Assembly: GCA_019456225.1 (NCBI GenBank)
Contig: VRUI01000030.1
Coordinates: 1 to 52,183, forward strand
Length of the DNA: 52,183 nucleotides
DNA from: Planctomycetota bacterium
GTDB taxonomy: Bacteria > Planctomycetota > Phycisphaerae > Sedimentisphaerales > Anaerohalosphaeraceae
Direction: 5' to 3'
Part shown: positions 1 to 52,183 of the stretch, piece by piece
Layout: the number at the start of each line of letters is the position of its first letter
Numbering within the stretch: position 1 is the first letter of the stretch
Notes under the pieces: generated by a model
What the model saw: only the letters and a program-made list of their open reading frames with translations
The model's database searches: none
Told to the model about the DNA's origin: nothing
Made by a program: the position numbers and the translations under genes

Positions 1-333
1 GTATTCTTTCGTTTACCGCGTTTTTCCTTACGCTTTAAGTGCAAGCCTTCATTGTGCCAAAGCGTGTAGATACGCTATGATTGACTAATAGGCCCATTCT
101 GTATAATATCTCACATATTCGGCGATAACCGTACTTTCGATGCTTTCTCTTCTGAATCTGATCTTTGAACTGTTCAACTAATTGACTATCTTTCTCAGGC
201 ATCTTCAATTCATACCGCTGAGTACTTCGATTCTGATCAAGGGCTTTACATACTTTACGTTCGCTGTGCCCCAGCTTCTTACAGACGCGGGTTACTTCCT
301 GTCTGCGAGTCGCCGGGGTCAGAAGTTTTTTGC
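1..333 (-). pseudogene. IS3-family transposase OrfB (DDE integrase), partial and frameshifted
   Basis: The minus strand, in the -1 frame relative to orfA, reads LTPATRRQEVTRVCKK and then KHRKYGYRRICEIL, the typical start of an IS3 OrfB (HTH_21 region leading to the rve integrase core). At about position 76-79 one base seems to be missing. The frame runs into a stop, but shifting by one base restores the expected IS3 reading WHNEGLHLKRKEKRGK. OrfB is therefore broken as well as cut by the window edge, and the DDE catalytic core is not visible. The missing base could be a real mutation or a sequencing error. If real, this copy cannot transpose on its own. Confidence 0.7.
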
Positions 334-591
334 TACTTCCTTTAATATGTCCAGGTCAATTGCCTGATTGGCTACGATATTTTTGAGACGGGTATTTTCT
401 TTTTGGAGCTGCTTTAGTTCTTTAACCATCTCCGGACTCATACCTCCATACTTCTGACGCCAGCGGTAATAAGTTTGCTGAGATACTTCGATTTCACGGC
501 AGACTTCCGGGACGCTATTGCCTTTGCCGATGAGCACATCTGCCTGTCTTAGTTTTGCAACGATCTGTGTTTCTGTATAACGTTTTTTCAT
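319..591 (-). CDS. IS3-family transposase OrfA (helix-turn-helix)
   Basis: A 90-residue protein of the transposase_8 (HTH) family that binds the IS ends. An N-terminal HTH (about residues 8-50, including EVCREIEVSQQTYYRWRQKYG) is followed by a leucine-rich helix (about 57-75, ELKQLQKENTRLKNIV) that normally drives OrfA multimerisation. The ATG at 591 is preceded by AGGA about ten bases upstream. The last codons overlap the start of the OrfB frame at an A-AAA-AAC heptamer, so the OrfAB fusion transposase would be made by -1 frameshifting. Length and organisation are ordinary for IS3. OrfA itself looks intact although OrfB does not. Confidence 0.9.
   Translation of the reverse strand: MKKRYTETQIVAKLRQADVLIGKGNSVPEVCREIEVSQQTYYRWRQKYGGMSPEMVKELKQLQKENTRLKNIVANQAIDLDILKEVAKNF
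325..331 (-). promoter_or_regulatory. programmed -1 frameshift heptamer A AAA AAC
   Basis: In the orfA frame the minus strand reads gcA AAA AAC ttc tga. This is a canonical slippery heptamer two codons before the orfA stop, and a -1 shift enters the OrfB frame (SSKKLLTPATRR). IS3-family elements commonly use this arrangement. No downstream stimulatory structure was worked out. Confidence 0.7.
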
Positions 592-631
592 TTTTTCAGA
601 TTCCTGTAATTTTGTTTTGTAGAGGTTGACT

Positions 632-709
632 GTTTTTTCTGCCGTAATCCGCTTTCGCCGCCTTCACCCAGAGTTCAGGTGGCGAAAGAAAGGTGGAGGC
701 AGAAAAAAC
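632..709. repeat. nested inverted repeat between IS end and orfA
   Basis: A perfect 12-base arm GTTTTTTCTGCC (632-643) pairs with GGCAGAAAAAAC (698-709). Inside it, CTTTCGCC (652-659) pairs with GGCGAAAG (681-688). The region can fold as one long two-part stem in the leader of orfA. It may limit transposase translation from read-through transcripts, as seen in some IS leaders, but that role is inferred. Confidence 0.6.
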
Positions 710-784
710 TCTCTGCCGGGTTCGCAGAACTGTGTCTTCGACCACAAAACGGTTAATATTAACTACTTTTTACAGGAAATCTCT

Positions 785-821
785 CATTAAATGTGGACCA
801 ATTTTTGGGGGCAAGACCAAG
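785..821 (-). repeat. IS terminal sequence, copy 1
   Basis: This 37-base end shares 34 positions with the copy at 8699-8735, in the same orientation. Identity stops just beyond the unit on the inner side. It forms the junction with the GH38 gene. Confidence 0.7.
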
Positions 822-2124
822 ATGAAAGGTCGATCATTTTCAAAGTTTCTGCAACCATCTTGTCATATGTAACATTACCGATCTCAATGGCTTGCTGCAG
901 CCGATTTTCAACATCGTCAGCAGTCTTATCCTGTGTAACACCGTTAATAGAGTCGTGTGGATGCGACTGAAGCATATACTTCCATGCTACATCCAGCATG
1001 CCCTTGGGGTATTTAATCCCGTAAGCAGACAGTGCAGCAGCAAGAGGCTCAGCTTTATGAAGCAGAATATTCTGAGCCTTTTTATTTAGCTGCTTAAGAT
1101 AGATACGTGATGACAACGCATTACCCGAACAGTCACACGAAGGCCCATCACGAAGTTCGCCTTTAACAACTCTCAGATCACCCTTATTGACATTGTCATG
1201 CATCGTAGCAGCATATTCTTCCATCCGGCAATTCACAAATTCACGGTCTTCATAAATCTCATTCAGGTCTTTGAGCATATTGCTCAACTCAGGATGTGGA
1301 GTAGAAAAATCAGTACCGTTCAAAAACAACCTGTGATCATCAACCACGCTGGCATCGGTAGCGGTCCATGCAGCGTCCATTCCCTTTTTAAGCAGTGAGC
1401 GGTCATAGCCCTTTTTAGAATCGATTATAAAGAAATCTTCATCGCAGTTTTCGCTATCGGCATTATGCATCACCACACCCGAAAGACCGGGACTGTACTT
1501 AAACTTATCGCTTATGCAGTTCATACCGTATTTGGTATACAGGAACGCATTGAAATAAAAGTTAGCTCTTGCATGTTCGCCAAGCCTGCTCGTAAGCACC
1601 TGTGTACCGTCCGGCCCTTGCCACATAAACTCACTTTGCGGAGCACGTTCCTCCGACACCTTTTTCGCGCAGATTATAAAATCAATTCCAAAACCATCAT
1701 ATATTTGCGGAAACTGAGCAGTCTGCCCCCAGCCGAATGAATTATACCCAACCTTTTGCCAGTCCCCATACCGCTGAGAAACCCTGATTCCCTTTAAAAG
1801 ATTACGCACAAGACACTCACCATCAAGCGGATAAAGATCCGGCAAGCTGTACCACGGCCCCACAGCGATTCTGCCATCTTTTATATGTTTCGTAACTCTT
1901 TCTCTATCCTGCGGCATTACCTCAAGATAATCCTCTATCGGGGCAACCTGGCCATCCAGAAGAAAACATTTGTATTCTGGATCAGTATCGAGAGTATAAA
2001 GCATCTCTTCCATAAATTCGATGAGAAGCACTCTGTTTTTCCACAGCGGGTAGCGCCACTCCCTGTCCCAGTGTGTGTGGGGAATAACATATGCCTTTTG
2101 CGATTTGTCTTGTTTCTTTTTCAT
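787..2124 (-). pseudogene. GH38 alpha-mannosidase-like protein, 3' end removed by IS insertion
   Basis: 445 residues matching the N-terminal catalytic domain and helical middle domain of GH38. HTHWDREW (about residues 16-23) is the first metal-site motif, and QSHPHDSINGVTQDKTADDV (about 388-407) is the middle-domain metal/active-site motif. The nucleophile region reads YNSFGWGQTAQFPQI, where GH38 enzymes normally have DSFG, so the catalytic Asp is Asn here. Full GH38 proteins are about 800-1000 residues, and the C-terminal beta domains are absent. The last residues (SWSCPQKLVHI) are encoded by the IS end, showing the truncation directly. It lies 9 bases after the HAD gene, as the last gene of a four-gene carbohydrate operon. 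The product is probably nonfunctional. Confidence 0.8.
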
Positions 2125-2133
2125 AATTTTAAC

Positions 2134-3102
2134 CTACGAGATTATGTTTTTAATTTCTTCAAAGTTTGCACAATAATAATTACACAAACCCTTAGTCCCG
2201 CTTTCAATAATATTGCCGCCGGAAATACCAATCGTCGGAAAACCTGCAAGCCGTATCGAACAGACCCCTGCCCCGCTGTCTTCAATACCTGCAACATGGT
2301 TGCGGTCAGCAAAATCGATCCCGCACCCAACACGACAGGCCTCGGCATAAAGCCATGGATGAGGCTTAGGCGACAGTTCACCCAAAGTACCAACAGCCCC
2401 TTGTCTGAGCGGAAAACCAGCTGTGATAATAACATCATAAAAATCTTCAGGGGCGCCCATGCCGAGTGTTTTAAAAGCCGAAAGAATCTCCGGGTACGCT
2501 TTTTCATAAAGCCCGGATGTAATCAGGCCGATCTTAACTTTCATATCTTTTAATTGTAAAAGAAAATCCTTGATCCCCTCGGTCGGAGTAAAGGCATTCT
2601 TACGCCCACGCCCTTCCATAATCTCATCCATTTCAAAATGAGTATGCTTAAAATAGTACTCCCGAGCATCTTCTATGGACTTGTCCGGGCAATATTTATC
2701 GATACAATATTTAAGATGTTCAGAAACGCTGTGTCCTGATACAAAAGGTATGTCCGAATCTTCCAGTTCAAATTTCGAATTATCAAGCAGAGATGCCGTA
2801 GTCTTCTGTATTATCCAAATCCAAAACTCTTCACTTCGTACAGTCGTACCATCCAGATCCATCAAGACCGCTTTAACAGGCTTCTGCAATTCAACAGGAT
2901 GAACCGGATAGTAAGCCGGATACCCCATGCTCGAAAGTACATAAGCCAGCATAGAATCGGCAAAAGAGATAAACTCAACTTTGCCGTCACCAGTTTTAAA
3001 GATGGACTGAACACCGTTTTTACCAGTTTCATAAAAACCATCACTGCACTGATCAATAATAACGAAATCCTGACCTATGTCAGGTCCCTCTAAAAAATCC
3101 AT
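2134..3102 (-). CDS. HAD-superfamily phosphatase (beta-phosphoglucomutase-like) with N-terminal extension
   Basis: About 322 residues. The HAD motifs are in order: motif I DLDGT (about residue 80), motif II LITSG, motif III lysine in LSPKPHPW, motif IV GIEDSGAG. This matches the subfamily of beta-phosphoglucomutases and sugar-phosphate phosphatases, so a phosphorylated sugar substrate is likely but not specified. About 75 residues precede the HAD core and are not recognised. The start was placed at the ATG at 3102, 10 bases after the upstream stop, because the longer frame would overlap the upstream gene by 50 bases. It sits between a URO-D-fold gene and a GH38 gene, probably on one mRNA. Confidence 0.8.
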   Translation of the reverse strand: MDFLEGPDIGQDFVIIDQCSDGFYETGKNGVQSIFKTGDGKVEFISFADSMLAYVLSSMGYPAYYPVHPVELQKPVKAVLMDLDGTTVRSEEFWIWIIQKTTASLLDNSKFELEDSDIPFVSGHSVSEHLKYCIDKYCPDKSIEDAREYYFKHTHFEMDEIMEGRGRKNAFTPTEGIKDFLLQLKDMKVKIGLITSGLYEKAYPEILSAFKTLGMGAPEDFYDVIITAGFPLRQGAVGTLGELSPKPHPWLYAEACRVGCGIDFADRNHVAGIEDSGAGVCSIRLAGFPTIGISGGNIIESGTKGLCNYYCANFEEIKNIIS

Positions 3103-3112
3103 ACTTGTTCTT

Positions 3113-4165
3113 TCATATTTTGCTTTCAGATACTTTACCTGCACCGTACATCGCCCTGGCATTGGCAGCCGGAATAGAATTAGTCAGAATATTACATGTA
3201 CTAAGGATGTGGCCACCGTCTTTTCCAATATTCTCACAGAGCCAGTTAGCCCGCTCAGCCACTTCTTCCGGAGTCCCAAAGGTCATCAGATGATCCAAAT
3301 CCATATTGCCCATGAGGCATACCTCATCACCATACTCACGTTTGACTTCGGCAATGTTCATACCCGCACTAGGCTGAAGCGATTGAAGTCCATCGAAACC
3401 ACATTCAACAATTTGCGAAAGTGCCTTACGGATATCGCCATCAGTATGCAGAAAGATCGGAACGTCTTTGTGAGCCTTGATCGCTGCGATCATCTTTTTG
3501 TGAAATGGCCAGCCCAACTCGTCCATGAAATGGGGAGGCAAAAACAACCCGGAGTTAAAAGCAATGTCATCGGTGATCATGATCGCATCGGCGCCATGAT
3601 CAATAAAAATACAGGCGCGAGAAATCTCATAGTCAACCACTTTTGCTGTCACGCTTTTGATATTCTCCGTTTCGGTCATCGCCCAGACCATATAATCCTC
3701 AGTCCCGAGCATCCAGTCAAGAGAACTAACCGGCCCCATTACCTGGGCAAAAATAAACAGGTCACTGTTAGCCACGAACCAATCGAGATTATCGGTAAGG
3801 CATGTCGATGGGTCAGGGGCTTGGTAGTCTCCGGCCTTGCTAATATCTTCAATGGCCTTCTTGTGAAGGTGTGAACTGCCATTGGCAATAACATGCTCAT
3901 CGCCAAGCACACTGCGGAAGACCGGCCCTATAGGATCCTGCCCCACCTCTTCCATAGGGAACTGATGAATATTAACCAAATCACAACCTAGCTCATTAAT
4001 AGCAGCCAACAAACGCTCATTGCCATCGAGAGACGCAAATCGCTCATTTCCGATCAGATTGCGTACCAATTCTCCCTCAATCGCCAACTCACCGCGCGGC
4101 ACACGATCGGACTTCTCGTGCCGTATAGCTGCCCTTACTCGCTCTTTCTTTGTAAATCTAATCAT
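3113..4165 (-). CDS. uroporphyrinogen decarboxylase (URO-D/MtaA)-fold protein
   Basis: 350 residues with the URO-D fold shared by uroporphyrinogen decarboxylase and corrinoid-dependent methyltransferases of the MtaA/CmuA type. It opens with FTKKERVRAAIRHEKSDRVP, typical of these non-heme paralogues. Where MtaA-like enzymes and the two other URO-D proteins of this window have an H-x-C-G metal motif (HSCG), this one reads HTDGD. The thiol is replaced by Asp, while a C-terminal Cys (STCNIL) is kept. No corrinoid protein is encoded nearby, so methyl transfer is unproven. It is flanked by GH95-like and HAD genes in the same direction (61 and 10 bases away), suggesting a role in catabolism of a modified sugar. 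Substrate unknown. Confidence 0.8.
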   Translation of the reverse strand: MIRFTKKERVRAAIRHEKSDRVPRGELAIEGELVRNLIGNERFASLDGNERLLAAINELGCDLVNIHQFPMEEVGQDPIGPVFRSVLGDEHVIANGSSHLHKKAIEDISKAGDYQAPDPSTCLTDNLDWFVANSDLFIFAQVMGPVSSLDWMLGTEDYMVWAMTETENIKSVTAKVVDYEISRACIFIDHGADAIMITDDIAFNSGLFLPPHFMDELGWPFHKKMIAAIKAHKDVPIFLHTDGDIRKALSQIVECGFDGLQSLQPSAGMNIAEVKREYGDEVCLMGNMDLDHLMTFGTPEEVAERANWLCENIGKDGGHILSTCNILTNSIPAANARAMYGAGKVSESKI

Positions 4166-4226
4166 TAATAAATACTCGTCACCTTCATCTCGTTATAACT
4201 TATCGCTCTTTTCATATACAGCCGGC

Positions 4227-7200
4227 TTATTTATTCAAATATGTAAAACGAACCTCGCTAAGGCCAAACTTCGGCCCACCCCAGTTACCCACTCCAACAG
4301 TAGGATCAGCTGAAAGCCTAACATAACGAGCCCTTACGCCCTCAAAAGCAATAGGGCTGTTTTCCCCGTCGTCCAGATTCGTAGCGGGCATCCATTGCTT
4401 TCCGCTGGCTCTTGCTAAACGGAAAGGATAGCCATCTGCCTTTAATGATTTCCACTGGACTCCGTCTACCGAGTACTCGATCGCAACATCCCGCATACCG
4501 CTAGCGGTTCCACCTGACCACCCCAGAGCACGATAGTCGTCAGGGCAGTTATAGTTCCATATCCACATCTCATCAAGCAAGTACACCCGTCCAAAGTCAA
4601 AACGAAGCATGGAATCCTTACCACCTTTATCCATCTGATACATTCCGACCTGATAAGGGTTAGCGCGATGCAGTGACGTAACATCCGGTCCATCTATCCC
4701 GCCGGCCCCAACAAGACAATCCGGCGAGTTCTTCCAGCCCTTATGACCCCAGCCGCCAGTCTTACCTGCCGAAACGACATCCACCCCGCCAATCACATTA
4801 TTGTTAAGCACATAGACTAAAACAGAACACTCAAGACTCACACCTTCGACCCTGGCTTGAACATCAATAGTCGTCCATCCGCTTGCCGCACCGGTGATCT
4901 TGCCGTCGATGCTAACCTTTGCTATCTTCGAATCGCGACTCTTAAAACTGCACTTATCCGTACTGCTGCGACGACTCTCATCGGCATAGACAACATCGAT
5001 AGCAAGCTGCGTGCTTCGATTTTCTGGAGTAAGCAAAGCATCCAACGCCGCATCCGTATACTTTAGCCCCTCGCCTGCCTTATCATCAACAACAGGTACA
5101 AGCATTACAGGCCAATTCTTTATTTTTTTCTTGACTTTCTTGCCTGCTGTCACCCTGTAAACACCGCCCGCTGATGTATCCCATTCGTAAACATCGGATT
5201 TTCGCCGAACCTTAACAACCTTGCCGCGACCATTACTAATCTTTTCGACTATGATTGAACGTCCATCCCAGCAGCTCTCCATGCGGCATTTCCCGCCCTG
5301 CTCCGAAAGAATTTCTACTTGAGCAACTTTGCCGTCTTTCAGCTCACCGGAAACAAGAAACGCCCCTGCCACACGCAAACGATTAAAAGAAGCATCCCGG
5401 TCCTCCGGCCAGACATCAAAGACCTTTAGCACCCCGCCATGAGCATGGGCCAGCATCGTATTGATAAACTCAATCCCTCCAACCCCTTCAAAAGAGTGGT
5501 CCGCATTAATAAATGTGTTATTACGGCGAACAACCTCATGAGGTCCGCTACCGCTGGTTATACGCTTTTTGAACAAATCCAGTAATTCCTCACCTGGCCA
5601 ATCGGCTCGTACAGCTTGAGAAAAAATACGGGAAAACGCATTGCCCTGATTCCATGACCCGAGATAACTTAGAGTATTACGAGCAATGATGCGATTTTTT
5701 TCCTGTTCACCTTCATCAAGTGAACCGCCCGGATAGACATGGTCAAGCACTACTGGGTTGTCTGCAACACCAAAAATCGACACTTCCATGCGATTTTCAC
5801 TCTCTGTAAAGCAAGGGTTGCCATTAACGACCCTCACTGGATAATCGCTCAGGAGACCCAGATATTTTTGCCACAAGTCCCGGCGACCATTATCTACGCC
5901 CATCTCCTTACTGAAACTTATCGCAAATTTCAGAACTCTACGAACATAGCTTAGTGTAGGCCCGGGATTGAGATCACCGGGATCACGCTCACGTGCGGCA
6001 CCTTTAATAACATACCGCCCGGTATCGTCAAGGACAAGGTTATCTTCCCAGAAGTCCATTAGCTCAAGAACAAAAGGAAAAGTATACTCTTCACGAAAAC
6101 TTCTGTCCCCATAAAAATCGTTGTGCCAAAGCAACGACATCGCAGCCAGGGATGCATTGCTCTTTTGCCCTATAGCATCGCCATTAAGCCCGTGCACGCA
6201 AACGCCCCAAGGTCCGATCATAACCGGCATCACGATCCCTTTGGTCCCCAGCTCTTTTGCTAAACGTCGACCGGACGGAATGTAATCGACACAGACCCGG
6301 GCATACGGCAGTACCATTTCACCGCGGTTAGCCGAAAACAGACTCCAGAACGGAGCCTCGCCATTGTAGTTCATTGTGTAGTTTCCACCCCATATAGGTT
6401 TTGGACTGGTTGTCCATCCACCTGCCAGCCCAGGGGCAACACGACTATCCGGATCGATCGAACAGCCAAGGACATACAACGCACCATAGTAGTAACATTC
6501 TATTACAGGATCAGAAATATCAATCCACGATTTCAGCCAATAATCCTGCCACCATGCGGCATGTTCAGCCATCAGTCCGTCAATGGTGTTAAAATCAACA
6601 CCTTTCAATCCGTCGATTGCATCCTCAAAGTGCTTATACTCATCCTTACCGCCGCTGGCACTAAATACCAGCATAACCGGATCGCCTGGCTCGATAGTAA
6701 ATGACAAATTAGCCTCTATCTTTCGAGAATACTTAGTCCGTACATTCTTACCACCCAAAACCCTTAACGCAGCGGCAGTATTAAAATATACATGACTGGA
6801 GTGCTCTTTGCGTAACCATACGGTCCTGTCATCATAAGAACCCTCAATAATGAAATCGTTCCTATCATTATCTGCCCCCAACTGCACATCAACTGAAGTA
6901 CTGCCGCCCTCAGCCTTGAGTTCAAGAACGATCAGATCTTTCTGCGCAAGCGCCACACTGCGAACATGGAGCGTCCCATCAGTTAATGGTAAAGTGCTGC
7001 GGATTTCCGCTTTCGCCATGTCCTGTACATGTTGAAAACCGTCTGGATGTGAAGCTGGATTATTAACCATCAACTTTAGCCTGCAGAAACGAGCCGGAAT
7101 TATTGAAGTGTTTGAAAACCTCCAGTTCTGCCGCAATATGCCCGCCCAGAAATCGGGCTTAGTAACGTAATAATTAACTACGCGATGTGTTCCATCCATA

Positions 7201-7418
7201 GCCAGCGTCAATTTGCCACCTCCGCAGATTGGTGCATCCGGAATAGTATTCACATTTGCAAGCGACGGTACCGGCTTATCGTATACCGACAAATAACCTG
7301 TAAGCTTAGCACTCAATTCGTCCCATTGCTGATCACCTTCTACAACAGAAAAACTGCATAAACAAACTGCGGCAACCGCCACTACAACCCAATTTCTAAA
7401 ACTCATTTTATTCTGCAT
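4227..7418 (-). CDS. secreted GH95-like glycoside hydrolase with Ig-like and F5/8-type C domains
   Basis: About 1063 residues. The start was set at the ATG at 7418 because GAAGGAG stands 8 bases before it. The signal peptide follows at once (RNWVVVAVAAVCLCSFSVVEG). Next come an N-terminal beta-sandwich (to about residue 290) and an (alpha/alpha)6-barrel-like catalytic region (about 300-700, with YYYGALYVLGCSIDPDS and GGNYTMNYNGEAPFW), resembling GH95 alpha-L-fucosidases and related GH-L enzymes. A bacterial Ig-like (BIG2) domain spans about 790-875, and a discoidin (F5/8 type C) carbohydrate-binding domain fills the C-terminus (about 885-1063). It is the first gene of the operon with URO-D, HAD and GH38 genes. 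The family call rests on motif resemblance; the exact substrate (fucoside or another glycan) is open. Confidence 0.7.
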   Translation of the reverse strand: MQNKMSFRNWVVVAVAAVCLCSFSVVEGDQQWDELSAKLTGYLSVYDKPVPSLANVNTIPDAPICGGGKLTLAMDGTHRVVNYYVTKPDFWAGILRQNWRFSNTSIIPARFCRLKLMVNNPASHPDGFQHVQDMAKAEIRSTLPLTDGTLHVRSVALAQKDLIVLELKAEGGSTSVDVQLGADNDRNDFIIEGSYDDRTVWLRKEHSSHVYFNTAAALRVLGGKNVRTKYSRKIEANLSFTIEPGDPVMLVFSASGGKDEYKHFEDAIDGLKGVDFNTIDGLMAEHAAWWQDYWLKSWIDISDPVIECYYYGALYVLGCSIDPDSRVAPGLAGGWTTSPKPIWGGNYTMNYNGEAPFWSLFSANRGEMVLPYARVCVDYIPSGRRLAKELGTKGIVMPVMIGPWGVCVHGLNGDAIGQKSNASLAAMSLLWHNDFYGDRSFREEYTFPFVLELMDFWEDNLVLDDTGRYVIKGAARERDPGDLNPGPTLSYVRRVLKFAISFSKEMGVDNGRRDLWQKYLGLLSDYPVRVVNGNPCFTESENRMEVSIFGVADNPVVLDHVYPGGSLDEGEQEKNRIIARNTLSYLGSWNQGNAFSRIFSQAVRADWPGEELLDLFKKRITSGSGPHEVVRRNNTFINADHSFEGVGGIEFINTMLAHAHGGVLKVFDVWPEDRDASFNRLRVAGAFLVSGELKDGKVAQVEILSEQGGKCRMESCWDGRSIIVEKISNGRGKVVKVRRKSDVYEWDTSAGGVYRVTAGKKVKKKIKNWPVMLVPVVDDKAGEGLKYTDAALDALLTPENRSTQLAIDVVYADESRRSSTDKCSFKSRDSKIAKVSIDGKITGAASGWTTIDVQARVEGVSLECSVLVYVLNNNVIGGVDVVSAGKTGGWGHKGWKNSPDCLVGAGGIDGPDVTSLHRANPYQVGMYQMDKGGKDSMLRFDFGRVYLLDEMWIWNYNCPDDYRALGWSGGTASGMRDVAIEYSVDGVQWKSLKADGYPFRLARASGKQWMPATNLDDGENSPIAFEGVRARYVRLSADPTVGVGNWGGPKFGLSEVRFTYLNK

Positions 7419-7461
7419 GTTCATAGCTCCTTCTACCATTTCTTAGTCTTGAACTGATTCA

Positions 7462-7735
7462 TTACATCAAGCCTTGCTTCGACAACGGGTAATGTTCAAG
7501 GTACTTTGTAAATCCTGCCCAATTCATCTTACGCTTTTGGCTACGCCTGTTCAACCATTCAGTTTGTAAAACTTTGCGATACTGACATAGTTTTCGCTGA
7601 CGCCGTAGTACTGTATTTGGCCTCGCAGTTTCGCTGCAAGGATCTTACACCAGTCTTTGATTTTGACCAGATTTCTAATCACTTTCAGCCAATCATTCAT
7701 CTCTCTGCATTTCGCAGAGAACCACACTTTTAATA
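7462..7735 (-). pseudogene. C-terminal remnant of a group II intron-type reverse transcriptase
   Basis: The minus strand encodes NDWLKVIRNLVKIKDW, then KLRGQIQYYGVSENY. After a frameshift near 7551-7565 it continues WLNRRSQKRKMNWAGFTKYL and EHYPL before a stop at 7462. This order (NxWLK, LRGHxxYYGVSGN, WLNRRSQKxSxNW, YLExYPLP) is the signature of the maturase/thumb end of group II intron RTs. The catalytic YADD domain and any intron RNA domain V are absent, so it is a dead 3' fragment. It lies just upstream of the GH95-like operon, at the edge of a mobile-DNA scar. Confidence 0.75.
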
Positions 7736-8370
7736 AGTATACAGGCTATTATGATCTTCGTATAATATTGTAATTATCTCATAAATCACTAACTAAAGCA
7801 CCCCCATTTCACGCACACATTTCCCCACATTGCGCACAACTCCACACTAAGGCAATTTAGCAGGCACACCCAAAAGATTCGCATCCGGAGTGAAAACATC
7901 TTCATCAAATTTCAAATAACTCAGGCTAATGCACTAGGCAGCACCATAGTTTTGCTGGAAGTTAGCCGTAGTTTGGCCGGAAGCAATACAGCTATCGATA
8001 AGCAAAATAAGTAATGAGCATGGTTTATAATTTCTGCTTCATAGTACGAAAATACTAATATATCGGCATATAACTTACAATGTCGTTCTTCCGAACGCTA
8101 TTTATTTCTATATTTGAAAAGAGTTTATGAAAAGTTAATTTTTCTACCCTACGGCCATCACTCTTGTGTTTGGGTTCTATGTTTGCACTCTCCCCCTGCG
8201 TCCCAATTGCGTCCACCATCTGTTTAGAACCTCATACTTTTGACCTGATCAGAATCTTTTTCACTTTCTTCTCCGGTGAAAATTTACTCTGAGCTATGGC
8301 AAACCATGGGGAACCGTGGGGTATGTGCCCCTATTAACGGCATTAAAAAGGCAATACCAGAGGTACTGAG
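7736..8370. other. gene-poor stretch, no intact gene seen
   Basis: AT-rich sequence with stops in all frames. On the minus strand a 54-codon frame (about 8217-8054) begins MVDAIGTQGESANIEPKHKS. It looks faintly like the variable tail of a tyrosine integrase, but nothing diagnostic is present. No repeat, RNA gene or terminator was recognised until the tRNA-like fragment at 8371. Confidence 0.5.
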
Positions 8371-8426
8371 TAGGTTTAGGTCCTGGTGCCCTTCGGGGCA
8401 TGTGGGTTCGACTCCCTTCACCCGCA
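8371..8426 (+). tRNA. partial tRNA-Leu (UAG), 3' half only; probable attachment site
   Basis: The anticodon loop TTTAGGT (8375-8381, anticodon TAG) is followed by the stem strand CCTGG. Next is a long variable arm that forms a perfect hairpin (TGCCC-TTCG-GGGCA, 8387-8400), as in class II tRNAs. A T-arm with GTTCGA and the acceptor strand CACCCGC plus discriminator A complete the fragment. The matching 5' acceptor GCGGGTG and the D arm are missing upstream. Identity starts about at the anticodon stem-loop, a classic crossover point for tyrosine integrases, so this is best read as an att duplicate left by an integrated element. One mismatch in the T stem fits a non-functional copy. Confidence 0.7.
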
Positions 8427-8439
8427 ATCCTTTACCAGT

Positions 8440-8482
8440 AAGGACTTACAGCAGTTTTCACTGTTTTGTAAGTCCTTTTTTT
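8440..8482 (+). terminator. rho-independent terminator after the tRNA-Leu fragment
   Basis: An 11-base stem AAGGACTTACA (8440-8450) / TGTAAGTCCTT (8467-8477) is followed by a T run to 8482. It lies 13 bases after the tRNA fragment and probably belonged to the original tRNA transcription unit. Confidence 0.8.
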
Positions 8483-8634
8483 ATGGGCTTATGGCGCAAA
8501 TCCGGTGAAAAAATTGTCTCACTTTTAATCCTATATTCTTTTTTTCAGAAATATTTGCAAAGTGATTAGTCCAGCGGTATCCTCTAAATATATAGGCGAT
8601 CTAATCGCCCTGGTTTATATTTTGAGAATAAGTT

Positions 8635-8715
8635 ATGGCATCGATGGGATGGGAAAAGACAGGTAAGAGATGGAGAGTATTCTGGCATGTAACTCTGCCA
8701 TTAAACATGGACTAA
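8635..8715 (+). pseudogene. possible integrase N-terminal fragment
   Basis: An ATG opens MASMGWEKTGKRWRVFWH and a few more residues, then runs into the IS-end copy at 8699 and stops at 8715. The style (a short lead, then a three-stranded beta segment) is like the start of planctomycete tyrosine integrases, which would suit its place 209 bases after a tRNA att site. At 26 codons the identification is weak. It may equally be chance. Confidence 0.3.
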
Positions 8716-8735
8716 TTTTTGGGGGCAAGACCAAG
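8699..8735 (-). repeat. IS terminal sequence, copy 2 (solo end)
   Basis: 34 of 37 bases match the IS end at 785-821 in the same orientation. The neighbouring sequence on the inner side does not match the IS, and no transposase is nearby. This is a solo end or the last trace of an older copy. Confidence 0.65.
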
Positions 8736-8747
8736 CTAGATATTTAA

Positions 8748-8972
8748 CAGGATGAAATTAAAACTTTAGTTAACGAAGCCATGAAATTCATCTCAGGGCT
8801 TGAATTCACTCTAACGCGAGGCCTGCCACAGGAAAAACTGGCAACTCTAAGACAATGCATTGAAAAGAATCATATCAATAAATCGGGCAATAAAATCAAG
8901 ATACTAATTCGTGAAGCGCCATGCGGGAATTTGAGTTCAGTCCGTGAAATTGAGGTACAAAATCTGCGATAA
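8748..8972 (+). pseudogene. C-terminal fragment resembling a serine site-specific recombinase
   Basis: An open frame of 74 codons with no upstream start begins straight after the solo IS end. It reads NEAMKFISGLEFTLTRGLPQ, then EKLATLRQCIEKNHINKS. The pattern (helix, then LRQCIExxxI, then a short beta segment) resembles the extreme C-terminus of large serine recombinases. The catalytic serine domain is absent. Family assignment is by resemblance only. The context of solo IS end, att-like tRNA fragment and RT remnant supports a decayed mobile-element gene. Confidence 0.45.
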
Positions 8973-8994
8973 TGTCCATCAAAACAACAAAACC

Positions 8995-10095
8995 TTATCT
9001 GTCGACTCTTGCGCCTGCGCCTTTCATTACTTTTTCTACCTCGGCTAGCGACGCGGTGGTGGTGTCGCCTGGGGTGGTCATTGCGATTGCTCCGTGAGCT
9101 GCGCCGTAGTTGACGGCTGCCTCTGGACCTTTATCTTCCATTAGCCCGTAAATAAGCCCTGACGCAAAACTGTCGCCACCACCAACCCGGTCGAATATTT
9201 CCAAGAGGGGTCGGTGAATTGCTTCGTAAAACTGACCGTCAACACAAAGGATCGCACACCAGCCATTTTTTGTCGCCGTTACGGCATTTCTCAAAGTAGT
9301 CGCGACGGCTTTGAAATTTGGATAAGCCTTGCATGCCGCGGCGATCATTTTTTTGAAATTTGTTGTGTCTAGTTTTGAACAATGGTCATCAAGTCCTTCC
9401 ACTTCAAAACCTAGTGATGCGGTAAAATCTTCTTCATTGCCGATCATTACATCAACGTATTTTGCTATTTCCCGGTTTACCTCTCTAGCCTTTTGCTGGC
9501 CACCTATGTCTTTCCATAATGAGTTACGGAAATTGAGGTCATAGGAAATTATTGTACCGTGTTTTTTGGCTACCTGCATCGCCTCTATTACAACATCCGG
9601 TGTTGTCTGGGAAAGGCCTGCGTATATTCCGCCTGTATGGAACCATCTGACTCCATCTTCGCCGAAAATCTTTTCCCAGTCTATGTCACCGGTTTTGATC
9701 TGGCTTGCTGCTGAGTTAGCCCGGTCACTGCATCCGACTGCTGCACGAACTCCGTAGCCTTTTTCCGTGAAGTTCAAACCAACGCGAGTATTTCTGCCTA
9801 TGCCATCGTATGGGACCCATTTGACGTATTGCAGATCGACGCCGCCCTGCAGCATTAAATCTTCGAGCAGACGCCCTACCGGGTTATCAGTGATCGCGGT
9901 AACAACAGCTGCGGTCTTACCGAAACACCTTCTAAGGCCCCTTGCAACGTTGTATTCACCGCCGCCTTCCCAAGCCCTGAATGTTCTTGTTGTATGAATT
10001 CTGTCATCACCGGGGTCCAGGCGAACCATGACCTCGCCGAGTGAGAGTATATCATATTTGCATTGAGATTTTGGTTTAACTTCAAAAACTGACAT
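8995..10095 (-). CDS. kdgK: PfkB-family sugar kinase, 2-keto-3-deoxygluconate kinase-like
   Basis: 366 residues of the ribokinase/PfkB family. The N-terminal DILSLGEVMVRLDPGD is typical of KDG kinases. The second PfkB signature and catalytic base are visible in FDRVGGGDSFASGLIYG (anion hole GGGD and catalytic Asp, about residue 308). The likely reaction is ATP-dependent phosphorylation of 2-keto-3-deoxygluconate to KDPG in uronate/pectin or Entner-Doudoroff catabolism. The start was set at the ATG at 10095, with GGGAG eight bases upstream; a TTG one codon earlier is possible. No aldolase (kdgA) partner is adjacent. Related ketose or nucleoside kinases cannot be fully excluded. Confidence 0.8.
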   Translation of the reverse strand: MSVFEVKPKSQCKYDILSLGEVMVRLDPGDDRIHTTRTFRAWEGGGEYNVARGLRRCFGKTAAVVTAITDNPVGRLLEDLMLQGGVDLQYVKWVPYDGIGRNTRVGLNFTEKGYGVRAAVGCSDRANSAASQIKTGDIDWEKIFGEDGVRWFHTGGIYAGLSQTTPDVVIEAMQVAKKHGTIISYDLNFRNSLWKDIGGQQKAREVNREIAKYVDVMIGNEEDFTASLGFEVEGLDDHCSKLDTTNFKKMIAAACKAYPNFKAVATTLRNAVTATKNGWCAILCVDGQFYEAIHRPLLEIFDRVGGGDSFASGLIYGLMEDKGPEAAVNYGAAHGAIAMTTPGDTTTASLAEVEKVMKGAGARVDR

Positions 10096-10149
10096 CAATT
10101 ATTCTCCCTGTATCTTGCCATTGTATCGTCTTTCACTTATTTGTAGATA

Positions 10150-10793
10150 TTACCCTCTGTAATCTGCCCATGCCGGCTCGAAAGCTTTTCGGTCTTTCGG
10201 AGCGGGCCTTACCGGTATTGTCTGGCTTGTAAATAAATCGTCTCTGTTTATATCTGCCTGAATTCTTATCACAATCTTTCGCAATTCTTCATTTTCCCGC
10301 AAAAACTTCAACGTTTTCTCCGGTGTCAGGGTCTTTGACATCTGGATGAACCTCGACGCCATCAGCTGCCAGCACCAGATACGAACCTCTTGATCCGCCA
10401 CCGTCTTTAAGGAATTGAACTATCGCCTTAAGGTAGCCGATGCTTGCAAACGCCAGATGCTGAGCCTGAACAACTGTCAAGGTGTCACTTGAACTTTCGA
10501 TCTTCAGACCATTTTCGCAGATATCCTTGTAAAACTCAACTGCTTTTTTAAGAGCTTTTTGGGCATTTCCCATCTTTCGGATATGTCCGCCATCTAATCC
10601 CATCCTTGCCGACCCCACCAGACTGAAGTTCGCTAAGATCGATAATTTTCCTGGCGGTATTAGTCTTTAACCCTGGAAATTTGCTCTGGTCTTTACGGTC
10701 CTGAGAACCTGCAAAAGATAAAAATGTACAAACGCTGAAAAATATCAGATACAATGACATCTTTGTCAGATTGAATTTGCCTGGCTTATACAT
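10150..10793 (-). pseudogene. decayed secreted protein gene, three frames; FAD-oxidoreductase-like C-terminus
   Basis: Three overlapping frames join into one reading if two frameshifts are allowed, near 10560-10620 and 10300-10330. The first (81 codons) has a signal-peptide-like segment (YLIFFSVCTFLSFAGS) and then ARKIIDLSELQSGGVGKDGI, similar to the start of DUF3179 proteins. The second reads VVQAQHLAFASIGYLKAIVQ and GGGSRGSYLVL, like the helical C-terminal domain of fumarate-reductase-type flavoproteins. The third ends TIPVRPAPKDRKAFEPAWAD. The flavin-binding N-terminus is missing, so an internal deletion is likely as well. It follows arsS by 16 bases, as the tail of that operon. Both family matches are tentative; decay is the firm part. 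Confidence 0.45.
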
Positions 10794-10809
10794 ATTTTGC
10801 CTTTTAATT

Positions 10810-11799
10810 TCAGTCTGCTATCAATGTGCCGCAGCAGGATGAACCGGCTCCTGCTGTACAGGCGAAACAGTGGTTGCGTACTTCAATTTCTCGTTTTGAA
10901 AGTAGATCAAATTCGAAATCGCTAATATGAGCAGGCGAGCCGCTATTAACGGTAATATTCTCTACCTGGTTAAAATCGCAATCAAAAAGCCTTCCATCCC
11001 AACCGACCGAGACCGTCTTGCGGCACATGACGAAGCCAGTGGTTTTTGAATTAAAGGCCTTATTAAGCGTTTGCATATAATCGTGAAAATTTCCGCTGTT
11101 TTTGAGATACTCCAAATATCGGCCTACCGGGCAATTGACCAGGCAGAACAATTCATTGAAGAAAAGATTTTGCTCCTGGTGCAAAACGCGGCGGTATTCG
11201 GATTCAAGAGCAAATTGGCAAGCGGGTAGATAGGCTCCTGCTGGATTGTGCATCAGGTTAAGTATGAGCCCGGTGCCGTCAACACCATAACCAATGTGGT
11301 TTAGCTCTTTCATTGCCTCCATTATGCGGGCATGGACACCGTTGCCGCGTTGCCGGTCACTGCGCTGGGATCGGTAATCGGGAAGAGAACCAATGAGTTC
11401 AACTTTTTTGTCGGCAAATAACCCCATCAAATGACGATATCCGGGTTCAAGCAAAATGACGAGATTGCTCCTGACGAGAATACGTTTCCCCAGTGCCTCC
11501 ATTTCATTGATAAGCATTTCTATATCGGGATGTATTTCCGGAGCACCGCCTGTAATATCTATAGTTTGTATCGAGGGATGCTCAGCGGCTTTGATGCACC
11601 GGCTTAAAATTTCCTGCGACATTTTCTCTGCGCGATCAGGGCCGGCGTTGACATGACAGTGCTTGCACGTTAGATTGCATCTGCGTGTAATATTCATCTG
11701 CAATGTATCGATGCCTGTTGCCTTTAAAGGATAATCGCCGCATTTTCCAAGTTGCACAGCAAAAGCCCCATCAATGTCAAATTTGTTACATTCGACCAT
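10810..11799 (-). CDS. arsS: arsenosugar-type radical SAM protein ArsS
   Basis: 329 residues. The radical SAM cluster motif CNLTCKHCH lies at about residues 41-49, with a TGGAPEIHP region after it. The C-terminus is Cys-rich (CFACTAGAGSSCCG), characteristic of the radical SAM/Cys-rich family now called ArsS. In cyanobacteria ArsS makes dimethylarsinoyl-deoxyadenosine precursors of arsenosugars from methylated arsenic. Some family members are described as selenoproteins; here the C-terminal pair is ordinary Cys (TGC TGC). GGAG stands nine bases before the ATG. The gene lies 3 bases after the peroxidase-like gene in a compact operon. The arsenite methyltransferase ArsM is not in the window. Confidence 0.85.
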   Translation of the reverse strand: MVECNKFDIDGAFAVQLGKCGDYPLKATGIDTLQMNITRRCNLTCKHCHVNAGPDRAEKMSQEILSRCIKAAEHPSIQTIDITGGAPEIHPDIEMLINEMEALGKRILVRSNLVILLEPGYRHLMGLFADKKVELIGSLPDYRSQRSDRQRGNGVHARIMEAMKELNHIGYGVDGTGLILNLMHNPAGAYLPACQFALESEYRRVLHQEQNLFFNELFCLVNCPVGRYLEYLKNSGNFHDYMQTLNKAFNSKTTGFVMCRKTVSVGWDGRLFDCDFNQVENITVNSGSPAHISDFEFDLLSKREIEVRNHCFACTAGAGSSCCGTLIAD

Positions 11800-11802
11800 G
11801 TC

Positions 11803-12138
11803 TTACATCTCCTTTTTCTTGATGATCTTGCGCATCTGTGTAGCATGTGCCAACGTATCTCCTGCAACCATGGCAGCGCCGACATGGACAGCTTCCATCA
11901 TTTCGTCATTATCAACACCAAGAGAAAGACACTTGTTGGTAAAGGCATCAATACAATATGGGCAATGACGAACTGTTGCTACTGCCAGGGCGATCAATGA
12001 CTTTTCGCGTTCAGTCAGCTTTCCTGCGGAAGTGGCGGCATTGTAATAATCAAAGAATTTCTCACCGGCGGCGGGTGCATATTCGCCAATATTTGGGAAA
12101 TCTTCGAGGTCACTCGGCTCGTAATATGGTTGATTCAT
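11803..12138 (-). CDS. arsenosugar-cluster peroxidase-like protein (CMD/AhpD family)
   Basis: 111 residues of the carboxymuconolactone decarboxylase/AhpD fold. The redox motif CPYC is followed by IDAFTNKC (about residues 59-71) and a conserved His-rich helix (EAVHVGAAMVAGDTLAHA). AhpD proteins use this CxxC for hydroperoxide reduction. This short subtype typically sits beside ArsS, and its exact reaction there is not established. Its start overlaps the end of the upstream transferase gene by 29 bases, and arsS starts 3 bases after its stop, so translation is probably coupled. AAGGA precedes the ATG. Confidence 0.85.
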   Translation of the reverse strand: MNQPYYEPSDLEDFPNIGEYAPAAGEKFFDYYNAATSAGKLTEREKSLIALAVATVRHCPYCIDAFTNKCLSLGVDNDEMMEAVHVGAAMVAGDTLAHATQMRKIIKKKEM

Positions 12139-13483
12139 TTTTGGGGTCCTTTCTTTTGGTGTTTTTTGAATGCCTTTTTTTGTGGTTACGATAAAGAACA
12201 GCGAGTTTCATTGGAGAAATGCCCAGTTTGTAACCTGCGATCAAAAATTGATTAGTAACCGTTGTCCTGAGTATTCCAAGCTGGAGCCACCTGCGAGCAG
12301 ATGTTTTAACCTGCTTGTCGAGAGTAATAATACGGCCTCGTTTTTGCAAACGTTTTATAAGTTCATAGTCTTCCATGATCGGCATATCGGAAAAACCGCC
12401 GACCCGGAAAAATGTATCTTTTGTCATGAATACAGCCTGGTCTCCATAGGGAAGTTTCAACAGGCGAGATCTTAGATTTGCGGCAGCTTCAATAACACGA
12501 ATACCCGCCCCTTTTGAATCGATACCAAGACGAAATGCCCCGGCTGCGAATTTTGGAGATTTTACCGCTTTGATCATAGTCATTGCAAAATCATCAGGCA
12601 GTTCGGTATCGGCATGGAGAAACAGCAATATATCTCCTTTGGCCTGAAGAGCCGCCGTGTTCAACTGACTGGGCCTGCCGTAAGGAACATTAATGGTCTG
12701 CGCTCCGGACTGTTGAGCAAGTTTAAGGGTTTCGTCGAGACTGCCTCCATCTGCAACGATGACCTCCGATACTCCCTGCAAGGCAATTGATACTGTCTTT
12801 TGAATATGATCTTTTTCGTTTAGAGCGGCAATTATAACTGAAATAGTCCGCGAATCTGATTTGAGAAAACCCAGGTCGCAGCACAATGTTAAATCTTCCG
12901 GACAATCAACATCTGAGAGTTTTTCAAGCTTTGTAACTTTAAGTTTTTCAGATTCGATGACCGCCAGAGTTTGATCAAATACAAATTCGCTTCCCCAGTT
13001 AATGTCAGCGAACAATTTTTCAACAGGTTTGCTTAGTCCAATTAAATAATACCCGCCGTCCATCGCGGGGCCGATAGTCACATCATTTTCTTTGAGAGCA
13101 TCAAAAGCTTCCGACAGACATTTCACATCGATTTGGGGGCAATCGCATCCCATGATAACAACACACTCATATCCTGCCTGGAAGGCCCGATCAAATGCCC
13201 GATTCATTCGCTGTCCAAGGTCTCCATCGCCTTGACGGATAAATTCCAGGCCATTACCGAGCCACCGATGCATATTTCTTTTGCTTGCGCCATCATAACA
13301 TATTTCTATCTGCACACCGGATAAGGCACCATAACAGCGAGCATTCAAAACTGCATACCCTGTCATTATTTCCTGCAGCCTGGCGGCATCTTCGCGGCCC
13401 AATTCCGGAATTAAACGGGTTTTGGTTTTACCGGCAACAGGATACCGCGTAAACAAAATAAGTTTTTCTTTTTTGCAATGCAT
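12110..13483 (-). CDS. fused rSAM-associated transferase 1 (TIGR04282) and transferase 2 (TIGR04283)
   Basis: 457 residues. The N-terminal half (about 1-205) is a TIGR04282/DUF2064 nucleotidyltransferase-like domain with LILFTRYPVAGKTKTRL and IMGCDCPQID. The C-terminal half (about 212-450) is a GT-A glycosyltransferase-2 domain of TIGR04283, with TISVIIAALNE, EVIVADGGSLDET and a DxD-like HADTELP. These two are often separate adjacent genes next to ArsS; here they are one polypeptide. The role is presumed to be in assembling or glycosylating the arsenosugar product, and the order of steps is unknown. It starts 9 bases after the oxidoreductase stop and ends inside the start of the peroxidase-like gene. 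No strong ribosome-binding site is seen. Confidence 0.85.
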   Translation of the reverse strand: MHCKKEKLILFTRYPVAGKTKTRLIPELGREDAARLQEIMTGYAVLNARCYGALSGVQIEICYDGASKRNMHRWLGNGLEFIRQGDGDLGQRMNRAFDRAFQAGYECVVIMGCDCPQIDVKCLSEAFDALKENDVTIGPAMDGGYYLIGLSKPVEKLFADINWGSEFVFDQTLAVIESEKLKVTKLEKLSDVDCPEDLTLCCDLGFLKSDSRTISVIIAALNEKDHIQKTVSIALQGVSEVIVADGGSLDETLKLAQQSGAQTINVPYGRPSQLNTAALQAKGDILLFLHADTELPDDFAMTMIKAVKSPKFAAGAFRLGIDSKGAGIRVIEAAANLRSRLLKLPYGDQAVFMTKDTFFRVGGFSDMPIMEDYELIKRLQKRGRIITLDKQVKTSARRWLQLGILRTTVTNQFLIAGYKLGISPMKLAVLYRNHKKRHSKNTKRKDPKNESTILRAE

Positions 13484-13492
13484 TAGTTTTTG

Positions 13493-15019
13493 TCATCTAA
13501 TAAATGATAGATATTTTGTGAAAAGTTTTTTAATGCCCGGAGTAAGGCGGGTGCGGCTATAGGCGTCTGCTATCTGCTTTATGGCTTCGGCTTGTGTTGG
13601 GTACGGATGAATCACTCCTGAGAGTTTGCCAAGGCCAATACCGCCAACTATGGCCAGTGTCAACTCGCTGATCATGTCACCGGCATGGGCGGCTACGACA
13701 GTAGCACCAACGATCTTATCGCTTCCTTTGCGCACATGCACTTTGACAAAGCCGGATTCCCGGCCATCCGTTATGGCGCGGTCAACTTCGCTTAGCGGTT
13801 TCATGAAGGTGTCAATCGCAATTCCTTTTTCAGCGGCATCTTTTTCGTACATTCCAACATGTGCGATTTCAGGATCGGTATAAGTGCACCACGGCATAGT
13901 CAGGGCGCTCAGTTTTTTTCTGCCGAAGAACAGAGCATTCTGGATGATGATACGAGCGGCCGCATCGGCTGCGTGCGTGAACTTCCATTTCATGCAGACA
14001 TCACCTGCCGCGAAAATTCGCGAATTGGAGGTTTGGAGCCGGTCATTAACAATAATACCCTGACGCTTGTCAAACTTAACGCCGACGCCGGTAAGATTGA
14101 GGTTCTCAATATTTGGAGCGCGCCCTGCTGCTGCTAAAATCCGGTCAACCGTTACAGAGGATTCGGTATCGCCGCATTTGTAATGTAGAATTTTCTCACT
14201 TCCAGAAGTTTCTACCCTAAACGGCGAACAGCCAAGAACGAGCTGAATACCTTCTTTTTTAAATTGCTCCTGGATGACAGCCGCCGCATCTGCATCTTCG
14301 CGGTTTAAAAGGTGCTGATGTTTGTGAAACAAAGTGACTTGTGTTCCAAGCCTGGCAAAGGCCTGGGCCAATTCACATCCGATAGGACCGCCGCCTATGA
14401 CTGCTAATCTTTTTGGTTGTTCGGTCAGATTGAAGACGGTTTCGTTTGTTAGAAATCCTGCCTCTTCGATACCCTCTATCGCAGGAGTTACCGCGCGAGC
14501 CCCCGTGGCAATGACTGCTTTTTTGAATTGCAGCGTCTTATCGCCAACCGTAACTGTGTCAGAGGCGGAAAATTCCGCCTGGCCGAGAAAAATGTCTACG
14601 CCTAACTCCGTAAATCGTTTTACTGAGTCATGGGAACTGATATTAGCCCTTATCGCCCGCACCCGCTCCATAACAGCCGAGAAATCAACTTCAGCGGCAT
14701 CCGTGTTTGAAATGCCGTATTTTGCCGCGGTTGCAATCTGTTCCATGGCCCTGGATGAGCTTATAAATGACTTGGAAGGGACACAGCCGACATTTAGGCA
14801 GTCACCGCCGAGAAGATCTCTTTCGATCAGTGCTACCCTTGCGCCCAGGCCTGCCGCTCCGGCAGCAGTAACTAATCCGGCAGTTCCAGCGCCAATGATA
14901 ACAAGATTGTATCTCCCCGCCGGTTCCGGGTTTACCCAGTTTGAAGGATGTACGTTTTCTAGAAGCTCTGCATTAAACTTGTCCATCGGTTCAATTTTGC
15001 TTTGAGTATATTCAGTCAT
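13493..15019 (-). CDS. mercuric-reductase-like FAD/NAD(P) disulfide oxidoreductase
   Basis: 508 residues of the class I pyridine nucleotide-disulfide oxidoreductases. The FAD GxGxxG region is VIIGAGTAGLV, the redox-active pair is GGDCLNVGCVPSKS, the second Rossmann is AVIGGGPIGCELAQ, and the dimer domain carries HPYPTQAE. The N-terminal metal-binding domain of MerA and its C-terminal vicinal Cys pair are missing (the protein ends TKYLSFIR), so mercury reduction is unlikely. It may supply electrons or thiol reduction to the arsenosugar pathway. The start was set at the ATG at 15019, which overlaps the TVP38 stop as TAATG, a sign of coupled translation. A longer frame upstream is antisense-free but lies inside the TVP38 gene and is rejected. 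Confidence 0.85.
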   Translation of the reverse strand: MTEYTQSKIEPMDKFNAELLENVHPSNWVNPEPAGRYNLVIIGAGTAGLVTAAGAAGLGARVALIERDLLGGDCLNVGCVPSKSFISSSRAMEQIATAAKYGISNTDAAEVDFSAVMERVRAIRANISSHDSVKRFTELGVDIFLGQAEFSASDTVTVGDKTLQFKKAVIATGARAVTPAIEGIEEAGFLTNETVFNLTEQPKRLAVIGGGPIGCELAQAFARLGTQVTLFHKHQHLLNREDADAAAVIQEQFKKEGIQLVLGCSPFRVETSGSEKILHYKCGDTESSVTVDRILAAAGRAPNIENLNLTGVGVKFDKRQGIIVNDRLQTSNSRIFAAGDVCMKWKFTHAADAAARIIIQNALFFGRKKLSALTMPWCTYTDPEIAHVGMYEKDAAEKGIAIDTFMKPLSEVDRAITDGRESGFVKVHVRKGSDKIVGATVVAAHAGDMISELTLAIVGGIGLGKLSGVIHPYPTQAEAIKQIADAYSRTRLTPGIKKLFTKYLSFIR

Positions 15020-15762
15020 TAACCGTCTCTCTCTTCTAAAGGAATATGTGCAGCAAGTGCCTTCTTTGCCATTCGGGTAACAAAAACAGTTACCACAACA
15101 GTTGCCAGCAGACCGACTCCATACAGAATCCATTCACCTATCGAACGTGTTCGCTCGGTTGTGCCGAGACTTGCCAGATCACCGGCTAGAGAACCAATGT
15201 AGACATACATAACCGTTCCGGGAATCATCCCCAGCCATGAAGCGACAAAATATTGCTTAAGGCTCACTTTAGTCAGGCCAAACGCATAGTTGAGCAGGTT
15301 GAACGGAAACACAGGCGACAGACGCGTTAGCAGAACGATTTTCCAGCCTTGGCTTGCAACGGCATCATCGATCGCTTTGAATTTTTCATTTCCTGCGATC
15401 TTACCAGATACCCAGCCCCGTGCCAGATACCGTCCGACCAGAAAGGCACATCCAGCCCCGAGGGTAGAACCAATTGAAACTACAATCGAACCTTTTACTA
15501 CACCAAATACAACACCGGCACCAAGAGTCAGGATAGAACCGGGAAGCAGCAAGACACAGGCCAGGATATAAATAGCGACAAATATCACCGGAGCGACAAC
15601 TCCAAGTTCTGAAATCCATTGCAGGGTATCACGGAATATCTGCTGTAAATCAATGAATTTAGCAGTGGCCAGCAAAGCGGCTATAAAGAGTACAACGACA
15701 ATAATTTTAATGGCTTTTATACCATTTCTGCTGTTTTGGGCAGAAGATGTGTTCTCGCTCAT
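15019..15762 (-). CDS. TVP38/TMEM64 (DedA/VTT-type) membrane protein
   Basis: 247 residues with about five to six hydrophobic segments. The VTT-domain core is visible: LLLPGSILTLGAGVVFG, then GSTLGAGCAFLVGRYLARG, and LLTRLSPVFPFNLLNYAFGL. Members of this family are inner-membrane proteins linked to lipid scrambling or transport, and they commonly pair with mercuric-reductase-like proteins in ArsS clusters. GAGAGGTG stands five bases before the ATG. The stop overlaps the next gene's start. The function within this cluster is unknown. Confidence 0.85.
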   Translation of the reverse strand: MSENTSSAQNSRNGIKAIKIIVVVLFIAALLATAKFIDLQQIFRDTLQWISELGVVAPVIFVAIYILACVLLLPGSILTLGAGVVFGVVKGSIVVSIGSTLGAGCAFLVGRYLARGWVSGKIAGNEKFKAIDDAVASQGWKIVLLTRLSPVFPFNLLNYAFGLTKVSLKQYFVASWLGMIPGTVMYVYIGSLAGDLASLGTTERTRSIGEWILYGVGLLATVVVTVFVTRMAKKALAAHIPLEERDG

Positions 15763-15779
15763 TTTTTCACCTCTCTCGT

Positions 15780-16721
15780 TCAGTGCTCACCAATCGTACA
15801 AAATTGCATCAATTCATTGACGTTTGCCGTTGCGACGCATATACAGGTATCCGAAGCACCGTAATAGATTTTAAGTTGCTCGCCATCGTCTTCTAGAATT
15901 GCGCCGCATGAAAACACCACATTATTAACATCTCCAACGCGCTCATAGTATTCTCTTGGAGAAAGTATTGGTATAGCGGTTCTGCATCGAACTATGGACG
16001 GATCTTTTTCGTCAAGCACTGCCGCACCAAGACGGTATATTGGGCCGCCGGAAGCAGCCTTTACGCCGTGATAGATTATGATCCAGCCGTGATCGATCTT
16101 TATCGGCTGCGATGATGCGCCAATCCGCCAGGAATCCCATTGATCCCCGCGAACGGTCATAACACATCGTGAACCGCCCCAGAAAATCAGGTCATCCGAA
16201 AATGAAATCCAGATATTGCCAAGGCCGCCGGCTACGGGTCTGTCGAGTCTGGCATATTTGCCGTTTATTTTCTCGGGGAAAAGAACACTGTCTTTATTTT
16301 CCGGCTCTGAAACGAGTGCAATTCGTTCAAATTTTTTGAAATCCTTAGTCTTTGCAAGCGCAAGCAGAGGGCCATAAGGTGAAACAGCCGTATACATTAT
16401 ATAATAAATATCGCCGATCTTTGTAATACGCGGATCTTCGATGCCTTTTTTTTCGTATTCCATAAAACACCCCTCTTCCATACACGGCTGCATTACGGGT
16501 TCGTCTTCGACATCGAAATGGTAGCCGTCATCGCTTCGGGCAAGGGCGAAGACGGACCTTCCTGTAAGGTCTTCGACGCGAAGCAGCAGGATGTACTGGC
16601 CGTTATATTTTGCGCATGCAGCATTAAAAACGGTGTTGCATGGGAAAGGAATGTCTTCAATAGTTATTAAGGGATTACCTTCCCATCGGTGCACGACATC
16701 ATGTCTGTATTTCTTTGCCAT
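15780..16721 (-). CDS. glycoside hydrolase/phosphorylase family 130 protein
   Basis: 313 residues with the five-bladed propeller pattern of GH130. Visible elements are NAACAKYNGQYILLLRVED, then KKGIEDPRITKIGD (the conserved ED-PR catalytic region), IGASSQPIKIDHGWIIIYHG and GDVNNVVFSCGAI. GH130 enzymes phosphorolyse or hydrolyse beta-mannosides such as mannosyl-glucose or mannosyl-GlcNAc. No signal peptide is seen, so a cytoplasmic phosphorylase is likely. The start was set at the ATG at 16721 because GGAAGG lies about six bases before it. It is placed between DUF547 and TVP38 genes in one direction with short gaps, so it may share their mRNA although it has no evident link to arsenic. Confidence 0.85.
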   Translation of the reverse strand: MAKKYRHDVVHRWEGNPLITIEDIPFPCNTVFNAACAKYNGQYILLLRVEDLTGRSVFALARSDDGYHFDVEDEPVMQPCMEEGCFMEYEKKGIEDPRITKIGDIYYIMYTAVSPYGPLLALAKTKDFKKFERIALVSEPENKDSVLFPEKINGKYARLDRPVAGGLGNIWISFSDDLIFWGGSRCVMTVRGDQWDSWRIGASSQPIKIDHGWIIIYHGVKAASGGPIYRLGAAVLDEKDPSIVRCRTAIPILSPREYYERVGDVNNVVFSCGAILEDDGEQLKIYYGASDTCICVATANVNELMQFCTIGEH

Positions 16722-16742
16722 AATCAATCTGCCTTCCAAACG

Positions 16743-17615
16743 TTATCGTTTAGTTTTCTTATGTTGTTCATTGAGCGACCAGTCGTATTTGAGATATTTT
16801 ATTTTCTGACGCTGCTTATAATTGAGCCATTTTTTATCATCCTCCTTGAGATGTTTCACAATGAACCTGAGTACTGCAGCTTTCTCACCCTTATAACCTG
16901 CAAAAGAATCTTTGCCTTTGTCATCGGTCTTTAGGAAATCTTTCGCAAACCATTTTAATATAGGAGAAAGATGGAGAGTGTTATTACCTACTTTGAATTT
17001 CTTTGGGTCCGACAAAAACTTCTTGCTTTGGTCAGCTAACTGCAAATCAAGCTTCTCAGCGGAATATGGTTCATTGCGTAAAGGCGGACAACTCATAGCC
17101 GCACAGACCATTGCCATATGAATTGCCGGCTCCTTGAAATTCTTGCGAAGTATCTCATGTTCAATATGGCCAATCGTTAGTTTTTTTCCCATTACCATAA
17201 ATTTCTTCTTGGTCCAGACACCCGAAATCTGACGAATGCTGTTTTTAGGATAGACTCTTGATTTAAAGAAGGATGACTTAATAGGGTAATTGTCAATAAT
17301 AACTTTCAGCGTCAAGCTATTATAAGCATTAAGCCAAAAAGCTATTTTTTCCTTTTCACTCCATTTAGCCACGCGTTTCGGATCCAGCTTTGCTATAGCT
17401 GTAACAAAAGCGTTAAGCTCTTTGGGCTTTGCCTTTAGCTTTCTATAGTCAACCATACCGGTGTCGTTTACATAGCTCTTGAGCACTTTTGCATAGTCTT
17501 TGTAGTCGAAGGATATATTGTCCGGTTCGGCGCCAAAAACCTGTGTAGTAATTATTTGCGATGCCGCAAAAACCAGCAATGCAACGAATAAGTTGGAAAT
17601 ACTTTTCCTGATCAT
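16743..17615 (-). CDS. secreted DUF547 protein
   Basis: About 290 residues. A signal peptide follows the chosen ATG at 17615 (IRKSISNLFVALLVFAASQ, ending near TTQVFGA). The DUF547 hallmarks are present: KIAFWLNAYNSLTLKVI, then GHIEHEILRKNF and VCAAMSCPPLRNEPYSAEKL. The Cys and His residues here are conserved in the family and resemble a thiol-peptidase-like arrangement, but no activity is established. It is the first gene of the leftward run leading into GH130 and the arsenosugar genes. The C-terminus is Lys-rich. An alternative start 16 codons upstream would bury the signal peptide. Confidence 0.8.
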   Translation of the reverse strand: MIRKSISNLFVALLVFAASQIITTQVFGAEPDNISFDYKDYAKVLKSYVNDTGMVDYRKLKAKPKELNAFVTAIAKLDPKRVAKWSEKEKIAFWLNAYNSLTLKVIIDNYPIKSSFFKSRVYPKNSIRQISGVWTKKKFMVMGKKLTIGHIEHEILRKNFKEPAIHMAMVCAAMSCPPLRNEPYSAEKLDLQLADQSKKFLSDPKKFKVGNNTLHLSPILKWFAKDFLKTDDKGKDSFAGYKGEKAAVLRFIVKHLKEDDKKWLNYKQRQKIKYLKYDWSLNEQHKKTKR

Positions 17616-17833
17616 ATCGGCATTCACTCGCAAAAGTTCTTCAAAAAGCCCCTGACCAAACATGTTAAAACAATATCTACCTTAGTGCATTTTATTCGTT
17701 TTCATCTAATCCGCAAGGACTATACCAAAAATCTTTATTTCAGGTTAACGTAAAAAAAGTGGGTTTTAGGTGATCTGAGGGTAATAAAAGAGGGATTTCT
17801 TGAAAATTCAATGTAAATTTTGTAAGATTTTTG

Positions 17834-17862
17834 TTGTGTTTTTCGATGGAATATGATATAAA
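17834..17862 (+). promoter_or_regulatory. candidate sigma70-type promoter for the DUF4056 gene
   Basis: TTGTGT (17834-17839) and TATAAA (17857-17862) are separated by 17 bases. They stand about 64 bases before the lipoprotein start. No clear Shine-Dalgarno follows. Confidence 0.35.
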
Positions 17863-17925
17863 TGAAAAAAATGTGATCTCGTGAGAGTATAACCTGAACT
17901 GAAAACTCGACCGCACTGCTTATCT

Positions 17926-18981
17926 ATGACAAAAAAACTATTACTATTTCTTTTGTTAATTCTATTAACAGGTTGTAATGAGGTGTGCAATCTGACAAGT
18001 TTTAATTCTTCTCCCAGGATGCGTATTGGTTCTGTCCCATGGCCGTCCATCTGGACATCTTACCCTGAGCCTGACTCTCTCGGGACGCACTCATACAACC
18101 ATTCTTTTTCAGAACGCAACGGAATTGTCTACACCAGTCGCGGGGGTCACATCGACCTGGTTCACCTTCGCAGTTGTGCAGACTGGACCATCTACCTCTC
18201 TTGCCGATCTTACACCCACATGATCGAAGCTGATCCTGAATTAACGTTTAAGGTCACTGAACCATCTGTTTATACTGTCAGCCTTGAGTATCCCGATGGC
18301 TGGGCTTCCTTACCGGCTGACAAGCGTGAGCACATTGCCTCCCTTGCCGCAGTAGACCTTGGCCAGTACCTCGCCTACATTGCCTGCGTATGGCATGAGA
18401 TCATAACCTGGTATGGTTATAAATGGACCGGTGTTTACAGCGAGGTTCAATCCGCCTTCTCATGGGAAGACATGTATTCCAATGTTGTAGGGATTAATAT
18501 CGCCGGCGATGCATTGCGTTCTTGTCAAGACCAACCTTTCGGAAAAACTATGACCGGCCTGATCGATCACAAACTAACCTTGCTTTCCGTTCAATCTTCG
18601 TTAGTCGCCCGGCAAACCGCAAGATCTGTCAGGAATAAATGGTATACGAAAAGGTTTTTTTCAGATCGTATCAAAGCTCGCAACTATGATATCGGCTTGG
18701 ATGATGGTTTTATCACCCCGATGATCATCCCCGCTGCAGCTGATCGCGAACGTGAAAACCCAGCCGTATGCCCTATACCTACAAATGACCTGTCGAAATA
18801 CGGCATTAAGGTGAAAATGCGGATTCAGCCGCGTGAGTGGGAGCGACACGAAATTTTGCAAGCCGCCTATCAAACAAAATATCCTCCTTCCAAATATATT
18901 AACCCTGATATACACTTTGCAAATATCATATCAAACATTATCAGCCATGACAAAACAAGATACACTGCAAGTAACAAATAA
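17926..18981 (+). CDS. DUF4056-family lipoprotein
   Basis: 351 residues with a clear lipobox: MTKKLLLFLLLILLTGC, cleavage before Cys17. The body reads GIVYTSRGGHIDLVHLRSCA and later YIACVWHEIITWYGYKW, matching the DUF4056 family as I recall it. The HEIIT helix resembles a zinc-binding HExxT/HExxH element, but a metalloprotease role is not established. The protein would be anchored in the outer or inner membrane facing the periplasm. It stands alone, divergent from the DUF547 gene and convergent with the giant M56 gene. Confidence 0.7.
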   Translation: MTKKLLLFLLLILLTGCNEVCNLTSFNSSPRMRIGSVPWPSIWTSYPEPDSLGTHSYNHSFSERNGIVYTSRGGHIDLVHLRSCADWTIYLSCRSYTHMIEADPELTFKVTEPSVYTVSLEYPDGWASLPADKREHIASLAAVDLGQYLAYIACVWHEIITWYGYKWTGVYSEVQSAFSWEDMYSNVVGINIAGDALRSCQDQPFGKTMTGLIDHKLTLLSVQSSLVARQTARSVRNKWYTKRFFSDRIKARNYDIGLDDGFITPMIIPAAADRERENPAVCPIPTNDLSKYGIKVKMRIQPREWERHEILQAAYQTKYPPSKYINPDIHFANIISNIISHDKTRYTASNK

Positions 18982-19072
18982 TGTCAGTTCGTCCGGTTAA
19001 TCGTCAGAACATATTTTGTCATTTACGGCGAACCGGGGGGTACTCTGTTTGTATGACTTTATTCTTCTAGTG

Positions 19073-22000
19073 CTATTTTCTTGCCGTAACCATCCAGTGA
19101 GGCATTGGCGGCGGCAGCGGAGTGACTTTCATATCTGTGAAACCTGCCTGGCTTAACCAGTCTTTGACCTGCGAATCTGAAAAGACCCAGCCGTTATCGG
19201 TCGTCAGGGCCATGTTAACTGCGAATAACGCACTGAACTTTGGCTGTGTGTGGGTGTGGTCGGTCATCATATCCATGACATTGACCGTTCCGCCATCATT
19301 AAGAGAGTCGTAGGCTTTTTTAAACAGTTTGCAAATGCTTTCGGTTTGAGCATCAGCTAAAAGCTTATTTCGTTTTTCGATTAAGCTGGTGTTTAAGGTA
19401 TCCGATGCTTTTATTTCCAGGTCGATGACGTTGCTCTTGAGCATGCCGCTGAAATATTTGCCTGTAAATGCATTATGACTGACAAAGGATATGTGTAAAC
19501 GATATTGGTCCGGTTTGAGTTTGTTTACATCATACAAATCTGCAATATCGATGGTGAAAGAGGTTTCCTTGCCGGGTTCAATTTTAAACGGTTTTTCAAC
19601 CAGTCCTTTCTGCGGAGCTAGTTGAGGTGCTTTTAAGACTGGCATTCCGTCTTTTGTTTTGAGCCTGATACAAAAGGTTCCAATGTAACCTTTACGCGAT
19701 CCGTATTGATAACTGCCGGCCTCTATGGCCTTTGAACTGACGTTCTTAAACACAACATTGATTGGGGCATTGTCACTGTCATATCTGGCATCTTTAAATT
19801 TCGATATTTCCATTTTCAGCGGCGAAGCGAGATCGCTAACCTGGAAAACAATATCTGGCAATGGGGCTCTACCGCTGATTCGTAACGGTGAACAACGCAA
19901 TTGGCCGGTATCCTGTTTATACCAGAATTCTCCAATAAGTCCGGGGATTGTCGTTTTGTCACCCCATTTATTGAGTTGCTCGTTATATGAGTACAGCATA
20001 CACTTGTTGTTCAATCCGCTGTATATCGAACCATCACCGGTGCCCAAAACAAATACTCCCGTCTGACCATTGGACCATTTAACAGGAGCAACTGGACAAT
20101 GCTTTACTCTGCCGAATAAATCAAAATTAGAACCTTCGATAATCTCTGACATTTTGACATTTCCATTGTCAACGATAAGTACATATATCGAAGGAACTAT
20201 CCGGTCATGTTTCTTATTCCAAAAAGAATTTTGCAGCAAATAAAAAGTCTTGCCATCGGTGCCAGGCCAGGACATGTAGTTAATCCTTAGTCTTTTATCA
20301 TCACGACTAATGGAATATTCGAATTTTCTACCTTTTTCAGTTGAAACATCTTTAGGAAATTGCCTCCAATTTACAATATCTTTGGACCTGCTAAGAACAG
20401 CATCAAATCCCCCTGTCTCTTGCAGCAATTTTACAATTGTATTTTTTATTTCAGCATCTGCGGAAACGACAACACTTTTGAACTCTTTCCTGGACGCACC
20501 CCTCTCTTCGGGGGTTTTGAATTCGGCAGTCCAATGTCTTAGAGATTCTGCATTACACTTTGAATACGCAGAAACTAAGGAATCCAAAGTGACTGACCCT
20601 TTAATTTTCCCATGGGTCGTTTCGTTGAACGCATCCAAACGAATCATGTCTTTGAGATTGAAGAGGAAATTTCTTTTCTCTTTTAATGATATCCTCTCAG
20701 AATACAGCAGTTCCAATAATTTATTTAAATCTTTTTCTTTTTCGAGAACACCAAGGTGATAATTCCCTGCAGCAAGGGGAGTTATCGATCTTTCGCCCAT
20801 AGCAGGACCAAACTTTTGAACTTCCATTTCAAAAGCTTCTGAATAAGACAGGCTCGCATCAATCGTACATCCGGCATCGGCCAGTATGTCAGCTTTATTG
20901 AGATACATCCCCAAGACTTTTCTTACAGAACTTTCATAATCATCTTCAGTTTTCTCAGGCAAACCTGCCATCTCTTTTTCAATTTTTCCAGAAATCGCTT
21001 TTAGTTTTGCGGCTGTTTCTTTAGGCAGGGTTGGCTGTTTAGAAGTTTTACCAAATTTGCTGTATATTCCACTTTCGACAACTCGTCCAAGCAGATCCAC
21101 CAGGTCATATCGCACTTTCTTAGGAATATCCCTGTCACTTAACACAGACCTTAATCCTGAGCCATCTACAAAAAGTATTCGTGAATTTAATGATGACAAT
21201 TTCTTGCTGAAAGCCGCTTCCTTGTACCCAAACGATCTCGCGACCAACCCCAATGTTTCAGCAGGTTTTCCTGAAAGGGAATTTAATGTATCTAAAGCTT
21301 TTATTTTATTTTTTATAATTGTGCTTACCCGCTGAGCTTTTTGGTGAATTTGTTCTTTGTACTTTTGATATCTATTCCCGATTTCTAAATCTACTACAGG
21401 TGCATCTTTAGAAATGCCGGCGATCATTTTCATATCTTCCAGTGACGTACCCAGAAGTTGCAGTACATCGAGTGCTGTATTTCTGACACGATAGTCATGC
21501 CACTTTAAGTACACCGGTTTTAGTTTATATGAATATTTACGCGGAGCGACAAAGTGTTTCAAGTGTGTTCTTACAAAGGTGAGGACACGGTCCCGGTTTT
21601 TAATCAATACATTGGGAGATTGTATGCTCATAAAAGACAAAAGTGTATAGGCTCGATCAACGGACATCATCCAGGTATCCTCGCCATGATAAAAATAATC
21701 CTGATGCCCCTTTTGCTTGCCAGCTCGATATCCACGTTTCGATTCATGGAGATAGTTCAGTGTTTCCTCGGGATTAACGGTCGCCAGATATAGAAGCCTC
21801 ATATCCCCCGAAAGACCTGACTGACCTTTTTTTTCTATTTCATAAATGCGTGGATCAAATGTGGATTGAACCATAGCCATCAAGTCGAGGATATAAACAG
21901 GTTCTTCAACAAGCCAGGGATTTGTCTCGTGTGAAACATCAGAAGTAGGCAGATTTGCCTTGGCACACTCCCTCAAGTAGAGAGAAATTAGCCTATCCTT

Positions 22001-25000
22001 AATTTCTGGATTGTCATAGCGAAGAACGTATGAGCCATGAAAACGCATATTTTCAGGCACATCATTAGCTACCATCAGTATCGCCCTGGCCTTGTCCTCT
22101 AATTTATCACTCTCAATAGCTTTGTCCAACTTTTCAAGCAGCGGATTCAATTCATTTTGAGGCAATGTTGCCATATCAGGAAAAAAGGACACGAAGCCTT
22201 TAATTTTCTTCAGTTCATCAATTACCCGCTGAATTTCTGTTTTTACGGCCTTGTGGGTTTCCTTTGTCAGGGCTTTTTTCAGTTCGCCGATTGCGGATTT
22301 TGCTTTTAGATACTCAAGAGCCGTCACAGCATTTTCCCGTGAACCTTTAAATGAAAGCTGCTTTACGAAATATGCGACCGGGTCTTTTGCTTCGTCGGAT
22401 AAAGGTTCTATATTGCCGGTTTTAATTGTCAAAGAATAGGTTTGAGATGACATAAACAAGCTGTGGTGCACTCGGCCTTCTTTGTTTCTGTGTGTCATCA
22501 ATGCATCGCTCTTGAAGATCAGTTTTTTGTCGTCCCAGCGATCAATATGCACCCATCCGTGATACGGATCGATCGATTGCAGAACCTTATATTTCTTATT
22601 CTGCAGCAGCACGGTCAGGTCTATGACCTGAAGGAACGTATGGCCTTCTCCTTGAGATCGCACAGCAAGATAGCGGCCGTCAGGAGAGGCCTTGATCTCA
22701 TCGACATGCATCATTGCCGTGGTAATTAAAGGGATAAGTACTTCTTTGGTCTGATCATTTTTATGCAATAACCACTTTGGCGAAAAAGTCTGATGCGGGT
22801 CTTTGTCGGTAATAACTCGCAGTTTCCAATCAACTTGTTTTTTATTCCCATCAACCCAAACATACTTAATGGTCTCTTTTGCGACCTCAGGATAAATGTA
22901 GGAAGGCATTAGCGATTCTGGAATATCCAGCAAAACAAACTCTTCCGGTTTTAGCAGGTCGATCCGCCCTTCGATGTATGCCACGGCAAACAGGTTGTGT
23001 TTATATACCAGCGACGTATCTATAATCAGCGAATGGTTCCAAAGATCGTAGTCATCTTCTTTCGGAGGCGGGTTTAGGTATATCGCCCTTAAATGTTCTT
23101 TTGTTATCTTTTCACCGCGATAATTCTCGATCCCGATAAGTTCGCTTAGTTTCTGCGGCACCTGCGGCGGACCTTCCTTTTTGGGATTCTCTTTATCACG
23201 GGCGGCCCTGTATTTGTGCACTGCGCCGAGAACTTTCCTAAACCGCCTCAGAGCTTGTATGCGCTCATCGGCCAGCAATTTAAGATATTCATCCGAAGGC
23301 GGCCCAAGCTTTTTACCCGGGTACGTCTTTTCCCACCATTTAGTCCACAGTTCTTTTTGCTTCTTTATGTTCAAAAGCAGCTTTTTGTCGTGAACTACTT
23401 TCTCGCCCGTCAATTTTTCCAGTGCAGGATTAACAACACCCCTCACCGATTCGTTTAAAGTACCCAGAATGTTGATCAATACCGGAGCATAGTCTGTTGT
23501 CCCGCATTCAACTAGCCCGTCGATCAGGGAACCGCCGTAACAGCAAACAAGCCCGGTAGTCTTTATCAAGGCTGTCAAATGATCCGGCATTTCCAGGGGT
23601 CCAAGAAACTGAGCAAGATGGTGATTGTCATGCTGACTTTTCACGCAGAACAGTTTAAGCAATATCGCGTCTGCAAGTTTCTCACGAATTTCAGATTGCC
23701 CGCGAGTCTTCCATACAAACCACGCACAAGCCAGCCGTTGCCCGTCACGACCATTATAATCATCGTTGTCCCGGTCGATAACTTTTTCGCCAAGAACATA
23801 CGGGATCAACTGCTGCGGGGACATATCGAAAAATGTTTTGTCGGATGGCGGATATTTGGGCCTGTACCTGGGCCAGTTATAATCAGACTGTACCCCTTTA
23901 CCCTTTACTTTTCCCGATCCGTTATTTTTTTCGCTGAGATTCTTAGACAAATCAGACACCTTTGTCTCATTCGTACCAGGTGACTTAATAGTCTCTGAAA
24001 CTTTTATCTCTTTTGCGTCAATATTCTCGTAGACATGGAGCACCTCAGTGTACTCCTGAGAGGGGACGGTGATGATTTTTATTATCTTCTTCCATGTTTC
24101 CGGGGTTGCCCACTTTTTATCTAAGGAGATAAAATGCTTACGGGGATTTTTGCCTTTAGGGGTTTGGTTACTGAATGCGACCTGAAACATTTCACGAAGT
24201 TCCGGGTCATCATCAAACATCGAAAGAATTGTCTCTCGTGTATTCTCCGCATATTCCGGCAGTACCCTCTTAGTAATGCCTATAGCCGAAGCCAAAGAAC
24301 TAAAAACCATCTCATGCGGTGATTTCCCCACAGGATACTTCTTTAGACTTCTGTGCAAACGATTGAAATACCTCTGTTTCAGCAGGTCAGCTTCGGGCCA
24401 ACAGTCTTTATTGTCATAAGCAATAACAAAAGACAGCGACCTTTTTTCATTGTCAATTGTCACTTCACCTTTCAAATGATTGTTGAACCGTTCCGGATCG
24501 CCATGATGGTTATGCTGCATGAACCATTCCTCGCTGCGTTCTTCATAGGCAGCCTTGACCTTGCGAATATGCTCGGCCCTGACCTTTGAATACGGCTTTG
24601 ACGGATATATCTTTCTGTCTGTTTTGTTGTGCGGATTGTAAATCGACATTTCCGCTGAATGAGTAGGCGCAAAATGAACCTGACCGTTTCGATAGACTAA
24701 AGTATCGTCATCGAAAATTTCTTTTGCATTTCCAAACAGAGCTGTCTGAAACTTCAAATCCTTCGTCAATACAAATGTGTAGCCGGCAGAAGGATTGGAG
24801 TGGATTCCCAAATATATATAATCATTAACATAATCTATTCTTTCAATTTGGTTCGGAATGAAATACCTTACAGCCTTAATTGTCGTAAAGTAAATCTCAC
24901 CTTGTCTCCAAATATTTTGTTTTTTATCAAGTGTCTTTACGTAAACTCTGCCCAGTTGATGCGAAACATTGCTTTTTAGATAAAATGCGATGCAGAATAC

Positions 25001-27016
25001 TTCCGGCTTATTCAATACATGATAACCTATGACAACCTCGTCGAGCAAGGATATGCCAGAGTCCTTAAAGTCAATGCTTTTGTCATTTAACACATCTCTT
25101 AACGTTTTATCAGTATTTTCAGGCTTTCCAGGATTTATACCTTTTATTCTGCTCTTGATTTCTTTGACTGCAATGTTATATCCGTAAACCTGTCTAACCT
25201 GCGGATATTTATTTCTGATGGTATTTAAACGAGCCAATCTTGTTTGCAGTGATAATTCATCCGCATTCTTAATGCAACCGGCTATACTCGCAGAAGCATT
25301 GCGAAGATTTGAAATAATCGTGCTTTTATGCAGACCACTTTTTTCGGTCATGGTCGGATCAATACAAAGTGCCAGTATTTCATCATAGATTTTTTCTGCC
25401 TTATCCACTTTCCCCTGCTCTGCGTAAAGGTCTATATAACTCTTATCCAACTTCATAGCCAATTCATAATCGTCTTTTTTCAGGTGCCGTTTCATGCCAA
25501 GCAATATTCCCTCAGCCTTTGATGCATCCCTCTTCAGCAAACGATCAAATGCAAGAAAATTCATATTTTTCCACGATATACTATTTACTTCAGCAATCCT
25601 TGCCGCTAACAGATAGTATTCAAGGGCTTTATCGTTATCCTGACCATCCCAGTGTGACTCATAGATAGCTCCCAAATTATATATCACATCGATAATACGC
25701 TGATCATGATGATATTTCTCTATGAATTTATCATAAGCATCCACCAACGCTGGCACGCCGATTTTCGCAGCGTCAAGATCCCAAAGAGCATTATATTCAA
25801 CAGAAAAGTCCTCTGGGCCTTTTGCTTCTTCCTTTGTATCCGGTTTCTCGGATGTCTGATTCGTCAAACCAAGCGTCGCAGGTATAGCAATAGCTGCAAG
25901 CAGCAGTACCGCTATCAGTCCTGCTTGCCATGCTGGGGTGTTTTGGCAGTGAGGTTTGAGGCCTAGTATGTGGCGCACCCTGGACAGGGTTGGTTTTGTG
26001 TTTTGGCCTAGTCCTGCTGCCAGGAAAGGCTTTTTTTTGTTTACTCTGTCAGTGGTTACTTTCTGCAGTGTTTTTGCGTAGGTCAGTCGCTCGCCGGTTA
26101 GTTTTACTGCCATCGCATCGCAGCATAATTCTCGTTCGGATCGCAGGCGGTTAGAGAGCCACCATACTGCCGGATGATAAAACAGGAATGTTTCGGTTAG
26201 CCGCTGGGCGAGGTTTACCCATAGATCGAATCTGCGTATATGGGCCAGTTCGTGGGCTATAACGGCCTCGAGCATGTCGGGCGACATTTGCGTTATCATT
26301 GCGGCAGGAAGTAAAACGATAGGTTTCAGGTAACCGACGGCCATTGCCTGCATGGCTTTTGGTGAAATAAATACACGCGAAAAACCACGCATACCGAGGC
26401 GGTCACTAAGCGAATCAACACGGGCTGACAGACCATCCGGGAGCGGTTTTAGATCGCGTCGCCAGCGGTGTATGCCGATGAAACCGGCAAGGAGCCGCAC
26501 GCTAAGGACTATAACACCGAGCATCCAGATCACCGGCACCCATGGCATGGAGATATCAAGCATTGTCGAGAATCTATCGGCCAGCGGTACAGATTCTTCC
26601 TTTACCGGCTGGGGAGTGAAAGTAACCGGAGTCGAAATTACTGTCTCCGGCGAAATCTCTGTTTCCGACGAAATTTCTGTTTCCGGCGAAACTTCTACCG
26701 GAGTCGCAGCTTCAGTTGGGGGCAATGCCGTATAAGACGGGATCGCAATATTTTCGGCCGGCGCCGCCTCTATTACAGCATCGAATTGCGAAACCGCGGA
26801 AATGTCGATCATAGTGAAAGTTACTACCGGACATACGACCATTGCGGCAAAGGCCAGCAGATATGCGGCGTATCGGCCGTTGCCGTGCTTTATCCTGAAT
26901 GCCCTGACGACGGCAACTGCAAGAAATGCAACGGCAAGGCCCTGCCAGAGAAAATGCAGCAACGTAAGGGCAAACCGCCGGCAGATGGGCTGAGATAGAA
27001 ATTCAACTACTGACAT
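19073..27016 (-). CDS. giant BlaR1-like M56 metallopeptidase/sensor with methyltransferase-like C-terminal tail
   Basis: 2647 residues. The N-terminal 390 form an M56 (BlaR1/MecR1) unit: membrane segments at about 15-40, 50-72, 156-180 and 363-385, the zinc motif HELAH at 255-259, and the downstream RSERELCCDAMAVK that holds the third ligand. A short ETEIS/ETVIS repeat lies at about 112-127. The remaining 2250 residues should face outside the cytoplasm. They hold tetratricopeptide-like helices (about 400-600) and long unrecognised alpha/beta stretches. The last 95 residues (AYDSLNDGGTVNVMDMM ... DWLSQAGFTDMKV) look like the C-terminus of a SAM O-methyltransferase without its SAM-binding half. 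BlaR1 proteins are about 600 residues. The ATG overlaps the BlaI stop (TAATG) and has a strong GAGGGG site. Confidence 0.8.
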   Translation of the reverse strand: MSVVEFLSQPICRRFALTLLHFLWQGLAVAFLAVAVVRAFRIKHGNGRYAAYLLAFAAMVVCPVVTFTMIDISAVSQFDAVIEAAPAENIAIPSYTALPPTEAATPVEVSPETEISSETEISPETVISTPVTFTPQPVKEESVPLADRFSTMLDISMPWVPVIWMLGVIVLSVRLLAGFIGIHRWRRDLKPLPDGLSARVDSLSDRLGMRGFSRVFISPKAMQAMAVGYLKPIVLLPAAMITQMSPDMLEAVIAHELAHIRRFDLWVNLAQRLTETFLFYHPAVWWLSNRLRSERELCCDAMAVKLTGERLTYAKTLQKVTTDRVNKKKPFLAAGLGQNTKPTLSRVRHILGLKPHCQNTPAWQAGLIAVLLLAAIAIPATLGLTNQTSEKPDTKEEAKGPEDFSVEYNALWDLDAAKIGVPALVDAYDKFIEKYHHDQRIIDVIYNLGAIYESHWDGQDNDKALEYYLLAARIAEVNSISWKNMNFLAFDRLLKRDASKAEGILLGMKRHLKKDDYELAMKLDKSYIDLYAEQGKVDKAEKIYDEILALCIDPTMTEKSGLHKSTIISNLRNASASIAGCIKNADELSLQTRLARLNTIRNKYPQVRQVYGYNIAVKEIKSRIKGINPGKPENTDKTLRDVLNDKSIDFKDSGISLLDEVVIGYHVLNKPEVFCIAFYLKSNVSHQLGRVYVKTLDKKQNIWRQGEIYFTTIKAVRYFIPNQIERIDYVNDYIYLGIHSNPSAGYTFVLTKDLKFQTALFGNAKEIFDDDTLVYRNGQVHFAPTHSAEMSIYNPHNKTDRKIYPSKPYSKVRAEHIRKVKAAYEERSEEWFMQHNHHGDPERFNNHLKGEVTIDNEKRSLSFVIAYDNKDCWPEADLLKQRYFNRLHRSLKKYPVGKSPHEMVFSSLASAIGITKRVLPEYAENTRETILSMFDDDPELREMFQVAFSNQTPKGKNPRKHFISLDKKWATPETWKKIIKIITVPSQEYTEVLHVYENIDAKEIKVSETIKSPGTNETKVSDLSKNLSEKNNGSGKVKGKGVQSDYNWPRYRPKYPPSDKTFFDMSPQQLIPYVLGEKVIDRDNDDYNGRDGQRLACAWFVWKTRGQSEIREKLADAILLKLFCVKSQHDNHHLAQFLGPLEMPDHLTALIKTTGLVCCYGGSLIDGLVECGTTDYAPVLINILGTLNESVRGVVNPALEKLTGEKVVHDKKLLLNIKKQKELWTKWWEKTYPGKKLGPPSDEYLKLLADERIQALRRFRKVLGAVHKYRAARDKENPKKEGPPQVPQKLSELIGIENYRGEKITKEHLRAIYLNPPPKEDDYDLWNHSLIIDTSLVYKHNLFAVAYIEGRIDLLKPEEFVLLDIPESLMPSYIYPEVAKETIKYVWVDGNKKQVDWKLRVITDKDPHQTFSPKWLLHKNDQTKEVLIPLITTAMMHVDEIKASPDGRYLAVRSQGEGHTFLQVIDLTVLLQNKKYKVLQSIDPYHGWVHIDRWDDKKLIFKSDALMTHRNKEGRVHHSLFMSSQTYSLTIKTGNIEPLSDEAKDPVAYFVKQLSFKGSRENAVTALEYLKAKSAIGELKKALTKETHKAVKTEIQRVIDELKKIKGFVSFFPDMATLPQNELNPLLEKLDKAIESDKLEDKARAILMVANDVPENMRFHGSYVLRYDNPEIKDRLISLYLRECAKANLPTSDVSHETNPWLVEEPVYILDLMAMVQSTFDPRIYEIEKKGQSGLSGDMRLLYLATVNPEETLNYLHESKRGYRAGKQKGHQDYFYHGEDTWMMSVDRAYTLLSFMSIQSPNVLIKNRDRVLTFVRTHLKHFVAPRKYSYKLKPVYLKWHDYRVRNTALDVLQLLGTSLEDMKMIAGISKDAPVVDLEIGNRYQKYKEQIHQKAQRVSTIIKNKIKALDTLNSLSGKPAETLGLVARSFGYKEAAFSKKLSSLNSRILFVDGSGLRSVLSDRDIPKKVRYDLVDLLGRVVESGIYSKFGKTSKQPTLPKETAAKLKAISGKIEKEMAGLPEKTEDDYESSVRKVLGMYLNKADILADAGCTIDASLSYSEAFEMEVQKFGPAMGERSITPLAAGNYHLGVLEKEKDLNKLLELLYSERISLKEKRNFLFNLKDMIRLDAFNETTHGKIKGSVTLDSLVSAYSKCNAESLRHWTAEFKTPEERGASRKEFKSVVVSADAEIKNTIVKLLQETGGFDAVLSRSKDIVNWRQFPKDVSTEKGRKFEYSISRDDKRLRINYMSWPGTDGKTFYLLQNSFWNKKHDRIVPSIYVLIVDNGNVKMSEIIEGSNFDLFGRVKHCPVAPVKWSNGQTGVFVLGTGDGSIYSGLNNKCMLYSYNEQLNKWGDKTTIPGLIGEFWYKQDTGQLRCSPLRISGRAPLPDIVFQVSDLASPLKMEISKFKDARYDSDNAPINVVFKNVSSKAIEAGSYQYGSRKGYIGTFCIRLKTKDGMPVLKAPQLAPQKGLVEKPFKIEPGKETSFTIDIADLYDVNKLKPDQYRLHISFVSHNAFTGKYFSGMLKSNVIDLEIKASDTLNTSLIEKRNKLLADAQTESICKLFKKAYDSLNDGGTVNVMDMMTDHTHTQPKFSALFAVNMALTTDNGWVFSDSQVKDWLSQAGFTDMKVTPLPPPMPHWMVTARK

Positions 27017-27393
27017 TATTTCGCCCCTCTCTTTTTAACATACTCACTGATGGCTTTGTTGATCTCGGTGAGTTCGTCACTGTCCGGGTTGTCTTGTTCG
27101 AGCAGATGCATCACAAGCGATTTTGCCGAACCGTCAAAGGCCTGATTAGCCAGCGATTTAAGAGCGATTCGCCTTGCATCCTGCCGGGTCAGAAGCGGGG
27201 TGTATATCCCAATGCTGCCTTTTTTGGTTTCCTTTACAACATGCTTGTCTGCCAAACGAGTCAGCATGGTCTTGATAGTTGTGTAGGCCCAATTAATCTC
27301 GTCAGGGAGCCTGTCAGCAACCTGTCGGGTTGTTGCGGGCCAACCCTCCCACAGCACATTCATGATCTGCCATTCGGCTTCGGTAAGTTTCAT
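27016..27393 (-). CDS. BlaI/MecI/CopY-family repressor
   Basis: 125 residues. A winged-helix domain starts LTEAEWQIMNVLWEGWPATT and includes WAYTTIKTMLTRLADKHVV, the classic BlaI recognition-helix region. A C-terminal dimerisation helix pair follows. BlaI repressors bind operator dyads and are inactivated when the partner M56 protein signals. The gene has AAAGGAG before its ATG and is directly followed by the giant M56 gene with a 1-base overlap, so the two form one unit. Two dyads immediately upstream (27419-27453) are probable autoregulatory operators. Confidence 0.92.
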   Translation of the reverse strand: MKLTEAEWQIMNVLWEGWPATTRQVADRLPDEINWAYTTIKTMLTRLADKHVVKETKKGSIGIYTPLLTRQDARRIALKSLANQAFDGSAKSLVMHLLEQDNPDSDELTEINKAISEYVKKRGAK

Positions 27394-27418
27394 ATTGCAC
27401 TCCTTTCAACTCTGATTT

Positions 27419-27453
27419 CTACAACCGTAGAAGCTATTCTACTACAAATGTAG
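27419..27453 (-). promoter_or_regulatory. paired BlaI-type operator dyads
   Basis: CTACAACCGTAG (27419-27430) and CTACAAATGTAG (27442-27453) are two palindromes with TACA/TGTA-like arms. Their centres are 23 bases apart, about two helix turns. They lie 26-60 bases before the BlaI start, where a repressor would block the promoter. Confidence 0.65.
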
Positions 27454-27547
27454 AAAGCGTCAACAAGAAAATAAAAAAAATAATATTTTTCACCCCCTGC
27501 TATTAACTAGCATTGATAAGCACTGCCAGAGTAAAGACTTACGGAAG

Positions 27548-27622
27548 ACACAAAAGCGTGAGATCGCAAGCTCTCCGACTAGGGGTTTTCGCAATATTTT
27601 GCCAGTCTTAGGCGCAATTCGG
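27548..27622 (+). repeat. palindromic intergenic repeat, copy A
   Basis: About 75 bases similar to 33754-33827. It begins ACACAAAAGCGTGAGATCGC, has a hairpin around GCAA, and ends AATTCGG. No gene is seen between the operators and this repeat. Confidence 0.6.
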
Positions 27623-27664
27623 CCTGCATTTCATTTATTTGTGGACTTATTTCTGAATTTTTGA

Positions 27665-27835
27665 TATAATTATCGATACAGATTTCATGAGATAATCATA
27701 TTATTACAGGGTATACTATTCGCCATCGACCCGACCTTCAGAAGCTGGCTGACAGCGGAAGAGCGACTATTCCTAAACGCCGTCCTGCTGGGACCGTCAA
27801 TGGGCACCTCACCGCCAATGCCATGGTCAGTTTGA
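27665..27835 (+). pseudogene. 3' remnant of an unidentified gene
   Basis: An open frame of 56 codons without any start codon ends at 27835. The last part reads FAIDPTFRSWLTAEERLFLN and then AVLLGPSMGTSPPMPW, with GC-rich third positions unlike the AT-rich surroundings. No family was recognised. A terminator in the same direction follows at 27875. This is read as the tail of a lost gene. Confidence 0.4.
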
Positions 27836-27874
27836 GATTGATTATTGATTATTTATGATTGATTATTTAAGGAT

Positions 27875-27900
27875 TCGGCCTGAAGGCCGAGGCTTTTTTT
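27875..27900 (+). terminator. rho-independent terminator, plus strand
   Basis: Stem TCGGCC/GGCCGA with a TGAA loop, then GGC and seven T. It points along the plus strand and overlaps the last bases of the convergent URO-D gene. It would end transcription coming from the 27665-27835 remnant. Confidence 0.6.
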
Positions 27901-29188
27901 ACCTTGCGTCATTGATCGCTTTGAACATTGCCAGCATATTTTCCAACGGTACGTTGCTTTGGACGTTGTGAATGCTGTTAAAAACAAAGCCGCTGTTTTC
28001 CCTGAATATTTCGATCCTTTCAGTGACTTCCCTGTAGACCTCTTCAGGTGTGCCGAATGGCAATGTCTTTTGGGTATCCACACCCCCGCCCCAGAATACC
28101 AGGTCGCTGCCGAATTCTTTTTTCAGCCTTACAGGATCCATATCCGTTGCCGAACACTGAACCGGATTTAAGACATCAAAGCCCGCTTCGATCATGTCAG
28201 GTATTAGAGGATATATCCCGCCGCATGAGTGAATAAATATTTTCCAGCTGGTCAATTCGTGGATCTTATCGTTGATCACCTTCTGAAACGGTTTGTACAG
28301 GTCGCGATAGGCCTGCGGTGAAATAAACGGTCCGCGCTGTGTACCGAAGTCGGTTCCGCTTACAAACACGGCCTGGACTTTGTCTCCCAGCACAGGCGCC
28401 AGTTTTTCGATGTTTTTAAGCCCGATCTCGCACTGTTTTTCAAAGACCTTATACACATAATCACGACGCATCGCCGTTGAGACATACCACTCCTCGACAT
28501 CGCGTATACCTTTGGGGTTCTTCATCCACGTAGCCGGCACCAGGGCAATATCGCCGAACGCGACGCCCGGCATTGTCATGTAGATACCCGCATCGGTATT
28601 TTCATAATACCAGTCGATCTTCTGCCTGAAATATTCGACGTCCTCATCCGTCATCACGCCGAATTCTTCGCAGTTATCCATCGGATCAAGTTTACTCTCA
28701 TCGATCGGCTGCTGGCGGTTGAGGGCATCCCAGAAATAGCTGCTCTTTGGCATCTTAGCACTTGGGGGAACTGTCATGTCGCCTTGCGGGTACATCAATA
28801 GATCGCCATTTGTATCCTGGGTATAATTAAAATCGCCCGCAACAAGCACTTGAGTCCCGTCAATGGGCATGGTAAACGGTTTAAAATTCTCCTGGCGGAC
28901 GCCGAACATATCACACGGCGGATGTACCCCGACAACATCCAGTTCCAGAGCCTTTCGCAATTCTTCGTCAACTTCGCCAAGCATCTGGTAAGGCTCGATG
29001 ACCTTGACAACGTGACCGCTCTTACCCAGAACCGCCTCACGAAGCCGATGCACCGCACAGCAGCCGATACCGGTCTGACCGCCCGCACCAAAGTCAACAC
29101 AAAGCTTATCAACAGGCTTATGCTCCAAAGTCACCGCAAGCCGCTCACGCGGAGTCATCGGTCCAACCTGGGTATTTTTACTAGTCAT
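27899..29188 (-). CDS. URO-D/MtaA-fold protein
   Basis: 429 residues, longer than typical uroporphyrinogen decarboxylases (about 350). The opening MTPRERLAVTLEHKPVDKLC is typical of non-heme URO-D paralogues. The HSCGG motif (about residue 320) and the terminal NSIHNVQSNVPLENML region match the MtaA-like metal site and C-terminus. GGAGG is five bases before the ATG. The gene follows a second URO-D-fold gene in the same direction after a 177-base gap. No corrinoid or activator protein lies nearby, so the methyl acceptor is unknown. Similar proteins are expanded in Phycisphaerae and Lentisphaerae near sugar-catabolic genes. Confidence 0.85.
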   Translation of the reverse strand: MTSKNTQVGPMTPRERLAVTLEHKPVDKLCVDFGAGGQTGIGCCAVHRLREAVLGKSGHVVKVIEPYQMLGEVDEELRKALELDVVGVHPPCDMFGVRQENFKPFTMPIDGTQVLVAGDFNYTQDTNGDLLMYPQGDMTVPPSAKMPKSSYFWDALNRQQPIDESKLDPMDNCEEFGVMTDEDVEYFRQKIDWYYENTDAGIYMTMPGVAFGDIALVPATWMKNPKGIRDVEEWYVSTAMRRDYVYKVFEKQCEIGLKNIEKLAPVLGDKVQAVFVSGTDFGTQRGPFISPQAYRDLYKPFQKVINDKIHELTSWKIFIHSCGGIYPLIPDMIEAGFDVLNPVQCSATDMDPVRLKKEFGSDLVFWGGGVDTQKTLPFGTPEEVYREVTERIEIFRENSGFVFNSIHNVQSNVPLENMLAMFKAINDAR

Positions 29189-29365
29189 ATATAGCCTCCA
29201 TTATTCAAAGCACCTGACCCAAGAACCAGATTAAAATTTATCATTGTCTGGTTTTATTATAGAATCCCATATTATTTAACACCTCGACCTAACCTTATCC
29301 ATCGGCGGATAACCGGTAAGCGGATAGTTGGCAGAAGCAATTGTATAAATCTAATTCTCAACATA

Positions 29366-30385
29366 TTATTCCTTTCGCCGATATCCGGGTTGTTTTTGGG
29401 CCTCTTCGATAAACGCCAGCATATTAGCAAGACACGTGTCACCTTCCACCGAATGAGAGGGTGAAAAGATATAACCGCCCTCAGCCCCCAACTCCAGCAA
29501 TCGCCGTGATTCATCCTGAACATCTTCAACGCTTCCATAAGGCAGCGTCTTCTGGATCGAAAGCCCCCCATGAAAACACAGTTGACCGCGGTACCGCTTC
29601 ATCAGCATTTCAATATCCATCACTTCCGGCTGAAACGGGTTAAAGCAATCCAGCCCTATCTCGATCAGATCATCAAATAACTCGTCCACATCACCGCAGG
29701 AATGGATCATGACATATTTACCTGCATCCTTGACTACTTTATACATACGCTTTAATTGCGGATAAATAAATCTTTTCCAAAGCTCCGGCCCCATCTGCAG
29801 GCCATGCTGCTGGCCCCAGTCATCACCAAAATAAACCGCATCAATGTCATACGTTAAAGCCTTCTTGATTTGTTCGATATTATAGTCGGTTATCGCCCTC
29901 AGCAATTCATGCACAAAATCCGGGTTAACGATAAAGTCCATCATCAGGTTTTCCATCCCGCGAAGCGTCCACGCGCGTTCATAAAGAGAAAATCCCATCT
30001 CGAAAAGACGAAACAGATCACCCTTGGAATCGATCGAACTGACTATGTTTTCATAAAAACGCCCATCAAGTGGATCAGGAAATGTGTATCCCGTCAGTAT
30101 CGGCTCTGAGAGAATACATCCCTTGACGATACCAATATCTTTATCGACACTGCGGTCCCAGACAACCCCAAAAACATCCTGCAAACAGTCATTTCCAATA
30201 TCGTCAAAAAAACCAATATCGCTGCCAAGCCGGAGGATATGATTATCAACAGCAGCCTCAATATCATCCGTACCATAATGCCCAACAAGCAGACTTTCAG
30301 CTTCCAGCGTAAACTTAAACGACCACGGAACATATGGAGGGCGATTACCATCCAAAACACATTTGACAACATCTCGTTTATTCAT
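29366..30385 (-). CDS. URO-D/MtaA-fold protein
   Basis: 339 residues. The motifs HSCGDVDELFDDLIEIGLDC and FHGGLSIQKTLPYG match the methyltransferase-like URO-D group, and the H-x-C metal pair is intact. The start was set at the ATG at 30385, with AAAGGA seven bases upstream; a TTG two codons earlier lacks that support. It is preceded by a GH2-like protein gene 67 bases upstream in the same direction. Pairing with 27899-29188 suggests two related steps or substrates, but this is inference. Confidence 0.85.
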   Translation of the reverse strand: MNKRDVVKCVLDGNRPPYVPWSFKFTLEAESLLVGHYGTDDIEAAVDNHILRLGSDIGFFDDIGNDCLQDVFGVVWDRSVDKDIGIVKGCILSEPILTGYTFPDPLDGRFYENIVSSIDSKGDLFRLFEMGFSLYERAWTLRGMENLMMDFIVNPDFVHELLRAITDYNIEQIKKALTYDIDAVYFGDDWGQQHGLQMGPELWKRFIYPQLKRMYKVVKDAGKYVMIHSCGDVDELFDDLIEIGLDCFNPFQPEVMDIEMLMKRYRGQLCFHGGLSIQKTLPYGSVEDVQDESRRLLELGAEGGYIFSPSHSVEGDTCLANMLAFIEEAQKQPGYRRKE

Positions 30386-30452
30386 AAACAATCCTTTTAC
30401 ACATGCCGATCACTCCGGAAAAATTCGGTAGGATGTGCTGTGCCCATGCTGT

Positions 30453-31214
30453 TTACTTCGGAAAAAGTTTATTAAGCAATTCACCATCGATCTCTGCCTT
30501 TGGAGCAAACTTCCCCGAACCGGTAACCGTGATCTGTCCCGAAAATGCTTTACCTGTTATATTACCGATAACCGCGCGAACACGAGCCTCTTTTTTCGCC
30601 GCGTTCGGATAGACCTGAACATCTTCCAGCCATACCGGTTCAGTCGCTCTAAGCTCCATCCTGCCGACGATACCGTTCCAGTTCGTCTGCGTCCGTTCGT
30701 CAACGGCATGAGCGGGCCCCGCCGGAGGCAGCTTGGCATTGTTGACCACTAAAGTGATAGTATGCTTACCCGGAGTCATCGCTTTGGTCACGTCAAACAC
30801 CTGCGCCGCGCTAAGCGTATTTTCCCACCCGCAAAAAACCTCATCCACCCAGACACGGATGTCCTTGCCTCGCTCAAAAAACAGCGTGATCTTCTTGCCG
30901 GCCCATGAGTCAGGGATCGTCACCTGCTTTTGATACCACGCAGGCCCCTTCCAGTACCACACACGCGAAAGTCGTTTTTCGTCCTTTTCGTTTTTATATA
31001 TGCCCTTGTGGTTTTCGTCGGTGATCCCTGGAAGCTTGACAGTATCTTCAAACTTCTGGCCGTACCACTTTTCTGCAACTCCAACATCATCAGCATCAAG
31101 GCGAAACCCCCATCTGCCGGCTAGCGAAACAGTCCCCTTATCGGCAATAGCGGAATTTGCGAACACAACAATTAACATAGCAAGAAGAAGCGATTGAACG
31201 AATTGCCTTTTCAT
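30453..31214 (-). CDS. secreted GH2-type sugar-binding domain without catalytic domain
   Basis: 253 residues: a signal peptide (MKRQFVQSLLLAMLIVVFAN ... AIA), then the jelly-roll sugar-binding domain of GH2 beta-galactosidases (SLAGRWGFRLDADDVG, WYWKGPAWYQKQVTIP, then VWVDEVFCGWENTLSAA) and the beginning of the second, Ig-like domain (WLEDVQVYPN). The TIM-barrel catalytic domain of GH2 (about 300 further residues) is absent and the protein stops at LLNKLFPK. It is either a truncated GH2 gene or a free-standing binding protein. It is the first gene of a leftward run with two URO-D-fold genes. Confidence 0.7.
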   Translation of the reverse strand: MKRQFVQSLLLAMLIVVFANSAIADKGTVSLAGRWGFRLDADDVGVAEKWYGQKFEDTVKLPGITDENHKGIYKNEKDEKRLSRVWYWKGPAWYQKQVTIPDSWAGKKITLFFERGKDIRVWVDEVFCGWENTLSAAQVFDVTKAMTPGKHTITLVVNNAKLPPAGPAHAVDERTQTNWNGIVGRMELRATEPVWLEDVQVYPNAAKKEARVRAVIGNITGKAFSGQITVTGSGKFAPKAEIDGELLNKLFPK

Positions 31215-31414
31215 AAAAAAATCCTAAGCAAATAGTTTAGATACATAATAATTCATGATATTTGAGTACGTTAAACCCTGTTGACAAAGTGTACCATATC
31301 CGACAGAAAAAGGCTATTTTATTTTGAAATCCCACTTTTGGGTGAGCAAGTTTTTTAGCGGTATTTATAGCAATGCTTAAGACTTTCATATTTTAACGAT
31401 ATTTCAAGCTTTAA

Positions 31415-32647
31415 ATGGTGTCATGCCGATATAATGAAATGCTGAAAAAATTGGATACCTCAAATATGTCATTGCTTATTGAACTGCCGATACTCATTTT
31501 GATGGGTATGGGGACTGTTTTTGTGTTCTCCGCGGGGGCTAACGTCTCCAGCAGCTTCAATTTCCAGAAATTTTACAGTTTCACGACCCACAAACAGTTG
31601 TTGTTTTTCCCTCTCGCTGTCTGCGTGATGTACGCGATGGCACATCTGGACGCAAAACGCCTTTCGTTTACCCGCGCCGGTGTCGTTAAATCCTATACTC
31701 CATATCTGCTTGCTCTGAGTGCAATACTGCTGGTTCTGGCTTTGGTCCCGGGGATTGGCACTCCGAAAAACCACTCATGGCGATGGCTGACGCTGGCTGT
31801 CGGACCAGTGAAAATCAGCTTCCAGCCATCGGAGCTGGCAAAGTGGGCCGTTATCATTTACATGGCCGCGATCCTGGACCTGTGCGCCGATAGCCTTAAA
31901 AAATACTGGAAACGTTTTATCCCCATCTGTGTTGTCCCTGCTATCATTGTCGCTTTGATAATCGGACAAGACTTCGGGACGGCGGCTTTCATATTGTTTC
32001 TGGCGTTTATCATGCTGATAATCGGAGGAGCAACGTGGTGGCACTTCCTTACGCCCATGCCGATAATCTCCGCGGTATTCTACTTTTCCATCGTCAGGTT
32101 TCCTTACCGCATGGAAAGGATCAAGGCATTTTTCGACGCGGACTCGGAAAGCTCGGCAACTTACCACGCCCTGCAATCACTGATCGCCGTAAGCACCGGG
32201 GGTATCCTGGGAAAAGGGCTTGGCAGAGGGTACTCAAAACATGGGCACCTGCCGGAAGATACGACCGATTTTATATTCGCGATAATCGGCGAAGAACTCG
32301 GGTTTGTCGGCTGCATGTTCGTCATCGGGATGTTCGTGCTGCTTACGGTAATGTCTTTGATTGCTGTAAACCGCAGCAGGAACAGATTTTGCAAACTGCT
32401 CGCCGCCGGTATTGCGTTGACGATCGGTTTGCAGGCAGCTATCAACATTGGCGTGGTAACCAGCGTGCTGCCGACCAAAGGGATCCCGCTTCCGTTTCTA
32501 AGTGCCGGCGGAACGAGCCTTTTGCTAACAGCGGCAGCAGCGGGCTTGCTGATCAGCATAGCAAGACAAACCGAGGACCTGACGGTGATTGACGACCTTT
32601 ACCCGGCTATGGAGATAGTAAATGAACCAGTCGCAGCAGCCGTCTAG
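31415..32647 (+). CDS. ftsW: lipid II polymerase/flippase-family protein FtsW
   Basis: 410 residues, about ten transmembrane segments, of the SEDS family (FtsW/RodA/SpoVE) that polymerises septal peptidoglycan. Typical segments are KISFQPSELAKWAVIIYMA, the large-loop region YRMERIKAFFDADSESS, and the C-terminal LPFLSAGGTSLLLTAAAAGL. FtsW rather than RodA is favoured because murG follows with a 26-base overlap, as in the mur/dcw cluster. No strong Shine-Dalgarno is seen; ATG codons at 31415 and 31439 are both possible starts. Other dcw genes are not in the window. Confidence 0.88.
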   Translation: MVSCRYNEMLKKLDTSNMSLLIELPILILMGMGTVFVFSAGANVSSSFNFQKFYSFTTHKQLLFFPLAVCVMYAMAHLDAKRLSFTRAGVVKSYTPYLLALSAILLVLALVPGIGTPKNHSWRWLTLAVGPVKISFQPSELAKWAVIIYMAAILDLCADSLKKYWKRFIPICVVPAIIVALIIGQDFGTAAFILFLAFIMLIIGGATWWHFLTPMPIISAVFYFSIVRFPYRMERIKAFFDADSESSATYHALQSLIAVSTGGILGKGLGRGYSKHGHLPEDTTDFIFAIIGEELGFVGCMFVIGMFVLLTVMSLIAVNRSRNRFCKLLAAGIALTIGLQAAINIGVVTSVLPTKGIPLPFLSAGGTSLLLTAAAAGLLISIARQTEDLTVIDDLYPAMEIVNEPVAAAV

Positions 32648-33749
32648 CAAAAAACATTTCATATTCGCCGGCGGCGGTACGGGCGGGCATATTTACCCGG
32701 CTATCGCAGTCGCCCAGCAGCTTGACGAAATCTCGCCCGATGCCCAGATCAAATTCTTCTGCAGCAATCGCCCCGTCGATTCGCATATACTCTCAAAGAC
32801 CGGTTTCGAGTTTATCACACTCGACGCGAAAAGCCCCTCGCCGCGGCCGGATAAACTCTTATCGTTTTTTATCTCATTGCACAAATGCTTTTACCTTGCA
32901 AAGAGCAAACTCCCGGAAAATTCTGTAGTTATCGCCACCGGCGGGTTTGTATCGGTGCCAGTCGTACTCGCCGCCCGCTGGCTGAAGCTGCCCATCGCTA
33001 TCATTAATGTTGACATCGTTCCAGGCAAGGCAAATAAAATGCTAAAGCGGTTTGCGAAAAATATTTTCCTGCAATTCGAAGACAGCCACCGCTATTTCGA
33101 CAAGACCAAAGCAAAGATAACGACAACGGGTTGTCCGCTGCGAAAGAACTTCTTTAAACCGAATCCGCAGAATGTCTATGACGATCTTGCACTGGATATC
33201 AACAAAAAGACGCTCCTGGTCACCGGGGCATCCACCGGTGCGGTTAGTATAAACAATGCGGTCACCGGGATCCTGGACGAACTCGAGGAGTTTGCCGACA
33301 CATGGCAGATCGTTCATCTTACCGGCAGGGCAAATCTCAAGACCGTCGAAGACAGTTACGTCGGCTCGAAGATCAGCTACCACCTTGTCGATTATTATGA
33401 CGAGATGCAGGATCTGTTCGCCGCCTGTGACCTGCTCATCGGCAGAGGCGGAGCGGTAAGCATCGCCGAATTCACCCAGGCACAAAAACCGGTGATCTGC
33501 ATGCCGTACCCATACCATACGGACATGCATCAGAAACGAAACGCAGCCGACCTATGCGATAAAGGAGCGGCAGTTATCGTAGACGACACCCCAAACACCC
33601 CGCTGCAAACACAAGAGCGACTTGCCAGGGTACTCAAAGACTTGATGTCCAGCAAAGAAAAACTCGACCGGATGAGAGACGCAGCGAAATTAACCCGCCC
33701 GCAAAACGCAGCAAAAACCATCGCCGAAATAATCAGCAAGACGATTTAA
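32622..33749 (+). CDS. murG: UDP-GlcNAc:undecaprenyl-PP-MurNAc-pentapeptide GlcNAc transferase MurG
   Basis: 375 residues. The N-terminal GGGTGGHIYPAIAVAQQL is the glycine-rich loop diagnostic of MurG. The C-terminal donor domain carries LIGRGGAVSIAEFTQAQKPV. The enzyme makes lipid II from lipid I on the cytoplasmic face of the inner membrane. The start has GGAG seven bases upstream, inside the end of ftsW, so the pair is translationally coupled. Length is normal for MurG. Confidence 0.93.
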   Translation: MNQSQQPSSKKHFIFAGGGTGGHIYPAIAVAQQLDEISPDAQIKFFCSNRPVDSHILSKTGFEFITLDAKSPSPRPDKLLSFFISLHKCFYLAKSKLPENSVVIATGGFVSVPVVLAARWLKLPIAIINVDIVPGKANKMLKRFAKNIFLQFEDSHRYFDKTKAKITTTGCPLRKNFFKPNPQNVYDDLALDINKKTLLVTGASTGAVSINNAVTGILDELEEFADTWQIVHLTGRANLKTVEDSYVGSKISYHLVDYYDEMQDLFAACDLLIGRGGAVSIAEFTQAQKPVICMPYPYHTDMHQKRNAADLCDKGAAVIVDDTPNTPLQTQERLARVLKDLMSSKEKLDRMRDAAKLTRPQNAAKTIAEIISKTI

Positions 33750-33753
33750 CCCT

Positions 33754-33860
33754 ACACAGAAGCGCGAGTGCGCAAGCACTCCGAATGGGGATTTCGAATT
33801 GCATTGTCAATCTTAGACGTAATTCGGGGAGCTTGCGCTCCCGCACTTTTGTTTTTATTG
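33754..33860. repeat. palindromic intergenic repeat, copy B, with two inverted half-units
   Basis: The left half (ACAGAAGCGCGAGTGCGCAA ...) resembles the reverse complement of the right half (... GAGCTTGCGCTCCCGCAC). Each holds its own hairpin (GAGTGC-GCAA-GCACTC; GGGAGC-TTGC-GCTCCC at 33827-33842). The right hairpin plus T-rich tail may end murG transcription. The left 74 bases match 27548-27622. Confidence 0.6.
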
Positions 33861-35027
33861 CTGGGCAGACATTATTATTGCCGCTATCGTGCCGGCAACT
33901 GCCAGTCCTGCGACTACCGCTAGTGCTATCTTGATAAAGCTCCACGGTCTTTCGCCCTGCACCTCGCCGGTTCTGGCGTTTACGAGGAAACGGAAGATCT
34001 TCTCTTTATAGCGGTACGCACTGATCCAGATAGGCAAAAGCACGTGTTTGAATGTCACGTTGTCGTGCTGGGTTTTTACCGAATGGATCCTCTGTTCGTC
34101 ACCGCCGATATCGCGTTTGACAAGGATGCGGATATGGCCGTCCATGATCTGTGCGCCATAAGCAAAACCATCGGCGAGATCGATCTGGTAGCTTTCGGCT
34201 TTAAAGCCGGTAAGGTATTCGTCCTTGTACGGCACGAGATTTCCGAGGTCCCATGGCTCCAGCTTTTCGGTGTATTTCCTCGGCAGCGAATTGCTGGCAA
34301 GAACCAGAACGTCGTCAAAAGATTTCCAGACCGTCCCGCTTGCCGAGTACCATCGGGTCCGTCTTTCCTGTCGGGTTCTGTGTTGGGTTTTACCGTTTAC
34401 TGTCGTTGTGTAATGGACGGTCACATAGTAATGTTCGCCTCGCTGACCGGTATAGAAACTCTTCGTATCGCTGTCATACGTCCAGTACGGGACATACATA
34501 CCGTTTAGCTTGCCTTCCTGACGTGCCATTTTTTTCAGAGCACTAGGCGCAAACCACAACTTACCGATCCACGTAATGAAAGAAGTCTTACCTTCTTTGC
34601 GTGTAACCTTGAAAGGAAGCAGGGATTTCGGTTTGATATGTTTTGTCGAGTGGGCCGTGGAGATAATATCACTGCCGCAAAAGACGCACTGCTGAGCGGA
34701 AATGTTCGGCTCGGTAGTAACCTCTGCTCCACACTCGGAACAATCAACTGTCAGTTGCTCGACGATGTCCTTACTGTCAGGACACTCGGAGAGGAAGGTC
34801 TTAAAGTCCAGCTCATGAATATCTTCCTCCGATTTTGGGATCGGATTTTCAAACCCGCAGTAAGGACACTTCTGAGCATCTGCACCGGGCTGAAAAGACA
34901 TTTTGCCCGCACAACTGCCGCATTTAAAAACCTGATCAAGCTGACCAACAGCCGGCGGACCTTCAACAACCTCATCATCAGCGCCAACAACCGCTTCGTC
35001 TTCACCCGGATATGTTGTTTCCGACAT
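33855..35027 (-). CDS. double zinc-ribbon membrane-anchored protein
   Basis: 390 residues. Four CxxC pairs (CGSC, CPYC, CSEC, CVFC; within about residues 35-120) form two zinc ribbons of the type annotated as TFIIB-like or primosomal-protein-like. A beta-rich middle domain follows (GMYVPYWTYDSD, then GEHYYVTVHYTTTVNGK). The C-terminus has one membrane segment (IKIALAVVAGLAVAGTIAAI). The start was set at the ATG at 35027, with GGAG seven bases before it. Such proteins are often encoded next to SPFH/virion-core-like genes, as here (two genes upstream). Function unknown. Confidence 0.75.
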   Translation of the reverse strand: MSETTYPGEDEAVVGADDEVVEGPPAVGQLDQVFKCGSCAGKMSFQPGADAQKCPYCGFENPIPKSEEDIHELDFKTFLSECPDSKDIVEQLTVDCSECGAEVTTEPNISAQQCVFCGSDIISTAHSTKHIKPKSLLPFKVTRKEGKTSFITWIGKLWFAPSALKKMARQEGKLNGMYVPYWTYDSDTKSFYTGQRGEHYYVTVHYTTTVNGKTQHRTRQERRTRWYSASGTVWKSFDDVLVLASNSLPRKYTEKLEPWDLGNLVPYKDEYLTGFKAESYQIDLADGFAYGAQIMDGHIRILVKRDIGGDEQRIHSVKTQHDNVTFKHVLLPIWISAYRYKEKIFRFLVNARTGEVQGERPWSFIKIALAVVAGLAVAGTIAAIIMSAQQ

Positions 35028-35057
35028 TACAATACTCCACTTACAAAAAAACAAGTC

Positions 35058-35090
35058 ATAAAAGCGCGGGAGCACGAGCTCCCCGATTAA
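35058..35090 (+). repeat. palindromic intergenic repeat, short copy C
   Basis: AAAAGCGCGGGAGCACGAGC and onward, with hairpin GGGAGC-ACGA-GCTCCC (35068-35083). It matches the reverse complement of the right half of copy B. Confidence 0.55.
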
Positions 35091-35157
35091 ACGCTAAGTA
35101 TACAGATTAATCAAACCAACTATTACAACAGATGGCTTAAATATTACAAAAATAAAA

Positions 35158-35709
35158 CTAATCCTTAAGCTTCTCAGCCAGTCCCTTAAGTGTTTCCAAA
35201 TGCCCCTCTGAAATTATGCCATATTGATGCATCTTTTCACATTCACATCGCACATCTTCAACTAGAGGGTCTTGATGGTTTACCTGAATAAACATTCCAG
35301 ATTCCTCTGTCCACCATTTCCTTTCAATAACATCAAGCAAAATCCCCCGAACCTTTGTCCGAAGCAACGGGTCTGCCGATTCTACTAACTTAAAAAACGC
35401 AGCCTTGCGGCATCCTGCAAAGAATTTAAAATAAGCAGCAACAACTATCACCCAGATCGCCGAAGCAAACAGTAAACCAAATACCATAAAACCTGCACTG
35501 TCCGCCGCTAGTTGCCCATTTCTTGCGTTGGAAGCGATCGCCAGGGCAAACAAAGGGGCAACGCAAGCTGAGATAGCTAGCATTACCAGGGCAATGCTCG
35601 TGAGAATTCCGGCAACCTTGACATCCCACTGAAAAATCAGACGGTTCTGAGTAATGTGCAGATAAACCAAAGCGATAAGCAAGATTGAAATCAAAATTGT
35701 AATCTGCAT
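35158..35709 (-). CDS. hypothetical membrane protein with three transmembrane segments
   Basis: 183 residues, no family recognised. Hydrophobic segments lie at about 2-18, 33-60 and 72-95 (including VFGLLFASAIWVIVVAAYF). A hydrophilic helical C-terminal half (about 100-183) follows. AAGGG precedes the ATG. It lies between the SPFH-GYF gene (45 bases upstream) and the zinc-ribbon gene, all leftward, so the three likely act together at the membrane. What it does is unknown. Confidence 0.65.
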   Translation of the reverse strand: MQITILISILLIALVYLHITQNRLIFQWDVKVAGILTSIALVMLAISACVAPLFALAIASNARNGQLAADSAGFMVFGLLFASAIWVIVVAAYFKFFAGCRKAAFFKLVESADPLLRTKVRGILLDVIERKWWTEESGMFIQVNHQDPLVEDVRCECEKMHQYGIISEGHLETLKGLAEKLKD

Positions 35710-35753
35710 AAAATGCCCTTTAATTATAAATCACCAATTATAAATTATAAATC

Positions 35754-36881
35754 CTACTGCGGCGGCAATGGCGGCGGTGCTGCTCCGAACAGGCTCGAAA
35801 GTTCCGGCACCTGCCCTGCCGCAGTCCACTGGGCCATTCCCTGCTTCCATACGAGGGTGTCGGCTTTGACCTGACCGCCGGTTACGAACTCGCCAAGGCT
35901 CTTCATATCAAATGGTCCCGACTGCTGCCCGCTTATCGCTATATGAAAAGCTGCTGCCTGCGGGAGCGGCGGAGGTGCCGTTGGCTGTGACTGCGGCGCG
36001 GCCTGTGGCGGCTGTTGCTGCTGGCCGGCCGGCATCGCGTTGCCCATCTGGTTTGCCATCGCAAAACCCATCCCCATACCCATTCCGCCTGCGGCCATAC
36101 CGCCGGGGTTCTTTGCTGCATCTTCCATGGCGTTTGCCGTCTGGAACTGGGTGTACTGGTTGAGGTTTCCGATGATCCCCATGCTGGAGCGTTTGTCGAG
36201 TGCTTCCTCGACGGCTTTGGGCAGCGAGATATTCTCGACGAGCATCTTCATAATGTCCAGCCCGTAGTTCAGGAAATCTTCGTGAATTCGTTTGGTAATA
36301 AACTCGCCAAGCTCATCATAATTGGCGGCCATGTCCAGAACCGGGATCTTGCTTTCCCCGATGATATCGGCAAACCGCGAGACGATGAGGTTTCGCAGCT
36401 GATCGGTTATCTCGTCTTTTGTAAAATGCCCGTCGGTACCGACGATCTCAGTGATAAATTTCGCCGCGTCGCTGACCTTTATAACATACGAACCGAAAGC
36501 CCTGATCCTGATCGGCCCAAACTCGGCGTCGCGAAGCATGATCGGGTGCTTGGTGCCCCACTTAAGATCGGTAAACCGTCGCGTGCTTACAAAGTAAACC
36601 TCGGCTTTGAAGGGGCTGTGAAAACCATGCTTCCAGCCCTTCAGCGTCGACAGAATCGGCATGTTATCGGTAGCCAACGTGTACATGTCCGGCTCAAAGA
36701 CGTCGGCGATCTTGCCCTTGTTAATAAAAACGGCAACCTGCCCAGGACGAACGGTCAGCTTTGCACCCATCTTGATCTCGTTATTGTGACGCGGAAAACG
36801 ATAAACCATAGTATCGTTAGAATCGTCGGTCCACTCAATAATATCAACAAACTCGCCGCGTAACTTATCAAAAATACCCAT
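35754..36881 (-). CDS. SPFH-domain (virion-core-like) protein with C-terminal GYF_2 domain
   Basis: 375 residues. The N-terminal part (about 1-240) is an SPFH/band-7-type domain of the YdjI/virion-core-like group (VYRFPRHNNEIKMGAKLTVR, then GSYVIKVSDAAKFITEIVG). A Gly/Met-rich segment and a Pro/Gln-rich linker (about 255-310) lead to a GYF_2 domain (HIAISGQQSGPFDMKSLGEF and LVWKQGMAQWTAAGQV). SPFH proteins oligomerise on membranes as scaffolds, and GYF_2 domains bind proline-rich peptides. AAGGC precedes the ATG. The neighbours downstream are the three-segment membrane protein and the zinc-ribbon protein. Confidence 0.85.
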   Translation of the reverse strand: MGIFDKLRGEFVDIIEWTDDSNDTMVYRFPRHNNEIKMGAKLTVRPGQVAVFINKGKIADVFEPDMYTLATDNMPILSTLKGWKHGFHSPFKAEVYFVSTRRFTDLKWGTKHPIMLRDAEFGPIRIRAFGSYVIKVSDAAKFITEIVGTDGHFTKDEITDQLRNLIVSRFADIIGESKIPVLDMAANYDELGEFITKRIHEDFLNYGLDIMKMLVENISLPKAVEEALDKRSSMGIIGNLNQYTQFQTANAMEDAAKNPGGMAAGGMGMGMGFAMANQMGNAMPAGQQQQPPQAAPQSQPTAPPPLPQAAAFHIAISGQQSGPFDMKSLGEFVTGGQVKADTLVWKQGMAQWTAAGQVPELSSLFGAAPPPLPPQ

Positions 36882-36894
36882 AAGACTGCCTTTC

Positions 36895-36920
36895 TCAAAC
36901 TGACCTTTTGGCCAGTTTGA
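36895..36920 (-). other. hairpin in the leader of the SPFH gene
   Basis: TCAAACTG (36895-36902) pairs with CAGTTTGA (36913-36920), 14 bases before the SPFH start on the minus strand. It has no T run. A role in translation or mRNA stability is possible but not shown. Confidence 0.4.
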
Positions 36921-37086
36921 AATGAATAATGATTATTGTCTATTGTATAATGAAGGATTCGCAAATCCTTTATTTACAGACAATTATATTTCATAGTTTA
37001 ACAATTCGCAAGTGTTTTTATGCCAGCGCACAACATACCCGTAATTCTGCCGGGTTACCTATATAGACTGCCAAACTCAGGTTTTA

Positions 37087-37530
37087 TTACAGTTTTTCTG
37101 CGATATTTCGCAATTTTTCACGCCATGGGGGCCGCAGGATGAATACTGACAGTGTAAATATAGCGATCAGTATCGTCGGGATCAGTATCGCCTGCGGGTG
37201 GACATCTGGATAAAGCAGCTTTTCAACATAGTGAATAATAAACGACTCGGAATACTGTCCGCCATTTTGAGAGCGTCTTCTGAACAAATTCTCCAGGATA
37301 GTAAGCGGACAATACCTCTCCATCACGGCAAGCAAACCGACAAACCCGATCCCGCAAACATGCACCCACCTGAAAACACGCCAGCCAAAGAAACGGGTAA
37401 ATATGCCGCGCCTCCGAAAAACATAAACCCCAACGACAGCGGCAAAAGTAAACAAAAACCCAACGATCATAAAAACAACAAACAAAAAATGAACCAAAAC
37501 AATAAAATCAGCAAAAAACCGCCAGAACAT
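37087..37530 (-). CDS. DUF2784 family membrane protein
   Basis: 147 residues with four hydrophobic segments. The family hallmark CPLTILENLFRRR follows the third one. The N-terminus FWRFFADFIVLVHFLFVVFM is typical. GGGAGG is five bases before the ATG. No function is known for the family. It stands alone, with 200 or more bases of AT-rich non-coding sequence on each side. Confidence 0.85.
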   Translation of the reverse strand: MFWRFFADFIVLVHFLFVVFMIVGFLFTFAAVVGVYVFRRRGIFTRFFGWRVFRWVHVCGIGFVGLLAVMERYCPLTILENLFRRRSQNGGQYSESFIIHYVEKLLYPDVHPQAILIPTILIAIFTLSVFILRPPWREKLRNIAEKL

Positions 37531-37777
37531 TTAAACCTCCCATATCAGAACACGTTTCATAGTCTCTCCTATACAATACAGATGAATTTCCAGAATGATT
37601 CTAAACAAACCCAGCAAACATACAAGATAAAAATACGCCCATTAAAATCAAATCTCAAACAGCAGCGTGAAGCGCAAGCGCCATGCTAAAAACAATCTAT
37701 GACAGACGATCAAAATCGTTGGCCAGCCCGGCGCTGGCGCTTAGGGCTTCTGTTTAAGGGTTTATTCCAGGCAATAA

Positions 37778-38392
37778 TCATTTAAGCAGCATCGGCCGTT
37801 CTCTTTGCAGCCACTTTGGCAGTTGGTCTCTTTTTACTGTCTTCCACAAACCGGCTTTTGCGTCGATCGCTTCATCCTGCATCTTAAGGTACTTTTCGTA
37901 ATCGCCATGCTTAAATCTCAGGTCCGCGTAACCGTAGCCCTGTTTTATGATTTCTTCGTTGAGTATCGTTTTGTCTGCAAAGCGGATGTATCCGAGCAGC
38001 CGGTCATACTTGTCGCGGACGTCGCTTACGGTATCTATTATGACCGTCACATCCTGTCCCAGCGCAACCTCTTCAACAAACGCCGACGCCTCGGGGCCGA
38101 AGAACATAACAGCTTCGCCGCGTTTTTTTGTTTCGGGAGTATCAACACCTAGCAACCTGACTCGTGTTGTATCGTATTTGCCGTCTGGGATGTCAATGTC
38201 AAGCGTATCGCCGTCGACGACCTTAACGACTTTGAAGGTTTTGAGATGATATTTCGCCGCACCTTCCGGGCGAGGGGTTCTTAGCAAGACCTCCTTGCGG
38301 AAGGAATCGGTAAAGAGACGGTCAAAACAGATCAGCCCGACAGCAAAAACGATTATCGCAAAGATAATACCATTCTTGCGCCGCCGACTCAT
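37778..38392 (-). CDS. thermonuclease-like (SNase) protein, membrane-anchored
   Basis: About 204 residues. An N-terminal membrane segment (GIIFAIIVFAVGLICF) leads to a staphylococcal-nuclease OB-fold domain. The motifs are VVDGDTLDIDIPDG, RVRLLGVDTPETKKRG and DKYDRLLGYI, covering the calcium-binding Asp residues and catalytic Arg/Glu positions. It would cleave nucleic acid outside the cytoplasm. The start is uncertain: the ATG at 38392 begins just before the membrane segment, while a GTG at 38446 would add 18 residues. A GC-rich hairpin (GCCAGC/GCTGGC) lies downstream near 37721-37737. Confidence 0.85.
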   Translation of the reverse strand: MSRRRKNGIIFAIIVFAVGLICFDRLFTDSFRKEVLLRTPRPEGAAKYHLKTFKVVKVVDGDTLDIDIPDGKYDTTRVRLLGVDTPETKKRGEAVMFFGPEASAFVEEVALGQDVTVIIDTVSDVRDKYDRLLGYIRFADKTILNEEIIKQGYGYADLRFKHGDYEKYLKMQDEAIDAKAGLWKTVKRDQLPKWLQRERPMLLK

Positions 38393-38514
38393 AGCATATT
38401 TAAGCGTACCCTTCGCCAATGCTTTCCTCACTATAATTAGAACCACTAATGAAAACTAATATTAATTACTTTTAATTATTCGTGCCAATTGGTGTCCATT
38501 CGTGGTTCTAAAAA

Positions 38515-39753
38515 CTATTTGTTATTGCGCTCGTCTTCCGGTTTGTCGAGCTCAAAAGCTTCGCACAGAGCTACAAGAGCCTCCTGGCCCTGGTCGAGAT
38601 CGACAATAACGCTGATGCGAATTTCACTGGTCGTGATCGAATCTACATTGACCTTCTTATCGGCGAGCGTCTTGAACATCGTCTCTGCGACACCTGAGTG
38701 CGAACGCATTCCGACACCGACGATAGAAACCTCTGAGATATCTTCACGGACGAACACCGACTGACAGTGAACCTCTTCCTTGATCTCTTCGATGGCCTTG
38801 ATTGCGTCTTGGAGGTGAGCCTTTTCGGTAGTAAACGAAAGATTCGCTTTTTCCTCGCTGATCTCAACCTGGATAATATCGTTAACAATAACCTGAGACG
38901 CTGCCAGATGAGCAAATATCTTCGCAGCCGAACCGGGTTTATTATCTACGCCAAGAAGTCCAACCTTAGCGAGATCATTTTGAATTGTAGCACCTGAAAC
39001 CAGAATACCTTCCATTTGGGGCACCTCGTGTGTAATTAAAGTTCCTTGTTTTTCTTCCATGCTGCTTCGAACATGGATCGTTACATTATATTTCTTGCCA
39101 AACTCGATCGCCCTGCCGTGCATGACACCTGCGCCAAGACTGGCAAGCTCGAGCATCTCGTCATAACTGATCATATCGATCTTAACGGCGTTGGGGAATT
39201 TACGCGGGTCTGTCGTATAGATGCCGTCAACGTCGGTATATATCTCACAGGCCTCAGCCTTTAGTGCTGCCGCCAAAGCAACGGCACTGGTATCCGAACC
39301 GCCGCGACCAAGCGTCGTGATATTACCGTCTTCGTCCATACCCTGGAAACCGGCGACGATGACTATTCTGCCGCGGTCGAGCTGCTTATGAATTTTTTCC
39401 ACTCCGATACTCTGGATCCGAGCCCTTGAGTGAGCCGCATCGGTCAGCATCTCGATCTGCGTACCGGTAAAACTGATCGCCGGATAACCCATATGCTCCA
39501 GGGCCATCGCCATCAGAGAAACCGTCTGCTGTTCGCCCGTACTAAGCAGCATATCCATCTCACGCCTGGGGGGATTCGGATTAAGCTCCAGTGCATCGGC
39601 AACGAGCTGGTCAGTCTGCTTGCCGCGAGCCGAAGCGACAACAACAACCTGCTTGCCGCTCTTTACCGCGTCAATCGCACGACCGGCAGCCTTGCGAATC
39701 TTCGCCGCGTCAGCAACGGATGTACCGCCAAACTTTTGAACTACAATTGACAT
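38515..39753 (-). CDS. lysC: aspartate kinase
   Basis: 412 residues, monofunctional aspartokinase size. VVQKFGGTSVADAAKI is the N-terminal substrate/ATP motif, followed by GFQGMDEDGNITTLGRGGSD and TDVDGIYTTDPR. Two ACT domains follow (about 265-400, with VSIVGVGMRSHSGVAETMF) and would mediate feedback control by lysine and/or threonine. It catalyses the first step of the lysine/threonine/methionine pathway. AGGA lies nine bases before the ATG. It stands alone, with no pathway neighbours. Confidence 0.93.
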   Translation of the reverse strand: MSIVVQKFGGTSVADAAKIRKAAGRAIDAVKSGKQVVVVASARGKQTDQLVADALELNPNPPRREMDMLLSTGEQQTVSLMAMALEHMGYPAISFTGTQIEMLTDAAHSRARIQSIGVEKIHKQLDRGRIVIVAGFQGMDEDGNITTLGRGGSDTSAVALAAALKAEACEIYTDVDGIYTTDPRKFPNAVKIDMISYDEMLELASLGAGVMHGRAIEFGKKYNVTIHVRSSMEEKQGTLITHEVPQMEGILVSGATIQNDLAKVGLLGVDNKPGSAAKIFAHLAASQVIVNDIIQVEISEEKANLSFTTEKAHLQDAIKAIEEIKEEVHCQSVFVREDISEVSIVGVGMRSHSGVAETMFKTLADKKVNVDSITTSEIRISVIVDLDQGQEALVALCEAFELDKPEDERNNK

Positions 39754-39877
39754 TTAACTATTCCTGAATTAACATTCCAAGTCCTTAACCCCCTAAACCG
39801 ACAGGGATTACGCACAATAATTGATGCATATTAGCATAAGCCAGAGAGGTTGTCCAGCGTCAATTATATATTAATGT

Positions 39878-39924
39878 GCTGTCGGCATCCTGCCGACAGC
39901 TCCTGCGGGCAGAATGCCCGCAGG
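39878..39924. repeat. two tandem perfect hairpins
   Basis: GCTGTCGGCA-TCC-TGCCGACAGC (39878-39900) and CCTGCGGGCA-GAA-TGCCCGCAGG (39902-39924) each have a 10-base stem and 3-base loop. They stand back to back without T runs. The first has the same design as the hairpin at 44095-44115. Confidence 0.75.
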
Positions 39925-39934
39925 ACATTGGCGC

Positions 39935-39966
39935 AAAAAACGCGGGCTCCCATTGGAAACCCGCGT
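39935..39966 (-). terminator. rho-independent terminator of the HzsA-related gene
   Basis: On the minus strand ACGCGGG and CCCGCGT form a 7-base stem followed by TTTTTT. It starts 31 bases after the stop at 39998. Confidence 0.8.
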
Positions 39967-39997
39967 AGAAAGGAGAATTAACGATTTGCTGAGCAAA

Positions 39998-42900
39998 TCA
40001 ATCCTCTATGATGACTCTGAAACCTACGTTATAGACCTTCTGGTATGACTCGTATGGGAATCTGACACTGCTTCCCGCTGTTTTTGGACGGTCATTCCAG
40101 CTTCCGCCTCGGGCGACCTTTTTGATCGTCAAGTCAGCGTCTTTCGAATCATCCTGCTTATAAGGATACGGCAAGTAGCTCGACCGTGTCCATTCCGAGA
40201 CGTTTCCAACCATGTCATACAAACCCCACGGATTCGCCTCGTATTGTTTAACGTAATCGACAACGATCCATTTGTCCGTAAAGCGGTCGTCTCGCAGCGG
40301 GTAAAGATAATCGGCCGGGTAGTCGCGGCGTTTGTGTACCTTGCTTCCGCCGTCCCATCCGACGTACATTCTGCGTCGTCCGGCGTCGGCGAGGTTTGCG
40401 AATTTGGAGAAATCCGTATCGCTGTCGCCATAGAAGAACTGTTCTTTTGAACCGGCGCGAGCGGCCCATTCCCATTGTGCTTCGGTAGGCAGGGTAACTT
40501 TCTTGCCCGTCTTTTTCGAGAGCCACTTGCAAAACGCCATCGCCTGCTGCCATGAAATTCGCGCAACCGGCTGATCTTTATGGTTAGCGATATAACCCGG
40601 GACCGCATGGTCCTTACCGTTTTCGTCAAGATAACGCGTATCGTGTTCAGCGTCGAATGCCGCGTACTGTTTGTTGGTAACTTCCGTTTCACCCATCCAG
40701 TAGCCCTTCGTCACATTTACAACAGACCTAGGCATCTCATCGGCGTAACCAGACTGCGAGCCCATAACAAACTGCCCTGCCCGTATCCGCTTAAAGGTGA
40801 AATTAACATCATTACCAAGTGGGAAAGTGAGCTTATTTTTGAAAATATCTTGTTGTTTGTCTACACCAGTCGCGGTCAACCCATCCGGGGCAACCTTCTT
40901 TTCCTTCGGAGGCATTACCGGCGTAATATCATTCTTGATCAACTTGATTGTCGCGCGGTGTTCTTCTTCCGGATTGTCAGTTAGCCCGGCATAAAGAATT
41001 GCCAGGTCAAGACGCCTTTTTTCAAACTTCTTATTGTTCCACATTCCGCGGTGCGGTGCGTTAAGATCGATCCAGGTGTAGATCCTGTCCCAGTCTTCGG
41101 CGGAAAGCTCAACATTATGGTGGCCCTTTTTGAACATCTGGACCAGCGGACTTGTCGAGACGTGCCACTCCATCGGACCATACATATCAAGATCACTTTC
41201 CGGTCCGGGTTTGCGGGTAAAGGCTACAAGATTGAGATACGAACGATCCTTACGCCAGTTCTGCATCGGATCGGCCTTGACAAATGATATGCCGCCCTTC
41301 TTAGCGGTATTGTTGTGGCAGCCGACGCACTTCTTATCAAGTATCGGCTGGATCTCTGTAGGAAACGCAAACGGCCTTACCGGTCCGCGCCAGGTCTTGA
41401 TCCTTCTCGGCGATCTTCTGCCGGCGAGAGTCATCTTAACCGGCGAAGCCTCATTCTGGTTTTCATGGCAGCCGTTGCATGACAGGTTTTCACCGCCCTG
41501 ACCGACCATCCAGCTCCGCATAAGAGCGAGAGCGGCCCCGTCTTCATCAAGCGGCTGGATCGCGATAGGCGTATTTGACGGAGCGACAAAACTAAACGAA
41601 CCGTCCTTCTCGACGTCAACTGTACCAAGAATTCGTTTGATATCCCAGCTGGATTCAAGACCGACCGACTCATGCCCGCCGCTTTTCAAATAACCGTAAT
41701 GGTATGCAATCACCCGAAGCTTTTTAACCTTGCCTTTGGGTATGTCTTTAAGCCCCGGACCGCCGTAAATATCAGTACAGAAGATAGTCGTCTCATCCGA
41801 ATCAGTCGTACGGTCAACAAGAACAGCAGGTGTCTTTTGAACTGTGAGCGGGATAGGCTCGAATATGCTGTATTTAGCGTCTTCGTAGACTACCGTAATA
41901 TTGTCAAAGGTGTCAACAAGAGCGAGCACCCACTTTTTACCTTTTTTGAGAGAGACCAGGAAGTAATTCTCCGACAGCGGATAAGGCGTGCCGAATGTAT
42001 ATTTCTGACCGCCGCCCTGGTTGTCATAAACATTACCAACAACGTCACGGCCAAATCCAGGAATCTCCTGAACGCAACCGGTCTTGTCGGCAGGAAAAAC
42101 TTTCGGATGAATGTTAATCTGCGTATTTTCTTTCCCCCATGTCTTTTCTTTGGGGTTATGACGCAACGGATATTTGCGGCCAAGTGCAGGGTCAATGATA
42201 AGCAGACGCCCTGTTTCACTTTTAGCATGATGACCGCTGACAATACCGACGACCTTCGTAGAATGGTTCGGTATCGGACGCGTCCAGCAGTATGCCGTCG
42301 GAAAATAAGAACCGCTTCCCCAATACTCGCTCTGGCTGGTTCCGTCGGGATTCATATGGAAAAGATACCTCGAATAATAATGCGGAGTATCCGTATATTC
42401 CCATCGAAGATACATCACCTTGCCGTTAGCAAGCACACGAGGATGCCAGTCACTGTCCTGTTCATAAGTAAGCTGTCTTACCTTGCCGGAATTTGCATCA
42501 ACCTTATAAATGTTTGCCATAGGCCTACCGCCGTTTTCACAAGGCAGTCCCTGGATACCGGCAGTAGAGCAAACGAGAATCTTCCCATCTTCCGGCAGAT
42601 AGCAGCCGTCAAACCACTGAACATCTTGCTGGTCGCTGGGAGTAAGTTCCTTAAGATTTTGACCGTCAGTATCGATCTCAAGCACTGCCCACATGCCGTT
42701 GCTTCCCACACCGGAAAACATCAGTTTGTCGCCAGAGAAATGAACGTCCATATGTTTTATAACAGAAGTGTCCCGATGGCGATAGATCGGTTTAACCTTG
42801 ACCTCACCTCGCAAATTCGACAGTTCAGCGATATCATTATCCCAGCCGGTCCGCTTGATCGTATCACTCGTGTAAGAGTTCAGACTGCGGTTAGCTTCCT

Positions 42901-43219
42901 TCATGCGGCGAATAACAACCAGTTTGTCAAAGTCCAGCAGAGGGTTGGCAAGCGAAGCGTCCTTGATAAGTGCGTCAAGTTCGGTCTGCGCTGCAGGGCT
43001 GATCTTACCGCTTATCTTAGCGGCGATCTTGTCAAGACGGCCAAGAAATTCCTTACCCGGGTAATTGTCGCCGTTGTTCTTGATAAGATCGGCAATCATC
43101 CGACGAGCAGAATCGGGGGTATTGACAGGAACATCTCCGTTATTAACCGCAAATGCCGGGCCAACAACGAAAATCGTGACAACCGCAAAAAACACAAAAG
43201 GCTTTACTTTGCAAAACAC
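39998..43219 (-). CDS. HzsA-related propeller protein with two heme c motifs and a C-terminal FGE/SUMF1-like domain
   Basis: About 1073 residues. The start was set at a GTG (43219) with GGGAG five bases upstream; it directly opens a signal peptide (FCKVKPFVFFAVVTIFVVG, ending PAFA). After a helical lead, about residues 120-550 read as a six-bladed propeller resembling hydrazine synthase alpha subunits. Two CxxCH heme motifs follow: CNGCH (about 582) and CVGCH (about 631). From about 800 an FGE/SUMF1-like domain ends the protein (RIRAGQFVMGSQSGY, NPWGLYDMVGNVSEWT, VARGGSWNDRP). The Cys pair of true formylglycine enzymes is missing there, so that domain is probably structural or binding. It is a periplasmic redox protein. 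No anammox partner genes are seen and hydrazine synthesis is not implied. Confidence 0.8.
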   Translation of the reverse strand: MFCKVKPFVFFAVVTIFVVGPAFAVNNGDVPVNTPDSARRMIADLIKNNGDNYPGKEFLGRLDKIAAKISGKISPAAQTELDALIKDASLANPLLDFDKLVVIRRMKEANRSLNSYTSDTIKRTGWDNDIAELSNLRGEVKVKPIYRHRDTSVIKHMDVHFSGDKLMFSGVGSNGMWAVLEIDTDGQNLKELTPSDQQDVQWFDGCYLPEDGKILVCSTAGIQGLPCENGGRPMANIYKVDANSGKVRQLTYEQDSDWHPRVLANGKVMYLRWEYTDTPHYYSRYLFHMNPDGTSQSEYWGSGSYFPTAYCWTRPIPNHSTKVVGIVSGHHAKSETGRLLIIDPALGRKYPLRHNPKEKTWGKENTQINIHPKVFPADKTGCVQEIPGFGRDVVGNVYDNQGGGQKYTFGTPYPLSENYFLVSLKKGKKWVLALVDTFDNITVVYEDAKYSIFEPIPLTVQKTPAVLVDRTTDSDETTIFCTDIYGGPGLKDIPKGKVKKLRVIAYHYGYLKSGGHESVGLESSWDIKRILGTVDVEKDGSFSFVAPSNTPIAIQPLDEDGAALALMRSWMVGQGGENLSCNGCHENQNEASPVKMTLAGRRSPRRIKTWRGPVRPFAFPTEIQPILDKKCVGCHNNTAKKGGISFVKADPMQNWRKDRSYLNLVAFTRKPGPESDLDMYGPMEWHVSTSPLVQMFKKGHHNVELSAEDWDRIYTWIDLNAPHRGMWNNKKFEKRRLDLAILYAGLTDNPEEEHRATIKLIKNDITPVMPPKEKKVAPDGLTATGVDKQQDIFKNKLTFPLGNDVNFTFKRIRAGQFVMGSQSGYADEMPRSVVNVTKGYWMGETEVTNKQYAAFDAEHDTRYLDENGKDHAVPGYIANHKDQPVARISWQQAMAFCKWLSKKTGKKVTLPTEAQWEWAARAGSKEQFFYGDSDTDFSKFANLADAGRRRMYVGWDGGSKVHKRRDYPADYLYPLRDDRFTDKWIVVDYVKQYEANPWGLYDMVGNVSEWTRSSYLPYPYKQDDSKDADLTIKKVARGGSWNDRPKTAGSSVRFPYESYQKVYNVGFRVIIED

Positions 43220-43379
43220 AAAAACTCCCTTTATCAAAAACAATTTCAAAATTAAAACGAAGATATACCCTAAAACGTCTGCATTTCGCGTTTTATTTCT
43301 GGATTTCATTGATTTTACACGGAAATTTGCTTGCCGTCAAGTAAATTTAATACGTGAATGGATAATTTGGAGGTTTATA

Positions 43380-43635
43380 GTGTTTAACACGGAAGGACAT
43401 TTCGATGGCAACGTAAAATTCAAAGTTAAAGTCGGCAGGATACCGGCGGTACATACTAAACCGCTGTCAGTTCTATGGACCACACGTACTCGACGCCGTG
43501 GAGCGAACCGGTACCGGCGATATATTGACCGTCGTCGGTTTTGTCGGCGGTGAATTGTTTAAGCTTATGCGCGCCGGTGAAAGCCTCGAGCCTGGTCCGG
43601 AATATCTTGCTCGCCATCCTGACAGGCCCGCATAA
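43380..43635 (+). pseudogene. small unrecognised gene with an apparent frameshift
   Basis: GGAGG (43369-43373) stands six bases before a GTG at 43380. The frame reads FNTEGHFDGNVKFKVKVGRI and then PAVHTKPLS. A one-base shift around 43460-43475 continues it as FYGPHVLDAVERTGTGDI, then VVGFVGGELFKLMRAGES and a stop at 43635. The unshifted frame turns into Arg-rich nonsense. Together about 85 residues, no family recognised. The opposite strand also has an 85-codon frame (43456-43713), which lacks a ribosome-binding site and is taken as the shadow. The frameshift could be real decay or a sequence error. The rest of 43636-43856 holds nothing I can identify. Confidence 0.4.
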
Positions 43636-43856
43636 AGTTTTAAATGTAAGTACCCACATTTTGGCAAATCCCATTTTCATAATCAGACATTTCACAGCAT
43701 GGGCATAGCCCATTCTACCTAAACAATAGGAAACGACCGGCCAGCCTGCAAATCCCGTAGCTGCTTTTTTTGAAAATCACACTGGAATTTGCCGGCAACA
43801 ATGATAAAATACATTATCACCCTTGCCAACTGTCATTATTATAGGAACCAGCAGAA

Positions 43857-44087
43857 ATGTATTTAGACGTAATTTTAATGCTTATCGCAGGCCCGATGTT
43901 CCTGCTCTCGCTTGCCGCACATATCTACGTAAAGCTGAAAATGCGTCCAAATGACGATATCGACGAGTACCACTACGAGTTCGAGGACCACCACCCCGAC
44001 TTCGCCAGGTACGAAAAATGGTCAAGAATAACCTTCGCATCAGCAGTGATCGCAGCCCTGCTATTATTCGTATCGATCTCGATTTAA
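43857..44087 (+). CDS. small membrane protein, function unknown
   Basis: 76 residues with two membrane segments (VILMLIAGPMFLLSLAAHIY and FASAVIAALLLFVSISI) joined by a charged, acidic stretch rich in Asp, Glu and His (DDIDEYHYEFEDHHPDF). AGGA lies upstream of the ATG, and a terminator-like hairpin follows 8 bases after the stop, which supports a real gene. No family was recognised. It points toward the GltS-type gene on the other strand. Confidence 0.65.
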   Translation: MYLDVILMLIAGPMFLLSLAAHIYVKLKMRPNDDIDEYHYEFEDHHPDFARYEKWSRITFASAVIAALLLFVSISI

Positions 44088-44094
44088 CCACGTA

Positions 44095-44122
44095 CTGTTG
44101 GCTTCCAGCCAACAGCATTTTG
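44095..44122 (+). terminator. hairpin terminator after the small membrane protein
   Basis: CTGTTGGC (44095-44102) pairs with GCCAACAG (44108-44115) over a TTCCA loop, followed by CATTTTGT. Its design mirrors the hairpin at 39878-39900. Confidence 0.55.
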
Positions 44123-44168
44123 TCTAACAGAAGCGCGGCATCGCGTTGAGCAAAGCGAAATAACAACA

Positions 44169-45527
44169 TTACTTGCGTTTCATCACCAGCGCCGTTATCA
44201 ACCAGAAGACAATCGCCCCCGACGTAATCGCAAACACAACCGGCAAGCCGGCTGTCGCTATCAGCGGTATCGCCATTGCCGTCCAAAGCCCGCCTCCCAT
44301 TATCGGTTCATGGAGCAGCTGCTTACACGCAAACGCGTCGGCGGCGTTGGTCTTATATTCCGGGTCAACCACCCGAAGCAGCAAAAGCCCAGTCGCCGTC
44401 ACCCCCATGCTCTGGCCCATCTCGGCTATTGCACGCTCGAACCACGCGTCCGGCAATAGTCGCCTCGCCAGCCACATCACACAGAACACATTCCACACGA
44501 TCCCGACGACGACAAGTATCACCAGCGGCACAAGACCGGACATTATCACTTTCACCTGGATCGTCGCTATCGCCGCGACCACAAGGAAATCAAGCGCACA
44601 ATTTTGAATCCGACGAACCATGCCAAGGTCGATCAAGTGGTGAGTGTTAAACCTGTCATCTATAAGCTGCACGATCAGCCCGCCAAGCATACACAGCGGA
44701 AACAGCGGAAAAGCATGAAAACCCGTTCTCCAATCGTCATTCGATATTCTATCGCCAATACCGTTCAAACCCTGCTTCATCAGCCAGCCGATAAGACAAG
44801 CCAGCCCGACAACTGCAATATGCAAACTCAGCGTCTCAATAACATCAGAATTAACCGTAAGCCGCCCTGCCGCCGGTCTCCGTCCTTCGGGAATTATCTC
44901 GCTCTCATCACTTCCGGCCTTCTGGGTCGTATACCCCTTGCGTTCGGCCCAGTTTATCAGCACCATACCAACGCCAATCGCGCTCAATATCCCAAACGTT
45001 GCACTCGTCAGCGCAAAGTCTTTACCAACTGACCAGTTAAGATCGTCAAAAGTATCAGCCATACCAGCCGCCGTCCCATGCCCTCCTTCAAAGCCAACCG
45101 GTAAAATCGCCGGAAAAATATTCGGCAGATCGGTAAAAAACCACTTCAATGCGATGATCCAAATGCCAATCGCAACAAAATACTGACCCCACGCCACGAT
45201 CTGCCCGTAGGCGAGCTGCGGACCCGAACGCTTCCACAACGTCTTGACCCCGGGGATCTTAACGCCGAGAAACAGGCACGCAAAAACGATATTGATCAAA
45301 AACCCCGGCAGCTTGGCCCACGGAGCGACACACCCGCTCAAAGACTGGTCAAATGACGCAATAGAATCCCACCTGCCAGCAGCAAAGTGAACCGCCTGGA
45401 TAAACACAAGAGCAAGCAAACCGGCAACAACACATGATGGCAGATAAAGCTTCCGCAGCAAACGGATCTTCATCCGCAAAAGATTACCCAGCATCAAAGC
45501 AACACACAAAACTATAAATGACAGCAT
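44169..45527 (-). CDS. sodium/glutamate symporter (GltS) family protein
   Basis: 452 residues with about ten or more transmembrane segments. The family motif GFEGGHGTAAGMADTF (about residue 155) is clear, with repeat-related helices in the C-terminal half (GQSMGVTATGLLLLRVVDPE). GltS proteins import glutamate with sodium, but distant members of unknown substrate exist and this is one of them. The start was set at the ATG at 45527, with AAAGGTG five bases before it; an ATG eight codons upstream lacks a ribosome-binding site. It is a single-gene unit. Confidence 0.85.
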   Translation of the reverse strand: MLSFIVLCVALMLGNLLRMKIRLLRKLYLPSCVVAGLLALVFIQAVHFAAGRWDSIASFDQSLSGCVAPWAKLPGFLINIVFACLFLGVKIPGVKTLWKRSGPQLAYGQIVAWGQYFVAIGIWIIALKWFFTDLPNIFPAILPVGFEGGHGTAAGMADTFDDLNWSVGKDFALTSATFGILSAIGVGMVLINWAERKGYTTQKAGSDESEIIPEGRRPAAGRLTVNSDVIETLSLHIAVVGLACLIGWLMKQGLNGIGDRISNDDWRTGFHAFPLFPLCMLGGLIVQLIDDRFNTHHLIDLGMVRRIQNCALDFLVVAAIATIQVKVIMSGLVPLVILVVVGIVWNVFCVMWLARRLLPDAWFERAIAEMGQSMGVTATGLLLLRVVDPEYKTNAADAFACKQLLHEPIMGGGLWTAMAIPLIATAGLPVVFAITSGAIVFWLITALVMKRK

Positions 45528-45731
45528 AACAACACCTTTCTTTAGAAGCATTCAGACTACAAAAGGATCGTACAGTGTCAAGAAAATAAAGGTGTATCTA
45601 CCAACATTGACCGTAAAGCTGTCATTTATAGCAAAAAACTCATTAGTCTGATAATAACAGACAGGCAGGCCGCCGAACAGCTCCGTCCGAAAACCTTTTT
45701 TTAGTAAATTTGGTCTTTTCCTCAAAATAAT

Positions 45732-45777
45732 TTGCCTGATACTGATTTAATACGTATGTTTTAACTGTAAAACGAGG
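45732..45777 (+). promoter_or_regulatory. promoter of paralogue 1, nearly identical to that of paralogue 2
   Basis: TTGCCT (45732-45737), 17 bases, TATGTT (45755-45760), then TTAACTGTAAAACGAGG. It aligns without gaps through the -10 box with 46401-46447 upstream of the second paralogue. It lies 55 bases before the start at 45816. Confidence 0.65.
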
Positions 45778-45815
45778 TAACATGAAAAGAAACTATTTAA
45801 ACGGCAGGAGCAAAA

Positions 45816-46304
45816 ATGAATAAGATAAGTGATACCCAGTACACCCCGTCTCAGGGCGGCCCGATGACGCCAGCTGAAAGCATGAAAATGGATATGGAAA
45901 GAGCCAACAATATAAACTCGGCATTTCAGAGTATGCGTGATATGACAGCCGATGAATTCGCAAGCTCAAATTCAATTATACCAATTGGAGGAGGTTATTC
46001 CATTGACCTGGTCAATGGAACTATTGTGTTTGATTTTTCCAGGCTCAACGAAGAAAGGGACGCCCGGCAATCAACAAATTACTTCATAGAGACACTAAGA
46101 AATAGCGGCAAAAAGATGTTCTCAACTTTTCAGGAACTAATGTCCAACACCGAAAAAACGCGCGACAAAAAACTCGAAATGGATCTTTCCACCAATAAAC
46201 AAAAAACCGAGACATTACTTAAAAAGATCATGAAAGAAGCTTCAATGTTTTCGAACGCATACAAAAGCATGGATTCCAGCAAAGTAATGTCGCTTCTGTG
46301 CTAA
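45816..46304 (+). CDS. unrecognised protein family, paralogue 1 (one C-terminal module)
   Basis: 162 residues, hydrophilic, with no signal peptide or membrane segment. AGGAG lies five bases before the ATG. A short N-terminus (MNKISDTQYTPS) is followed by a glycine-led core GGGYSIDLVNGTIVFDFSRL (about residues 58-77) and QSTNYFIETL. A C-terminal helical module ends MFSNAYKSMDSSKVMSLLC. The same core and C-terminal module occur in the next gene, so the two are paralogues. Met- and Ser-rich composition and the lack of export signals could suit a cytoplasmic, structural or non-classically secreted protein. No known family was recognised and no function is claimed. Confidence 0.75.
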   Translation: MNKISDTQYTPSQGGPMTPAESMKMDMERANNINSAFQSMRDMTADEFASSNSIIPIGGGYSIDLVNGTIVFDFSRLNEERDARQSTNYFIETLRNSGKKMFSTFQELMSNTEKTRDKKLEMDLSTNKQKTETLLKKIMKEASMFSNAYKSMDSSKVMSLLC

Positions 46305-46400
46305 CAAATTCATTAGTCCTGTAATGTCTGGCAAATCAGTTATCCATCGCCGTTTTTTCGGGACTTATCGGCAGCTAAAAAATATTTTTTTGCGGGATAT

Positions 46401-46447
46401 TTGGCTGATGAAAATTTATTTCGTATATTTTAATTGTATAAAGCGGG
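46401..46447 (+). promoter_or_regulatory. promoter of paralogue 2
   Basis: TTGGCT (46401-46406), 17 bases, TATATT (46424-46429), then TTAATTGTATAAAGCGGGG. It shares the -35, spacing, -10 and downstream bases with 45732-45777. It lies 57 bases before the TTG start. Confidence 0.65.
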
Positions 46448-46485
46448 GGGCTTGAAATTTAATATGCAGTGTGTTTGGAGAAAGA

Positions 46486-47427
46486 TTGAACGAAATAAGT
46501 AATACAATGAGTTTGCAGTTTCCGGCTTCGCCGCTTTCATCCGGCAACGATACAAGGACCGACAAGGCAAAGGCCGATAGTATCCCGATGCATGAACATG
46601 CAGATAAGGCGATTGAGGATTTTCTGCATGGCGAGACTCGTTCAGATCAGTCGGCAGCGATGACCCCCATGGAGGTAATAACATCACAAGCCGCTTCCAA
46701 TCCAGCCGCTTCAGAAGTGAGCAAAAAGTTCTTAACGATGGAAAACATCATCAATGACTTCCTGTCAAAACCAGTCTCCGAGGATAATCCCGAGACAGTC
46801 GGAGGAGCACTTTCCAACATTGCTGAAAACATACAGGAGTTATTAAAGGACATACAGAATGGAAGTTGCGGACCTTCAAACGGACATCCAACCGTATCGC
46901 TTGGAGGCGGCTTTGTTATTGACATTATCTGCGGGGAAATTAAGTTTGATATGTCCAGGCTAATTGAGTACATGAACTCACAGGAGTCAACAAATGGCTT
47001 CAAGGAAATGCTGGAAGATAACAACAATAACAGCTCGATCCCGGATATAAAAGATATAATCAATGAAGCCGCAAAAGGATCGACAGAATTTAAAGCCCAA
47101 AAAGAAATTAAAACCGAAAATCAAGGACCTGATTCAGTACTAAAAGACATAATGAAGTCTTCAATGCTATCAAAGACATATAAAGATTCAGAATCATCGA
47201 ATGACCCGATGGAACTGTCTGAAGACAGCAACAGTTCGGTCAAGAATTTCCGAAACATATTAGAAGAAGCCGGAAAAGGTCCGACAGAAATAACACTCCA
47301 ACAAAATATTGAATCCGAAAAAAAACAAGCAGAAACAGCACTGAAGGAACTCATAAAAGACTCTTCAGTGCTATCAGGGGCATACATGGAAATGGATTCC
47401 GACAAAGTACTCGGACTATTATCTTAA
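46486..47427 (+). CDS. unrecognised protein family, paralogue 2 (two C-terminal modules)
   Basis: 313 residues. The start is taken as TTG at 46486: GGAG lies five bases before it, and the translated start (M)NEISNT matches paralogue 1's MNKISDT. An insert of about 90 residues follows. The shared core GGGFVIDIICGEIKFDMSRL and QESTNGFKEML comes next, then two tandem copies of the C-terminal module (about 58 residues each, from 47047 and 47248), the last ending VLSGAYMEMDSDKVLGLLS. It is acidic and Ser/Asn-rich, without signal peptide or membrane segment. No family was recognised. The gene lies 181 bases after paralogue 1 with its own promoter. Confidence 0.75.
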   Translation: MNEISNTMSLQFPASPLSSGNDTRTDKAKADSIPMHEHADKAIEDFLHGETRSDQSAAMTPMEVITSQAASNPAASEVSKKFLTMENIINDFLSKPVSEDNPETVGGALSNIAENIQELLKDIQNGSCGPSNGHPTVSLGGGFVIDIICGEIKFDMSRLIEYMNSQESTNGFKEMLEDNNNNSSIPDIKDIINEAAKGSTEFKAQKEIKTENQGPDSVLKDIMKSSMLSKTYKDSESSNDPMELSEDSNSSVKNFRNILEEAGKGPTEITLQQNIESEKKQAETALKELIKDSSVLSGAYMEMDSDKVLGLLS

Positions 47428-47569
47428 AACCTCCAAACCTGTCACCTTCTCACTTTTCACTTGTCACCGGATTTCTCTATTGTATTTATGCGTTTACGCG
47501 CGTATTATATGCTCCGTAATCGATTCTCAATCATACTGTTAATAAATGCAATAAAAGGGAAATCTGAAA

Positions 47570-49243
47570 ATGCCTCCACATTTTGTATATGAAATGAACA
47601 ATGTTTGCAGAAGTTACGGCGACAAGGAAGTGCTTCGTGACATATCGCTATCGTTTTTTTACGGCGCAAAGATCGGCGTTGTCGGCGAAAACGGCTCCGG
47701 AAAAAGTACCCTGCTGAAAATTATGGCCGGTATCGACAAAAACTTCCAGGGCGAAACCAAACTCGCCAAAAAGATGAAGGTTCGTTACGTTGCGCAGGAA
47801 CCGGTGCTGGAACTCGACAAGACCGTCAGGGAAAATCTGCTCACCGCGATAAAGGACACCCTCGACATGGTCGCCCGCTTTAACGAAATATCCGAACAAC
47901 TCGGCGATCCGGCATTTGAAGAGCAGATGGACAAACTCCTCGAAGAGATGGGAGTTTTGCAGGACAAGATAGACGCCTGTGACGGCTGGGAAACAGACAG
48001 GCTGATCGACATCGTATCAGACGCGATGGTTCTGCCTCCTGACGATTCGCCAATCACTCAGCTATCCGGCGGAGAACGCCGCCGCGTGGCACTGTGTATG
48101 GCCCTGCTGGAAAAACCGGACCTGCTGCTGCTGGACGAACCGACAAACCACCTCGACGCCGAAACCGTACAGTGGCTCGAAACCGCACTGCGAGACTACC
48201 ACGGAACCGTTATAATAGTAACCCATGACAGGTACTTCCTGGACAACATCACCAAATGGATTCTGGAACTGGACAAGGGCCGCGGTCTGCCGTTCGAGGG
48301 GAACTATTCTTCATGGTTGAAACAAAAATCCGAACTGCTGCGTCTGACAGAAAAAAGAGAATCGCAAAGGCAAAAAACTCTCGCCCGCGAACTGAAATGG
48401 ATCAACAATTCGGTAAAGGCCCGCAACCAGAAGAACCAGGCACGTATAAACGCTTATGAGGACATGGCGAACGCGGCGACTGTAGACGCAAAGAGCGATG
48501 TGCTGATCCAGATACCAACCGGGCAAAGGCTCGGCGAGCACGTGCTTTCGTTTAAGGACGTAAGTAAAGGCTACGGCGACAACCATCTGATCGAAGGCTG
48601 CACATTCGACCTGCCAAGAAACGGCATCGTGGGCGTCATCGGCCCAAACGGTATCGGAAAGACCACGCTGTTTAGAATGATAACCGGCCAGGAAACCCCG
48701 GACAAAGGAATCGTAGAGGTCGGTCCCACCGTCTCGATAGGCTACGTCGACCAGCACAGAGACGAACTGGAAGACAGCAAGACGATATTCGAAGAGATAA
48801 CAGACGGCAAGGACCAGATAGAGGTGGGCAATGTCAAAATAAATTCACGTTCATACGTCGCAAGGTTCAATTTCCGCGGAACCCAGCAGCAAAAGAAAAC
48901 ATCAGAGTGTTCCGGCGGAGAAAGAAACCGAATACACCTGGCCAAAATGCTAAGAAGAGGCGGAAACTTCCTCCTGCTCGACGAGCCCACAAACGACCTC
49001 GACGTCGACACAATGCGAGTACTCGAACAAGCCATAATAGACTTCCCCGGCTGTGCAATGGTAATAAGCCACGACAGATTCTTCCTCGACAGAATATGCA
49101 CACACCTGCTGATATTCGAAGGAAACGGAGAAACAAAATGGTTCCAGGGAAACTTTGCGGCATACGAAGAAAAAGTAAAGGCAGAAAACCCAAACCGGAT
49201 AGCACACAGACGAGGAAAGTACAGACAACTCAAGCTGAGGTAA
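47570..49243 (+). CDS. ettA: ABC-F translation factor EttA
   Basis: 557 residues, two ABC ATPase domains and no membrane part. Walker A motifs are GENGSGKST and GPNGIGKTT, signatures LSGGERRRVAL and CSGGERNRIHL, and Walker B LLLDEPTNHLD and LLLDEPTNDLD. The interdomain linker (about 245-310) is Arg/Lys-rich (NSVKARNQKNQARINAYEDM), typical of EttA. EttA binds the ribosomal E site and regulates entry into elongation according to energy state. Length equals that of E. coli EttA (555). The ATG has AAGGGA upstream. It is a single-gene unit. Confidence 0.9.
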   Translation: MPPHFVYEMNNVCRSYGDKEVLRDISLSFFYGAKIGVVGENGSGKSTLLKIMAGIDKNFQGETKLAKKMKVRYVAQEPVLELDKTVRENLLTAIKDTLDMVARFNEISEQLGDPAFEEQMDKLLEEMGVLQDKIDACDGWETDRLIDIVSDAMVLPPDDSPITQLSGGERRRVALCMALLEKPDLLLLDEPTNHLDAETVQWLETALRDYHGTVIIVTHDRYFLDNITKWILELDKGRGLPFEGNYSSWLKQKSELLRLTEKRESQRQKTLARELKWINNSVKARNQKNQARINAYEDMANAATVDAKSDVLIQIPTGQRLGEHVLSFKDVSKGYGDNHLIEGCTFDLPRNGIVGVIGPNGIGKTTLFRMITGQETPDKGIVEVGPTVSIGYVDQHRDELEDSKTIFEEITDGKDQIEVGNVKINSRSYVARFNFRGTQQQKKTSECSGGERNRIHLAKMLRRGGNFLLLDEPTNDLDVDTMRVLEQAIIDFPGCAMVISHDRFFLDRICTHLLIFEGNGETKWFQGNFAAYEEKVKAENPNRIAHRRGKYRQLKLR

Positions 49244-49280
49244 ACTGCAAAAGAAAACGTGTGAAAATAATCGTGTTTTA

Positions 49281-50645
49281 CTACCAGCACATGGATTGTG
49301 GGAACTTATCGCATTGGAGCCATTCGGCGGCCATAATTGCAAAATCCTCTAAGCCTACATGGCAATCATTGTTCAGATCAGCCAGGAGCGTCCCTTGGCA
49401 GTAGGGACTTTTGCTTGCCTGAGACGTATTTGCATAGAAGCCCATGTTTAATCTCTCACCGTTCGGAGCCGGTTCATCAGGATAGTCGTCCGCCGGATCA
49501 CCTGCATCTATACAGGGGCTGTGAGCCTCATCGGTTACCCAACTCGATGACACCGTGTCATATCTGCCCACCATCGACTGCAAATGGTAATCACCGGATA
49601 CCCAGGTATCTCCTTTCCAATATCCATCGATTGCGAAAAGCGGGTCGACGTTTATATTTCCGCCAAGATTATTTTCTGTAAATCCGAAGCCGCCTATCTG
49701 AGTTGAATCAAGATTCGAGAACGAATAGGTAATAACCGTATCTGTAGGATTTGAACCGCTCATTCTAAACAAATCGCTTAGTCCGTCGGCGGAATTGTTA
49801 TACAGGATAGAATTTTTGAGTGTTACCGTCGCCGGAGATGTGGAATTACCGCTAACAAAACCTACCCCTCCGTTTGCAGTACACCTGTTTCCCGTGATAG
49901 TACACTTTTCAAAAGTGACATCACTTTGGGTATTAAAGAATAGCCCGCCGCTGCCATATGCAGAGTTTCCTTCGAGCAGGCAATTTGTAAAAGTAACGTC
50001 GGCATTTTCCGCATAAAATCCACCGGCATGCATTGTCGGATTCGGTACGTAGTTCTTTGAAATAGTTGAGTTTGTAATTACCGCAGTCTGGGCGACGATA
50101 CAAATCCCTCCACCGCCGGAACTGTATGTACATCTGTTGTTGGTTATTACGCAATCGTCCATTGTCAGCGAACCAAAGGTTGCTTTGGATATTAAAGCGC
50201 CTCCTTTGGTGCCGACGCAGTTTGATATGATGCAGTTTTCAATAGTCAGTACAGAATTATGGTTAAAGATCGCACCGCCGCCATTGATGTAAGTCGAGGA
50301 AGCATTCGTCAATGTAAGACCGCCGAGCGTTACGCTGTCGGCGCCGTTAATATTTGAAAAAAAGAATATCTGCCCGAGCCCCTGTGCATCTATCACACAG
50401 TTTTCAGCCCCATTCTCAGATTCGATCGTCAGGACTATCCCATTCTTATCCAGCAAGATGTCCCGGTTTTTCGGACCGGTATAAGTACCATCGCCGACAA
50501 GGATCGTTTCGGTACCTGTCGCCGCATTGACCGCGTCCTGCAAATTATTGAAATCTCCACCAGACGGTCTGACCGTAATAAGAGCATTTGCCGGAACAGA
50601 AAAAGCGATGAGCACTAACGTAAGGAATTGAATTTGCAACTTCAT
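49281..50645 (-). CDS. secreted right-handed beta-helix protein with dockerin-like C-terminus
   Basis: 454 residues. The signal peptide is MKLQIQFLTLVLIAFSVPAN. The N-terminal TVRPSGGDFNNLQDAVNAAT is the usual opening of pectate-lyase-like beta-helix proteins. Repeated short strands follow (SVLTIENCIISNCVG, SLTMDDCVITNNRC, DVTFEKCTITGNRC), the ladder of a parallel beta-helix. The C-terminus has one dockerin/EF-hand-like calcium loop (DLNNDCHVGLEDFAIMA), common on secreted proteins of Phycisphaerae. Polysaccharide binding or lysis is possible, but no catalytic triad can be assigned. AGGAG lies nine bases before the ATG. Confidence 0.85.
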   Translation of the reverse strand: MKLQIQFLTLVLIAFSVPANALITVRPSGGDFNNLQDAVNAATGTETILVGDGTYTGPKNRDILLDKNGIVLTIESENGAENCVIDAQGLGQIFFFSNINGADSVTLGGLTLTNASSTYINGGGAIFNHNSVLTIENCIISNCVGTKGGALISKATFGSLTMDDCVITNNRCTYSSGGGGICIVAQTAVITNSTISKNYVPNPTMHAGGFYAENADVTFTNCLLEGNSAYGSGGLFFNTQSDVTFEKCTITGNRCTANGGVGFVSGNSTSPATVTLKNSILYNNSADGLSDLFRMSGSNPTDTVITYSFSNLDSTQIGGFGFTENNLGGNINVDPLFAIDGYWKGDTWVSGDYHLQSMVGRYDTVSSSWVTDEAHSPCIDAGDPADDYPDEPAPNGERLNMGFYANTSQASKSPYCQGTLLADLNNDCHVGLEDFAIMAAEWLQCDKFPQSMCW

Positions 50646-50731
50646 ATCATCATTCTCCTATATCATCAACATTACTAAATCTAATATGAAACAAAAAAGC
50701 TTATATATTATAGACTATCATGGACAGAATT

Positions 50732-50761
50732 GCAAGTGTTTTTTTTCAAACTTGCTTTTTT
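50732..50761 (+). terminator. terminator-like hairpin in the leader of the GT4 gene
   Basis: GCAAGT (50732-50737) pairs with ACTTGC (50750-50755), extended by two or three A-T pairs past a bulge, then six T. It points into the GT4 gene, 28 bases before its start. The upstream gene runs the other way, so this could be an attenuator. Confidence 0.5.
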
Positions 50762-50788
50762 GTCATTTGCCGTTAAGATATTCCTCTT

Positions 50789-51961
50789 ATGAAAATAGTA
50801 CATATTATAACTCGATTGATTCTGGGCGGTGCCCAGGAGAATACTTTAATTACCTGCAAGCTGCTTGCCGAGCGTGGGCATGATGTTACTTTGATCACCG
50901 GGCCTGCTCTGGGGCCTGAGGGGCAGATGTTCGATGAAACTGAGGGTCAAAAGTATAAAACCATCGTTGTCGATAAGATGCGGCGGGCTATCAAGCCGGT
51001 CTATGACCTTATCAGCTACCGGCAGATCAAGAAGATTCTCACCGACATTCAGCCGGACATCGTCCACACCCACTCGGCAAAAGCGGGGATTCTGGGCAGA
51101 TACGCCGCTTACGCACTCAAAAACAAATGGAGCAACCCCAAACTGCCGCAGGTCGTCCACACAATCCACGGCCTGGCTTTTCACCCATACCAGAGCGAGC
51201 TAATTAACAAATTCTATATCGCCATCGAGAAAAAAACAGCCAAAAAGACCGACGCATTCCTCTCCGTCGCCGACGTAATGAACGAAAAAGCCATCGCAAC
51301 TGGCATCGGAAACCCCGGCGATTTCACAACGGCCTATTCGGCGATAGAGGAAGACCAATACCTAAAGACCCCTTCCCAGGAATCCATAAACGATTTCCGC
51401 AGAAAGCATGGGATCGGCTCTCAGGCAATAGTCATTACCTGTATCGCCCGGCTGGCCGAGCTTAAGGGCCATGAGTATATTATCGAGTCGGCCAAGCGCA
51501 TTGCCACCCGGTATCCGGACAGCATGTGGCTTTTCGTAGGCGATGGGGCACTGTCTGAGACCCTAAAGGACCACATCCAGATGGAAAACCTGACCAACAG
51601 GTTCCGATTTACCGGCATGGTCGATCCGACCGAGATACCCCAGGTCCTGCATTCGTCAGATATTCTGGTCCACTGTTCGCTACGTGAGGGTCTCGCCAGG
51701 GTACTGCCACAGGCGATGCTAGCCGGAAAACCTGCGATAAGTTTCGACATCGACGGTGCAAAAGAGGTCGTAAACGATAACACAGGCAGACTCGTAGAGG
51801 CCGAAGACGTCGACGCCTTTACGGACGCCTGCGAAGAACTCATACGCGACAAGGACCTCAGAGAGCGATTGGGAGCAAACGCAAGAGAGTCGGTGGTCGA
51901 GAAATTTGCCCCGGATACCATGGTCGACACCATCGAGGCGGTTTATCGCAAGCTAATGTAA
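50789..51961 (+). CDS. GT4-family glycosyltransferase
   Basis: 390 residues, GT-B fold. The N-terminal acceptor domain begins KIVHIITRLILGGAQENTLI with the usual glycine-rich loop and later has PDIVHTHSAKAGILGR. The C-terminal donor domain has HCSLREGLARVLPQAMLAGK, where the GT4 E-x7-E motif reads E-x7-Q, as in some polysaccharide GT4 enzymes. It probably adds a nucleotide-sugar-derived residue to a lipid-linked or surface glycan at the inner membrane. It stands at the window's right end with no visible polysaccharide neighbours. Confidence 0.88.
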   Translation: MKIVHIITRLILGGAQENTLITCKLLAERGHDVTLITGPALGPEGQMFDETEGQKYKTIVVDKMRRAIKPVYDLISYRQIKKILTDIQPDIVHTHSAKAGILGRYAAYALKNKWSNPKLPQVVHTIHGLAFHPYQSELINKFYIAIEKKTAKKTDAFLSVADVMNEKAIATGIGNPGDFTTAYSAIEEDQYLKTPSQESINDFRRKHGIGSQAIVITCIARLAELKGHEYIIESAKRIATRYPDSMWLFVGDGALSETLKDHIQMENLTNRFRFTGMVDPTEIPQVLHSSDILVHCSLREGLARVLPQAMLAGKPAISFDIDGAKEVVNDNTGRLVEAEDVDAFTDACEELIRDKDLRERLGANARESVVEKFAPDTMVDTIEAVYRKLM

Positions 51962-52183
51962 GATGCCCCATGCGGCAACGGCTCGCTGGCCGGGAAAGTC
52001 AAAGTCGCGATTACCACCCATTAAGCAACAATTCCTCAGATTAAGCAGTTATTTCCTTTTCTTTTAAACGGTTTTTAGTTATTATGAGTAGTTGTTAATT
52101 ATTTTTGGTTCAACTCCAATAAAGTTGGTAGAAATCTTATATTGATAGGCACAAAGAAAGGCATAAAGGCACATTTTGTTTAC
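51962..52183. other. non-coding right end, nothing recognised
   Basis: AT-rich sequence after the GT4 stop. No gene start, terminator or RNA was recognised before the window ends. Confidence 0.4.

Follow-up and report, generated by a model that had tools for sequence, protein, structure and literature searches.

The window, a stretch of DNA of 52,183 nucleotides, carries two genes for orphan proteins, P1 and P2, in tandem on the plus strand (Table 1). Both open reading frames are present where a first-pass annotation of this DNA had placed them. For P2 the TTG at 46486 was preferred as start codon over a GTG at 46471, because the sequence MNEISNT then matches MNKISDT of P1. Two other large reading frames of the window, both on the minus strand, may be mentioned here. 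The one at 39998-43309 encodes a large protein with a hydrazine-synthase-alpha-like middle domain and a C-terminal sulfatase-modifying-factor domain. Gene content such as this suggests that the DNA probably comes from a planctomycete. The other, at 19073-27016, is a single open reading frame of 2647 codons; inspection by eye suggests a BlaR1/MecR1-like membrane peptidase region at its start and several unrelated-looking regions after it.

Table 1. Features of the three paralogous genes and of their 5′ regions. Positions are those of the window, except for P3, which lies on contig C51 and is numbered as in L014.
Feature	Position	Strand	Remarks
P1 upstream box TAGTCTGATAAT	45644..45655	+	111 nt before promoter block
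TTGCCT, candidate -35 of P1	45732..45737	+	absent at P3
P1 promoter block TATGTTTTAACTGTA	45755..45769	+	exact match, as at two other sites genome-wide
AGGAG Shine-Dalgarno-like site			directly 5′ of P1 start
P1	45816..46304	+	162 aa orphan protein, ATG start at 45816
P1 core GGGYSIDLVNGTIVFDFSRL	45987..46046	+	beta strands predicted
P1 C-terminal helical module	46107..46301	+	last residues SMFSNAYKSMDSSKVMSLLC
P2 upstream box TAGTCCTGTAAT	46314..46325	+	110 nt before promoter block
TTGGCT, candidate -35 of P2	46401..46406	+
P2 promoter block TATATTTTAATTGTA	46424..46438	+
P2	46486..47427	+	orphan protein of 313 aa, paralogous to P1, TTG start
P2 core GGGFVIDIICGEIKFDMSRL	46903..46962	+
P2 helical module, copy 1	47056..47241	+	internal repeat
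P2 helical module, copy 2	47242..47424	+	last residues SVLSGAYMEMDSDKVLGLLS
P3 upstream box TAGTCCTGTAAA			109 nt before promoter block
P3 promoter block	C51, L014:10285-10299	minus
P3	L014:9450-10232	minus	260 aa, TTG start

A family of three paralogous proteins

The kinship of P1 and P2 was confirmed by a whole-genome search (E=3e-13) and by Smith-Waterman alignment, in which the pair scored 156 and the best of 400 shuffles 62. As the first-pass annotation had claimed, the two proteins have a GGGxxIDxxxGxIxFDxSRL core in common and the C-terminal helical module is real in both. Two additions to that annotation can be made. The helical module is present in P2 twice in tandem (score 87 versus a shuffle maximum of 48). 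The whole-genome search also revealed a third paralogue, P3, on another contig and unlinked to P1 and P2, which makes the family larger than first reported. P3 has kept most of the core (IGNGFSIDIVEGAIVFD) as well as the C-terminus (SSMLSMSYGEMDAEFVMKLIT), and its Smith-Waterman scores of 118 with P1 and 121 with P2 compare with shuffle maxima of 76 and 70, respectively. As the three copies are only about 28-34% identical, the duplication is old. Short open reading frames of 13 codons, which probably occur there by chance, were noticed at positions 45782-45823 of the window (P1) and in L014 just upstream of 10232 on the minus strand (P3).

All three proteins are laid out alike. The N-terminus is polar and loose, the core is a short beta-hairpin, and the C-terminal part consists of a long tail that is helical for the most part. 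The core follows the GGGxxIDxxxGxIxFDxSRL pattern and the end of the tail the pattern SxLSxxYxxMDxxxVxxLL, or a close variant of these. Neither a strongly hydrophobic stretch of 19 residues nor a tryptophan was found in P1, P2 or P3, and their low hydropathy would fit soluble proteins that are either cytosolic or exported by a non-classical route. In the AF2 model of P1, which was built from the three sequences, residues 54-72 form a hairpin region and residues 74-151 a long helix, after which comes a second, short helix at the C-terminus; the pLDDT is near 90 halfway along the long helix, yet the pTM is 0.28. The model of P3 was unusable (mean pLDDT 37.5, pTM 0.18). Foldseek, run with the poor P1 model, returned no fold match at E<=0.001.

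The shared control region

The three homologous genes occupy two unlinked sites and each is preceded by its own 5′ unit, so that a single control architecture is shared by all of them. Its order is an upstream box, 109-111 nt, a promoter block TATRTTTTAAYTGTA, 61-67 nt counted from the start of the block to the start codon (61 nt at P1, 62 nt at P2 and 67 nt at P3), and the gene. Exact copies of TATRTTTTAAYTGTA occur three times in the genome of 4.45 Mb, every time 5′ of a family gene. None of the five sites with one mismatch lies upstream of a family member, and at two mismatches the count equals background (61 sites versus 80 for the reversed control). The block is thus a feature beyond chance, unlike the matches to sigma-70 hexamers described below. 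The DNA upstream of it is otherwise as dissimilar among the copies as expected by chance (22-30% identity over -130 to -31). The block and the box therefore seem to have been kept by selection and are unlikely to be the mere trace of a recent duplication. The earlier proposal that each gene was duplicated along with its promoter is supported, and now extends to the third, unlinked copy.

The upstream box, at a distance of about 110 nt from the block, was not part of the first-pass annotation and is the weaker of the two elements. It has the form TAGTCCTGTAA, but TAGTCTGATAAT at P1. It is the best word common to the three copies outside the block, and its register is held to within 1 nt. When it was compared, at an identical register, with 1,500 random triplets of real 5′ regions from this genome, the box was matched or beaten in 3, 1 and none of the 1,500 for word lengths of 10, 12 and 14, respectively, frequencies that are somewhat optimistic since the box had been picked by eye before testing. 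The box is a short sequence, and the genome contains two more exact copies of it, both lacking a block at the family distance; one is located in 23S rRNA-like sequence and the other before a pseudopilin-like gene. The latter copy of TAGTCCTGTAA is separated by 166 nt from the start of its gene, which encodes a PilX-like pseudopilin (L069; G000:C135 near 55897) and has no TATRTTTTAAYTGTA block. This distance is close to the 172-176 nt of the family, possibly by chance.

An ordinary promoter had been proposed for P1 and P2 in the form TTGSCT-17-TATRTT. Such sequences are indeed present at both genes, as TTGCCT-17-TATGTT at 45732-45760 and as TTGGCT-17-TATATT at 46401-46429. However, sigma-70 promoter-like sites in this region do not exceed chance (two found versus 5.7 expected from shuffles), and at P3 neither TTGSCT nor any other -35-like hexamer was found at a spacing of 17 +-1 nt. 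A -35 and a -10 hexamer spaced by 16-18 nt are accordingly found at P1 and P2 only and not at every copy. The absence of TTGSCT at P3 indicates that the conserved signal consists of the block and the -110 box and is not a plain sigma-70 promoter. The high expression that had been suggested for the two genes finds no support either, given the poor -35 hexamers and the low third-position GC, which is 0.43-0.51 in the family versus 0.55-0.64 in four nearby genes.

A putative co-expressed scaffold and its alternatives

With moderate confidence P1, P2 and P3 are regarded as a lineage-restricted family of co-expressed paralogues that would act as a cytosolic helical scaffold or adaptor under a shared regulator. 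The TATRTTTTAAYTGTA block would be the core promoter, comprising the -10 and the start region, and the box, being at a constant upstream distance, might bind a dedicated activator or a looping regulator, so that one signal would turn on all three genes together. Their helices could allow the proteins to assemble into homo- or hetero-oligomers. The C-terminal motif, which besides the core is the main conserved part, would dock all three to one common partner, and P2, having two modules, may be the bridging member. A scaffold or adaptor is the most likely mechanism; because the fold predictions are of low confidence, the helical scaffold and the C-terminal docking role are no more than inferences.

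An unlikely alternative is that the proteins are substrates of flagellar type III export, i.e. secreted accessory or filament proteins. The genome does encode flagellin, FlgK/FlgL, FlhA and FlhB, and loose polar N-termini without a signal peptide, helical C-termini and the lack of a strongly hydrophobic segment would suit such substrates. However, the family genes and the flagellar loci are unlinked, no block site within two mismatches occurs in C72:72000-128000, and upstream of flagellin there is neither a block within three mismatches nor a box within one. Since neither element occurs at those flagellar loci that were examined, membership in a flagellar regulon was rejected. The C-terminal Y-x-x-x-D (YKSMD, YMEMD and YGEMD), together with a sub-threshold WXG100 score of P3 (E 0.06), could instead point to substrates of type VII (WXG100/ESX) secretion, an idea that is hardly credible. 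None of the proteins has a tryptophan and hence a WXG motif, and the single match to an FtsK/SpoIIIE domain in the genome is in an ordinary FtsK-sized open reading frame, which means that an ATPase of the EssC/EccC type is missing. Type VII secretion was excluded on the absence of this ATPase from a genome that is 96% complete. A separate observation concerns the flagellar genes themselves. Directly 3′ of flhB lies a second, truncated FlhA-like gene (L029:13917-15515; G000:C72:85916-87514) in which FHIPEP is represented by just its membrane part at the N-terminus (model positions 1-243). The C-terminal region of this gene product resembles, by eye, a degenerate ATPase of the MinD/CpsD type. 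The full-length flhA is found elsewhere (L031:8493-10634).

It is improbable that the genes belonged to a mobile element, inserted as a cassette of gene plus promoter, of which they would be passengers or remnants. Their third-position GC is below that of the neighbours, and in those relatives whose flanks were read, several of them short or ended by a contig edge, no family member was found 5′ of the copies of the ABC-F gene that lies downstream in the window. On the other hand, the neighbours are ordinary chromosomal genes, the phage, plasmid and viral collections held no similar protein, and the divergence of the copies indicates an old duplication. Moreover, the two loci lack extended DNA similarity; apart from 24 nt over the block region, no match reaches a low E-value. 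Equally improbable is a role of the 5′ elements in the transcript, as leader peptide, attenuator or regulatory RNA, in place of a promoter or operator. The block lies just 61-67 nt before the start codon, and at P1 and P3 the start codon is overlapped by one of the short reading frames, which would be compatible with such a role. Against it stand the absence of an Rfam match in the window region and a folding of the leaders that is no better than that of shuffles (z 0.2 to 0.6). Short reading frames of this kind precede 19 of 95 genes of the genome, and none was found for P2; given this chance rate of about 20%, leader peptides were dropped.

Returning to the co-expressed scaffold family, a stronger version of it must be called doubtful, namely that P1, P2 and P3 constitute a new protein family whose members assemble and dock to a common partner, and a three-gene regulon in which an undescribed regulator or sigma factor would read the -110 box and the unusual TATRTTTTAAYTGTA core. 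The first-pass annotation had spoken of an undescribed system. This goes too far for three proteins whose genes share a control region, as neither a partner gene nor a conserved neighbourhood was found for the family. If the control region is real, its regulator and the inducing conditions would point to a function that homology cannot explain. Orphan paralogue families are common, and the general interest of this one is therefore moderate.

Comparison with known families

No convincing match to a known family was obtained in Pfam, NCBIfam, PHROGs or the PDB, in line with the earlier description of the family as unlike any known one. No credible relative was found in phages, plasmids or viral contigs, nor in about 85,000 species genomes (one genome per species); these collection scans used exact degenerate peptide patterns derived from the three sequences, which diverged relatives could escape. 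Nor was a relative found in several hundred genomes from the same order, class and phylum, among which no second genome of the genus appeared. Some matches in these related genomes, with weak scores between 1e-3 and 0.1, covered just parts of the profile and were not taken as relatives.

Among all library matches of the family, the strongest was that of P3 residues 55-238 to LeoA (PADLOC PDLC03839; E=5e-6), and the same residues scored below the cut-off with the LeoA/dynamin-like helical domain of Pfam (PF18709; E 0.02). The match spans the hairpin core. LeoA and the dynamin-like proteins have an N-terminal GTPase domain, whereas Pfam detected none in P1, P2 or P3, which are 162-313 aa long. 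P1 and P2 did not match LeoA, and a PDB search with P3 returned no LeoA chain. An identity with LeoA was rejected on these grounds, and the score of P3 probably reflects a generic similarity of helices. The order of helix, beta-hairpin and helix is reminiscent of prefoldin alpha (PDB 2zdi). This candidate was rejected too, since the E-value of 0.04 obtained with the family profile is not significant and the poor P1 model gave no Foldseek match.

P1, P2 and P3 are ORFans, in that no homologue outside the lineage was detectable in the collections searched. Unknown gene families from uncultivated taxa have been catalogued (PMC10849945). The proteins resemble ORFan families of this type in being small and soluble and in having no significant relatives in curated libraries or in the approximately 85,000 species genomes. 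They differ from them in that one genome holds three members and in that a control region of two elements marks these as one regulon.
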